This document shows positions 1 to 64,000 of a stretch of 64,000 bases of DNA, one piece after another. The position numbers and the translations under genes were made by a program. The DNA is from Dillenia suffruticosa. Lineage: Eukaryota; Streptophyta; Magnoliopsida; Dilleniales; Dilleniaceae. Position 1 is the stretch's first letter. Each line of letters opens with the position of its first letter. The notes beneath the pieces are model-generated. The model saw nothing but the letters and a program-made list of their open reading frames with translations, searched no databases and had not been told where the DNA came from. The stretch spans positions 1,862,501-1,926,500 of the forward strand of contig JAVTVX010000030.1 in NCBI GenBank assembly GCA_033439265.1. The letters run 5' to 3'.

Positions 1-508
1 ATCTTTCATCCCTTAAAATAATGTAAGAGCACACTTAACTCAAATGCAATCAATCATTCATAATTACATCTTTAAACACTAAGTCATAAATATAATTGCT
101 CAGTCTGTAAATACAAAGCAAAGTGTAGATCAAAAATAGTTTTTTTTTTTAACTACTAACTTTTAATTTTATTTTAACTGTTCTCTGAGATATGTACCAC
201 CAAACTGAATTAACCAAAATTTCTTAGTAACATTCTAAAATAACAATACTAAAATAAAATTTTAAAAGACGGACAAAAATCCAAAGGTGTAAATTGAGAT
301 TGGATATGAATCTCTGGGTCTTTGTATCATCTCATTAGTCGATGGTCATATAAACACACATGGTATGAAACACGTACTACAATACTATTTTTTCTCATCT
401 GGAAGCGTATGTCTTCTTTTCTAAAATAATGTATCATACAAATCTTAGTCAAAGTGTACACAACATTGGATCTAAGTTTTTCTTCTTACAAGTGCTCAAA
501 ATCTCACA

Positions 509-550
<42 letters not shown>

Positions 551-1890
551 ACACCCTACTACAAGACAAGTCCAATGGATTGTGGGGAATCCATTTCAAT
601 TACCATGTATATAGTATACACAACCGATAATCTCATCTTAATATTTTATTAAGCCGGCTTATATGTTAATCCACCATAAATTAACATTATCTCATTTTTA
701 CATATCACACAGATATCAGAGACTTTTATTCGTATAAGAGAGCCAATTCTAAAAACTTATCCAATATACCTTCAAATGTAGAGAGAAGAATTCTGAACAC
801 AAAAACAAAATTCAAATGTTAATGAATATGAATACTACATCATATGTATTTTATATATGATTACAATTATAATCGTAGTTATAAATACTGTCACGATCTA
901 TACAATCCAAATAATTTCACACAAACATGTGATGAAGGTGTGCCTTTGCAGCAAACTTTTTTTCAGACATACTTTGCTTTGCTTCAATCCTCCGTTTAAT
1001 TTTTCATTTATGCGAAGAAAAATTAATAGATTCGTTCATGGCCCTCTCGGTGTGGCTGGGCTGCATTGGACCACTTTGAGAAATGCCTTTAAAACCCAAT
1101 CTCAAAAAATAATTTAGCTTTAGTTATCATGGTTAAATTTGAAATTGTATTGCCCTTAGAATCCCATCTATGTTACTTTACTAATAATTTTTAAATTTAA
1201 TTCTTAGGACAGTCTTTATTTATTATTAAATTTAAGGGTCAATTCTAAAAATAAATAGTTTTACCTCTCAAACACCCGCATTGGTTCTCGGCGAATCTTG
1301 CATAATAGAATCTAAGTTTAGCATGGGTTCTTTACAAATTATTTGATCAATCTGGATTGGAATCCATTGTTGCTTCACTGGCTTTGATCCGTTTTTGTTG
1401 AAGTTTCCACTTGTCTAAATGTATCATCGAATAAATAATAATTCAAGGCATATTCTACACTGCCCTTCTCTAATAATTTTAGAGGCGCCGACTAATATTT
1501 CCATTTTGATTGCATACTGCAAATGATTAATTTGATGTATCCTTGAATTTGATCTCATAATACATCCACCTGCCAACTATAAAAAAAATAATAATAATAC
1601 TACTAAACATTTTTTTTTTGGTTTTAGATAATGTGAACTGCGGTGACAGCAGGGGAAGGTTTATTCAGCTTCCAGTGAGATAACAACTACATTCAAGTTA
1701 TATTTCAATGCACAAAGCAGAGTCCAGGAATCTTCTGCGAATGCCATATTCCAATGTAATTAATCCATATAATAAACTTAGTTTGTCGATAAATTATATC
1801 TCAACTAATATCATCACATTTCTTTAAAAATTTTGAATACGAGACTTTCTTATGTATTAAAAAAAAAAAAAAAAGAACTTAGTTCCTTTT
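1..1890. other. AT-rich 5' flank with relics of the array's upstream unit
   Basis: I see no convincing gene here. A run of 34 A lies at 514-547. The block at about 905-1120, which includes GGTGTGGCTGGGCTGCATTGG near 1050, recurs near 27750-27920 and 36275-36450 upstream of other P450 copies. It therefore looks like an old upstream flank of the P450 array rather than unique sequence. Short ORFs here match nothing I know. Confidence 0.6.
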
Positions 1891-2119
1891 CATACAAATG
1901 TAGGACTCAGTCCTACCATATCAATATATGGTTCTCGCATTCATTATTTGAGAATCTCCATCCACGCACCTACACAGAAACAACATCGAGACACCATCCA
2001 CATGGTCAGGGACAGAGGCATCACTCAAGGGTGAGTTCTTTTCAAATAGGGGGACTGATGTGGAACAGGTTTTAGATAATTATTGGGCTACGTGAAATCG
2101 GTGTAAGAAAGCGAAAGGA

Positions 2120-2625
2120 ACTCATTAAGTTAGTTTTAGTTAGTTTCATAATTTTTCTAATTTCTTAAGTTTTTTTAGTTTCCGAATTCTCCAGTTTCCT
2201 AATTTTTCTAGTTTCCAAATTTCTACAATTTTCTGATTTTTCTTGTTGCAAGATTTTTTTAATTTTCTAATTTTATTCTAGTCTCAAAGTTTCATAATTT
2301 TTAGGGTTTTATAATTCTTCTAGTTTCCATAATTTTGTAATTTTATAATTTTTCTAGTTTCTAGATTTCTTTAGTTTTCTAATTTTTTCTAGTTTCCTAA
2401 TTTTTAGGATTTTCTAATTCTTCTAGTTTCTAGATTTCTCTAGTTTTATAATTTTTCCGGTTTCTAGACTTCTTTAGTTTTCTATTTTTTTCTTTTAGTT
2501 TCCAAATTTTTAGGGTTTTCTAATTCATCTAGTTTTCACATTTCTCTAATTTTCTAATTTTTCTAGTTTCCAGATTTCTTTGTTTTATAATTTTTTTATA
2601 ATTTTCCAATTTTTAAAATTTGTAT
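2120..2625. repeat. Degenerate minisatellite, TTTCTAGTTTCC type
   Basis: This is about 500 bp of imperfect repeats of a roughly 20-base T-rich unit containing TCTAGTTTCC and TTTTTAGGGTTTTCTAATTC. It lies directly upstream of P450-A. The same array sits upstream of P450-B at about 12030-12510, so it predates the A/B duplication. Confidence 0.8.
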
Positions 2626-2628
2626 TGA

Positions 2629-2640
2629 CCCAATAAATAT
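2629..2640 (+). promoter_or_regulatory. Eroded TATA-box position of P450-A
   Basis: The sequence reads CAATAAATA where the otherwise matching promoter of P450-B has CTATAAATA. It lies about 160 bp upstream of the A start codon. If the B sequence is the working TATA box, A carries a substitution in its core. Confidence 0.5.
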
Positions 2641-2796
2641 TTATGTTTCTCTATTTTGGAGATACTTCGTTAATAATACTTCTTTTAAAATAATAATTCC
2701 CTTTGAAAATTCTAGGCTCTTGTCTCTTTGCAACTCTATTGTCTTCCTTCCATCTCACCCGTGTTAGCACCCAAAAGGCAAAAGCTAAGCTAACCC

Positions 2797-4713
2797 ATGG
2801 ACTTCATCACACTTCTCCTACAACTCTCCATTCTATGGATAGCCATCAATGTTCTCAAACTAGGCCGCCGGAAACATGCCCGGCTACCACCCGGCCCCCG
2901 CACGCTGCCGATCATTGGGAACATGTTACAATTAGGTACCTTGCCACACCAAGCCTTAGCCAAACTCTCTCAAACTTATGGTCCAGTCATGTCACTCAAA
3001 CTAGGTACCATGACAACCATAGTCTTCTCTTCCTCGGAAGGTGCTGAAGAAGTTTTCAAAAAACATGACAAAGATTTTGCCAACAAGACCATCTTCGATG
3101 CAGTGCGCGCCTGTGACACTGACAAGCTGTCGATGGGATGGCAGCCGGCAGATGAACATTGGAGGTTTTTGAGGAAGATTTCCCACACAGAAATCTTTTC
3201 GCTGAAACGACTTGAAGCAAGCCAAGCCCTGCGCCAAAGAAAGGTGCAAGACTTACTAGACCATGTTCTAGAGTGTAGCCAAACAGGCCGAGCCGTTCAC
3301 ATGGCACTAGCGGGGTTCATCACATCACTGAATTTCTTATCAAACACAATCTTTTCTATGGATCTAGCTCATTATGACTCCAAAATGGCACATGAATTTA
3401 TGGGGCTTGTGACAGGCCTTTTCAAAGCTATTAATAAGACTAATTTGACCGATTTTTTTCCAATACTAAGGTTCTTGGATCCACAAGGTATACGAAGACA
3501 ATCGGAATTTTATCTGGAAAAGTTGATGGCAATACTTGAAGATATTGTCAATGCAAGACTTGAGTCGGATGGACATGGCAATAATGATGACATGCTTAAC
3601 ACAATCATCAAGCTCCACCAGGAAAATGAATCAAAGTTTAGTCGCAAGGATCTAATTGTTCTTCTTCTGGTTGGTCTCTCTCTCTCTCTCTCCTCTTTTA
3701 ATCACCAAGAAATACTTCTTCTATGAAAAGATATGTTAAAACATTTTTTTTTTTGTTTTTGCATCTTTTTCATTAATAATTAAAATATTAATCATCATTG
3801 CACTGTTAATGCAAAATTATAAATTTATATATTAGAAAAATGAAATTCAACGTGCAGATACCAAGAACAAGAAGATGTTATACATTTTATGAAATAAATA
3901 ACATTATAAATTTTTAATGACAAAATACTTTTTAAACTTGGATTTTTTTTTTTTTTTTTTTTTTTTTGCTTCAAGTTTCACGAGTACAAAGGCCACCTGT
4001 ACACACCTTTCCCTTCTGTGTATTTATTAGCAAGCACTTTTAACACCATTAAGTTTGATATTGTTTCTTTATGTACAGAAATCTTATTATGCCTAACATT
4101 CAACTTGACTTAGGATATGTTTAATGGGGGAACAGAAACAACCTCAACCACATTGGAATGGGCAATGGCGGAGTTACTAAGGCATCCCAAAATATTGGCA
4201 AAAGCTCGAGCTGAACTCAGGGAGGTAATAGGCGAGGGCAAAATGCTCCAAGAATCCGATATTTCAAAACTTTCCTACTTACGGGCAGTGCTTAAAGAAT
4301 CATTAAGATTGCATCCCGTAGCTCCATTAATCATGCACAAATCTGTTGCTGAAGTAGAGATCTCGGGCTACACCATACCTAAAGATACCCAAATATTTGT
4401 AAATGCTTGGTCCATTCATCATGACCCGAAAAGATGGCCCGACCCGTACTCTTTCCAACCCGAGAGGTTTTTGGATAGTGAGATAGATTTTAAAGGGCAA
4501 CATTTTGATCTGATTCCATTTGGTGCTGGAAGAAGAATTTGCCTGGGACTACCATTGGCATACAGGATGCTGCATTTGTCCTTGGCCACTCTTATTCAGT
4601 TTGATTGGAGACTTGAAGATGGAACCAAGCTGGAAGACATTGACATGAGTGAACAGTCTGGGGTAACATTGGGAATGCGTGTGCCTCTCAAAGCTATTCC
4701 AATCAAAACCTAA
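2797..4713 (+). CDS. CYP76-family cytochrome P450 (P450-A)
   Basis: Two exons, 2797-3669 and 4114-4713, give 490 residues. The intron (444 bp) starts GTTGGT and ends CTTAG, with a CTAAC branch-point motif about 20 bases before the end. Seen in the protein: hydrophobic ER anchor (residues 3-21), PPGPR hinge (31-35), C-helix WRFLR (122-126), I-helix (292-302), ExxR (353-356), PERF (407-410) and haem motif FGAGRRICLG with Cys434. CYP76 enzymes are ER-bound monooxygenases that take electrons from P450 reductase. Known members act on monoterpenols, diterpenes and other small molecules; the substrate here is unknown. The I-helix reads FNGGTETTS where relatives have F(V/T)AG; Gly at that position is tolerated in P450s, but Asn-Gly-Gly is odd. 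It is the closest paralogue of P450-B. Start choice: all intact copies begin MD(F/Y)ITLL at the same place. Confidence 0.92.
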
Positions 4714-4779
4714 TTATATTCAAATCACCTAAGAATCAAGCTTTGATATTTGTCTTTCTTTGCAAGCTGCTAGCTTGTA

Positions 4780-5261
4780 AATGACGTGGGGGGATCATTG
4801 ATATGTATTACTTTTATGCAGGCCTTGACGGTCTCGTTCATTTTACAATATGTTTTTTTTTTTTTTACCCAGTGGAGTATCTAATAATAAATTTATTGAT
4901 CCCGATTAATTCGGACTTGTGTTAATTGTCAAACCCTTTAAAAGATGAACTCTCCTTATCTTTGTTTTTTCATTCTTAAAAGTTGAAATCAAGAATTTGA
5001 ATAAGAGAATTAAATACCCATACCATTTGACTAACAAAGATGTTGGTAACTTTACATTATTCTATCTCTTTGTAACAAAAAAAAAAGAAAGAAACTTTAC
5101 AATATTCTCATTAACCCATAGTTATTACCTCTAAAATCAAGGTCTAGAGCACCATAAAATATAAGATTTTAACTCAATAGAAAAAGTGATACATGATTTA
5201 GCCAGTTTGAATGTTCTTTTTTTTTTTTTTTTTTTGAACAGCAATAGTTTTATTTGAAAAA

Positions 5262-5312
<51 letters not shown>

Positions 5313-5960
5313 ACAATCAAATTACAAAGGTTTGAGATAACAAATACCTTTTCTAGCTGAAGTTTCCCTCAAAGCAATGGTTTTGCCTTACTTGGGGGGA
5401 GGAGTTATAGATGAGGTGGAGGGAACATTGACGTGTATTGCTTTTATGTGGGCCTTGACGGTCTGTTCACTTGACAATATATATATTTTTTTATCCATCG
5501 AGGTATCCATAATAAATTTATTGATAATGATTAATCCGATTCGAGTTAATTGTTGAACATATTAAGAGTTGATGTTTCCCCGTTAAGAGATGAACTCTCC
5601 TTGTATTTTTTATTTATTTCCAAAATTTAAAATTAAAAACTTAATTAAAAGAATTCAATATCCCTAACATTGATTCAACGAGATCTCCGTCACTTTACAA
5701 TATTCTCGTTTACCCATTGTTGTTACCTTTAAAATAAAGGTCGAGAGCATCATAAAATATAAGATTTTAACTCGATGGGAAAAGTGATACATGATCTAAT
5801 CAGTTTGAATGATTTTTGTAACGGCAATAGGGCTTTTTTTTTTTTTTAAAGAAAAAGAGATAATTACAATCAAATTAAAAAGGGCCCGTGGCAACAAATA
5901 CCTTATCTTGCTGAAGTATCCCTCAAAGCGAAAGTTTTTTCTTTTTCTCCGGTCAGAATA
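4780..5960. repeat. 3' flank of P450-A, two tandem degenerate copies
   Basis: Two related units of about 600 bp lie in tandem (about 4783-5390 and 5395-5960). Each contains GGCCTTGACGGTC, an antisense SINE-like stretch (about 4870-5055 and 5500-5695), a run of T or A, and a closing CTGAAGT.TCCCTCAAAGC. The same pair follows P450-B, so this internal duplication predates the A/B duplication. Confidence 0.75.
5267..5310. repeat. (AG)n microsatellite, 22 units
   Basis: This is an uninterrupted AG run inside the first 3' flank unit. The equivalent spot behind P450-B has only a short AGAGAG, so the expansion is specific to the A copy. Confidence 0.95.
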
Positions 5961-7090
5961 ACAAACAGAAGGCATAGCACAGCTGCTACACAAAACATAA
6001 GAATATTTTTACAAATATATTTTTTAATTGACCACGAACGGGGGCTTCAAACTTTGTAAACAAGTATGAATAAATTGTTTGGGAATTCATCCGAAGTATT
6101 CAAGGTCAACCAGTGGAAGTCCACTAAGACGAATCTCATAGCTCTGCCATATTATGCTGAGTTGTACTTTGTGGTCTGAATTATAAGAATCATATATTCC
6201 GTACAATGAATGCAATTACTGAGATCGAGTTTACTAAATATATGATTAGAAGGCTCGCAGCCAATCATATCTTGAATAGTTTGTTGTGTATATATGCTGT
6301 TGCATTTGATTTAGACAAGCCATAGACTTTATTCTTCAATAAAATGACATAGCTTGGATACCTCCCAAAGGCTTTGCAAGCATGAAATTGTTGTCTTATG
6401 CAAACTGAAACCCCTAAATAATTTTTATGGGGTGCTATGGAAGTGTTATACCTGGAAGGAGCATTGTTTAAGAATTGTAGCCCATGTAATAAGGATATGA
6501 AATGATTGCACACCATCCTAGTGGATGACACTTTTGGGTGTAGGGTAGGGGTTTCAAACAAGAGAACCCGTCCATGAATAGGAGTGGTTTGGAGGTCTGG
6601 CTTTTTATGCTTAGGAAGCATCTCAGGAGATATTTGTATCCAAGATAACTATTAAGTTGTCGTATTGTCAATATTCAGGGTCCATCTAAACATGATTGCT
6701 TGGCAAATAATCATTTGTATTGCTATAGACCTTGGAAGGCCACAAGAGCTTGTTTGCTTAACGTTTAATGATAAATTTCAATATCTCAGGTTAGCCAGGG
6801 ACATAATGAGGAATCCAAACATAAATTTAGTTTGTGTTTATATTTATTAATGTTGGCTTTTATTTTTTATTTTTTATTTTTTTGAATTTTAAACGTTTAG
6901 CTATGTGATACTTTGGTCTTATTCAGTTGAGAAAAAGAGGGAGCTGTGCATGGTTGGTGACTCTAAAACCTCTCATGGCTGGTTTTGTGCTTGGATAAGC
7001 TCATGCTGTAGCCCTCCCCCATTAGTTAACACTGTTCAAACCCAAGTTCTTTCTCACATGCTCACACATGTGCACGTGTTGACTGCAACA
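5960..7090. other. Intergenic, no recognised gene
   Basis: This is single-copy-looking AT-rich DNA. A minus-strand ORF of 118 codons (6265-6621) and short plus-strand ORFs show no domain I recognise, and neither composition nor context supports a gene. A stretch near its C-terminus (VYGLSKS) faintly recalls retroelement polymerase but is too weak to call. Confidence 0.5.
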
Positions 7091-7099
7091 TTTTGAAAA

Positions 7100-7860
7100 A
7101 TTTTATCTTTTTTATCTTTCTTAATAAAGAAAGTAATTTCGAATATCTCTCAAATACCATATTAGAAATAGTTTAACATAACTCTTATACCATATTAGAG
7201 ATGAAAGTAATATAATAATATTAAATCCTAATACTTTATTATTTTAATTAAATATTATAATAAGTTAAATTTATATAGAGAACCATTATCTATAAATATG
7301 AAAATATAAAAATAAGAAAAATCAGATATTTTTAAAATTAAATCAATAATTGATTTGATTTTCTTATATGTAATATATTCTAACATGTCATCTCAAATTC
7401 AATATGGTATAATAAAATCCAATTGATTTTGAAAGAGAATCTAATTAAAAAGAATATTTAAAATTGTAGAGGGAGTTTTTGTAACTCCAAAGAGCAGTTT
7501 TTTTCCAAATGGATTAGCTCCGTCTCTATCTCCGTCTCTATCTCCGTCTCGGGCCACTTTGGTTCTATTGGTTTGCAAAGGGAGTTTTGATACCGTGATA
7601 AAGAAAATAATTTTGAATATAACTCTGATTCCATATTAAAAATAAAAATAATATAATAATATTAAATCTTAATATTCTATTGTTTTAATTAAAATATTAT
7701 AGTAAATTAGTTATATATATAAAACCTAATATCACAAATATGAAAATATAATAATATAAATATGAAAATATAAAATAAAAAAAGTCAGATACTTTTAAAA
7801 TCAAATCAATAATTAATTTAATTTTTTATATATAATATGTTCTCACATTTATACCGACAC
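7100..7860. repeat. Two direct AT-rich repeats of about 280 bp
   Basis: About 7130-7420 and 7600-7850 share the order ACCATATTA(G/A)A, AATATAATAATATTAAATC, ATGAAAATATAA, TCAGATA.TTTTAAAAT and ATATGTTCT(C/A)ACA. The spacer holds a 12-base minisatellite (TCTCTATCTCCG, about 7520-7552). The element type is unknown. Confidence 0.65.
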
Positions 7861-8139
7861 AAATTTATCTCCCTCTCTTAAATATTCAATATTACCTGGT
7901 GGTTATTTTAGTTGCAAATAATAATAATTTAAAATACATATTTAATTAGATTACAAAAATGGGATTGGGGTAGGTGTACCCACAAGAATTGTTCTTATGT
8001 ATTACAGATGTAATATGCTATCTTGGCCCTTATTCTTAATTTAATAAAATTTCCTTGTTGATTAAAAAAAAAAATAGATTACAAAAGTTTCATGTCATGG
8101 TACCCATATAATATATCCAAACAATATATTTCAGTATTC

Positions 8140-8228
8140 AGGATCAATACTCTCTCTCTCTCTCCTCCACTCCATCAGCTGTGTCGCCACTGACCACCAC
8201 CATCGCCATTGTCTCTCTTGAATCCGGG

Positions 8229-8260
<32 letters not shown>

Positions 8261-8810
8261 CTAGTCTCCAAATCTTTAGGTTGAAGCCTCAGATCTGCCT
8301 TTGCCAACCACCACCGCAAATCTGCCTTTACTGTCTCCAAATCTCGCACTCTCTGTACTCTGACTCTCCCTATCTTTCATCACTCGCCATTGTCGACCAC
8401 CACCACATATATTTCAGCCTTAGCCATTACAAAATCGTTGATCGATGACAACGACCGAAGCCTCAGATCTGACTCCGCCGCTCTCTCCCTAGGCCTCAGA
8501 TCTGACTTCTTTCTACCTAATCATATCGGAGAAGCCCAGATCTGCCTTTCTGTCACTCACATCGGAAAGATCTGTCTTCATCTCTCTCCCCTGCTCTCAG
8601 TCTCTGTCTCTGCCTCTCCATTACTCTTCAATCAAGTGTCTCTTCGGCTCTTTCTGCACGCAGTTCTCATACTCTCTCTCCATCACTCAATCTCGCTGGA
8701 AAAGCCTAGATTTGTCTCTCCGTCACCCAACCTCATAAAAAAAAAACCCTATCTCCCTATCACTCTCGATGGAAAGAATGGATTTGTCTCCGTTAGAGCT
8801 GTTATGTGAA
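8140..8810. repeat. CT-rich low-complexity block
   Basis: Strongly pyrimidine-rich on the + strand, with (CT)n at about 8230-8258 and recurring (C)AGATCTG(C/A)C motifs. Open frames exist on both strands (for example 8390-8809), but their Ser/Leu-rich composition follows from the repeat. It could be the leader of an old transposon; I see no supporting ends. Confidence 0.6.
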
Positions 8811-9240
8811 CCGAGTCGAGTTCGACTTGCTCACAAACCACGCGGTTAAAGGTCCAACTCATCTCAATTTTAATCGAATTTGAATCAATTTCGAACAATT
8901 TCATTATACAATCGAGTCAAATTCAACTAATAGAAATTTAAACTCAAAACTCATCGAATAACTCGCTAATATATATTAATATATTATATATATACTCATA
9001 TATTATTATAATATTAAATTTAAATTAAATGAAATATGTACACGTATTATATAAATATTCACATTTATGAACACGTTGCATTTTAGATTTTCTAAGTTAA
9101 TCTCGAAATCATTAAATTATAAATGAGTTTTCAGTTTTCAAGTTTTTGAGTTGATGTCATGCCTTCAAGTTTTGAATCGATCTCGAGTTTTCAAGATTTT
9201 GGCTGATCCTAAATTCAAATAAAGGAGTAAGGTTGTGACA
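8810..9240. other. AT-rich repeat with scattered TCGAGTT motifs
   Basis: The stretch contains many (A/T)TCGA(A/G)TT motifs in both orientations (for example GAGTCGAGTTCGACTTG near 8812) around a (TA)-rich centre near 8970-9010. This resembles non-autonomous plant elements, but I find no clear terminal repeats or target duplication. Confidence 0.35.
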
Positions 9241-9499
9241 AGTCGACAGTCAGTGTAAAATCTTTTGTTAAGAAAATGAGAGACATATATAAGATATTTG
9301 TTGGGGTATTCCCTTCTCAGCGACATACTGTATCAAATCCCGAGTGCAATGACAAGTTAGTTAAGGTCTCTATGGTATCGCCCAGAAGTGATTGCCATAT
9401 CACCACCTAGATGTGGTGTCAAATAAGCAAGGGTTCTTGCATTTATGTGGATGGTTGCGGGTCATGAAGTTACTCTATGAAAATAGGATTCGTCTATCT

Positions 9500-10085
9500 A
9501 CTTGAAAAATAGGATTTTTAATAGACAAGTTAGGAAAAATAAAAGAAGTAATTGCTAGACGAAAACTTAATATTATATGTCTCCAAAAAACTAAACGAGT
9601 AGGGGAGAAAGATAGGGTAGTAGAAACTTATGACCATAAGATTTGGTATACAAGTAGGTATAGAAAATAAGATAGGAATAATTGTTCATTAGTACTTACA
9701 AGAGAATTAGTAAAGATAAGAAAAAAGGGAGATGTATTTTTTTTTTGGTCAAACTAGTTAGTAAAGAAAATGTAATTAATATAGTTAGTGTTTATATACC
9801 CCATATGTATACATGCAATTAGTAAAAAATCAATTTTGGGAATATTTAGATAAATTCATATAATCCATACCTTATGGAAAGAAGTTATTTATCGAAAGAA
9901 ATCTAAATGGGTATATAGGAGAAAATAATGAAGGATTTGAAGTCACACATGAAAACTTTGACTTTGATAGTATGAATGAGATAAGAGATCTCATTTTAGA
10001 GTTTGTCACAATATTCGATTTGATCTTTATAAATATTTTTTTCAAGAAAAGAGAATCACACATTGTTACAATTGTGTTCAGGCTT
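9500..10085 (+). mobile_element. LINE (L1-type) remnant, endonuclease domain
   Basis: Broken frames read GKLRKIKEVIARRKLNIICL, then QETK, then VVETYDHKIWYTSRYRK. Further on come ERNLNGYIGENNEGFEVTHE and MNEIRDLILEFVTIFDLIFI with FFKKRESH. These match, in order, the apurinic-endonuclease domain of plant L1 ORF2 (LQETKW, DLNGH.G, G..ILDFA..F.L.I.NT.FKKR). Several stops and frame changes interrupt it, and there is no reverse transcriptase after about 10085, so it is a short dead fragment. Confidence 0.8.
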
Positions 10086-10325
10086 ATAAGTGACTACCAT
10101 TGTTGCCTTCTCATGACCATGAAGCCTTTTTGCATAAACCAACCATTCACACCCATAACATATCTAACTCTCACTTTATCTTTGTCATTTTTAAGAAATC
10201 TAAGATTTTTTCAATTGTAGATAACGTAATCTTTCACAACTTCTTTAGAAGAATTCAGACTTTCAAAAATCTGTCCCTACTTGAATTCAATAAATCTAGA
10301 ATTGTACTTTATTTTTAACTCCTAT

Positions 10326-11803
10326 CTAAATTTTTTTTTCTAGATTCAACCCCTTCATCATCACTCTCACTCTCTCTCTCATATTGTATTCTAACTTCTC
10401 TTCATCATCTTGTTCCTCCCAATCACAAAATTCCACAATTCTATTTTCCTTATCTTCAAAGCCTACAATGCTCCCTACATCACCTGCATCGGGCATTTGA
10501 CCATCTAAAGGATTCTCCCTGGACATTGAGTCCTCCTCCCTTAATTGCCTTGGACTATCAGCATTACTCTTTTCAGAATCACTAATCACCCAAAACGTAC
10601 TACAGCCCTCACTTTCACCACTCTCCTCATTGCTATCATAAAGTAAATCAATCTTCTCTAATAGACTAACATCATCTATACCATGTTCTATATAAAAATG
10701 AATATCCTCATTTTTTTCCTTTGATCCAAATAGAATAACAATGAATCGTCAGTTAAAATTGGACTGATTGAAACCATCTTCAGGCAATTGTATCAATGAC
10801 CTTAAACAGTTTTTATAACAAAACTCTACTACCATGTTCCTTAATTTAAACATTGACATTTTATCCCCATCTTAATTATCAAAATATGTTATTTCACAAC
10901 CATTGTAAACAAAATTACCACCATGATGAATTACAGCTGTGAATTTGCTAAACACCATATCTGAGGAAAGAAAAATTTTGAAAAATGCTGAGAGATTGTA
11001 TTAACAGTATTATGAAAAATCTTGACATACCACAATTAAGTGAAAATTTTTAACACAAAGGGATATTGTATTAACAAACCCTAAAATTATAGAGAGATTG
11101 CATTAACATCAAATCTGAGGACAAAAAATGAAAAAGAGATATTATAAAATTATAGATTTTAATCACATTTTAGTTACAATTTGAAAAAAAAAAAAAAACC
11201 CTAATTTTTTTGAAACCCTAATTACAGATTTGATAACAATTTAAGATAAATTTCCAGAAAATTTAAAAACAAAACCCTAAATTTTTTTGGAAACCCTAAT
11301 TTTTAACAAGCCCTAAAAATTTATGAATTGAAATTACAGCAACAGTAACATAGATTCAAGGGTGATATTTTTAGGACCGGTGAAATTTCATACCTTATAA
11401 GGACCCCACCTTGACAAAGAAGATCACGTGTCACACCTCTGTCACACACCTCTCGGATCACAACCCTAATTTTAAAAGTAATAGAACCGAACAATTTTGT
11501 CTAATTTTAAAAGGAATAGAACCGAACATTGATAGTGCATGATGCTGCCATGTCGGATGATATGTCAGCAATTTTTGTCAAGTCGGAAGAAACTCAGAAT
11601 TTGTGTCACCACGTTATCTGACACATGAAGCCAAGTCGGTATTTAACAGCCATGGGAAAGTTGTTACTAACGGAGGGACCAACCTGTAACCATTTGAGAA
11701 ACTTAGATCCTCAGCCATTGCACTCTGAAAATCAAGGATTAATTTGTAAACTGGGCATTAAGTTTAGGGACTAGACAAATAAAATTGAGGGACTACATAC
11801 GAA
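10326..11803 (-). mobile_element. MULE (Mutator-like) transposon fragment, transposase N-terminus
   Basis: Read on the minus strand from about 10962 to 10326, the frame gives FTAVIHHGGNFVYNGCEITY, then KMSMFKLRNMVVEF, then a Y.EHG segment, then an acidic stretch with GCSTFWVISDSEKSNADSP. This is the N-terminal domain plus acidic linker of plant MuDR-type transposases. Two in-frame stops are visible. The catalytic domain is absent. The segment from 10965 to 11803 is AT-rich leader. It ends, on the minus strand, with TAGTCCCT-type sequence typical of MULE termini, directly against the P450-B duplication block. Confidence 0.72.
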
Positions 11804-12520
11804 TGTAGTACTCAATCCAGCTATATTAATATATGGTTCTCGTATTCATTATTGGAGAATCTCCATCCATGCACCTACACAGAAACATCATCCGCACAGT
11901 CAGGGACAGTGGCATCACTGATGGTGAGTTCTTTTCAGGTAGGGGAACTGATGTGGAACAAATTTGAGATAATTAAATTATTGTGCTAAGCAAGATCAAT
12001 CCAAGAAAACGAAAGGAACTTGTCAACTTAGTTTTAGTTGGTTTCCTAATTTTCCTAATTTCTTAATTTTTTTAAGTTTCCATATTCTCATGTTTCCTAA
12101 TTTTTATAGTTTCCAGATTTCTCTAGTTTTCAGATTTCTTTAATTTTCTAATTTTTCTAATTTTCTAATTTTACCCTAGTTTCAAAGTTTCATAATTTTT
12201 AGGATTGTATAATTCTTATAGTTTCCATATTTCTATAATTTTTCTAGTTTCCAAATTTCTTTAGTTTTCTAATTTTTTCTAATTCCCTAATTTTGGGGTT
12301 TTCTAATTCTTCTAGTTTCTAAATTTCTCTAGTTTTATAATTTTTTTTTATAATTTTTCTAGTTTCTAGTCTTCTTTAGTTTTCTTTTTTTTTTTTAGTT
12401 TCCTAATTTTTAGGGTTTTCACATTTCTATAGTTTTTTAATTTTTCTAGTTTCCAAATTTCTTTGTTTCTTAATTTTTTTTTTTTTGGTAGTTTCCTAAT
12501 TTTTAGAATTTGTATTGACC

Positions 12521-12530
12521 CTATAAATAC
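12521..12530 (+). promoter_or_regulatory. Probable TATA box of P450-B
   Basis: CTATAAATAC lies about 195 bp upstream of the start codon, just after the minisatellite. It is followed by a pyrimidine-rich leader. The A copy has CAATAAATAT here. Confidence 0.55.
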
Positions 12531-12604
12531 TTAGTGTTTCTCTATTTTCAAGATAATTCATTAATCATATTTCTTTTACAATACTGATTCCCTTTGAAAA
12601 TTCT

Positions 12605-12650
12605 AGGATTTTGTCTCTTTTTTTTTTTTGGTAAACAGGATTTTGTCTCT
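12605..12650 (-). mobile_element. Minimal retroposon tail with 14-bp target duplication
   Basis: A perfect 14-base direct repeat AGGATTTTGTCTCT (12605-12618 and 12637-12650) flanks an 18-base insert of poly-T plus GGTAAAC. P450-A has one copy of the target and no insert. This is what an extremely truncated poly(A) retroposon in antisense would leave, and it postdates the A/B split. Confidence 0.75.
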
Positions 12651-12719
12651 TTGCAACTCTATTGTCTTCCTTCCATCTCACCCATATTTGCATCCAAAGG
12701 GCAAAAGCTAAGCTAACCC

Positions 12720-13869
12720 ATGGACTTCATTACACTTCTCATACAACTCTCCATTCTATGGATAGCCATCAATGTGCTCAAACTAGGCCGCCGGAAACAT
12801 GCCCGGCTCCCACCCGGCCCCCGCGGGCTTCCGATCATTGGGAACATGTTACAATTAGGTACCTTGCCACACCAAGCCGTAGCCAAACTCTCTCAAACTT
12901 ATGGTCCAGTCATGACACTCAAACTGGGTACCATGACAACCATAGTCTTCTCTTCCTCGGATGGTGCTGAAGAAGTATTCAAAAAACATGATAAAGATTT
13001 TGCCAACAAGACCATCTTCGATGCAGTGCGCGCCTGTGACAATGACAAGCTGTCGATGGGATGGCAGCCGGCAGATGCACATTGGAGGTTTTTGAGGAAG
13101 ATTTCCCACACAGAAATTTTTACGCTGAAACGACTTGAAGCAAGCCAAGGCCTGCGCCAAAGAAAGGTGCAAGCCTTGCTGGACCATGTTCTAGAGTGCA
13201 GCCAAACAGGCCGAGCCGTTCACATAGCACAAGCGGGGTTCACCACATCACTGAATTTCTTATCAAACACGATATTTTCTATGGATCTAGCTCATTATGA
13301 CTCCAAAATGGCACATGAATTTATGGGGCTTGTGACAGGCCTTTTCAATGCTATTAATAAGACTAATTTTAGCGATTTTTTTCCAATACTAAGGTTCTTG
13401 GATCCACAAGGTGTACGAAGACAATCGGAATTTTATCTGGAAAAGTTGATGGCAATACTAGATGATATTGTCAAGACAAGAATTGAGTCGGATGGACATG
13501 GCAATAATGATGACATGCTTAACACAATAATCAAGCTCCACCAGGAAAATGAATCAAAGTTTAGTCGCAAGGATCTAATTGTTCTTCTTCTGGTTGGTCT
13601 CTTTCTCTCTCTCTCTCTCTCATCTATTAATCACCAAAAAATACTTCTTCTATGAAAAGATATGTTAAAACATTTTTTGTATCTTTTTCATTAATAATTA
13701 AAATATTAATCATCATTACACTGTTAATAATGCAAAATTATAAATTTATATATTAGAAAAATGGAATTCAACATGAAGATACCAAAAACAGGAAGATGTT
13801 ATAAATTTTATGTGATAAATAACATTATAAATTTTTATTGACGAAATACCTTTTAAACTCGGACTTTTT

Positions 13870-13903
<34 letters not shown>

Positions 13904-14646
13904 TCAAGTTTCACGAGTACAAAGGCCATCTGTACACACCTTTCCCTTCTGTGTATTTATTAGCAAGCACTTTTAACACCATTAAGTTTAATATTGTTTC
14001 TTTATGTACAGAAATCTTATTATGCCTAACATTCAACTTGACTTAGGATATGTTTACTGCGGGAACAGAAACAACCTCAACCACATTGGAATGGGCAATG
14101 GCGGAGTTACTAAGGCATCCCAAAATATTGGCAAAAGCTCGAGCTGAACTCAGAGAGGTAATAGGCGAGGGCAAAATAGTCCAAGAATCCGATATTTCAA
14201 AACTATCCTACTTACGGGCAGTGCTTAAAGAATCATTAAGATTGCATCCCGTAGCTCCATTTGTCATGCACAAATCTGTTGCTGAAGTAGAGATCTCGGG
14301 CTACACCATACCTAAAGATACCCAAATATTTGTAAATGCTTGGTCCGTTCATCATGACCCGAAAAGATGGCCCGACCCGCACTCTTTCCAACCCGAGAGG
14401 TTTTTGGATAGTGAGATAGATTTTAAAGGGCAACATTTTGATCTGATTCCATTTGGTGCTGGCAGAAGAATTTGCCTGGGACTACCATTGGCATACAGGA
14501 TGCTGCATTTGTCCTTGGCCACTTTTATTCAGTTTGATTGGAGACTTGAAGATGGAACCAAGCTGGAAGACATTGACATGAGTGAACAGTCTGGGGTAAC
14601 ATTGGGAATGCGTGTGCCTCTCAAAGCTATTCCAATCAAAACCTAA
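12720..14646 (+). CDS. CYP76-family cytochrome P450 (P450-B)
   Basis: Exons 12720-13592 and 14047-14646 give 490 residues; the intron is 454 bp, GTTGGT...CTTAG. All landmarks are present at the same residue numbers as in P450-A: anchor, PPGPRG hinge, WRFLR, I-helix FTAGTETTS (canonical), ExxR 353-356, PERF 407-410, haem FGAGRRICLG with Cys434. It is about 94% identical to P450-A by eye (about 30 changes). It shares with A a distinct putative SRS1 segment (ACDNDKLSMGW) not found in F, I, J or M, so A and B likely form a subgroup with their own substrate preference. Of the pair, B keeps the normal I-helix and the better TATA box, so it is the more likely working copy. ER-membrane monooxygenase; substrate unknown. 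Confidence 0.93.
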
Positions 14647-14719
14647 TTATATTCAAATCACCTAAGAATCAAGCTTTGATATTTGTCTTTCTTTTCAAGC
14701 TGCTAGCTTGTAAATGATG

Positions 14720-15835
14720 TGGGGGGATCATTGATATGTATTACTTTTATGCAGGCCTTGATGGTGACGTTCATTTTACAATATGTTTTTTTTTTCTACC
14801 CAGTGGAGTATCCGATAATAAATTTATTGATCATGATTAATTCGACTCGTATTGATTATCGAACCCTTTAAGAGATGAACTCTCCTGGTCTTTGTTTTTT
14901 TTATTCTTATAAGTCGAAATCAAGAATTTGATTAAAAGAATTCAGTATCCTTATGGTTGGACTAACAAAGATATTGATAACTTTACAATATTTTTTCTCT
15001 ATGTAACCAAAAAAAAAAAAAAAAAAGTTTGCAATAGTCTGATTTACCCATAGTTATTACCTCTAAAATAAAGGTCTAGAGCGCCATATAACATAAGACT
15101 TTAACTCGATAGAAAAAGTGATACATGATTTAGTCAGTTTGAATGTTCATCGTTTTTTTTTTTTTTTTGAACAGCAATAGTTTTTTTTGAAAAAAAAAAA
15201 CAGAGAGATAATTACAATCAAATTAAAAAGGGTTTGAGATAACAAATACCTTTTCTAGCTGAAGTGTCCCTCAAAGCAATAGGTTTGCCTTACTTTGGGG
15301 GGAGGAGTTATAAATGAGGTGGAGGGAACATTGACATGTATTACTTTTTTGTGGGCCTTGACGGTCCATTCACTTGACGATATATATATATTTTTTTATC
15401 AATCGGATATCTGATAATAGATTTATTGATTCTGATTAATTCGATTCGAGTTAATTATTGAACCAATTAAAAGATGAGCTCTCCCAATTTTTTTTTATTC
15501 CCAAAATTCAAAATAAAAAATATAATTAAAAGAATTCATTATTCTTACAATTAATTCAACAAGATCTCCATCACTTTACAATATTCTCATTTACCCATTG
15601 TTATTACCTTTAAAATAAAGGTCCAAAGCATCATAAAATATAAGATTTTAACTCGTTGGGAAAAGTGATACATGATTTAATCGGTTTGAATGATTTTTGT
15701 AACGGCAATAGGTTTCTTTTTTTTTAAGAAAAAGAGATAATTACAATCAAATTAAAAAGGGCCCGAGACAACAAATACCTTATCTAGCTGAAGTATCCCT
15801 CAAAGCGATAGTTTTTTTCTTTTACTTTGGTCATC
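14720..15835. repeat. 3' flank of P450-B, two tandem degenerate copies
   Basis: Same two-unit structure as behind P450-A (about 14725-15315 and 15320-15835), each with GGCCTTGA(C/T)GGT and an antisense SINE-like core (about 14808-14995 and 15405-15565). Confidence 0.7.
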
Positions 15836-15855
15836 GCATCCACATTCACAAGGGC

Positions 15856-17193
15856 GCGTATTTAGAAAGATTTGCAATTTAGAGATGTTTAGTTTGCAAA
15901 AGGTTGAGGCTAGACTTGTAATACGTCAAAGAAAGGTACAGTTGCCTTCACAGCATCTCTAAAACTTTTATCAAACACCCTTTTTTCAATTGATTTGGCT
16001 AGTTATCACTCTGAACAGGCCAATGATTTCAAAGAGCTTGTATGGGCTGCCTCAGAGCGAATTGGAAGGCCAAACTCTGCCTCAGAGCTTGTATGGGTTT
16101 TTGACCCCAAGGCATACGCCGTGCTACAAAGTTTAATGCAGGGAGAATAATTGCAGTTTTCGAGGGTATTCTAAATCAAAGTTTGGAATTCAATCAATAT
16201 TTGGAAGGGAAAGATTTGATCGATGCTTTTTTGAAGTTTTACAAAGAAAATGACTCAGAATTTAGTCTTTATGATTTCAAACATTTGCTTGTGATTAGTG
16301 CCAATCATTTACTCTTTCTTTCTTGCACGTGCAGGTCAAGCTCCCTTTTTCGAGTTGATGTCACTTTCATAGTTTTGCATATAATAAGTCATGATTAATC
16401 CTCACACTAAACAAAAAGTAAATATTTAAATTAAACCGACTTTGAATGGCTGCATATAGTTCTAAGTTGCATTTTAAGTCGGAGTCATACTATTCATGAT
16501 CGAAGTTAGGGGCATTAGATTTGCTTTAAGGGTCCCATATTTGACAGTCCATGACTTATCTCACCGACAAATAAAAATTAAGAAAATTGTTAGAGACAAT
16601 AAAGAATAAAAAGGTTAATTTAGAAAAGAAAAAAAAAATACTATTTGCGTAGAATTTAAAATGCTTTCTTTCCTTATATATATATATATATCATTCATAA
16701 TATATATATGTGATTATTGTTCTTCCATGACAAGTTTGTGATTTGAAACAGCATTTGTTTGTAGCAGGAGCTGAAACAACCTCAAGTACAATAGAATGGG
16801 CAATCACAGAAGCCATACGGAATCCAAAAATATTGTCAAAAGCTCGACAGGAGCTGGAAGAGGTCATTGGCAAAGATAGACAAATTCTTCAACAGTCTGA
16901 TATTTCAAAACTTCCACACTTGAATGCTCTAGTCAAGGAAACCTTTAGAGTGCACCCAGCAGTTCCATTTCTAGTACTTCGAGCTCAAGATGTTGAAATC
17001 GCGGGTGCAGAAGTGCTGGTGAATGTTTAGGGGTAATGGTAGAGATCCCAAAATATGGAGTAATCCAAATGATTTTGTGCCGGAGAGGTTTTTGAATGAG
17101 GTTCAAAACATTGATGGTAAAGGACAAGATTTTGATTTGCTTCCTTTTGGTTCGGGAAGGAGAATTTGTCCCGGAATGCCTTCGTCATATTAA
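15856..17193 (+). pseudogene. P450-C, divergent CYP76 pseudogene
   Basis: Exon 1 remnant (about 15856-16290) starts mid-gene at a degraded FRKIC..EMFS..KVEARLVIRQR segment. It has stops, and ends GKDLIDAFLKFYKENDSEFS...HLL at a GTGATT donor. Exon 2 starts at about 16752 after an AACAG acceptor and reads HLFVAGAETTSSTIEWAITE, then ...VKETFRVHP. A stop and frame change follow near 17030. The haem motif [10 protein letters not shown] is still visible, and then the frame ends early at about 17193. The first 120 or so codons and the C-terminus are missing. It is clearly less similar to its neighbours than they are to each other, so it stems from an older lineage or another CYP76 subfamily. Confidence 0.88.
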
Positions 17194-17199
17194 AGATGG

Positions 17200-17960
17200 G
17201 TACTCACCTCCCTTCCAATCTTGCTTTCTCTATTTGATTACCATTTGATTGTGGGAAAAGTAATAAGCCCAAAGGTTAGATCCGTTTATAATGAATAAAA
17301 ATTTTTAAATTATATTTACAAAAATAAAATAAAATTACGATAAACTGATACTAAATAAATTTTCTAAATAAAAATTATCAACAAAATAATTTAATTTATC
17401 TTGAAATTTTTGACAATTTTTTTACACAGTTTTATAAAATTTTTTTTAATTGAATAAAGAAAAAGAAAAGTAGAGTCTTTTTAGGATAAGTATCGGTATC
17501 TGATAATCATATTGGATCCAATTAAATCTAGTTTAAACTAGTTTGATCCCTTGATCTCTTGATGTATGTTTTCTCAATATATAAAATTTGAATTCAAAAT
17601 CTTATTTAATACAATCATTTTATCCACCATGGTTATTACAAAGATGAAGTAGACCAGCAAAGGGAAGTAGAGAATGAAATTTTTGAACCTCGCCCACTTA
17701 CTTGGAAATAAATTTTTTTGACCGTTTCAGGCGGCCATATTTGGCGAGATGTTTAATTGTTTGACTGTAATTTGTATTAACTTTTTATTTTTGTTTATTG
17801 AATGTGTAATTTCTTTAATTAAAATGAAATTTTTAGAAAAAAAATTAAATTTTATAAATAGAAATACGATTTTCCTTTAAAAAGTTTTCAATAAATATTA
17901 ATAAATTTTTTATTTATAATCTTATGTAATTAGAACTACACTAAACTTTTTCAAACATAT
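17200..17960. other. AT-rich intergenic with an antisense SINE relic
   Basis: About 17490-17645 resembles the array's antisense SINE family: TATCTGATAAT..., then AAAATTTGAATTCAAAATCTTA..., then CCACCATGGTTATTAC. The rest is AT-rich with no gene seen. Confidence 0.45.
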
Positions 17961-17964
17961 TGTC

Positions 17965-17973
17965 CTATAAAAA
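17965..17973 (+). promoter_or_regulatory. TATA-like box of pseudogene D
   Basis: CTATAAAAA lies about 43 bp before the degenerate D start codon at 18009. Confidence 0.4.
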
Positions 17974-18318
17974 CATGAGTGGGAAATGGCGACCACAAAT
18001 CTAAAGTCATGGATTACTTTACAATCCTCATCCTGCTCTCATTCCTATGGACAATAATCAATGTCCTCAAACCGGTCGCAGAAAATCCGGCAGGCTCCCG
18101 CTGGCCCCAAATGGGCTTCCGATCATTGAAACATATTACAACTCGGTACCTTGCCATAGCAAACCTTCGCGAAACTCTCCGAAACTTATGGCCCAATCAT
18201 ATCCTTCAGATTAGGCACAAAGACAATAATAGTCTTCCCTTCCTCTGGTGCAGCCAAAGTACTCAAGAAACATGACCAAAATTTCGCCAACCAGGCTGTC
18301 CTTGATGCTGTGTGCTCG

Positions 18319-18732
18319 TGATGAGTCCCACATTGGATCCACAAGAAATAATAAAATAATACTTAATTCTAACAAATTTTCTCACCTAACAGATTGATCT
18401 TTTTAACTGAGTTCTCCTATTGACTTTAAGTTCATCACTAAGAGCTAGTCCAAAATAGAAAAAGGGTATCCGGAAGAAGGCTGCCTAATGCTTGATAAGA
18501 TCTAGAGTGAAAGATGTATAGTAAGGAAAGGGGTTACCCGATGCTGCAAAAAGTCCGAAGTAAGAGCCATCCATAAATATCCAACTTTACAAGGGGTGGA
18601 CAATGTTATGAGTTCTATATCGAATCCATAAGAAATTATAGAATAATATTTAAGTTTAACAAACTCTCTCACCTAACATATCGATCTTTTGGCTAAATTC
18701 TCCTATTAGGTTTGAGTCTATCGTCCGTAACA
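18319..18732 (+). mobile_element. TRIM-like miniature LTR element inside P450-D
   Basis: Two terminal direct repeats of about 125 bp (about 18319-18443 and 18604-18732) share ATGAGT, ...CACATTGGATCCA/ATCGAATCCA, AAGAAAT, CTC(T)CACCTAACA and TTCTCCTATT. Just after the left repeat lies AAGAGCTAGTCC, like the initiator-Met tRNA primer site used by TRIMs. Before the right repeat lies a purine tract (AAGGGGTGGA). The interior is about 160 bp and non-coding. The repeats differ at roughly a quarter of sites by eye, so it is an old fossil. P450-D homology resumes on both sides; CGTG is repeated at the edges. Confidence 0.7.
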
Positions 18733-19590
18733 ACGTGCCATCAATAATCACGAGCACTCCATGCTATGGCTGCCGGAGGATGCATATTGGTGATTTCTAT
18801 GAAAGAATTGCGGCACAGGGCTTTTTACGGTTAGACATTTGAAGCTAGCCAAGGCCCGCGCCTAAAAAAGGTACAAGAATTGCTAGACTATGTGCTAGAG
18901 TGTAGCAGGACGGGTCAAGCCATGCACATAGCTTAGGCAGGGTTCACAACGTCGCTTAATTTCATATCAAACGAATTCATAGTCGATTGTTTTCTATGAC
19001 TCGACATAGTTGCTTGTGAGAGTCCCTTCGTGGACATCCGATAGTCGATTGTGAGAAAGTCACACGAATTCATGGGGCTTGTGAGAGATCTTTTGGAGGC
19101 TGTTGCTAAGCCTAACATAGTCAGATTGTTTTGCGGTGCCAAGGTTATTAGACCTACAAGGTATAAGGAGATTAACAGGATTTTATCTGGAAAAGTTACT
19201 AGCGATTCTTGATAATATTGTCGAGAAACGACTGGAACTAATGGGCTTGTCATTATTTTCTAAAATTTTTTGGTATATTTCTTAGGGATATGAGCAATAA
19301 TACCCTAACATCTTGCCCTTATTTTGACCAAAATTTTTGCTCATTCATCTCTACTTTTTTGGCCAGGATTTATTTATAGGAGGATCAGACACTCGGCTGC
19401 ATTAAAGTGGGCAATGGCAGAATTACTAAAAGAATCCGATAATTAACAAAAGCTCAAGCTGAACTCAGAGGTAATTGGCATTGGCAAGGACATAATGGTC
19501 CAAGAATCTGATATTTCAAAACTTCCCTACTTACAAGCAATAGCTAAAGAAGCATTATGATTACATCCAGTAGGCCCACTTCTCATACAC

Positions 19591-19705
19591 AAATCAACAA
19601 CCAAGTCCCCCAAGAGAACAGTTTGGTAGTTACAATCTCTCTCCCCCAACTGAAATTCAGGGTTCGAATTCTTGTATAACAAAAAAAAAAAAAATCAACA
19701 ACCAA
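19591..19705 (+). mobile_element. Short tRNA-headed SINE with target duplication inside P450-D
   Basis: The 14-base repeat AAATCAACAACCAA (19591-19604 and 19692-19705) flanks an element of about 87 bp. It contains AGTTTGGTAGTTAC (A-box-like) and GGGTTCGAATTC (B-box match), then a poly-A tail. The body is little more than a tRNA-like head. Related copies are at about 48834-48925 and 56231-56329. Confidence 0.85.
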
Positions 19706-20206
19706 AACAGAGATAATGGTCTAGCCCCGGTCTTCGTCAACATTGGCCCATCGGGCGAGACTCGAAAGTATGGCCCGACCCAAATGCTTTCATGCCCCAA
19801 AGGTTTTTAAATAGTGATATTGATTTTTAAAGGAAGAAATTTTGAGTTTATTCCATTTGGTGCTGAAAGACGAATTTGCCCTGGTTTACATTTGGGATAT
19901 AGGATGTTGCATTATATGTTGGCATCTCTGATTCATTCCTTTGATTGGAAGCTTGAGGATGGGATGAGACCTGAGGATATAAACCTGGGTGAAAAGTCTG
20001 GGGTAGTTGTGGAAAAGGCTGTGCCTTTAAAAGCCATCCCTATATCAAATTTTCATTTATGAAATCTTCTTAGTCTATAGGAAACCATTGCCCTTGAAGT
20101 TTTGTACATGTGGGTGTTCATTTTATCTTTTGGTGTCCTACAAATCTTGGGCTTGTTTTAACATTGCCAACATCTTTTCTATCACTTTCCAACATCTTTT
20201 TTATCA

Positions 20207-20572
20207 TAGAGATGGGACTGGGCGGCTGGGGCACGGAAACAGGCCAGATGCCCCGTTGTAACCCAAACCGAAAACCGGCTCAGGGCAACAATAAGGCAAA
20301 ATCGGACTGACCGCTACAGTAAATGGGCCGGTCCGATTCCAATGACCAATTTTTTATTTTTTGAAACTTTTTACTTTGAAAAACTATCGAATCAGACCCA
20401 ACACAACCCAGTTGAAGGCCTAATTCACCAGACTGGGCCAGTTCCAAGCAACATTTTTTGGCACCGGCCCAACCCTGGAAGGCCTTGGAACAATGGCAGA
20501 ACCAACCCACGGTTCCTAGGCCCATCCAAGAACCGGACCGGAACAAGCCCGAAACGGACCGATCCATCTCTA
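20207..20572. mobile_element. hAT-type MITE
   Basis: The ends are TAGAGATGG...CCATCTCTA as inverted repeats, with further similarity inside (GGGACTGGGCGG against the complement of CCGAAACGGACCGATC). TTTATCA directly repeats at 20200-20206 and 20573-20579, fitting the 7-8 bp duplication of hAT elements. It is 366 bp, GC-rich and non-coding, and sits in the 3' flank of P450-D. Confidence 0.82.
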
Positions 20573-20614
20573 TTTATCACTAATACACCCACAACACACC
20601 TTTATCACCCATGA

Positions 20615-20768
20615 GCAGTCAATATAGTGAGATGAGATATTAAATCCTTTAAATAAGTCTAAAATTCAAAAATTAGAAATGAAAAATATTACGTTAGGAG
20701 ATTCGCCTCTAAATAGAACTTCCACAAACACTCAAATCGGATTAATTAAAATATGATTTCAGATACCA
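20615..20768 (+). mobile_element. SINE relic, sense orientation
   Basis: The order GAGATATTAAATCC..., CAAAAATT..., TTAGGAGATTCGCCTC..., then CGGATTAATTAAAATATGATTTC matches the reverse complement of the antisense copies near 63250 and 24655. No clear ends. Confidence 0.5.
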
Positions 20769-20794
20769 TTGATATAAAAAAAAAGAAAAAAAAC

Positions 20795-20823
20795 TATAAC
20801 ACCGACACTCGGTGCCCGAAAAA

Positions 20824-20891
<68 letters not shown>

Positions 20892-23728
20892 AGGAGGAAA
20901 CGCCGCGATTCAGCCTGAAACGCGGCACTCCCTCCCCCTTGATCTGTCTCTATCTCTCCCTCTCTCTCTCTCTCTTTCTCTTTCTCTCTCCCCGACCCTT
21001 CACCTTCCGCGGCCGCCTTCTTCCTATGCCACGATCGCTGCTCGCCCCGCCACCTCTCTCCACCGCGAGCAACCACCACCATCTTCTCTCTCTCTCTACC
21101 TCACTCACGGCCTCCCTCTCAGTTTCACTCTCTCTCGCGATCTCCCTCTCGTCCTCCTCCGTCGCACGCTTCTGTCGCACGCCACCACCGCGAGCACACC
21201 AGCGCACGACAGCGCGAGAGCGTGCGACAGCGCAGAGCACTGCACGCTCTCCCGAGCGCGAGAGTGCACTACGCGCTCTCCCGAGCGCAAGCGCGCACCG
21301 CGCGACCCTCTGCACGCCGCTACACGATCCAGCATGCCCCTGCACGAGCGCTAGCGCGCCCCTGCGCCCCTCTGCACGAGCCAGCGTGCCCCTGCACGAG
21401 CGCCAGTGTGCCCCAGCCCGTGAGCGCGCAGCCCGTGAGCGCGCAGCCCTCGAGCGCGCAACCCGCACGCCCCAGCCCGCGAGCACACAGCTTGTGAGCC
21501 CACTGCGGCCTGCTGACCCGCGAGCCCACTACGGCCTGCGAGGCCGCGAGCCCACCAGCGGGCCAGCCGGCGAGCTCGCAACCGGCTTTCTCCTTCGAGA
21601 GCTCACCTGCATCTTCACTGCAGGTAACGACTGTTATTGGTTATAGTTCTAGGGTTCGATATTCTCTTGGTGATTAAGCTAGATTTCTGAACTTTGCTTC
21701 AAATTTGAAGCATTGCAAGTCCTGGACCGAGTAGAACGACGTTTGGACCACAGGATTTTGAACCACGAAGAATCTAGGTGAGGATTTCTAACTCACTCGA
21801 TTTATTTGGATGAATTTAGAGTAAATTAGAGTAAGAGTGTAATGCATTGTTTGACATTATATGAAATCAATTAGGTCAAATATAGGATTTTATACAAATT
21901 GAGCTATTCTGGATGATAGAATCGTACGAACTTGATTCGAATAGGTTCTCTTAGAATTTGATTTGACGAATGCTTAAAAACATTCAGAATTTGGGATTTG
22001 AGTTTAAGAATTGATACAGTTTTTTCATGATAAATTTTCCTGTATATAGGAAATTAAAATACGTCTATATTATAAAAATAGACTTCGATACCTTGAAAAT
22101 GTAACGAAATTGATGACATTGGTATATATTTATAAATTGAAGAATTTAGAATTTGTACGAACTTAAAGAAAATGATAAACCCTGAAAATAGTCAGAAATT
22201 TGATAAAAATCGTGATGACTTGATTAGGTTGGCTTTCTTGGTGATTCGATTGAGGGGAGTCTTGTTCTACGTATTGTGGTTTTATTAGGGAGTACGCTTC
22301 CCTCCCCAAAACTGTGAGTGTGATTTATTTAAATACTTTTGTTTAATGTGTAAACCCTATTTTAAAATATTTGATAAATGAGCATGATTTGTAGCGTACT
22401 TGAAATGTTTTGATTGGTTTTGAAATTGATTTTTGTGAACCGATGGAGTGTTCAAAAACTGTGTTGAAATATTAAAATTATGCATCCATATGGTTGAAAT
22501 ATATAATGTGTCATTTTATGCTATATGTTGCATTTGGTTTGTGAATCTGATTTCGACACATTTTGATACGATTTTGGATTTGGCTTTCAAGGATTTGATA
22601 TGTATTGTTCCGTAGCTACGAAGGACACCGTGAGAGACGCTTTGGTGGCGTCCGGATATGCCTAGGTTTAGGTATCTCACGAGTTGTCGTGATTTTTATT
22701 AACAATACGGTACTAGCCAGGTTGAACCCGAAAGGGGGAGGATTTGGATACTCTCTCCAAATCTAGCACCTGGACGAGGTCCGTCGCCAACGTCGGGGTA
22801 GAGAGCATTTTAAATAAACTTGCATATAATACCCCCGGTGCGCCTGTCATAGGTCGCGGTAGATCTCTGCCATGACATTTTTGGCTGGCAGCTCTATGAT
22901 TTTAGTGACAGTACTTTGAATGCATATTTGACCTCAAAATGCGTGCTAATGATATATTGTTGAAATGAAAAGTATGATAATTTAAAATATGATTTGTATA
23001 CTTATGTTTTGATATCCCAATTTCACACTTCATCTTAGACAATTGCATTGACCCACCCATTCACTGAGTATTCTTTTCCGAGTACTCACTACTCATTTCC
23101 TTTCTTGTTTCAGAGCTAGGACTTGACAAGGAGCGTTGCTTTTAGGACGCTCAATATCATTGGGAGATCTGGTTTGGAGTTGGGGAGTCATTATATATTT
23201 CAGTTGTAAAATTTGTATTGGTAATGTATATGCATTCTGAGATCTATAGACGATCATTGTGTAATTTTGGGATGACTGTATAAATATGGATATTTAAATT
23301 GTGAAACTCTCATGTCATTGCATAACATTGCATTGAGACATTTTTTATTCGTTGTGTATATACTTGGGAATGTGTTATGTATTTGAAGTGTACTCTAAGA
23401 TCGCTCGGTGCCACCTCTAAATCACAGGAGGGGTGACTGGCGGCTGTCCATACCTTTGACAGGGGTATGACAGTAGAGATCTGTGGTTAGTTTGCTGGAA
23501 ATTTGTATAACTTTGTATTATTCTGGATGTTGACTGTAGGATTGGTTGATTTTGGAGTGATCGGGATGGCCATTTATTTATTTTACAGGATGGTTGTGAT
23601 TTATATAGAATTAATTATACTTGGGAGATCTCTTAAATATGGGGAGTTTTTGTCCGATTTTCTGTAAAAATACAAGCGGTATTCAAGACAACGAGCGGCT
23701 GTTCACGATCGCGGTCTGGGACGTGACA
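20795..23728. mobile_element. Solo LTR, probably Ty3/gypsy
   Basis: A segment of about 2.93 kb with no counterpart elsewhere in the window. It starts TATAACACCG, close to the TGTAACACC start of plant chromovirus LTRs, and ends ACGTGACA. AAAAC repeats on both sides (20790-20794 and 23729-23733), a fitting 5-bp target duplication although low in complexity. The 3' third has the layout of Tekay/Del-type LTRs (ACCCACCCATTCACTGAGT, then TTTCAGAGCTAGGACTTGAC near 23115). No coding domain is present, and no second copy is seen. It is a fossil of unknown age, since there is no partner repeat to compare. Confidence 0.62.
20880..21640. repeat. GC- and CpG-rich degenerate tandem block within the solo LTR
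   Basis: After (TA)n, poly-A and (CT)n, about 450 bp (21170-21590) is built of short GCGCGAGAGCG, CCCGCGAGC and CCCCTGCACGAGCGC units. It is far richer in GC than anything else in the window. Long open frames on both strands (297 codons on +, 178 on -) result from the scarcity of stop codons in such DNA. I see no protein domain. Confidence 0.75.
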
Positions 23729-25244
23729 AAAACAACAAAAATAAAAACTTTTATCTTTCAAATGGTATTGCCCTCTAATGAAAAAAGGAAATTCATTTTC
23801 GACCATAGTACCAAGAAAAGGGCCAAATTTTTATCGCCGTCTTTAAGAACCAATATCGGTTCTTGGCGAATCTTGCACGATAAAACCGGGAGCCCTCAAC
23901 CTTGGTCTTTACCAATTATTGTTTTGTCCATTTCATTATCTGCGAATCTCCATTCACCCACCCACCCAAAAAGAACATCCAAGCATAAACTTTTGAAATT
24001 TAGATATCAATTATATATGCCAAGCGATGATAAGAAGGTTTACATAAATTTTTGCCCTCTTGCAACCAAACAATTCCCATTTTTACATATTTTATTTTAT
24101 TCTATTACATTTAAAAATATTTATGATTATAATATTATTATAAAACTTGGCTCTTTTGAGACAGACAGTGCGTTTTTATCCAGTTTCTAGACATATCCAA
24201 GATATCACCATATCGAAGGCGCACGCGCGCGCACACACACACACACATATATATATATATAATATGCAGAAAGAGAGAAATAACAGGTCGCTATATACCC
24301 ACGGCTTGCTTCTGTCTTTTTCCTTTGACACGTATAATGACAATTAAAAACAATGAGTTTTGCCAATAAAAAAAGGCGCGCATACGATGTTCATTTTTCC
24401 ACTTACCATTCCAATCAATTAGACCTTAAAAAACTTTGTATAAGTATTATAAAATTCAGGATATATGCTTTTCATTATAAAAAATTTAAATAAGTCGGGT
24501 ATGATAGTTTTTATTATGATTTAAATGACATTTTCTATATATAAATTGGATAATACCATGGGTTATGCATGAACCTTGTGTGAAGTTCGACTATAATATC
24601 TTTTTTTTATATAAAAATCTTAAAAATAAATGTATTTTTTTTTTATATATTATACCAATCGGTATCAGAAATCAAGTTTTGATTAATTAGATTCGAGACT
24701 TATAATGGCCCATTAAGGGGGCTACCCTCCCAACGTAGTTTTTTCCATACTCAATCTGTGAGTCAAATTCAAAAATTTGATTGAGAGATCTAACGCTACA
24801 TTCTACTAAATCAACTATCCGTTAATACGTATTTCTTATAAAGACTCTATAATACATATTATTTCAACACTTTTATATCCCCAGATTTAATCTACTTTTA
24901 GGGCGATAATTATAGTTTAAAGCAAATATCGCATCGTGGGTCCAAATTCTTGTAGAAGGGTAAAAATTCACTCGGGCGGCTGCCCCTAATGTCCAAATTG
25001 AAAGTTGGTGATGTGGTCGTCCTCCCGTCTGGATGCGATGGCCGAACGAAAAAGAAGAAAACAAAATAGAAAAACAAAAATCTAATTTATGTACACATAG
25101 CTAACTTTAGTATAAAAGTAATGATGTAAAAAACTCTCGTAAACCGTCCGCTTTTAATAAATTTATGCTATACAAACTGGGTATTGAGCACCCACTCTTA
25201 CAAAAGAGGGAATTGCCCCCAGAGGGCCAAAGCGAAGGCAAGCC
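23729..25244 (+). promoter_or_regulatory. Upstream flank of P450-E
   Basis: About 23860-24070 is the array-wide upstream block (TTGGTTCTTGGCGAATCTTGC type, the CACCCACCCA leader motif, ATATGCCAAG(C/T)GATGATAAG). About 24268-24430 matches the flank of P450-F at 30277-30440. A CA/TA microsatellite lies at 24226-24262. About 24655-24840 is an antisense SINE relic. GAGGGAATTGC...GGGCCAAAGC precedes the start codon, as in the other copies. The 189-codon ORF at 23621-24190 lies across LTR and flank sequence and is not a gene. Confidence 0.6.
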
Positions 25245-26109
25245 ATGGACTACGTCACACTTCTCATACTACTCTGCATTCTATGGACAGCCATTAATGT
25301 CGTCAAACCAGGCCGCCGGCTCCCACCCTGCCCGCGCGGGCTTCCGATCATTGGGAACACAATACAATTAGGTACCTTGCCACACCAAGCCTTAGCCAAA
25401 CTCTCTCAAGCTTATGGTCCAGTCATGTCACTCAAACTAGGTACCATGACAACCATAGTCTTCTCATCCTCGGATGTTGCCGAAGAAGTTCTCAAAAGTC
25501 ATGATAAAAATTTCGCTAACCGACCCATCTTGGATGCAGCGCGCACACTTGACCATTACAAGCGGTCGATCGGATGGCAGCCAGCAGATGCACATTGGAG
25601 GTTTTTAAGGAAGATATGCAGCACAGAAATTTTTACTGTGAAACGGCTTGAAGCAAGCCAAGGCCTGCGCCAAAGAAAGGTGCAAGAATTGCTAGACCAT
25701 GTGCTAGGTGCAGCCAAACAGGTCGAGCCGTTCACATAGCCCAAGCGGGGTTCACCACATCACTAAATTTCGTATCAAACACCATCTTTTCTAGGGACCT
25801 AGCTCATTATGACTCCAAAATGCCACATGAATTTATGAGGCTTGTGAGAGGCTTTTCGGAAATTATAGTTAAGCCTAATTTGGCCGATTTTTTTCCAATA
25901 CTAAGGTTCTTGGATCCACAAGGTATACGAAAAAAAACAGAATTTTATCTGGAAAAATTGATGGCAATACTTAATGATATTGTTGATACAAGGCTCGAGT
26001 CGGGTGGGCATGGCAATAATGATGACATGCTCAACACACTTATCAAGCTCCACCATGAAAATGATTCAGAGTTTAGTCGCAAGGATCTAAATGTTCTTCT
26101 TCTGGTTGG

Positions 26110-26154
<45 letters not shown>

Positions 26155-27204
26155 TCTATTAACCCATAAGTAACGTTTTCTCTCTTCTGTCTCATCTATT
26201 AATCCCCAAGCAATGCTTTTTCAATGAAAAGATATGTTAAAACATTTTTTATCTATATATCTATATTAATAATCAAAATATCAATCATAATTATACTATT
26301 AATTAATACGAATTCATAAGTTTATATATTAGAAAAATAAAATTTAACATGCAGATGTGGAATAAAGATAGATATAAATTTTATGGAATAAAAATATTAT
26401 AAATTTTGAACGACATTTGCTGAAATACTTTTTAAACTTAAATTTTCTTTCCTTCAAGTTTCAGAAGGACAGCGGCTACCAGTACACCGCTGCCTACTTT
26501 TTATTTATTAGCAATCACTTTTAACACAATTAAGTTTAATATTTTTTTCTTTATGTACAGAAATCTTATTATGCCTAACATTCAACTTGACTTAGGATCT
26601 GCTGGTTGGGGGATCAGAAACAACCTCAATCACATTGGAATGGACAATGGCGGAGTTACTAAGGCATCCCAAAACACTGGCAAAAGCTCAAGCTGAACTC
26701 AGAGAGGTAGTAGGCAAGGGCAAAATGGTCCAAGAATCCGATATTTCAAAACTATCCTACTTACAGGCAGTGGTTAAAGAATCACTAAGATTGCATCCCA
26801 TAGTTCCAATTCTCATACAAAAATCTGCAGCTGAAGTAGAGATCTCAGGTTACACTATACCTAAAGACGCCCAAATATTTGTAAATATTTGGTCCATTCA
26901 GCATGACCCAAAAGGATGGCCCGACCCGTACTCTTTCCAACCCGAGAGGTTTTTGGATAGTAAGATAGATTTTAAAGGGCAACATCTTGATTTTATTCCA
27001 TTTGGTGCTGGAAGAAGAATTTGCTTGGGACTTCCATTGGCAGATCGGATGCTGCATTTGTCCTTGGCCTCTCTTATTCACTCGTTTGATTGGAGACTTG
27101 AAGGTGGAATGAAGCCGGAAGACATCGACCTAAGTGAACAATTTGGGATGACATTGGGAATGGTTGTGCCCCTCAAAACTATTCCTCAAGTTTTGCAGCT
27201 TTGA
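25245..27204 (+). pseudogene. P450-E, nearly intact CYP76 with one frameshift
   Basis: Exon 1 (25245-26104) opens MDYVTLLILLCILWTAINVV but lacks about five codons at the hinge (GRRLPPCPRG, with PPGP changed to PPCP). Near 25707 two bases are missing relative to the family (GTGCTAGGTGCAGCC against GTGCTAGAGTGTAGCC), shifting the frame. The second frame then runs open to the GTTGGC donor. Exon 2 (26596-27204) is fully open, with I-helix DLLVGGSETTSITLEW, ExxR, PERF, and haem FGAGRRICLG. Its C-terminus is replaced by TIPQVLQL instead of AIPIKT. An otherwise good exon structure suggests recent inactivation, or an assembly error at one place; the hinge deletion argues for real decay. Confidence 0.85.
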
Positions 27205-28174
27205 GCAAGTGTGGAATCCAATGCATCAAGACCTGTAACCATTCTCAACGTATAAACCTGGATTCTTTGTATCTAGTGGACAAAAATGCTGGTGCATGAA
27301 AAATTTTATTATTTTTTTTTTTTTGGTAATCAACGAATATTATTATTATGATTATGATTATTAAAAACTAAAAACTTGACTACCAATCAGGGCAACGAGG
27401 AATCGGTCTACAGCAAGGTCCATCAAACCCACTAGAGCTAAACAGCTGAATAAGTCAAGCAGCCGAACCGGCCAAAACATGTCAAGTGAGGTCGAGTGAT
27501 CATCCAGACATCATCCACACAGTGATGATAAGAAGGTTTACATATATTTTTGCCCTCTTGCACCTAAGCAATTCCCAAAATCATCAAAGTCTCAATTTGA
27601 CGGGTACAGCAATCTAAAAATCCGGGATGTTACAATTGGTCGTACAAAATTTTAAAATTTTTGAAAATTTTCTACATATTTCTATCATTTCCCTATAGAA
27701 AAATATCCATATTTCAAGGGCCTGCAATGTTTTTTACCAGCAACAGGTGATCAATGTGGGCCTTGCAGTAAACCGGCATACTTTGCATCAATATTTGATT
27801 TTTCTCCCTTTATTTTTATAGTTATGCTTAAAAAGAAAAAAGGATTCGTACGTGGCCAGCTCGGTGTGGCTGGGCTGCATTGGACTACTTCGAGAAATGC
27901 TTTTGAAACCCAATCTCAAAAGGTCCATTTTTGTTGAAGTTTCCACTTGGCTAAATGTATCATCAAATAAATAATAAGACAGCTACCAATGAGATAACAA
28001 CTACATTCAACTTCTATTTAAATGCACAGAGCATAATGAGGAATCTTGTGCGAAAACCATATTCCAATGTAATAGATCCACGCATTCCAATAATAATAAA
28101 TATAATTTTTTAATAAATTATAATTCAATTAATACCATTATCATCTTAAAGTTTATTGCTCAAGACTCTCATGC

Positions 28175-28210
<36 letters not shown>

Positions 28211-28540
28211 TTGAAGAGAGGAAATGTAGTTTCTTTTTATACGCACGTAGGACTCAGCCCTGCAATATTAATTTATGGTTCTGGCATTCATTATCTGAGA
28301 ATCTCCATCCACACAGATACAACATGCAGACATCATCAACACGGTGATGATAAGAAGGTTTATATAAATTTTTTGCCCTCTTGCAACTAAACGATTCCCA
28401 TTTTTACATATTTTATTTTATTCTATTATATTTAAAAATATTTATGATTATAATATTTTTATCAAACTTAGACTCTTATTCCCATATATATATATATATA
28501 TATATATATAGTGTCGATGGGTGCTGCTGTTCACAAAAAT
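27205..28540. repeat. Flank repeats shared across the array
   Basis: About 27205-27300 (ACCTGTAACCATTCTCAA..., GTGGACAAAAATG) recurs at about 32927-33010 and 45485-45545. About 27375-27500 (TTGACTACCAATCAGGGCAA...) recurs at about 42200-42320 and 49845-49960. About 27840-27930 and 28230-28475 are pieces of the upstream unit. A run of about 30 A sits near 28178-28207. No gene seen. Confidence 0.65.
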
Positions 28541-29210
28541 TTGGACGTGGTCGGATGGTCGTCCCATTATTTTGGAACCATCGTTTTTTTTTATTCAAGT
28601 ACTTAGCTCTATTTTTTTACCTTTTTTCTCACTTAAATCTTTCATCTTTTTTTGTTATAAGTTTTTCTTTTTTTGTTTTTTTACCTTATAGATGATCGTA
28701 TATTTATTTTTAGATCAAAATTTTTTGTTCCATTCAAGTCATTGCTTTTTCTATTTTTTGACTCAAATTTTTTCTTCTTAAGTTTTTCATCTTTTTTTTT
28801 TGACATAACCTATTTTTCTTTTGTTTTTTGACCCAAAGATGGTCATTCTTTTATTTTTATACCATAATTTTTTATTTTTTTATTCAAATCTTTACTTTTT
28901 TTATTTTTAACCCATTTTTTTTTCTTAAATCCTTCGTCTTTTTTGACATAACTTTTTTCTTTTTTTTGTTCCACTTGTCCATGTTACTATTCACAGAGTT
29001 CTAACGCCCTCAGATTGGTCATCCTTCAATTTTTTATCCATAATTTTTTTTATTCAAATATTTTCTCTTTTTATTTTTTGACCCAATTTTTCCCCTTAAA
29101 TCTTTCGTCCTTTTGTGACATGCGCTTTGCACATTTTGTTTTTTTGGACCCCACTTGTCATGGTTAGTGTTGCGGCTATGCTGTAATTTTTTTTTTGTTT
29201 GTCTTTTAAA
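28540..29210. repeat. T-rich degenerate tandem repeat
   Basis: About 650 bp of loosely repeated units containing TTTTTTGACCCAA, TTCAAAT.TTT, CTTAAATC(T/C)TTC(A/G)TC and TTTTTTGACATAA. The + strand is very T-rich. It sits, with the CACTA element after it, in an insertion that splits the P450-F upstream flank relative to P450-E. Compare the A-rich array at 60.2-63.2 kb. Confidence 0.65.
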
Positions 29211-29299
29211 TCTTTTTATATTGTACCAGTATTTCAGTCATATTTACTGTAATAAATTATAGATGTGTAAACATAGGACATACAATTTAAGTGTATATA

Positions 29300-30169
29300 C
29301 ACTACTAAAAAGAGACTTACGAGACTTTCAACGACGAAAAAATCTGTCACTAAAAATCTTTTTTTTTATCGTTGAACAGTATCAGTAATGAATTTTTTTT
29401 GTCACTAAATCCGTCATTGAAAGTCACCCGCTAAATATCAGCGACGGAATTTATGAGAAATATCTCCACTGACCTTCGAGCACAATGGAAATGGCAAGAG
29501 CAGCAGCACCACTAGACCAAGTAAAGCTTTTAATCCTATTCCTTTTTTTTTTTACTTATTATCTTTATCTCATATTTTTTAATAATAATAAAATAATATA
29601 AAATTATAATTTATTATAAAATAATAAAATACTTTTATTTTAGCTTAAAATAAAATAATAAATAATATTATTCTTCTACAAAATAAAATAAAAATAATTA
29701 TTAAATAAATATTAAAAATATTAAAAACATTAAAAATATTAAAAATATTAAAAAAATTAAAAAATTAAAAAAATTAATAAAAATTAAAAAATTAAAAAAA
29801 TTAAAAAATTAAAAATAAAAAAAAAATCCGTCAGTAATTCGTCGTTAATTTTTCCGTCACTAATCGGTCACTGATGTCTGTATATATTTTTTGTTTTAAT
29901 TTTTTTTCCTTCGTCAATATATCGACGGATTAGTAACGGAAATTTTTCATTGCTAAAAATTTCGTCAGTAATTCGTTGTTGATAGGCTTATAAATTTTTT
30001 TTTATGGTTGACCATTGCAGAAACGGATTAGCGACAGAAATATTTTCGTCGTTAATCTGTCGTAAATCGCTTAGTATTCTGTCTGACGATATACCGTCAG
30101 AAATCTGTCGCTATTATCGATGGAATTTTTTCTGTCAGTAATTTTTCGTCGCTAAAAGTCCTAGTAGTG
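29300..30169. mobile_element. Non-autonomous CACTA-type element 1 (870 bp)
   Basis: Ends are CACTACTAAAAA and CTAGTAGTG (inverted), with the 3-base target repeat ATA at 29297-29299 and 30170-30172. The subterminal regions carry dense CCGTC(A/G)(C/G)TAAT-type motifs in both orientations. The centre is (TAAAAAT)-rich (about 29570-29820). There is no coding capacity. Confidence 0.88.
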
Positions 30170-30269
30170 ATAATATATGACATATATAATTCATGTATAT
30201 ATAATATATGATGGTGTGACATTATGCATTATAGGTATAATGTATGTGACCTCCCTTTGGAGTTTATAT

Positions 30270-30639
30270 ATTGCGGAAAGAGAGAGAGAGAACATTAGGT
30301 CGCTGTATGGCCACGTCTTGCTTCTGTCTTTTTCCTTGGGTACATAAAATGACAATTGAAGAAAATGATTTTTGCTAATAAAAAAAGGCACCCATATGAT
30401 GTTCCTGTTTCCACTTTCTATTCCAATCGATTAGACCTTAGAAGTGACATTTTGTATATATAAATTGGATAATACTATGTGTCATACATGAACATTGTGT
30501 GAAGTTTCATCTATAATATATAATATTTCTATACATTGATATCACCTAATTTGATATAATTTTGAGGACAGCTATTATGCTTTAAAGCCAATCTTACTTA
30601 AGAGGGAATAGCACCCAGCGAGCCAAAGCTAAGCTAACT
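30270..30639 (+). promoter_or_regulatory. Proximal promoter of P450-F
   Basis: This carries the core shared by F, I, J and M: ATTATGCTTTAAAGCCAATCT about 65 bp before the start codon, then AAGAGGGAATAGCACCCAG, then CCAAAGCTAAGCTAAC. TTTAAAG is the best TATA-like candidate. Confidence 0.5.
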
Positions 30640-32541
30640 ATGGACTACATCACACTTCTCATACTACTCTCCATTCTATGGACAGCCATCAATGTTCTCA
30701 AACTAGGCCGCCGGAAACCCGCCCAGCTCCCACCCGGCCCCCCCGGGCTTCCAATCGTTGGGAACATGTTACAGTTTGGTACCTTGCCGCACAAAACCTT
30801 AGCCAAACTCTCTCAAACTTATGGTCCTGTCATGGCACTCAAACTAGGTACCTTGACAACCATAGTCTTCTCTTCCTCGGATGTTGCTGAAGAAGTTCTT
30901 AAAAAACATGATAAAAATTTTGCCAACAAGACCATTCTTGATGCGGTGCGTGCCCTTGACCATTACAAGCAGTCAATCGCATGGCAGCCAGCGGATGCAC
31001 ATTGGAGGTTTTTAAGGAAGATTTGCCGCACAGAAATTTTTACAGTGAAACAACTCAAAGCAAGCCAAGGCCTACGCCAAAGAAAGGTGGAAGAATTACT
31101 AGACCATGTGCTAGAGTGTAGTCAAACAGGTCGAGCCCTTCACATAGCTCAAGCGGGGTTCACCACATCACTAAATTTCTTATCGAACACTGTCTTTTCT
31201 ATGGATCTAGCTCATTATGACTCCAAAATGTCATATGAATTTATGGGGCTTGTGAGAGGCCTTTTGGAAGTTATTGGGAAGCCAAATTTGGCCGACTATT
31301 TTCCAATACTAAGGTTCTTAGATCCACAAGGTATACGAAGACAAACGGAATTTTTTCTGGAAAAATTGATGGCAATACTTAATGATATTGTCAATAAAAG
31401 GCTTGAGTCGGATGGACATGGCAATTTTGATGACATGCTTAATTCCCTCATCAAGCTCCACCATGAAAATGAATCGGAGTTTAGTCGCAAGGATCTAAGT
31501 TTTCTTCTTCTGGTTGGCCTCTCTCTCTCTCTCTCTCATTTATTAATCCCCAACCAATACTTTTTCTATGAAAAGATATATTAAAACATTTTTTATTTAT
31601 ATATCTTTTGCATTAAAAATTAAAATATCAATCATAATTACACTATTAACGCAAAATTACAAATTTATATGTTAGAAAAACAAGATTTAGCAAGCAGATA
31701 CAAAACAAAGATAGATATTATAAATTTTTTGAAATAAAAAACATTATAAATTTTTAACTGATATTTGTTGAAATACTTTTAAAACTTTTTTTCCTTCAAG
31801 TTTCACAAGGACAGCAGCCATCTGTGCAACCCTTGCCCTACTGTTTGTTTATTAGCAAGAACATTTAACACAATTAAGTTTAACATTGTTTCTTTATGTA
31901 CAGAAATCTTATTATGCCTAACATTCAACATGACTTAGGATATGTTTATTGCGGGATCAGAATCAACCTCAACCACATTGGAATGGACAATGGCGGAGTT
32001 ACTAAGACATCCCAAAACACTGGCAAAAGCTCAAGCTGAAATCAGAGAGGTAGTAGGCAAGGGCAAAATGGTCCAAGAATCGGATTTTTCAAAACTATCC
32101 TACTTACAGGCAGTGGTTAAAGAATCATTAAGATTGCATCCCATAGTTCCAATTCTCAACCACAAATCCGCAGCTGAAGTAGAGATCTCAGGCTACACTA
32201 TACCTAAAGATGCCCAAATATTTGTAAATGTTTGGTCCATTCAACATGACCCGAAAGGATGGCCCGACCATCACTCTTTCCGGCCCGAGAGGTTTTCAGA
32301 TAGTGAGATAGATTTTAAAGGGCAACATTTTGATTTTATTCCATTTGGTGCTGGAAGAAGAATTTGCCCAGGACTGCCATTGGCAGATAGGATGCTGCAT
32401 TTGTCCTTGGCTTCTCTTATTCACTCGTTTGATTGGAGACTTGAAGATGGAATGAAGCCGGAAGACATAGACGTCAGTGAACAACTTGGGCTAGCATTGG
32501 AAATGGGTGTGCCTCTCAAAGCTATTCCAATCAAAACCTAA
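30640..32541 (+). CDS. CYP76-family cytochrome P450 (P450-F)
   Basis: Exons 30640-31512 and 31939-32541 give 491 residues; the intron is 426 bp, GTTGGC...CTTAG. The ER anchor, PPGPPG hinge, WRFLR, ExxR (353-356), haem FGAGRRICPG and Cys434 are present. The PERF block reads FRPERFSDS. The I-helix reads FIAGSESTS: the family's oxygen-activating Thr300 is Ser, and Thr to Ser can be partly active in P450s. The putative SRS1 segment is ALDHYKQSIAW. It ends PLKAIPIKT like the others. Its upstream flank is split by about 1.8 kb of inserted repeats and a CACTA element, which may change its expression relative to its relatives. ER monooxygenase; substrate unknown. Confidence 0.92.
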
Positions 32542-32757
32542 TTATATTCAAATCACCTAAAAATCAAGCTTTCATGTTAGTCTTTCTTTGCTAGCTACCA
32601 GCTTGTAATATTTGTGTGCTTCTTGTTGTTTTTATTTCTCATCATTGTTAATGTTTCATTTTCTGATTGATTTATAGAAATCTTGTTATTAAGTGTTATA
32701 TCTACTAAATCACTATCATATAATTATGATAGTAACATAACATTTTCAATAAAAGGC

Positions 32758-33861
32758 AATACTTTACGGAATTTTGTCCGGAAAAATTGGTGACAATACC
32801 TAATAATATTGTCAATAAAAGGGTTGAGTCGGATGGACTTGGCAACAATGATGACATGTTCTTGTAACATTTTTTGTTTATATATTTTTTGCATTAATAA
32901 TCAAAATATCAGTCATATAATTATGCCTGGAATCCAACAATAAATTATTGCAGACCTGTAACCATTTTCAAGCATAATCCTGGATTCTTTGTATCCGGTG
33001 GACAAAAATGGTGGTGCATGAAAAATTTATTATTATTATTATTATTATTATTGTTGTTGTTATTATTATTATTATTATTATTATTGAAAAGGGATCGGCT
33101 TTATGGGCCCCCGAAAGCCAGACGGATCCACGCATCGCACAATGCAAAGGGCACCTATAAGCAACCACCCACTCTTCCGCAAGACGGAATTGCCCCAAAA
33201 GGGCCAAAGCAAAAGCCGTGGACTACATCACACTTCTCATACTACTCTCCATTCTATGGACTGCCATCAATCTCCACAAACTGGAACGCAGGAAACCCTC
33301 CCGGCTCCCACGTGGCTTCCAATCATTGGAAACATGTTTCAGTAAGGTACCTTGCCACACCAAGCCTTAGCCAAACTCTCTCAAACTAATGGTTAGGTGA
33401 TGTCACTCAAACTAGGTACTATGACAACCAGTCTTCTCTACCTCCGATGTTGGCACAGAAGTTCTCAAAAAACATGACCAAAATTTCACCAAAATTAAAT
33501 GTTATTTTAATATGTTTCATGTTTTTTACTTAATCTTAAAAATATTTTAATTAATTTAAAATTATATAAATTTAAAGTTTTTATTGAAATAAAAATTATA
33601 TTAGATTTGGATAATTTAATTATTAACAAATCTATATTGTGCATTATTATTTTTTAAAAAATATTTAAATAACAAAATCCTGATTGTCTAATTGTTACTC
33701 ACAAAGGTAACATATTTTAACGTAAATTATGATTGCATAAACCCACATAAATCAGTCACTTGGAAGATGGAATGAAGCCGCAAGACATCGACATGAGTGA
33801 GCAATTTGGGATAACGATGGGAATGGTTGTGCCTCTCAAAGCTCTTCCAATCAAAACCTAA
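32758..33861 (+). pseudogene. P450-G, scattered CYP76 fragments
   Basis: There are three separated pieces. The end of exon 1 is at about 32758-32860 (GGAATTTTGTC...GGCAACAATGATGACATG), running into intron-like sequence to about 32935. An N-terminal piece is at about 33218-33495, with GTG at the start-codon position and stops. The last 35 codons of exon 2 are at about 33757-33861 (LEDGMKPQDIDMSEQFGITM...). The N-terminal piece and its TTA-repeat leader match P450-K at 45.5-46.0 kb. This is a shuffled remnant. Confidence 0.85.
33026..33085. repeat. (TTA)n trinucleotide microsatellite
   Basis: About 20 TTA units with one TTGTTGTTG interruption lie upstream of the P450-G N-terminal piece. The paralogous flank at 45559-45595 has a shorter version. 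Confidence 0.9.
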
Positions 33862-33869
33862 TTATATTC

Positions 33870-35400
33870 AAATCACCCAAAAATCAATGGTCTAGGTGAA
33901 CTCCAAGAGGTAATTATTTGATCAAACTGCTGGAAAAATAGGATGAGAGTGCAGCAGCTTGCACGGCTATAACACAACTATGCTTATAGCATTGAATCAC
34001 CCGAATGAACCTTCAAACTTCTTACTTGAATGTGCAGGAATGAGCCCTGAAGCACTTTGTACAAGTCAATCCAAAATCAACTTCTTTTTGAATCACTTTA
34101 TCATGCTTACTCTCTCTACTATGTGTGACCTATGTATTATCAATTGCTATAATTGTTATTTGTAGAGAATAACATTTGAGGTTTCGCTCCAATATGTCTA
34201 TTACAATGACTATTACACCTAGCAACAGGGTTATATGGCATAATTATATTCATTATAATGATTATTGCACTTATTTTAATACGGTAATATGGTACCATTA
34301 TACTCATGAGCACAATAGCGGTTGCAAGCACCATTATGCTCTCTGTTAATTACCTCAAATTTAAATTTAAATTTAAATTTAAATGGTCATGAGTTATTAT
34401 GAAAACTGTAACAATTCTCAACTTAATTATACTCTCTCTTAGTAGAACAATTTAGTTCACTACATAATCATTAAGTTGATCAAGTTCACATAACAATTTA
34501 GTCCACTGCATAACCATTAAGTTGTCAAACTGGTTTAATATTTCCGCATAAGATTTCTCTTCCAAGGGTGTGGATTTAAATCTTATCATGTGCAAGCCCA
34601 TGTGGCAGTGGACGGACCATATATGCACCCATGCGGCAGACCACGAGACATAATGACTAGACACCCATGTGACATTATAAGATAACGACACTTTGCATAA
34701 TTGGATTTGAACTGAGATACAACTTGAATTTGATGTCAATGATTGTATCTATACACTTATATGCAAATATATCTAGCACAAATTGCATTAGAATCTATTG
34801 TTGCTGATCCATTTTTGTTGAAGTTTCCACTTGCTAAATATAAATAATAAATAATTCAAGACATATTCTATACTGCCCTTTTCTACTAATTTTATAGGCA
34901 CAGACTAATATTTCCGTTTTGATTGTCTACTGATATTAAAAAAAATAAAAAGAACATGTCATTGATACCATATTAAAAATAGAATAGAAATTAGAGGAAT
35001 GTTAGAATAAAAATAGAATAGAAACTATTTTATAATTTGATTTATCTTTGAATTTGATCTCATGATACATTTTTCAGTCAACTATTAAAAAAATAAAAAT
35101 AATACATTAAACAATTATTTTTAAGTAATGTGAACTGCAGTGACACCAGGGGAAGGTTGATACAGCTACCAATGAGATAACAATTACATTCAACTTCTAT
35201 TTAAATGCACAAAGCACGAGGCCAGGAAACTTGTGCGAATGCCATATTGAAATGGAATTAATCCATATATGATAAACGTCGTTTCTTTTTATAAGCATGT
35301 AGGACTCAGTCCTGCTATAATAATTTATGGTTTCGTCCATATCATTATTTGAGAATTTCCATCCACCCACCCACACAGAAACAATTCCCAAAATTCAAAA
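33870..35400. other. AT-rich intergenic, no gene recognised
   Basis: About 34355-34385 is a tandem ATTTAAATTTAA. About 34790-35395 is again the array's upstream unit (TTTTTGTTGAAGTTTCCACTT, GTAGGACTCAGTCCTGC, GAGAATTTCCATCCACCCA), here serving pseudogene H. Short ORFs at 33959-34165 and 34452-34739 have no recognisable domain. Confidence 0.55.
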
Positions 35401-35639
35401 TCCAAAATCCAAAATGTCTCTCTCTCTCTCTCTCTCTCTCTCTATACAAAAAGCCAAGAGAGAAAACATCAAAATTATCAGCCTTCACTCCTTTTCTGGG
35501 CGGCTAGTGCAAGAAGACAAGAGAAAACACAATAATTTTTTTTATCGGGTATGTACCCTGCACAGTATATCATGATAATTTATATATATATATAATATAT
35601 ATGACATATAAAGCAGATAGACCATGTGCAGATGTACCC

Positions 35640-36100
35640 TGCACAGAAATTTTTGCGGTGGAACGACTTGAGGCAAGCATGGGCCTGCCACAAATAAAGG
35701 TGCAATAGACCATGTGCTAGAGTGTAGCCAAACAGGTAGAGCACCCAAGCGGGGTTCACCACATCACTAAATCTCACATCAAACACGATCTTTTCTATGG
35801 AGCTAGCTCATTGTGACTCCAAAATGTCACATGAATTTATGGGGCTTGTGAGAGGCCTTTTGGAAGTTATTGTCAAGCTTAATTTGGCCGATTGCTTTCC
35901 GATGATAAGGTTCACAAGGTGCACGAAAACAAACGGAATTTTATCTAGAAAAATTGATGGCCGTACTTAATGATATTGTCAATAGAAGGGTTGAGTCGGA
36001 CGGACATGGCAATAATGATGACATGCTCAACACCCTCATCAAGCTTCCCAGTGAAAATGAATCAGAGTTTAGTCGCAAGGATCTAAATGTTCTTCTTCTG
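35640..36100 (+). pseudogene. P450-H, exon-1 half of a CYP76 gene
   Basis: Homology starts abruptly at CTGCACAGAAATTTTTGCGG (residue 130 or so of the family). It runs to the end of exon 1 at the GTTGGC donor, with small deletions and a frame break in the middle. The last part (from about 35954) is open. Neither the N-terminal 130 residues nor exon 2 is present: after the CT repeat the sequence passes into the upstream flank of P450-I. A 15-base repeat ATGTACCCTGCACAG (near 35550 and 35632) marks the left edge. Confidence 0.88.
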
Positions 36101-36105
36101 GTTGG

Positions 36106-36106
<1 letters not shown>

Positions 36107-36195
<89 letters not shown>
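36107..36195. repeat. (CT)n microsatellite, about 44 units
   Basis: Begins six bases after the exon-1 donor of P450-H. It is the longest of a series found at the same intron position in every copy that keeps this junction. Confidence 0.97.
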
Positions 36196-36198
<3 letters not shown>

Positions 36199-36249
36199 TA
36201 TTCATCCCCAAGCAATACTTTTTCTGTGAAAAGATATATTAAAATAGTT

Positions 36250-37072
36250 TTTGTTTATACATCTTTTTCAATGAAGATGGGCCTTTGCAGCAAACTCTTT
36301 TTTCAGGCATCCTCGGCATCAACATTTGACTTTTCTCCTTTTATTTTTTAATTTATTCTAAAAAAATTAGAGATTAGCACGTGGCCCGCTCGGTGTGGCT
36401 GGGCAGCCTCGCACCACTTTGAGAATTGCATTTAAAAATCAATTAGCTTTAGACCGACTAAAAGGTATATCATGGTTAAATTTGAAATTTTGTTGCCATT
36501 AAAACACATCTACGTCACTTTACTAATAATTTTTAAATTTAATTCTTAGGACAGTCTTTATTTATAAGATTTAACTAAAGCTAACTGCTCATTGGCCTGT
36601 TCTAAAAATAATTTTACCTCTCAGACACCCACATTGGTTCTTGGTGATCGTGCACGATAAAACCAGGGAGAGTTCAACCTTGGTCTTTACATATTATTTT
36701 ATTTCAGGAGCTTATGGTTTTGTCCATTTGATTATTTGAGAATTTCCATCCACCCACCCACCCAGAATGAGCATCCAAGCATAAACTTTTCAAATATAGA
36801 TATCAATTCTATATGCTAAGTGATGATGAGAGGGTTTAGATAATTTATTTTAAAAAAATGATTATTGCTAATAAAAAAAAGGCCCGCATGCGATGTTTCA
36901 GCTATGTCATATCTGAACCTGGTGTGAACCGTGAAGTTTCATCTATAATATATAATGTTTCTACACTTTGATATCACCAAATTTGATCTAATTTGAGGAC
37001 GGCAATTATGCTTTAAAGCCATTCTTACATAAGAGGGAATAGCACCCAGAGGGCCAAAGCAAAGCTAACCCC
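36250..37072 (+). promoter_or_regulatory. Upstream region of P450-I
   Basis: Contains the array's distal block (GGTGTGGCTGGGCAGCC near 36390), the leader block at 36630-36860, and the proximal core ATTATGCTTTAAAGCCATTC about 65 bp before the ATG. No coding sequence. Confidence 0.5.
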
Positions 37073-37949
37073 ATGGACTACATCACACTTCTCATACTAC
37101 TCTCCATTCTATGGACAGCCATCAATGTCCTCAAACTGGGCTGCCGGATACACGCCCGGCTCCCACCTGGCCCCCGCGGGCTTCCGATCATTGGGAACAT
37201 GTTACGATTAGGTACCTTGCCACACCAAGCCTTAGCCAAACTCTCTCAAACTTACGGTCCAATCATGTCACTCAAACTAGGTACCATGACAACCATTGTT
37301 TTCTCTTCCTCGGATGTTGCTGAAGAAGTTCTCAAAAAACATGATAAAAATTTTGCCAACCGGACCATCTTTGATGCAGTGCGCGCCCTTGATCATCACA
37401 AGCGGTCGATCGCATGGCAACTGGCGGATGCACACTGGAGGTTTTTAAGGAAGATATGCAGCACAGAAATTTTTACGGTGAAACGACTTGAAGCAAGCGA
37501 AGGCCTGCGCCAAAGAAAGGTGCAAGAATTACTAGACCATGTGCTAGAGTGTAGCCAAACAGGTCGAGCCGTTCACATAGCCCAAGCGGCGTTCACCACA
37601 TCACTAAATTTCATATCAAACACTATCTTTTCTATGGATCTAGCTCATTATGACTCCAAAATGTCACATGAATTTATGGGGCTTGTGAGAGGCCTTTTGG
37701 AAGTTATTGTCAAGCCTAATTTGGCCGATTGTTTTCCAATACTAAGGTTCTTGGATCCACAAGGTATACGAAGGCAAACGGAATTTTATATGGAAAAATT
37801 GATGGCAATACTTAATGATATTGTCAATAAAAGGGTTGAGTCGGATGGACATGGCGATAATGATGACATGCTCAACACCCTCATCAAGCTCCACCGGGAA
37901 AATGAATCAGAGTTCAGCCGCAAGGATCTAAATGTTCTTCTTCTGGTTG

Positions 37950-38011
<62 letters not shown>

Positions 38012-38996
38012 TATAAATCCCCAACCAATACTTTTTCTATGAAAAAATATGTTAAACATTTTTTTTATATATCTTTTTGCATTTAAAAATTAAAATATCA
38101 ATCATAATTACGCTATTAATGCGAAATTACAAATTTATATATTAGAAAAACAAAATTCAACGGGCAGATGAAAGAGAAAGAAAGATATGATAAATTTTAT
38201 GAAATAAAAAATATTATAAATCTTTAACGATATTTACCTAAATACTTGTAAAGCTTAAATTTATTCATCCAGCCACCTGTACACCTTTTGCCCTACTGTT
38301 TGTTTATTAGCAAGAACTTTTAACACCATTGAGTTTAATATTGTTTCTTTATGTACAGAAATCTTATTATGCCTAACATTCAACTTGACTCAGGATATGT
38401 TTGTTGCGGGAGCAGACACAACCTCAACCACATTAGAATGGACAATGGCGGAGTTACTAAGACATCCCCAAACCCTGGCAAAAGCTCAAGCTGAACTCAG
38501 AGAGGTAATAGGCAAGGGCAAAATGGTCCAAGAATCCGATATTTCAAAACTATCCTACTTACAGGCAGTGGTTAAAGAATCATTAAGATTGCATCCCATA
38601 GCTCCTCTTCTCAATCACAAATCTGCAGCTGAAGTAGAGATCTCTGGCTACACTATACCTAAAGATGCCCAAATATTTGTAAATCTTTGGTCCATTCAGC
38701 ATGACCCGAAACGATGGCCCGACCCGTACTCTTTCCAACCCGAGCGGTTTTTAGATGGTGAGACAGATTTTAAAGGGCAACATTTTGATTTTATTCCATT
38801 TGGTGCTGGAAGAAGAATTTGCCTGGGACTGCCATTGGCACATCGGATGCTGCATTTGTCCTTGGCGTCTCTCATTCTCTCGTTTGATTGGAGACTTGAA
38901 GACGGAATGAAGCCGGAAGACATTGACATGGGTGAACAATTTGGGATAACAATGGGAATGGCTGTGCCTTTCAAAGCTATTCCAATCAAAACCTAA
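37073..38996 (+). CDS. CYP76-family cytochrome P450 (P450-I)
   Basis: Exons 37073-37945 and 38394-38996 give 491 residues; the intron is 448 bp, GTTGCC...CTCAG. The anchor, PPGPRG hinge, WRFLR, canonical I-helix FVAGADTTS, ExxR 353-356, PERF 407-410, and haem FGAGRRICLG with Cys434 are all present. Oddities: Arg/Lys in the linker is partly replaced (LGCRIHAR), and Pro117 is Leu (WQLADAHW). The first intron bases are followed by 57 bp of CT repeat. It is the closest relative of P450-M by eye (shared ALDHHKRSIAW segment and 3' flank). It is one of the best candidates for a fully normal enzyme in the array. Substrate unknown; ER monooxygenase. Confidence 0.94.
37952..38008. repeat. (CT)n microsatellite in the P450-I intron
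   Basis: 57 bp of uninterrupted CT starting six bases inside the intron. Confidence 0.97.
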
Positions 38997-39842
38997 TTAT
39001 GTTCAAATCACCTAAAAATCAAGCTTTGATATTAGTCTTTCTTTGCTTGCAACCCTCTTGTAATGTTTGCACACTTCTTGTTTTTTGTTCTTGTTCATTA
39101 TTATTAATGCTTCCAATAATGTTTTTTTCTGTTCAATAAAATATGTACATAAATATTTTTATTTAATAATACATTTACTAACTCAATATTTAATACAGAG
39201 TATATAAATCGAAAAAATTTTATTTTAATAGTTAATTTTTAAAGTGGGAATCAATAATCTAGTATTAAAATTAATTTAAAATTCAAATTCATAGAGTCAG
39301 CCTCAACAATATTAATCCAAAATAGAAATTAAATTTTCTCCAAATCCTTGGTTTTATAACTTCATTTTTGGAGATTAAAAGTGTCGGCAGTATAAGACAA
39401 CAAGCAAAAGGACAAAATAAAATGAAAAATATCGGCAATAATTGCAGTATAAGGCCATTTTAGTACTATCATATAATGCCATTATTGCTCGGAGATGTTG
39501 ACTTGGGGTTTGGTGTGGAAAGATTAGGTTAATTTCAAATTTGGTAAATTTTTTTATTTTTGTTATATATAAGATTTGAATATTGGAGGAGCATGAGATT
39601 AGAAAATGATTATAATCACTAATTTATCCCTTTGAAAATTAGGTAAAACGTTTATGAATAAATAATTGCAGTCCCATAACTATTCTCAACTATAGTTCTA
39701 CTATTGGTCAGAGATGTTGATTAGATGCAAGAGTAAAAGTATAGAAAAAATAAGTGTTGTTAGAGTTTTTTCCCTTAATTACCTAATCTGAGTTGAATCG
39801 AATTTAATCATATTTTAAATAATTTTAGGATTTGGACTATTT
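38997..39842. repeat. 3' flank of P450-I, duplicated behind P450-M
   Basis: About 39120-39400 matches about 53020-53260 (AAAATATGT, ACTCAATAT, GTTAATTTTTAAAGT, CAAATCCTTGGTTTTA). The homology then continues at 40900-41260 against 53800-54145. The P450-M copy lacks CACTA element 2. No gene. Confidence 0.7.
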
Positions 39843-40878
39843 CACTAATGAAAAACAAATTTTTAGCGATGGAAAAATCCGTCACTGAAAAGCTGTCGCT
39901 GAAAGTTACTCCGCTAAATATCAGCGACGGATTTAGTTCGTTGTTAATATCAACGATGGAAAAACTCCGTCGCTAATAGAAAAAAGAAAAAAAAAAAAAG
40001 AAAAAAAAAAGGGAAAAAAAATGATCCGCTGACCCGCCTCCTTAATTTGTCAAAAAATGCTTCCATCAAGTTTCAAACCTTAACTTGTCAAAAATGCTTC
40101 CATCAAGTTTCAAACCAAGCACAATGTACACACAAGAGCACCTCCACCACTGGATCAAATTAAGTTTTTTGTTTTATTCTTTTTTTTTTACTTATTATTT
40201 TTACATCATATTTTTTAATAATAAAAAATAATATAAAATTATAATTTATTATAAAATAATAAAATAATTTTATTTTAACTTAAAATAAAATAATAAAATA
40301 ATATTATTTTTTTACAAAATAAAATCAAAATAAAAAAATATCCGTCGCGAATTATTTTTACCTCATATTTTAAATAATAAAAAATAATATAAAATTATAA
40401 TTTATTATAAAATAATAAAATAATTTTATTTTAGCTTAAAATAAAATAATAAAAAATTTAAAATAATAAAATAATATTATTCTTCTACAAAATAAAATAA
40501 AAATAAAAATAATTATTAAAGAAAAATAAAAAATTTTAAAAATTTTAAAAATTAAACAATTAAAAAAATTAAAAAAATTAAAAAAAATCCGTCAGTAATC
40601 CGTCGCTAATTTTTTCGTCGGTAATCTATCACTAATTTTTTTATCATTAATCCGTCTACAATCCGTCGCTGATAGGTTTATAAAAATTTTTTTATTTTTA
40701 TTTTTTTACTGTTAACCACTACAGAGACTGATTAATGACGGAAATATTTCCGTCGCTAATCCGTCTTAAATCGCTTGATATTTTGTCCAACGGTATTCCG
40801 TCGAAAATCCGTCGTTATTAGCGACAGAATTTTTTCATCGATTATTTTCCATCGCTGAAGGTTTGTTTTCTAGTAGTG
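39843..40878. mobile_element. Non-autonomous CACTA-type element 2 (1036 bp)
   Basis: Starts CACTAATGAAAAAC, ends CTAGTAGTG, with TTT repeated at both edges (39840-39842 and 40879-40881). The same subterminal CCGTCGCTAAT motif arrays and (AATAAAAT)-rich centre as element 1 mark it as the same family. It was inserted after the I/M flank duplication. Confidence 0.85.
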
Positions 40879-40899
40879 TTTCAATAATTCAATAATATT

Positions 40900-43225
40900 G
40901 AATTTAAAATTTTATTTAGGGTTTTATAGTTGGTCATTTCATGGTATTTTTCTTAATCCAATTTTTTCGATGCTAGCACTCTTGATATTAGGGTGAAATT
41001 GTGTTTCTTTCGGCTAAACACTGTTGATATTTCTACACCAAACTTTCAAATTGCATTCATTGAGGCATACCTCAAACGGAATTTTTGCCTCCCAAGGTAT
41101 CCCATCATTCAACAAGACACAACATCCAAGAAATCAAAGATGGGGAGGTGGTCTGGCATGTTATGGAGCAATCAGACAAAATCTCTTATGTGGGTTTTGG
41201 TATCCACCATTCAAGCAATCATAACATCTCAAATGCCTTGGGGATAGAATAATAATTTGACTCTTCTCAAAAAATTGAAGCCCCCCCCCCCCCCAAAATT
41301 TCGCTCCCATCAAATTTGATCAAATTTTAACTTGACTCAATTGTTTTTTAATCTTATATCTGTTTTGTTATTTTTTATAAATATATTTTTTAATTTAAGT
41401 AAGAAATTGTAGAAATATTATAGAACATTGTAAATTAAATTTCTCCATAAAAATTAGAACTATTAATATACTAATAACTTTTGTGCTAAATCATTTATCA
41501 ACATAGTCTCAAATTTTTTTTTTTTTTTGAACAAGCCACGATATAGCGTTACAAATAAGTGATCAATCAAAATGGCTATGTTTGTTCTTACTTTTACAAA
41601 TTGAGATCGTGGAAAAGGGGGAAATGACTAAGAAGGGTAAATAATGGATCTACCCTTAAGTGAAATAACCAAATTACCCCACCCCTATTGAAAAAAGATA
41701 AGACGGGAGGGGAAAAAAGAAAGAGTGTTGAGGCAGTTTGGGCATTTCACTTTTGACTTAGACAAAATAACCCGGATACGATTTTACCGGAGGCAAAATG
41801 ATGAGAATTTCTATAATGGACCGCCTAGAAAACACGAACAAATACCATGCATACATGTCATCTTTATAAAATAATAGTTTCATTAATAAACTATTAACTC
41901 AACTAACATCAACCATTTTCTTGTAATGATCTCGAGTTTGAATTTTGTTATATACAAAAAAAATAATAGTTTCAAATGAAAATAAATATATCAAATTTCT
42001 CTCAAAATCAAGGGATAAATTATTACAAAATCAATGATGAATGAAATATGAATAACATGATAAATCAATGAAATATGATTAACATGATAAATCAATGTAA
42101 ACCAGGAATCGGTTTATAGATCTAATGCTTGACTACCTGTTCCCTCATTTTCTAATTATTTCTAATAATGTAGATGCAACTTGACCTTTAATCAACGGAC
42201 TTGACTACCAATAAGGGCAATGAGGAATCGGGCTACAGCAAGTTCCATCGAGCCCACTAGAGGTGATCAGGTTGAATAGGCCAAGCGGTCGAACTGGGCC
42301 AAATCATGGAGAGGGTTGGCGAGACATCAAAGATGTGCTAGATTATGTAAAATGGCAGAGAGAAAGAGATAACACTACTACCTAAAAACCCTGATCTATA
42401 CAGACAAAACAACAAGCCTATTCTCAACGCAAAAACAAACATCACTAGGAACAAGAAAAGCGAGATAGAATAATCAAAGAACTACTACCCCGAGGAAACT
42501 TTTGAGGACTTGCACAACTCCTCCAAGCTATTTCAAGGGGTTTCCAACTTCAAAAAAATAAAAAAATAAAAAAGACTCCGAAAAGGGGAGTGCAATATTC
42601 TAAATCCCTATTTACGCCTCTCTGTCTCAGGGGTATTGAGATATAAAAATATGGGATTTTACAATTGGCCATACAAAATTTTAGAGTTTTTGAAAATTTT
42701 CTACATATTTCTATCATTTCCCTATAGAAAAAAAGTCCACATTTCAAGGACCTGCAATATTTTTGCGGGCAACACGTGATGAACGACAGTCTTTATTTAT
42801 TATTGAAATTTAACTAAAGCTAACACATTGGCCAGTTCTAAAAATAAATAGTTTTACCTCTCAAACACCCACATTGGTTCTTGGCGAATCTTGCTCGATA
42901 AAACCTGGGAGCCCTCAACCTTGGTCTTTACAAATTTTTTATTTTAGTAACTTAGGGTTTTGTCCATTTCATTATTTGAGAATCTCCATACCCCCCCCCC
43001 CACAATGAGCATTCAAGCATAAACTTTTCAAATATGGATATCAATTCTATATGCCAAGTGATGATAAGATGGTTTAGATAGTTTATTAAGAAAATGATTA
43101 TTGCTAATAAAAAAGGCGCGCACGTGATGTTTTACCTATGTGTCATATATGAACATTGTGTGAAGTTTCACCTATAATATATAATATTTTTGCACTGATG
43201 GCACAAAATTTCATCTAATTTGAGT
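40900..43225. repeat. Duplicated flank between P450-I and P450-J
   Basis: About 40900-41260 matches the flank behind P450-M. About 41300-43225 matches about 49130-50880 upstream of P450-M (AACAAGCCAC..., AAATGACCAAATT..., TTGACTACCAATAAGGGCAA, CCTCAACCTTGGTCTTTAC). A run of 14 C lies near 41281. The ORFs at 40993-41247 and elsewhere are repeat-borne. Confidence 0.75.
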
Positions 43226-43505
43226 ACTGTAATTATGCTATTTTTTTTAATCCCCTAAACTTGGTCTACCGTCGAGTATTCGGAACTTTATTCTGACTAA
43301 TCTCGGCCGAGCTACTGTCGGGTCCCAATCGGGAGAGAGCTCTCCCAACGGCGTTTTTACTACTACCAAAACTCGAATCCCTATTCTTGATGTTGGGTGT
43401 TAGTGTCATTCCCACTAGACAACGAAGCGTTGGTTACTGTAATTATGCTAGGTGTTAGTGTCCTTCCCACTAGACAATGAAGCGTTGGTTATTGTAATTA
43501 TGCTA
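43226..43505 (-). mobile_element. Au-like SINE with target duplication in the P450-J promoter
   Basis: The 15-base target ACTGTAATTATGCTA occurs at 43226-43240 and 43436-43450. It occurs a third time, with one change, at 43491-43505. The body (43241-43435, antisense) has a tRNA-like head at its right end (GTCTAGTGGG, then GGGATTCGAGTTTTG as B box on the minus strand). Its tail matches plant Au-type SINEs (GATTAGTCAGAAT...). A second, 40-base copy of just the head lies between the second and third target copies. The insertion lies immediately before the TATAAAG core of P450-J. Confidence 0.85.
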
Positions 43506-43511
43506 TAAAGC
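43503..43511 (+). promoter_or_regulatory. TATA-like box of P450-J
   Basis: CTATAAAGC lies about 60 bp upstream of the start codon. Its counterparts in F, I and M read CTTTAAAGC. Confidence 0.5.
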
Positions 43512-43563
43512 CAATCTTACATAGCTGGGAATAGCACCCAGAGGGCCAAAGCTAAGCTAAACC

Positions 43564-44439
43564 ATGGACTACATAACACTTCTCATGGTACTCTCCATTC
43601 TATGCGCAGCCATCAATGTCCTCAAACTAGGCCGCCAGGAACCCGCCCGGCTCCCACCCGGCCCCCGTGGGCTTCCAATCATTGGGGACATGTTACAGTT
43701 AGGTACCTTGCCACACCAAGCCTTAGCCAAACTCTCTCAAACTTATGGCCCAGTCATGTCACTCAAACTAGGTACCATGACAACCATAGTCTTCTCTTCC
43801 TCGGATGTTGCCGAAGAAGTTCTTAAAAAACATGATAAAAATTTTGCCAACAAGGCCATCTTTGATGCAGTGGCAGCATTTGATCTTGACAAGCATTTGA
43901 TCGCATGGCAGCCAGCAGATGCACATTGGAGGTTTTTAAGGAAGATTTGCAGCACAGAAATTTTTGCAGTAAAACGACTTGAAGCAAGTCAAGGCCTGCG
44001 CCAAAGAAAGGCGCAAGAATTACTAGACCATGTGCTAAAGTGTAGCCAAACAAGTAGAGCAGTTCACATAAACCAAGCAGGGTTCACCACATCACTAAAT
44101 TTCTTTTCAAACACTATCTTTTCTATGGACTTAGCCCATTATGACTCCGAAATGTCAAAGGAACTTTTGGGGCTTGTGAGAGGCCTTTTGGAAGCTATTG
44201 GCAAGCCTAATTTGGCTGACTATTTTCCAACAATAAAGTTCTTGGATCCACAAGGTATACGAAAACAAACGGAATTTTATCTGGAAAAATTGATGGCAAT
44301 ACTTAATGATATTGTCAATACAAGGCTTGAGTCGGACGCACATGGCAATAATGATGACATGCTCAACACCCTCATCAAGCTCCACCGTGAAAATGAATCA
44401 GAGTTTAGTCGCAAGGATCTAAATTTTCTTCTTCTGGTT

Positions 44440-44479
<40 letters not shown>

Positions 44480-45387
44480 ATTAATCCCCAAGCAATACTT
44501 TTTCCATAAAAAGATGGGTTAAAACTTTTTTTTTGTTTATATATCTTTTTCATTAATAATTAAAATATGAATCATTATGAAAAGATATGTTATAAATTTT
44601 ATGTAATAAATAACGTTATAAATTTTCAATGATGAAATACTTTTTAAACTTAAATTTTCTTTTCCCTCAAGTTTCACGAGTACACAAATCTTATTTATTA
44701 TCAAGAACTCTTAACACTATTAAGTTTAATAATGTTTCTTTATGTACAGAAATCTTATTATGCCTAACATTCAACTTGACTTAGGAAATGTTTGTTGCGG
44801 GATCACACACAACCTCAACCGCATTGGAATGGACAATGGCGGAGTTACTAAGACATCCCAAAACACTGGCAAAAGCTCAAGCTGAACTCGGAGAGGTAAT
44901 TGGCAAGGGCAAAATGGTCCAAGAATCCCATATTCCAAAACTATCCTACTTACAGGCAGTCGTTAAAGAATCATTAAGATTGCATCCCGTAGCTCCAATT
45001 CTCATACACAAATCTGCAGCTGAAGTAGAGGTCTCAGGCCACCCTATTCCTAAAGATGCCCAAATATTTGTAAATGTTTGGTCCATTCAGCATGACCCGA
45101 AACGATGGCCCGACCCGTATTCTTTCCAACCTGAGAGGTTTTTAGATAGTGAGATAGATTTTAAAGGGCAACATTTTGATTTGATTCCATTTGGTGCCGG
45201 AAGAAGAATTTGCCCCGGACTGCCGTTGGCAGATCGGATGCTGCATTTGTCCTTGGCCTCTCTTATTCACTCCTTTGATTGGAGACTTGAAGATGGAATG
45301 ATGCCGGAAGACATTGACATCAGTGAACAATTTAGGCTATCATTGGGAATGGTTTTTCCTCTCAAAGCGATTCCAATCAAAACCTAA
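43564..45387 (+). CDS. CYP76-family cytochrome P450 with His in the I-helix (P450-J)
   Basis: Exons 43564-44436 and 44785-45387 give 491 residues. The intron is the shortest of the intact set (348 bp, GTTCGA...CTTAG). The anchor, PPGPRG hinge, WRFLR, ExxR (353-356), PERF and haem FGAGRRICPG with Cys434 are all intact. The I-helix reads EMFVAGSHTTSTALEW: the acidic residue of (A/G)Gx(D/E)T is His299 (codon CAC), and Asp292 is Glu. The acid-alcohol pair normally guides protons to bound oxygen, so this change should alter or weaken normal hydroxylation; it could also mark a new chemistry or early decay. The putative SRS1 segment (AAFDLDKHLIAW) is the most different in the array. A SINE has displaced the distal promoter. 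Confidence 0.9.
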
Positions 45388-45733
45388 TTATATTCAAATC
45401 ACCTGAAAATCAAGCTTTGATATTAGTCTTTCTTTGCTAGCTACTAGCTTGTAATATTTGTGTGCTTCTTCTTGTTTCTATTGCAGACCCGTATCCATTT
45501 TCAACTATAATCCAGGATTCTTCGCATCTAGTGGACAAAAATGCTGGAGGATGAAAATTTATTATTATTATAATTGTTGTTGTTATTATTATTAAAAAGA
45601 TACCAGCTTTATGGGACCCAAAAATCCAGCCCGATCCCCGCATCACGCATGGCAAAGGGCACCGATAAGCAACCACCCACCCACTCTTACATAAGAGGGA
45701 ATTGCCCCAAAAGGACCAAAGCTAAGTTATGCC
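45388..45733. repeat. 3' flank of P450-J and leader of P450-K
   Basis: About 45480-45733 matches 32940-33217 (GACCTGTAACC type block, TTA repeat, TTTATGGG.CCC.AAA..CAG, GCAAAGGGCACC, AAGCAACCACCCACTCTT). Confidence 0.7.
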
Positions 45734-46022
45734 ATGGACTACGTCACACTTCTCATACTACTCTCCATTCTATGGACAGCCATCGATGTCCACAAGCTAG
45801 AACGCCGGAAACCCACCCGGCTCCCACCCAGCCCCAGGGGTTTCCATCATTGGAAACATTTTTCAATTTGGTACCTTGCCACACCAAGCCATAGCCAAAC
45901 TCTCTCAAACTTATGGTTCGGTGATCTCACTTAAAGCTAGGTACCATGACAACCATAGTCTTCTCTTCCTCCGGTGTTGGCAAAGTTCTCAAAAAACATG
46001 ACCAAAATTTCACCAAACCGCC
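45734..46022 (+). pseudogene. P450-K, CYP76 N-terminal fragment
   Basis: Reads MDYVTLLILLSILWTAIDVH, then KLERRKPTRLPPSPRG, then shifts frame near 45845. Homology continues out of frame through the GPVMSLKLG and TTIVFSSS segment to AAACATGACCAAAATTTCACC (about 46022) and stops. It shares KLER and several small deletions with P450-G, so G and K are copies of one already damaged ancestor. Confidence 0.88.
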
Positions 46023-46540
46023 GAATGAAATTTTGGATATTTTGGAGCAAGAGTATTGAAAAAAGACGAGAATTTTTACTTTAATCGTTGAAAGAAAACA
46101 TTTAAAAAAAAAAAGAAAAAATGATTGTCCTTTACAAGAGACCGAAAAAGATTATTAACACAAAAGAGAAGTGAAGATTTGAACTTACTTCTTTTCTATA
46201 TTTTTTAGAATAATACAATACCTATATATATATATATATGCACTTTCACTAAAAAATGAATATAAATGTTTGACTAAAAAATAAGGAAATATTAGTTTAA
46301 TGATTGACTAAATCAATATACACTTCCACTTAAGGAAAGAAATTGAAATAAAGTCAGTATTATAAATATATGATGATTGAACTAAATCAATTATCAATTA
46401 AGTCAACTAAATATATAATGATTAAATAAATCAATTTTAATAATCGACTAAATCAACTGGATATATAATGATTCACTAAATTAATCATAATGATTGAATA
46501 GTTGATTAAATCAATCATAACGATTGATTAAATCAAATCA
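46023..46540. other. AT-rich spacer
   Basis: Contains many TGATTGA(C/A)TAAATCAA(T/C) repeats (about 46290-46540) and a TA run near 46225. No gene seen. Confidence 0.6.
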
Positions 46541-48155
46541 ATCAAATATTTTAATATAACGACAAGTTGGAGGCAGCCCAATCATGTTTTTTCTTGCCCC
46601 TTTTGGATAGCTAAGAGTTGCCTTTTTGGGTTGAAAATATAGCCCATTTGGATCTATTTTAATACTTCTCTTCAACTTTGGTAAGTAGATATCTATAAAG
46701 TTTAACTTGCTGAGCATATTTTGCATATGACTTGTTATAGTTTTCTTGGTGAAAATATCAACAAACTGCTCATTACTCTTCACTTAAGGTGTGATTAGGG
46801 TCTTGTATTCAACTTTTTAGAATACGAAGTGACAAGTAACTTCAATATTGTTCTCTCATTAAAGACTGGATTAGAAGTAATTTGAATGGCAAACTAATTG
46901 TTAGAGAAGAGTTTAATAGAGAAAGTGATTGAAAACCGCAACTCTTCAACTAGAGATTTTAACTAAACGATTTCTCCGGTTGCTACTGCCATGACTCTAT
47001 ACTCAGTTTTCACACTTGATCTTAAAATTAGGGATTGTTTCTTACTCTTTCAATATACGAGATTTCTATCAACAAACATATAATAACCTATGGTGTATCT
47101 TTTATCCATTGAGTCTTTGGTTTAATCCGTAACGCAATAGCCTACAATTTCTAAATTTTGATTATTCTGCATGCAAACTCCTCTCCCAAGAGTCCTTTTA
47201 AGATATCTAAAAATTCTTTCTACCACTTTCCAGTGGCACATCATAGATGCATGCATATATTGACTGAATTTGCTCATAGCATATGCATTGACAGATCTAG
47301 TAATATATTGACTGAATTTGCTCATAGTATATGCATTGTCAAACCTAGTAATAGTCAAGTAAATGAATTTTCCAACAAATTTGTAGTGCCTCTGTAACTC
47401 TGGTGATGGTCAGATATCATGAAATTAAATATTTGCATGATTTATGTATTCCTCCAATTGTGTATTCTATTTAAGTTCATGTTTATATTGTATTGCTTAG
47501 TCATATAAATATAAAAAATTTTCTAATACTTAGAATGTTTGTACTTTTGAAGTGAACATATATACTCATTTATATCGAGTTTTGTAGTCAATAAAGAATA
47601 TAAAATATTTAAAATCTCATTTAAATATTACAGGGATATCTAAATATCAGAATATATAAGATTAGAAATATTTTTATAAATTGTTTTCAAAATCAAATAG
47701 TGCATTCTAGTTTCTTTTCTAAAAATACAAATTTCACGATGCTTATCTCCACATTTTTTGTTAAAAATAGACATGTCAAAAATTGCTTATTAAGATGACA
47801 TAATCTAACATGTCACAAAATATAACTTTCTTCTTGGCATGTCATGTGTGCATGGTTGTCTTGATCTAAAAAATATAGCTTGTTTTACCAGAATCTCCTA
47901 CCAATGATTTCATTTGTTTTGAGATTCTAAAAATCAATAGTGTCAAAATCAAATGTAATCTTACAACTTTGATCTCTAGTAAATTGCCTAATAGACATAA
48001 GATTAGAGGAGAATTTAGTAAGATATAAAGTATTAGAATATTTTTTGAAAAAAAATAAATAAACAACTTTCTCGAGTTCTCTTCCATTTAATTTATACCC
48101 ATTAGCGATCCTGAATATGGAGGAGAGGTTTAGATTCAAAGTGCAAAAGTCCATC
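46540..48155 (-). mobile_element. Ty1/copia retrotransposon fossil (fragments)
   Basis: On the minus strand, about 47866-48154 resembles the segment before integrase (motif LTKFSSNLMSI). About 47122-47358 resembles the late polymerase/RNase H part (HWKVVERIFRYLKRTLG, VGYCVTD). About 46538-46783 resembles the extreme end (KSNEQFVDIFTK). The order fits copia, with most of the integrase and polymerase region not recognisable between them. No LTRs were identified. It is an old, broken remnant with multiple breaks. Confidence 0.75.
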
Positions 48156-48185
48156 TCTCTAAAAGCTATTCCTATCGAAACTTAG
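48155..48185 (+). pseudogene. Last codons of a P450 exon 2
   Basis: SLKAIPIET followed by TAG matches the family ending PLKAIPIKT. It lies directly against the copia fossil, suggesting another lost P450 copy whose 3' end survives. Confidence 0.5.
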
Positions 48186-48287
48186 CAATGTGCATAGGTC
48201 ATCTCGTGTAACATAAAAAGTTTGTAGGATCCTGTACTTCATTATAATTTAAAAAATTAAAAAATTAAAAACGATCTGTGGTCTCAA

Positions 48288-48476
48288 TCTTATCGATTTT
48301 TTTTTCACCACTGGTATCCAAACTTTATCCGATTAATTCTGTTCGAGTACTGTGGGGTCCATTTTAGGATTTAGCTTAATCCTTTTTTATAATTCTCAGG
48401 CCTCGAACTCAAGATTTCTGGTTTAGGGGATAGTGTGTCTGATCACTCAACACAAAGAACTTTGTTCTTATCGATT
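48288..48476 (-). mobile_element. Au-like SINE with 11-bp target duplication
   Basis: TCTTATCGATT is repeated at 48288-48298 and 48466-48476. On the minus strand the body has a tRNA-like head, a B box (TTGAGTTCGAGGCC) and the GATTAA..GGATAAA tail of the family; its terminal poly-A reads as poly-T at 48299. Confidence 0.82.
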
Positions 48477-48754
48477 CTAATTGGTAATACATTGATATTG
48501 CATTTGCTTAATGGTAGTCAATTTTCTCTCATAAGTATGAATATTTCTCAAAGGTCCCATGTTATGCATTTTCTCTCCAATTTGAATCTAAAATAGTGGA
48601 TTCCAATTTTAATTTTATACTAGCTCATAATATATGAAACTTATATGTTAATTTCAAAGGTATAACATTATTTGAAGATATTTAAGTGTTTTTTTAGTGT
48701 CATCTTAAGATCACAAAAGGTCCATTTGCCTTCTCTTTTCCGGTGTTAAATCAA

Positions 48755-49063
48755 AGGTTCTTTTATGCCTGAAGAGCTATTTGCCCTGGATTGCCTTTTT
48801 GGCATATTAAATGTTGCATTCATGTTCCCATGGGACAATCTAATAGTTACAACTCTTTTTCCCAATCGTGTGATTTGAAATTTAAATCTCGCATAGATAA
48901 AATATATATATATTGAATTCATAGTTAGCTTCTCTTATTCACTCATTTGACCGAATGCTTGAAGATGGAATGGCAGCCTAAGATCTAGACATGAGTGAGC
49001 AAATCTGGGATTACCTTACCACCGGCTTGGGCCTCTGAATGCCATTCCAGTCAACCTTTAAGT
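48755..49063 (+). pseudogene. P450-L, C-terminal CYP76 remnant
   Basis: A degraded haem-region piece (ICPGLP-like, TTTGCCCTGGATTGCC near 48780) reaches ...AAATGTTGCATTC at about 48825. It is split by a short SINE and resumes at about 48930 with ASLIHSF and LEDGM, then a stop, then DMSEQ; the frame is broken near the end. All other parts of the gene are gone. Confidence 0.8.
48834..48925 (+). mobile_element. Short tRNA-headed SINE inside P450-L
   Basis: Contains CTAATAGTTACAACTCTTTTTCCC and a weak B box, followed by an A/T tail. It aligns with the element at 19605-19691. Possible target repeat ATTCAT(A)GTT on both sides. Confidence 0.6.
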
Positions 49064-49079
49064 CATTATGATTATATTT

Positions 49080-50942
49080 TGCACAGCATTTTCTTTGGCC
49101 AAGTTTTTAGTCATCTTTTATTCCAATCAATTGTTTTTAGTCATTTTCTTTGGTCAAATTTTAACTTGATTCAATTTTTTATTTTATTTTATATCTATTT
49201 TGTTATTTTTTATTAATATGTTTTTTAGTTTAAGTAAAAAAATTGTAGAAAAATTATAAAACTTTATAAATTAAATTTGTCCATAAAAAATTAGAACAAC
49301 TATTAATATACTAATAACTTTTTATGCTAAAAATTTTATCAAATTTCAATTATAGTTTCAATTTTTTTGAACAAGCCACAGCATAGCGTTACAAATGAGT
49401 GATCATTCAAAATGGCTACATTTATTCTTACTTTTACAAAATGAGATCGAAGAAGGGTAAATAATGGATCTATCCTTAAGTGAAATAACCAAATTACCCC
49501 TCCCTTATTAAAAAACAGATAAGAGGGAGAAGAAAGAAGAAAGAGTGGAGTAGCAGTTTGGTCATTTCACTTTTCATTTAGAAAAAATAGCCGGAATAGG
49601 TTTTTACCGGAGAAAAAATGATGAGAATTTCTATAATGGACTGCCTTGAAAACACAAACAAATACCATGCATACATGTCATGATTATAAATTATGACAAA
49701 ATTAACGATGCAAGAAATATGAATAACATGATAAGCCAACGTAAAACATGAATCAGTCTATAGATCTAATGCTTGACTACCTGTTCCCTCATTTTCTAAT
49801 TATTTCTAATGATGTAGATGCGATTTGGCCTTTAATCAACGAACTTGACTACCAATAAGGGCAATGAGGAATCGGTCTACAGCAAGTTCCATCGAACCCA
49901 CTAAAGGTAAAAACAGGCGGAATAGGCCAAGCGGTCGAACTGGGCAAAATCATGGAGAGGGTTGGCGAGACGTCAAAGATGTGCTAGATTATGTAAAATG
50001 GCAGAAAGAAAGAGATAACACTACTACCTACAAACCCTAATCTATACAGACAAAACATCAAACCCTATTCTCAATGCCAAAACACGCATCACTAGGAACA
50101 AGAAAAGCGAAATAGAATAATCAAAGAACTACTACCTCGAGGACACTTTTGAGGACTTGCACAACTCCTCTAAGCTATTTCAAGGGGTTTCCAACCACAA
50201 AAAAAAAAAAAAAAAACAAAAAAGAAAAGAACCTCCGAGAAGGGGAGTGCAATATTCTTAATCTCTATGTACGCTCTCTGTCTCAGGGGTATTGCGATAT
50301 AAAAATTTGGGATGTTACAATTGGCCATACAAAATTTTAGAGTTTTGAAAATTTCTACATATTTCTTATCATTTCCCTATAGAAAAAAGTCCACATTTCA
50401 AGGACCTGCAATATTTTTACCTGCAACACGTGATGAAGGACAGTCTTTATTTATTATTGAATTTAACTAAAGCTAACTCATTGGCCAGTTCTAAAAATAA
50501 ATATTTTTACCTCTCAAACACCCACATTGGTTCTTGGCGAATCTTGCACGTTAAAACCTGGGAGCCCTCAACCCCGGTCTTTACAAATTATTTTATTTTA
50601 GTAACTTATGGTTTTGTCCATTTCATTATTTGAGAATCTCCATGCATCCACCCACCCACAATGAGCATCCAAGCATAAACTTTTCAAATATAGATATCAA
50701 TTCTATATGCTAAGCGATGACAAGAAGGTTTAAATAATTTATTTAAAAAATGATTATAGTTAATTAAAAAAAATGTCATCTATGTGTCATATCTGAACAT
50801 TGTGTGAAGTTTCACCTATAATATATAATGATTTTACACTTTGATGTCACCAAATTTGACCTAATTTGAGGACAGTAATTATGCTTTAAAGCCAATCTTA
50901 CATAAGAGGGAATAGCACCCAGGACCAAAGCTAAGCTAACCC
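49080..50942 (+). repeat. Upstream flank of P450-M, duplicated upstream of P450-J
   Basis: Collinear with about 41300-43560, without the J-side SINE. It ends with the proximal core ATTATGCTTTAAAGCCAATC and GAGGGAATAGCACCCAG before the ATG. Poly-A near 50199-50216. No gene within. Confidence 0.78.
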
Positions 50943-52863
50943 ATGGACTACATCACACTTCTCATACTACTCTCCATTCTATGGACAGCCATCAAGGTCC
51001 TCAAACTGGGCCGCCGGAAGCACGCCCAGCTCCCACCTGGCCCCCATGGGCTTCCGATCATTGGGAACATGTTACAATTAGGTAACTTGCCACACCAAGC
51101 CTTAGCCAAACTTTCACAAACTTATGGTACAGTCATGTCACTCAAACTAGGTACCCTGACAACCATAGTCTTCTCTTCCTCAGATGTTGCTGAAGAAGTT
51201 CTCAGAAAACATGATAAAAATTTTGCCTACCGGACCATATTTGATGCAGCACGCGCCCTTGACCATCACAAGCGGTCGATCGCATGGCAACCAGTGGATG
51301 CACATTGGAGGTTTTTAAGGAAGATATGCAGCACAGAAATTTTTACGGTGAAACGACTTGAAGCAAGCCAAGGCCTGCGCCAAAGAAAGGTGCAAGAACT
51401 ACTAGACCATGTGCTAGAGTGTAGCCAAACAGGTCGAGCCGTTTACATAGCCCAGGCGGGGTTCACCACATCACTAAATTTCATATCAAACACTATTTTT
51501 TCTAGGGACCTAGCTCATTATGACTCCAAAATGTCACATGAATTTATGGGGCTTGTGAGAGGCCTTTTCCAAGTTATTGTTAAGCCTAATTTGGCCGATT
51601 ATTTTCCAATACTAAGGTTCTTGGATCCACAAGGTATACGAAGACAAGCAGAATTTTATATGGAAAAATTGATGGCAATACTTAATGATATTGTCAATAA
51701 AAGGGTTGAATCGGATGGACATGGTGATAACGGTGACATGCTCAACACCCTCATCAAGCTCCACCGTGAAAATGATTCAGAGTTTAGTCGCAAGGATCTA
51801 AATGTTCTTCTTCTGGTAGCCCTCTCTCTCTCCCTCTCTCTCTGTCTCTCATCTATTAATCCCTAACCAATAATTTTTCTATGAAAAAATATGTTAAAAC
51901 ATTTTTTATTTATATATCTTTTTGGATTTAATAATTAAAATGTCAATCATAATTACCCTATTAATGTGAAATTACAAATTTATATATTAGAAAAACAAAT
52001 TTCAACAAGCAGATGCAAAACAAAGATAGTTATTATGTATTTTATGTAATAAAGAATATTATAAATTTTTAATGATACTTACTGAAATACTTGCAAAAAT
52101 TAAAATTTATTTTTCCTTCAAGTTTCACAAGGACAGCAGCCACCTGTACACCCCTTGCCCTACTGTTTGTTTATCCGCAAGAACTTTTAACACTATTGAG
52201 TTTAATATTGTTTCTTTATATACAGAAATCTTATTATGCCTAACATTCAACTTGACTTAGGATATGTTTGTTGCGGGAACAGACACAACCTCAACCTCAT
52301 TGGAATGGACAATGGCAGAGTTACTAAGACATCCCAAAACACTGGCTAAAGCTCAAGCTGAACTCAGAGAGGTAGTAGGCAAGGGCAAAATGGTCCAAGA
52401 ATCGGATATTTCAAAACTATCCTACTTACAGGCAGTGGTTAAAGAATCATTAAGATTGCATCCCATAGTTCCAATTCTCATACGCGAATCTGCGGCAGAA
52501 GTAGAGATCTCAGGCTACACTATACCTAAAGATGCCCAAATATTTGTAAATGTTTGGTCCATTCAGCATGACCCGAAAGGATGGTCCGACCCATATTCTT
52601 TCCAACCCGAGAGGTTTTTAGATAGTGAGATGGATTTTAAAGGGCAACATTTTGGTTTTATTCCATTTGGTGGCGGAAGAAGATCTTGTCCTGGACTGCC
52701 GTTGGCAGATCGGATGCTGCATTTGTCCTTGGCCTCTCTTATTCACTCGTTTGATTGGAGACTTGAAGATGGAATGAAGCCGGAAGACATTGACATGAGT
52801 GAACGATCTGGGTTAACAATGGGAATGGCTGTGCCTCTCAAAGCTATTCCAATCAAAACCTAA
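50943..52863 (+). CDS. CYP76-family cytochrome P450 (P450-M)
   Basis: Exons 50943-51815 and 52261-52863 give 491 residues; the intron is 445 bp, GTAGCC...CTTAG. The anchor, PPGPHG hinge, WRFLR, canonical I-helix FVAGTDTTSTSLEW, ExxR 353-356, PERF 407-410 and Cys434 are present. The haem motif is FGGGRRSCPG, with Ser433 in place of Ile beside the cysteine ligand and Gly429 for Ala; both fit FxxGxRxCxG. Pro117-Ala118 reads Pro-Val (WQPVDAHW). The CT repeat after the donor is interrupted and short. Coding and 3' flank are closest to P450-I, the 5' flank to P450-J. ER monooxygenase; substrate unknown. Confidence 0.93.
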
Positions 52864-54145
52864 TCAAATTCAAATCACCTAAAAATCAAGCTTTGATATT
52901 AGTCTTTCTTTGTTTGCTACCAGTTTGTAGTATTTGCGCACTTCTTGTTGTTGTTGTGGTACATGCTCATTATTGTTGATGTTTCGTATAATGTTTCATC
53001 TTTCTGATCAGTAAAATATGTGTAAAAAACTTTTTATTTAATAATACGTTTATTAACTCAATATCAGAGTATATAAGTCAAAAAATATTCTATTTTAACA
53101 GTTAATTTTTAAAGTTAGAATCAATAATATATTATTAAAATTAATTTAAAATTCAAGTTCATAGAGTCACCACACAACAATATTAATCTAAAATAGAAAT
53201 CAAATTTTCTCCAAATCCTTGGTTTTAAAACTTCATTAATAGAGATTAAAATTGTTAGGAGTATAAAACAATATATAACACATTCTGTCTATATTTGTTT
53301 ATAAAATTGTTAGGAGATTAAAATTAAGAATTAAATATAAAAGGATTTGAAAATTTTTAAAAAATAAAATCTATTTTAATTAAAAAATATATAAAATTAA
53401 TCATTCTGTCTATATTTGTTTATTTTATTAAAAATTGAGGAAAAAAAGCACACTCTTTCTCTCTCTCTCTCTCTCCCCCCTTCTTTAACCCCAATTTGGC
53501 CGCAATAGCCATGGCGAGAAACTCACCAAATCAACCATTTGGATATTCCACTTTTGCTAATAAAATTGATATATTAATTTTAGTTAATATCATTAATTAT
53601 ATTAACTAAAAATATAAATACTTATTGTATTAACTCGCTTCCCTAAATTTACTTTCTTCTAGAAAAGTAAGGTGCCTTGCAAGGAAATTCTAAGTTTAGA
53701 AAATATATGAAGGCATCTTGATTTTTCAATGTAGGACTTTAATGGGTCTTAAAGTAGGAAGAAAAATAAAAATTTTTATTCAAAACTCCAACAATTCCTA
53801 TCAATACTTATTACATAAAGTGGCACAAATTGTGTTTCTATTTACTCATTTGTCATTTCATGGTATTTTTTTTAAATTCAATTTTTCAATTTTTTTTAAA
53901 TTCCAAGTGATTCCAAGTGAAATTGTTTTGCTTTCTGCCTAACACACTTCATATTTCTTCGTCAAACTTTGAATTTGCATTCATTGAGGCAAACCTCAAA
54001 GGGCATTCGGGCCTACCAAGTCATCATCCATGAAATCAAAGATGGGGAGATGCTCTTAGTCCTATAGGGAACTTTCCAAGTTATGTGGTAGCATGTTATG
54101 GAACAACAAGACAAAATCACTTAGATGGATTTTGGAATCCATTTC
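52864..54145. repeat. 3' flank of P450-M
   Basis: Matches the flank of P450-I (38997-39400 and 40900-41200). A CT block lies at about 53455-53475. No coding sequence beyond repeat-borne ORFs. Confidence 0.7.
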
Positions 54146-55275
54146 CACTACTAAAAAACAGGGTATCAACGATAGACAATTACTGACGGAAAAAAATCTA
54201 ACGTAAATGAAGACGGAATTGCAACGGATTAACGTCGGACGGAATTCTGAGAGATTAGCGATGGAAATTAGCTACAGAAATATTTCCGTCGCTAATTCTT
54301 CGCTATAATGGTTTAGAGTAAAAAAAAAATTGTAAATCTATCGGTGACGGATTTTTTAGCATCAGAAAAATTTTCGTCACTAATTCATCGCTAAGTAGTC
54401 TAGATTGTTAAAAAAAATTATAAACCTATCAGTGACGGATTAACGACGAAATTTTTAATGACAAAATATATTTATCGCTAATTTATCGGTGTAGTGGTGA
54501 AGAGTAAAAAAAAAGAAACAAACTATGTATTACTATCGGCGACGGATATTTTGCTATTTTTTATTTTTTATTTTATAATTCTTTTTCTTTTTTCTTTTAT
54601 TTATTTTATTTTTTCTTTTATTCTATTATTTTATTATTCAATTTAATGGGTAAATCAAAAAATAATTTGCTATTCTATTTTAATTAATCAACGAAATATT
54701 TTATTTTTTTATTTAGCGTAAATTTAATCAATGTCGAATTTAACCAGTTTGAAAAATTCAATGAGAATATTTAATAAAAAAATTACCCAAAGGTAAAGGA
54801 GAAAAAAAAGAGAGACGAGTGTTAAATAAGAAAAAAAAAATGTGAGAGTGAAATAAAATTAAAAAAAAATGAGAGTGTGATTAATATTAAAAAAAAAAAG
54901 TGAGATTTAGATAATATATGTTAAATAAATTAATATCATTGTTCAAACTCTATTAGAATAGAGCTAAGTGTATTTAAAAAAATAAATTTATATTTTTTAT
55001 ATTTATATATTTTTCATATTTAATGAATTATTTAATTATTTATTTATAATTTATTTTTATATTATTTATTTTATGATTAGTAATTACATAACTAATCATT
55101 TTAGATTTTTAAATATGATTATTCTATTATTTTCATAAAACAATTTATATTTACATAAAAATTTTTATATTTTTTATATTTTTTATATTTACACATTTTT
55201 TTACATTTTTATTTTTAAAATTTTTACAAAATGTTATTTTTCATGTCATTTTGTATCAGTTATGTTTCTGTGCAA
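54146..55275. mobile_element. CACTA-like insertion 3
   Basis: Starts CACTACTAAAAAAC and carries the family motifs (TCCGTCGCTAATTC, TATCGGTGACGGA) to about 54540. About 700 bp of AT-rich DNA follows. The flank homology to 41190-41240 is interrupted exactly here and resumes at TATCCACCTTTCAAGCAATC (about 55277). The right terminus is not a clear CTAGTAGTG, so the 3' end is degraded or there is a second insertion. Confidence 0.6.
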
Positions 55276-56216
55276 CCTGAGTATCCACCTTTCAAGCAAT
55301 CATAACATCTCAAAATTCCTTATGTCCCTCACAAAATATTCAACATATTAACCTAAATTTTTGGCATTGAATTATAAGCTTCTCCGAGTTATTATCAGAT
55401 CTGACTGCCTCTTAAATAAAATCCACCCTAACTTGAGAAACGAAGAATTTTCTTTCTTAGATACTAATAGGGTACTCTCGTCTCTTATGGACAGTTCAAG
55501 CGGTAGACTTTTTTTATTTTTATCCTTTCTTTTTTGATTCGATTTTATTTGATTGCATCTCGTTATACCCAAATAATAATAATAATAATAATAGTGTACC
55601 CCTCAAGAAGCAGCCAAAAGAAAAATGAAAAATCAAACTGCTCCAATTCCTAATGGGGCTTTGCCTAAAACGACCCTAAAAATTGTAGAGACAAGTTTCA
55701 GAAATCTCATGGGATGTTGAGCGATTTTCAAAATACTATTTTTTTAGAAAAAAAAATAATCTAATTAAATTACAATTATTACCAAGATCTCCTTGCCCGA
55801 AACCCTAATAAAATTTATAAAGCATAATATTCTTAAACTTTATCATTTTGAATTTGGTGAGAAATATTTAAATGGATAAAATCAAAATTAGGGATTAAAA
55901 AATAGTCAATAACTATCTATTAACCAACTAGAACTCTCTCCCCACCCAACACATTTTCTCTTTGTTATATTTTATTGTTGTGTAAGTCAAAAATTAAATG
56001 AATTGATTTATATTTGACACAGTTCATCTTAATATATTTTAAATTTTCTTTTATTTAAATATTTTTATCAACTCAAAATTAATCAACCAAATATTATTAA
56101 TAAGAATCATCACGTTAGATCAATTTAGTTTTTAACTCATTTGTAAATTTATGTATATTCTCATATATAAATATTTATTTGAGAAACCATTAAAGAGCAG
56201 TAATCAATTGAGACAC

Positions 56217-56343
56217 AAGTGTCGAACAAGGTCGATGAGATTTAACTCAAGTAGCAACAATCTCCATCCATTTATAATAAATTCGGATTCGAGTCTCACT
56301 CTGAATCACAAAAAAAAAAAAAAAAAAAAAAGTGACAAACAAG
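56217..56343 (+). mobile_element. Short tRNA-headed SINE
   Basis: AAGTGTCGAACAAG (56217-56230) and AAGTGACAAACAAG (56330-56343) are imperfect target repeats. They flank about 99 bp with TTAACTCAAGTAGCAAC (A-box-like), CGGATTCGAGTCTC (B box) and a poly-A tail. Confidence 0.75.
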
Positions 56344-56659
56344 AAAGTTTGGGGTATAAACATTTGTTTTCGGTCTCAAACCAAGATTTCCAAATTTGAT
56401 TTTCACTGTTGGGACTTGCCCTTTACTTCCCCTTTCCTTAATTCTCTGTTAGGCCCATATATCTCCTCCATAATCGAAAAAATAAAATACGGTAAATAAA
56501 TAGATAAATTGAGAGGTGAAGTATTTATACCCAACATTGTTCCGAAGGCTAGATCCAATCTCCACTTGTTCTAAGCCAAAAGGCTCAGAAAAGTATTGAT
56601 CCAATCTCCACAAGTGTTTCTTATTTACTATTACTAAGTCAACCGACAAACAATCTATT

Positions 56660-56798
56660 TAATGTATAATGATTCTAATTCTCTTAAATAAATATTCAAT
56701 TCAAAATTTAAAAATAAAAAAATTATATTATGAGAGATCTATCTTAAATTGAACTCAACAATATTTAGATCAGATTAATCGGAATATGATTTCGAATA
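56660..56798 (+). mobile_element. SINE relic (Au-like family), sense
   Basis: Tail-half similarity: GAGAGATC..., AACTCAACAATATTTAGATCAG, GATTAATCGGAATATGATTTCGA. No ends found. Confidence 0.45.
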
Positions 56799-58394
56799 GC
56801 GATTAGTTATTTAAAATAAATAAATAACATTACTTAGACATTCAAATCAAACCCCAATCATACCCTTCGGGGTTTGATTCGGAGATTCAGTTTGGGTTTA
56901 AGATTGTGGATTGTGAACATTGGTATTGGGCCATCATTGAGATTCTAAAGATGCCCTAACCATGATTATAATTTTTTAAGTCATCTGATTATAAATTAAT
57001 CAAGAATTCTAATCTGATCCGCATTTAAAGTTACCAAACAAAAACAATAAAAGCTAAGTTGCTTTCACCAAGGATATCGACCTCAACCATCAACTTTGAC
57101 GATCAAATCATCCACTCATAAATTTATTAAACATAAGTATAGTGCAAGCAAGTAACAAAAGTCTCAAAAGAATTGCGTATCAACTTGTTTATAAGTTTTG
57201 ATTTTCATAAAATAAAATTAATATTTATTTGAAGAAAAGGAATTTTTATGGTTTTGAGATTTCAACGTAGATTAACCAGAGCTAAATTTAAAATTCTAAC
57301 CGAAAATAAAAATTCCAAATTTCATTTATACTCGAGTGTAGTAATTACGAGATATTTATCGATTTTTAAATTAAAAATGCCAACATTTATCAAAGTAAAA
57401 ATTATTTACAAATTTTAAAAACAATTCCCATCACACTTGTAATGAGATTTGAGAACATAATCTCTTTATTAATAGTAGAAATTGTTATCGAGAGTTATAT
57501 TTTCGACCCTCAATATAGAAAAGAGTCTATTTTCACCGTCCGAGCCCATCCATTATTTTTGTTGCACCATGACTAGTTTGGGATTTGTGAATGATTGAAA
57601 ACAATATAAAAGTGTTGACTTAATTACATAATGAAAATACAAATCCTTACAAAATTTTGTGATTTCCCAATCCAAAACTACTAAATATATATTAAAACTA
57701 CTGATTATATGCTATTTATTATAACTCAATCGATAATGCTTTTGATTTGATATATTATAATTAGCAAAGTTTATTTAATTTCTTTTTTATTTAAAAATCC
57801 ATACTTTTATAGAATTAGAAATGAATTCCATATTTTTCATTCAAAAATAATAAAAATATTAGATTAAAAATGGATTTTATAATTTTTTTTTAAAAAAAAT
57901 TATTTAGTTTCAAAGACATCCTTAAAAAAAAAAAAAAAGCATAAGAATTCAGTGCCAAACTCATGATTTGGGGGAAGTAGTTCAATCCCAATATGATCAG
58001 GAGGAGGTAGTTCACCAATTTCACTCAAATCAATTATTATTCTTCAAGAACAAAATTTGATTTGGAGGAAGAGATCAGCAATACCAAGAAAAATGGGTAT
58101 TATTCACTTGCAAATGGAATTATACCTTGTGTTTATTTCACGAAATCTTAAATAACATTAATTAAATTTGACTTAATGAAAAACACGACACTAGAATAAT
58201 TAAAACCGAATGAAAAATAATGCATGAAAACATGATTAAAAAAATTTATATATTAAAATAAAATTGAGCAAATCTACGATAAATCTTCAATGATACATGT
58301 AATTGTAATAAAATTCTCAAACTTAGATTTTTTTCCTTAGTATCGCTAAATGTCTTTAATCTATAATTTAGATCGAGTATTTTGTATTTAGTAT

Positions 58395-58572
58395 TGTTAA
58401 TCTTTTTTTTTTATCAAATATCAGTATCCGTTAATCACATTTGACTAGATGAATTTTTAATAAATAAAATTCTCCCGATATATATATTTTTTTATATATA
58501 AAATTCGAATCTGAAATATTATTTAAAGAGTATCGATATTCAATCACTAAAATAACTAAACGTTGGTTCAAT
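58395..58572 (-). mobile_element. SINE relic (Au-like family), antisense
   Basis: TATCAGTATCCGTTAATCAC at the tail side, AAAATTCGAATCTGAAA as B box, and AACTAAACGTTGGTT at the head match the 43.2 kb copy in order. Confidence 0.55.
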
Positions 58573-59036
58573 TACTTTGATCTGGTATCACTTTTTGATT
58601 AATTAGAGATTTAATATAGGTAAACAAGGCAAATATCTATATGTTTCATTATTTTATTCTGTGAAAGAGTAAGCTGTAATCTTTTGGCATTAACATATAA
58701 TTCTCAACCATTGCATGATATTTTATTTGATTATTGTTGCAAGTCAATGTGAAATTCTGATTATATTTATTAAGTGCGATTAACAAATTAAAGTGAAATT
58801 ACCAACACTACCCTTTAAATGAAAAAGAAAATGGCAAAAGAAAGTGCGCGCCAACTCCACACCAGCCCTACCTGCCCTCCAATTACAAACACATCTTTTC
58901 CCTATTTTAATCGCCGTTTCCCTACATCACACCCTACACTAGTCCCCTACGCCATCACTCATACGTTGACTAGAAAACAGAAAATAAAACCCCAGCCCAA
59001 CCCAAACCCCACATCAAAACTCTCGGATCAACACCA

Positions 59037-59773
59037 ATGGCTTCACCATCACCGATCGCGGTGAATTTAACGATCATGGCACTCTTAATCACCGCCGTCG
59101 CTTCAGCCACTCCGGCCGCCACATCCTACGTTAACCACACCGTCGGTGGCGACGCTGGCTGGTTCTTCAATTCCTCCACCAACACAACTGCTGCCGATTA
59201 CTCTAAATGGGCTGCTAATCAAACCTTCAATCTTGGCGACTATCTCAGTAAGTCAATCTGACGGATCTCATCTCTAATTTCAGAATGCATTTCAAATTTT
59301 GCTTTGTAACTCTCTCTCTCTCTACAGTATTCGGAACAAGTTCGAACCAGACGGTGGTTCAGACCTACAACGAAACGACATACAAGAGTTGCTCCACCGA
59401 CGACGCGCTCGATTCCGACACCTTCCTGTTCGACGGCGGCATTGACCAGTTCGGTCAGCCTCTCAGCATCGCCGTGCCTTTGACCATTGAAGGTCCCAAC
59501 TATTACTTCTCCGATGCCGACGACGGCGTTCAGTGCCAGCAAGGCATGGCTTTCCAGATCACCGTCAATCACGGTCTCGGTCTCCCTCCTAGTCTCAACC
59601 AGCCTCCTCCTCCGCCCTACTCCGAGCCTCCTCCTCCGCCGGATTCCTCTCTCTCTCCGCCTTCCACAGTCGCCGGCGGATCTAATGATGGTGCGTTTGG
59701 GGCCGTTGCTAATGTGCGCTTGGTGGTCGGCATGATCATCTTGTCAGTGGCAGGGGCCTTTTTGGTAATTTAA
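59037..59773 (+). CDS. Early-nodulin-like / phytocyanin-fold protein
   Basis: Exons 59037-59247 and 59328-59773 (80-bp intron, GTAAGT...CTACAG; phase 1) give 218 residues. An N-terminal signal peptide (to about residue 24, ...VASATPA) precedes a phytocyanin domain: VGGDAGW, YSKWAANQTFNLGDYL joined to IF across the intron, and two Cys (KSC and VQC) fitting the conserved disulfide. The usual copper His positions are not His (SNQTVVQ instead of the H..V segment, and VQCQQGM instead of HC..GM), so it probably does not bind copper, as in early-nodulin-like proteins. A Pro-rich linker (QPPPPPYSEPPPPP) and a C-terminal hydrophobic tail (VGMIILSVAGAFLVI) suggest an arabinogalactan-like, GPI-anchored wall or membrane protein. 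It is unrelated to the P450 array. Confidence 0.9.
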
Positions 59774-60200
59774 GATGAAATTGGAGGACAGTGGGACAAT
59801 ACTTTTCTTCCGGGAGTGTTTGGTTACACGGATAGTCACATTCTTGATGGGACCTTTACCATTTTTTTTTTTTCCTTTGGCTGTATTAATTTTGAAAATG
59901 ATACCCATTTCACATGCATTTGGAAAAAAATACATATTTTCTTTGTTATAAATGCAATTTATCATCCCTTCATCTATGAAGCAAAAATTTATGGATTTAT
60001 GTATTAAATTACTATCAACATTTTTGTAAGTTCTGATGGTTCGTGATTTAACTCAAATTAAATTAAATTTAATTTAATTTAATTATCAAATATTAATAAT
60101 TTATTCTTAAAAGAAATAATACAGGATTCGATAAAAGAGAGTAAGGAGAGATAAAAGGATCTTGAGTTTTTTTATCATGATAAAAATAATATATTTTTTT
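59774..60200. other. 3' region of the phytocyanin-like gene
   Basis: AT-rich; contains an AATTTAATTTAATTTAA tandem near 60060-60080. No gene. Confidence 0.5.
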
Positions 60201-61748
60201 AAAAATATACGTCTGATTTGAAGGGTTTTTTTTTTTTTTTAAATGCCAATGAGCCAAATTCCCACGGGCAATGCACATATATATACATACTAGGATGGTT
60301 CTGGGGCATAAGGTGCGGTCCTTGCCCAGATTTTTTTTTCTCTGTTTTTTTTGTGTGTATTATAATTATTATAAAAAATATGAAAGGTAAAAAAAAAAGT
60401 AAATAAAAAAAAAAGAAGAAACAAAAAAAGAAGTAAAAAAATGAATAATAGGAAATCGGTAACAGTGAAACTAAAAAAAAAATCAGTGGAAAAAAAAGGG
60501 TGAATGGAGAAAAAAAGAAATAAAAAAGAAGAAGAAAACCCAAAAGAAAGTATTAGAAAAAAAAAAAAGGTGAAAGATGAAAAAAAATAAAAAAAGAAAC
60601 AAAAAAAGGTAAAGGGTGAAAAAAAAAGTAAAAAGAAAGGAAAAAAAAACCCAAAAAATGAAAAAAATGAACATTAGTTCCCATCCAAGGTGACAATTCC
60701 TCCCACCTCCCCCTCCCCACATGTTTTTCAAAAAAAAAAAACGTTTAATGGTGTGTAACTGTATATGCATACAGTTTTTTTATTAGAGAATAATTTAGTA
60801 AATTAGACAACCAAAATGATCAAAAAAAAAGAAATGATCTAAAAAAACTAAATTGCACCAAGTAGCATCAAGAGTAGAAGAGATTTTAAAAAAATGTTGT
60901 GAAAACAGTGAAATTCATAAAAAAAAAAAGTGCAAAAAAAAAAAGCAGAGAGATGATAAAAGATAGATTAATAAGGAAAAAATGGTGAAATGTGAAAAAA
61001 AAAGGTAAAAAAAAAAAGCAAAAAAAAGAAGAGTAAATGGTGAAAAAAAAAGAAGTAAATAAGAAAAAGAAGAGACAAAAAAAGAAGTAAAAAAAGAAAT
61101 AATAGCAAACTGATAATAGTGGAATAAAAAATAATAAAAAAAAGTGAAGAGTGAAAAAAAAAAGTTAAAAAAAAAAAAAGAAGAAGAAAAAAACCCAAAA
61201 AAAATTTTTTTAAAAAAGAAAGTGCAAGGGGTGAGAAAAAGAAACAAAAAAGGGTAATTGATAAAAAAAAAAAAAAAAAAAAAAAAGCAAGAAGAAATCT
61301 TAAAAAAATAAAGTGGGAATAGTAGCAAACTGTTTCCATCCGAGATAACACCCCACCTACTCTCCTCTGCCCACTTGTTCCTTTAGACAACTAAAAAAAG
61401 TCCAAAAAAAGAAAATGATCCGAAAAAAACAAGTTGTACCAAATGATATCAAAAGGAGAAAAGACTTTTAAAGAGAATTGTAAAAACAGTCAAACCCATA
61501 AAAAAAGAAGTGAAAAAAAGTGGAGAGATGAGAAGGAATAGATTAATAACAAAAAAAGAATGAAGGGTGGAAAAAAAAAAGAAGGGTAAAGAAGAAAAAG
61601 AAGAAACAAAAGAAAATAAGTAAAAAAAAAAAAGAATAGTAGCAAACCGATAAAAGTAAAATCTCTAAAAAACATTAGTGAATTAAAAAAAGGGCGAAAA
61701 GTAAAAAAAACCAAAAAGTAAAAAGAAGAAGAAGAAGAAGAACCCAAA

Positions 61749-61779
<31 letters not shown>

Positions 61780-63230
61780 GAAGGGTAATTGGTAAAATAA
61801 AAGTAAGAAGAAATCCAAAAAAAAGTTATGAAGATCGTGAAACTCACAAAAAAAAAGTGGAGAGAAAAGAAGAGATGGATTAACAAGGAAAAAAAAAATA
61901 TTAAGGGTAGGAAAAAAATTAAACAAAAAGAATCAAAAAAAAGAAAGAAACATAAAGGGTTAAAAAAAGAAGTAAAAAAAAAAGAAGAAACAAAAAAAGA
62001 AGTAAAAAAAAAATAGTAACAAATCGATAATAGCAGAATGAAAAAAAAGGAATAAAAAAAAAAGAACGGCTAAGGGTGAAAAAAATAGAAAAAGAAGAAA
62101 AACCCCAAAAAAAATTTTTAAAAAGCAAGAAGAAATCCTCCCAAAAAAAAAAAAAGGAAGTGGGAATAGTAATCCACCGTTCCCATCCTAAGTGTTACTC
62201 TCCCACTCCCCCTCCTCTCTTTTTCTTTTATGGGTGAAGGGTGGGAAAAAAAGAAGTAAAAAAAAAAGTAAAGGGTGAAACAAAGAAGTAAAAACAAGAG
62301 AAAAAACAAAAAAAAAAAAAGAGGCAAAAACAAAAGGAATAATAACAAATCGGTAACAACGAAATCTTAAACAAAAAAAAAAGAATGAAAAAAAGGTGAT
62401 GTGTGAAGAAGAAGAAGAAGAAGAACTTTTAAAAAAAAGTTTTTTCTAAAAAAAAAAAGAAGGGTGAAGGGTGAAAAAAAAAGAAATAAAAATAAAGCAA
62501 AAAAGGTAATTGGTAAAAAAAAGTAAAAAAAAAGAAGAAGAAGAAATCCAAAAAAAAAAAGAAAAAAGAGAGGTGGGAACAGTAACCCATTGTTCCCGTC
62601 CTAAGCGTCACTCCTCCCACTCGCTTTTCCCTCTTTTTCTTTTATATATATAGTAAGAAAGATTAAAAAAATAAGAAGTAAAGGAAAAAAGAAAAAAAGA
62701 AAAAAAAATAAGTATAAAGTGTGATAAAAAAAAGTAAAAAAAATGAATAAACAAAAAAAAGTAAAAAAAAAAATGCATAGTAGCAAATCAATAATAGTAG
62801 AATTCAAAAAAAGAAAAGAGTGAATAATATATAACTGTTCACATCCTAAGTGTCACTCTCCCATCAGGGAGTAAAAAAAAAGAGCAAAGGGTAAAAGAAA
62901 GAAATAAAAAAAAGTAACAAACTATTAATAGCGGAATAAAAAAATGAGTGAAAAAAATAGCATACGATAAAAGAAGAAGAAGAAGAAGAAGAAGAACCCA
63001 AAAAAGTAAAAAAAAAAAACAAGGTGAAGGGTGAAAAAAAAAGTAAAAAAAAATAAATAAAAAAACTATTGTTCCGGTAAAAAAAAAAAGAGGTAAAAAA
63101 AATGTAAGAAAAAAAAAATCACTGTTCCCGTCCAAAAAGAAAAAAAAAAGAGTGAATAATAGACAACTATCCACATCCTAAGTGTCACTCTCTCGTCTCT
63201 CCCTTCCCTCTTCTTCTTTGTTATATAGTA
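60200..63230. repeat. Purine-rich (A/G) degenerate repeat array, about 3 kb
   Basis: Almost only A and G on the + strand (GAAAAAAAAAG, GGGTGAAAAAAA, AAGAAGAAG). It is broken at intervals by two conserved words. One is like TGTTCCCATCCTAAGTGTCACTCTCCCAC (near 60675, 61331, 62175, 62587, 62831, 63119 in part, and 63166). The other is like TAACAAATCGATAATAGCGGAA (near 60450, 61107, 61641, 62017, 62345, 62785 and 62920). The spaced recurrence of both words shows a decayed tandem array of a composite unit. Minus-strand poly-Phe ORFs are artefacts of composition. Confidence 0.75.
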
Positions 63231-63249
63231 AAAAAGATATATATATTTT

Positions 63250-63427
63250 ATATTATATTAATAGATATTCAGAATTATATTTCAATTAATTTGATCTGAG
63301 ATTTACAGTAATTTATTTAAAGAGTTATCTTTCCAACGTAATTTTTTCATACTCAAATCACAAATCGAATTTAAAATTTTAATTAAAAAATTTAATATCA
63401 TATCTTATTAAATCAGATAATAATCGG

Positions 63428-63464
<37 letters not shown>
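63250..63464 (-). mobile_element. Antisense SINE relic ending in a TA microsatellite
   Basis: AATTTGATCTGAGATTTAC..., AACGTAATTTTTTCATACTC..., AATTTAAAATTTT..., ATCAGATAATAATCGGTTA matches the 24655 copy. A (TA)n of about 17 units follows at 63431-63464. Confidence 0.55.
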
Positions 63465-63469
<5 letters not shown>

Positions 63470-64000
63470 GTTAAAGTCAAGTACCGACATACTTATCAGA
63501 ATGGAGAAGTTGTTCGTGAGCATTACTTTCTCATCGGGGTCCAGACTCGATTTAATTGAAGTGATTACTTTTGATGTGGGTGCTGGTTTTCCGTGTTCAT
63601 TTTTCCTCTTGACAATGACAAGGAAAAAGAATTCCCTGAGCCCCGCCCCCCCGCCCCCCCGCCCCCCTCCCCGAAAGAATCATGGATTTGATGAAAAAAT
63701 CGTTGTCATGAAATTGGAGACAGCTGTTCATGTCGGCAATGATATTGAACCGGTCATCATCGGTGTGTAAGGCAAAGCCATTATTTGGCCTTTAGTTTTT
63801 AGTCAAAGGGATCATCCCAACCTCATATGGTAAGCCTCGTAAATTAATGAGTTACGAATTTAATAATATAATATTAAATTTTTATAATTTGAAATTTAAA
63901 TTTAAATTAAAAAAAAAAATAAATATTAAGATAATCAATATCTGAATTGAACTCCAATTGCTCATATAAATTACTGGATAGCAACGGCAAGTATCGCAAA
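63465..64000. other. Right end, unresolved
   Basis: An open frame of 89 codons (63501-63770) crosses a C-rich tract (about 63638-63673) that encodes Pro/Arg. Its first part is not low-complexity, but I do not recognise it. It might be an exon or gene fragment, or chance. The remainder is AT-rich. Confidence 0.25.

What the first reader, a model, noticed from the sequence alone, without database searches (positions are those of the whole stretch)
44785..44820. His replaces the I-helix acid in an otherwise intact P450 (J)
P450-J reads AGSHTTS where all sister copies have AGxE or AGxD. The codon is CAC and the frame is open on both sides with all other landmarks intact. In P450s the acid next to the catalytic Thr helps deliver protons to bound oxygen, so a His here is rare and suggests altered chemistry or very recent loss of function.
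Basis: partly seen in the sequence, partly recalled or inferred. Interest (0 to 1): 0.75.

Follow-up and report, generated by a model that had tools for sequence, protein, structure and literature searches.

The report
Plant P450 with swapped oxygen-helix acid
One gene in a plant P450 cluster really does carry histidine where its sister copies carry aspartate or glutamate, but the gene looks intact and constrained, and histidine at this spot is known from other plant P450 families, so it is an interesting natural variant rather than something alien.

Summary
Gene J (exon 1 43564-44436, exon 2 44785-45387) encodes a 491-residue CYP76-like P450 with CAC (His299, 44806-44808) where the six sister copies in the window have GAA or GAC. 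The inferred ancestor is GAC (0.915), so one G-to-C change suffices. The five other landmarks checked and the splice sites are intact. J is not evolving neutrally: omega on its branch is 0.51-0.56, below 1 (p 0.0055 or 0.022 by tree) and not distinguishable from its sisters. Its amino-acid changes pile up in substrate-contact regions (19 of 47, 8.2 expected).
The "rare, so altered chemistry or recent loss" reading is weakened. CYP51 has His here, thought to deliver protons; soybean CYP712 and CYP734 are tabulated with His; a second CYP76-like gene of this genome (C5:15.34 Mb) gained His independently and is strongly constrained (omega 0.20). Of 97 P450 exons read from this genome, 5 lack the acid, 2 of them with His.
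Best reading: a working, substrate-diverging CYP76-like enzyme with a CYP51-like His-Thr pair. Early inactivation remains possible: unlike copies D, E and M, J has a 265-bp SINE-like insertion beside its TATA-like box. No expression, read or enzyme data were available.

The parts
43564..44436 (+). Exon 1 of J (291 codons, starts ATG, PPGP at residue 31, WRFLR at 122)
   Evidence: Pfam PF00067 5.3e-31 for the queried 43564-44433
44437..44784 (+). Phase-0 intron of J, donor GTTCGA, acceptor CTTAG; a CT run follows the donor as in the sister copies
44785..45387 (+). Exon 2 of J (200 codons plus TAA), I-helix motif to C-terminus
   Evidence: PF00067 7.7e-64; best PDB sequence match 5ylw ferruginol synthase 9.3e-65
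44806..44808 (+). CAC = His299 at the I-helix acid position; inferred ancestral codon GAC
44809..44811 (+). ACA = Thr300, the conserved oxygen-activation Thr
44968..44979 (+). ExxR motif (ESLR) intact
45211..45213 (+). Heme-ligand Cys codon TGC in FGAGRRICPG
43241..43505 (-). 265-bp insertion in J's proximal promoter, absent from sister copies D, E and M (A, B and C have different promoters and cannot be compared there). SINE-like in antisense (my reading): A-run at one end, 13-bp direct repeats 43228-43240 and 43493-43505, 55-bp tandem duplication 43390-43499, related stretches elsewhere in the genome
43503..43510 (+). TATA-like CTATAAAG, 53 bases upstream of the ATG (CTTTAAAG in sisters D, E, M), directly at the insertion edge

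Best explanation
J is an intact CYP76-like microsomal P450 gene in a tandem array. On its own branch the ancestral Asp at the I-helix acid position changed to His, most simply by a single G-to-C transversion. Shown: the codon, the open two-exon gene, the other landmarks, branch-wide purifying selection. Suggested: changes concentrated in regions that contact substrate. Inferred: the protein is still a working monooxygenase in which His299, next to Thr300, takes over proton delivery to the iron-bound oxygen, as the His of the His-Thr pair is thought to do in CYP51, probably with a changed rate, pH dependence or coupling, and acting on a different substrate from its sisters. A second CYP76-like gene in the same genome (C5:15340383-15342066, minus strand, GATHTT) made the same acid-to-His change independently and is strongly constrained, so the swap appears tolerated in this fold.
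For: Open gene and landmarks. Branch models: omega of J 0.56 (D+J tree) or 0.51 (star tree), against 1 p 0.0223 / 0.0055, against background 0.37 p 0.106 / 0.181. Neutral simulation, 2000 runs each: no stop in 5.2% of runs at dS 0.06, 2.4% at 0.08, 0.85% at 0.10, none at 0.12; J has no stop (the dS of J's branch was not fitted, about 0.09 is half of the pairwise 0.18-0.19 with D, E and M). In exon 2 J departs at 1 of 41 columns that are at least 90% conserved, as do four of its six sisters; the other two depart at none. Of 47 amino-acid changes on J's branch 19 fall in substrate-recognition regions, 8.2 expected, P 7.7e-5, against 3 of 29 silent ones. Second His gene: both exons open, FGAGRRICPG present, omega 0.196, against 1 p 3.5e-16, against background p 0.046 on the low side; the tree needs two separate His gains. 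Precedent: a CYP51 of this same genome carries AGQHTSS; helix-I His and helix-F Asp are thought to form the CYP51 proton channel (PMC7908997, PMC11089504, passages only); soybean CYP712 and CYP734 with His (PMC9048032); CYP734A inactivates brassinosteroids (PMC5036807 passage).
Against: No expression, protein or reads. When on the branch the His arose is unknown, so constraint may predate it. J's omega is nominally the highest of the D, E, J, M terminal branches, and J has more private exon-2 residues (4) than its sisters (0-2) and than the median of 2 over 90 exons. Replacing the acid is often damaging: aromatase D309N loses about 95% of activity (PMC9366932 passages). J carries a 265-bp insertion beside its TATA-like box that D, E and M lack. 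The helix-F acid that pairs with His in CYP51 (register recalled) aligns with Val205 in J, though the alignment has a gap there. The recognition-site boundaries were set by me from memory, and J's excess over its terminal sisters is not significant (Fisher p 0.09). Tandem gene conversion could blur the branch tests. Exon 1 was not put through the conserved-column check.
Confidence: 0.52

Rival explanations
1. J is at an early stage of loss. Its promoter was hit by a SINE-like insertion, expression fell, and the catalytic acid was then lost; the open frame and low omega are inherited from earlier function.
For: 265-bp insertion between the upstream region and the TATA-like box, only in J among D, E, J, M, with identical 13-bp flanking repeats; related stretches elsewhere in the genome. 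Neighbouring copies look broken: exon-1 frameshift in the 25245 copy and a truncated copy from about 45734. Branch-averaged omega cannot see a late loss. J has 4 private exon-2 residues against 0-2 in its sisters.
Against: No stop, frameshift or splice-site damage in 1,476 coding bases; 1 of 41 conserved exon-2 columns changed, no more than in four sisters; changes concentrated in substrate regions rather than spread; the stretch between the TATA-like box and the ATG is largely conserved.
Confidence: 0.3
2. His299 changes the reaction itself: slower or rerouted proton delivery favours peroxo/hydroperoxo-type steps, multi-step oxidation or C-C cleavage, as CYP51 performs, rather than plain hydroxylation.
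For: CYP51, which carries the His-Thr pair, runs three reaction cycles to remove the 14-methyl group (PMC7908997 passages); J's substrate regions changed on the same branch as the acid; recurrence in a second gene.
Against: No chemistry was tested. A CYP51-type pairing acid in helix F was not found at the aligned place. CYP734 carries His or Gln in soybean and CYP734A is a brassinosteroid-inactivating enzyme, recalled to be a hydroxylase, so His does not imply unusual chemistry.
Confidence: 0.13
3. Consensus or assembly error at one base; the true codon is GAC.
For: One base separates CAC from the inferred ancestral GAC; the site lies in a short CA run.
Against: The frame around it is clean; a second, unlinked gene shows CAT at the same position, so the state exists in this genome.
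Confidence: 0.04

Closest known systems
CYP76 family (ferruginol synthase, PDB 5ylw, as nearest solved relative; that it is CYP76AH1 is recalled)
   Same: P450 landmark set; exon 2 aligned over residues 1-198 of 200 with E 9.3e-65
   Different: Has Asp in the acid position (SDT in the alignment); J has His. J's subfamily was not assigned.
CYP51 sterol 14-demethylase, including L129 of this genome (confirmed) and L130 (same motif, not confirmed by its own search)
   Same: His immediately before the conserved Thr in the I-helix (AGQHTSS against AGSHTTS)
   Different: J sits with CYP76-type proteins (CYP51 was not in the tree), lacks CYP51's FGGGRHGCLG heme loop, and the CYP51 helix-F Asp aligns with Val in J
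CYP712 and CYP734 of soybean
   Same: Plant families tabulated with His at this position (AGTH/ETS and AGKQ/HTT; PMC9048032 Tables 1-2)
   Different: Other families; J was not compared with them by sequence here
Second His gene of this genome, C5:15340383-15342066 (L030/L066)
   Same: CYP76-like, acid replaced by His (CAT), open exons, constrained
   Different: Motif GATHTT (Gly-Ala order swapped); separate origin; 58% identical to J in exon 2

Membership tests
Cytochrome P450 superfamily | Pfam p450 domain, ExxR, PERF, FxxGxRxCxG with Cys ligand | tested here: met
   PF00067 on both exons; motifs at residues 353, 407, 427
CYP76 family | Best match to CYP76 enzymes and more than about 40% identity (family rule recalled) | tested here: inconclusive
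   Best solved relative of exon 2 is ferruginol synthase, 9.3e-65 (that it is CYP76AH1 is recalled). Full-length identity to named CYP76 proteins was not computed, and no plant protein database was available.
CYP76 family | (A/G)GX(D/E)T(T/S) I-helix motif | tested here: not met
   AGSHTT in J; 14 soybean CYP76 tabulated with D/E. This is a motif departure, not a placement argument.
CYP51 family | AGQHTS-type I-helix with His before Thr | tested here: met
   His-Thr present in J, aligned with His of L129
CYP51 family | Overall sequence relationship and heme loop of CYP51 | tested here: not met
   J's top PDB matches are ferruginol and sugiol synthase; the first CYP51 entry has 8.2e-23 (best 60 of 95 shown); heme loop FGAGRRICPG differs from FGGGRHGCLG
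CYP51-like proton relay | Acid in helix F pairing with the I-helix His | tested here: inconclusive
   CYP51 Asp (register recalled) aligns with J Val205; gap next to it, E196 and E210 nearby; no structure model of the spliced protein was made
Pseudogene | Broken frame, lost landmarks or neutral omega | tested here: not met
   Open gene, omega below 1, landmarks present
Pseudogene | No expression | not testable with these tools
   No RNA data; promoter insertion noted

The most novel reading that the evidence does not exclude
Within one plant genome, two CYP76-like enzymes independently replaced the I-helix acid by His and converged on a CYP51-type His-Thr proton relay, giving working enzymes with changed coupling or multi-step oxidation on new specialised metabolites.
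Probability: 0.2. Interest if true: 0.6.

Novelty: new variant of a known kind. Interest (0 to 1): 0.38.

Why it matters
The acid-Thr pair is treated as a standard P450 element. Close tandem sisters with Asp or Glu beside a constrained His copy form a natural test set for whether His can replace the acid in proton delivery outside the families already tabulated with His, and the second, unlinked His gene provides a replicate. If J is active, motif-based screening that discards P450s without D/E would be discarding working enzymes.

Tried and rejected
Recent pseudogene by neutrality: rejected for the branch as a whole, kept as a rival for a late loss. Gene conversion patch at the I-helix: identity of J to the other copies in 150-column windows shows no abrupt switch around 44785-44820, but windows of that size would miss a short patch. 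CYP51-like helix-F partner acid: looked for by alignment, inconclusive. Helix-I motif words with His in the literature: six motif strings searched anywhere in the library, 10 papers hold one, 9 listed, and none of those 9 titles concerns a P450. A general search for plant P450s with a variant motif led to the soybean tables; two searches were further searches. I make no claim that a His CYP76 is absent from print. Papers: PMC9048032 passages and part 1 of 2 of section 14; PMC7908997, PMC9366932, PMC11354347, PMC11089504, PMC10654349, PMC11900375, PMC5036807 passages only; all others seen only as search listings. PMC11354347, PMC10654349 and PMC11900375 gave nothing used here. Structure prediction was not run: the spliced protein is not one open stretch of the window. 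Substrate-recognition boundaries, the CYP51 Asp register, the CYP76AH1 label and the 40% family rule are from memory.

Census limits: one search listed 150 exon-2 matches; 90 of the 150 were read (30 as loci, 60), plus 8 loci of the 121 matches, plus two CYP51 loci. One (L097, two stops) could not be aligned at the site. For the tree, L097 and two exact duplicates were dropped (90 to 87 rows); the 8 loci and the CYP51 loci were not in it. The frameshifted window copy was left out of the codon models.

Full report
Observation. Gene J runs from ATG 43564 to TAA 45387 with one intron. Its I-helix reads EMFVAGSHTTST; the His codon is CAC at 44806-44808. The six sister copies in the window have E (four, GAA) or D (two, GAC) there.

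Direction of change. With seven genes (A, B, D, E, J, M and outgroup O at C30:1849109) the ancestor of J at this codon is reconstructed as GAC with probability 0.915 and GAA with 0.082. One G-to-C change is enough from GAC; from GAA two would be needed. The reconstruction uses the D+J tree, which is weakly supported (70); the protein tree of the same genes and the exon-2 tree place J differently.

Constraint. With all branches free, J is the highest of the D, E, J, M tips (0.51-0.56 against 0.37-0.51), while A (0.93) and the A+B stem (0.82-0.86) are higher still. A neutral simulation over J's length leaves no stop in 5.2%, 2.4%, 0.85% and 0% of 2000 runs at dS 0.06, 0.08, 0.10 and 0.12; about 0.09 is half the pairwise dS of J with D, E and M (0.18-0.19). 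In exon 2, J differs at 1 of 41 columns conserved at 90% or more among 90 P450 exons of this genome, as do four of its six sisters; but it has 4 private residues against 0-2 in the sisters and a median of 2. So J was kept as a protein for most of its branch. This does not date the His change.

Where J changed. Of 47 inferred amino-acid changes on J's branch 19 lie in substrate-recognition regions, against 8.2 expected (P 7.7e-5); 3 of 29 silent changes do. Other branches show weaker or no excess (D 10 of 38, E 6 of 23, M 8 of 28, A 5 of 16, B 2 of 14, A+B stem 16 of 57). J against the pooled terminal sisters is not significant (Fisher p 0.09). The regions were delimited by me from memory with the list of changes in view, so this is suggestive only. 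It fits a shift of substrate better than random decay.

How unusual is the loss of the acid. I read the aligned residue in 97 non-CYP51 P450 exons of this genome: E 47, D 45, H 2, N 1, V 1, T 1 (90 of the 150 exon-2 matches, plus 8 loci, less one that could not be aligned). The second His is at C5:15340383-15340961 (L066), motif GATHTT, codon CAT, with an open exon 1 at 15341239-15342066. Seven relatives on C5 and C31 set beside it have Asp. Its branch omega is 0.196, against 1 p 3.5e-16. A tree of 87 exon-2 proteins needs two separate His gains; its well-supported branches force two, and none of 200 bootstrap trees gets by with one. Thus acid-to-His happened twice among CYP76-like genes of this one genome.

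Precedent. A pattern for the CYP51 I-helix found two places in this genome; one was confirmed as a sterol 14-demethylase relative (1.8e-100) and has AGQHTSS. In yeast CYP51 the helix-I His and a helix-F Asp are thought to gate proton uptake, and a human double mutant without that salt bridge was used to see bound lanosterol (PMC7908997); in Acanthamoeba CYP51 the pair is called the proton relay salt bridge (PMC11089504). The soybean tables list His at this position for CYP51, CYP712 (H/E) and CYP734 (Q/H), Ala for CYP711 and Thr for CYP722, and only D/E for CYP76 (14 genes) (PMC9048032). CYP734A enzymes inactivate brassinosteroids (PMC5036807). On the other side, in aromatase D309N removes 95% of activity (PMC9366932). 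His can therefore be found in working enzymes, but a bare swap in an acid-type enzyme may be costly.

Promoter. J differs from sisters D, E and M by a 265-bp insertion at 43241-43505, flanked by identical 13-bp repeats and ending in an A-run on the minus strand, with a 55-bp tandem duplication inside. A 144-base part of it (43255-43398) gave 40 scored matches in the genome, J's own included, the other 39 at 82-88% identity; 602 candidates were seen and only 40 scored, so this is a lower bound. It looks like a SINE (my reading; no family search was made). It ends at a TATA-like CTATAAAG 53 bases upstream of the ATG. Upstream of the insertion J stays 90% identical to E (398 of 444) and 92% to M (422 of 457). 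This could change or reduce J's expression and is the best argument for the loss-of-function rival.

Verdict. Its importance is moderate: an acid-to-His change in an intact, constrained CYP76-like P450, with known precedents in other families and a second independent case within the CYP76-like genes of the same genome. I think a working enzyme with a His-Thr pair is most likely (0.52), early loss next (0.30), changed reaction type third (0.13), sequence error least (0.04).

Noticed in passing
43241-43505: SINE-like 265-bp insertion in J's proximal promoter with 13-bp flanking repeats and an internal 55-bp tandem duplication; related stretches elsewhere in the genome.
   Followed up: partly
G000:C5:15340383-15342066 (L066, L030): Second CYP76-like gene with His at the acid position (GATHTT), open exons, omega 0.196, independent origin.
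   Followed up: yes
25245-27204: P450 copy with a frameshift in exon 1 (two overlapping open frames) but an open exon 2 with GGSETT; decaying copy or assembly error.
   Followed up: no
45734-46000: Truncated P450 first-exon fragment just downstream of J, frame broken as read by eye.
   Followed up: no
L008, L095, L122: Three other P450s of this genome without the acid: Asn (GGNNTT), Val (AGTVTT), Thr (GGTTTA).
   Followed up: partly
44443-44475 and the same place in other copies: A CT dinucleotide run follows the splice donor in J and in the other copies of the array.
   Followed up: no
59252-59773: Open frame with a weak plastocyanin-like domain (PF02298, 7.8e-05) and a proline-rich tail, phytocyanin-like.
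   Followed up: no
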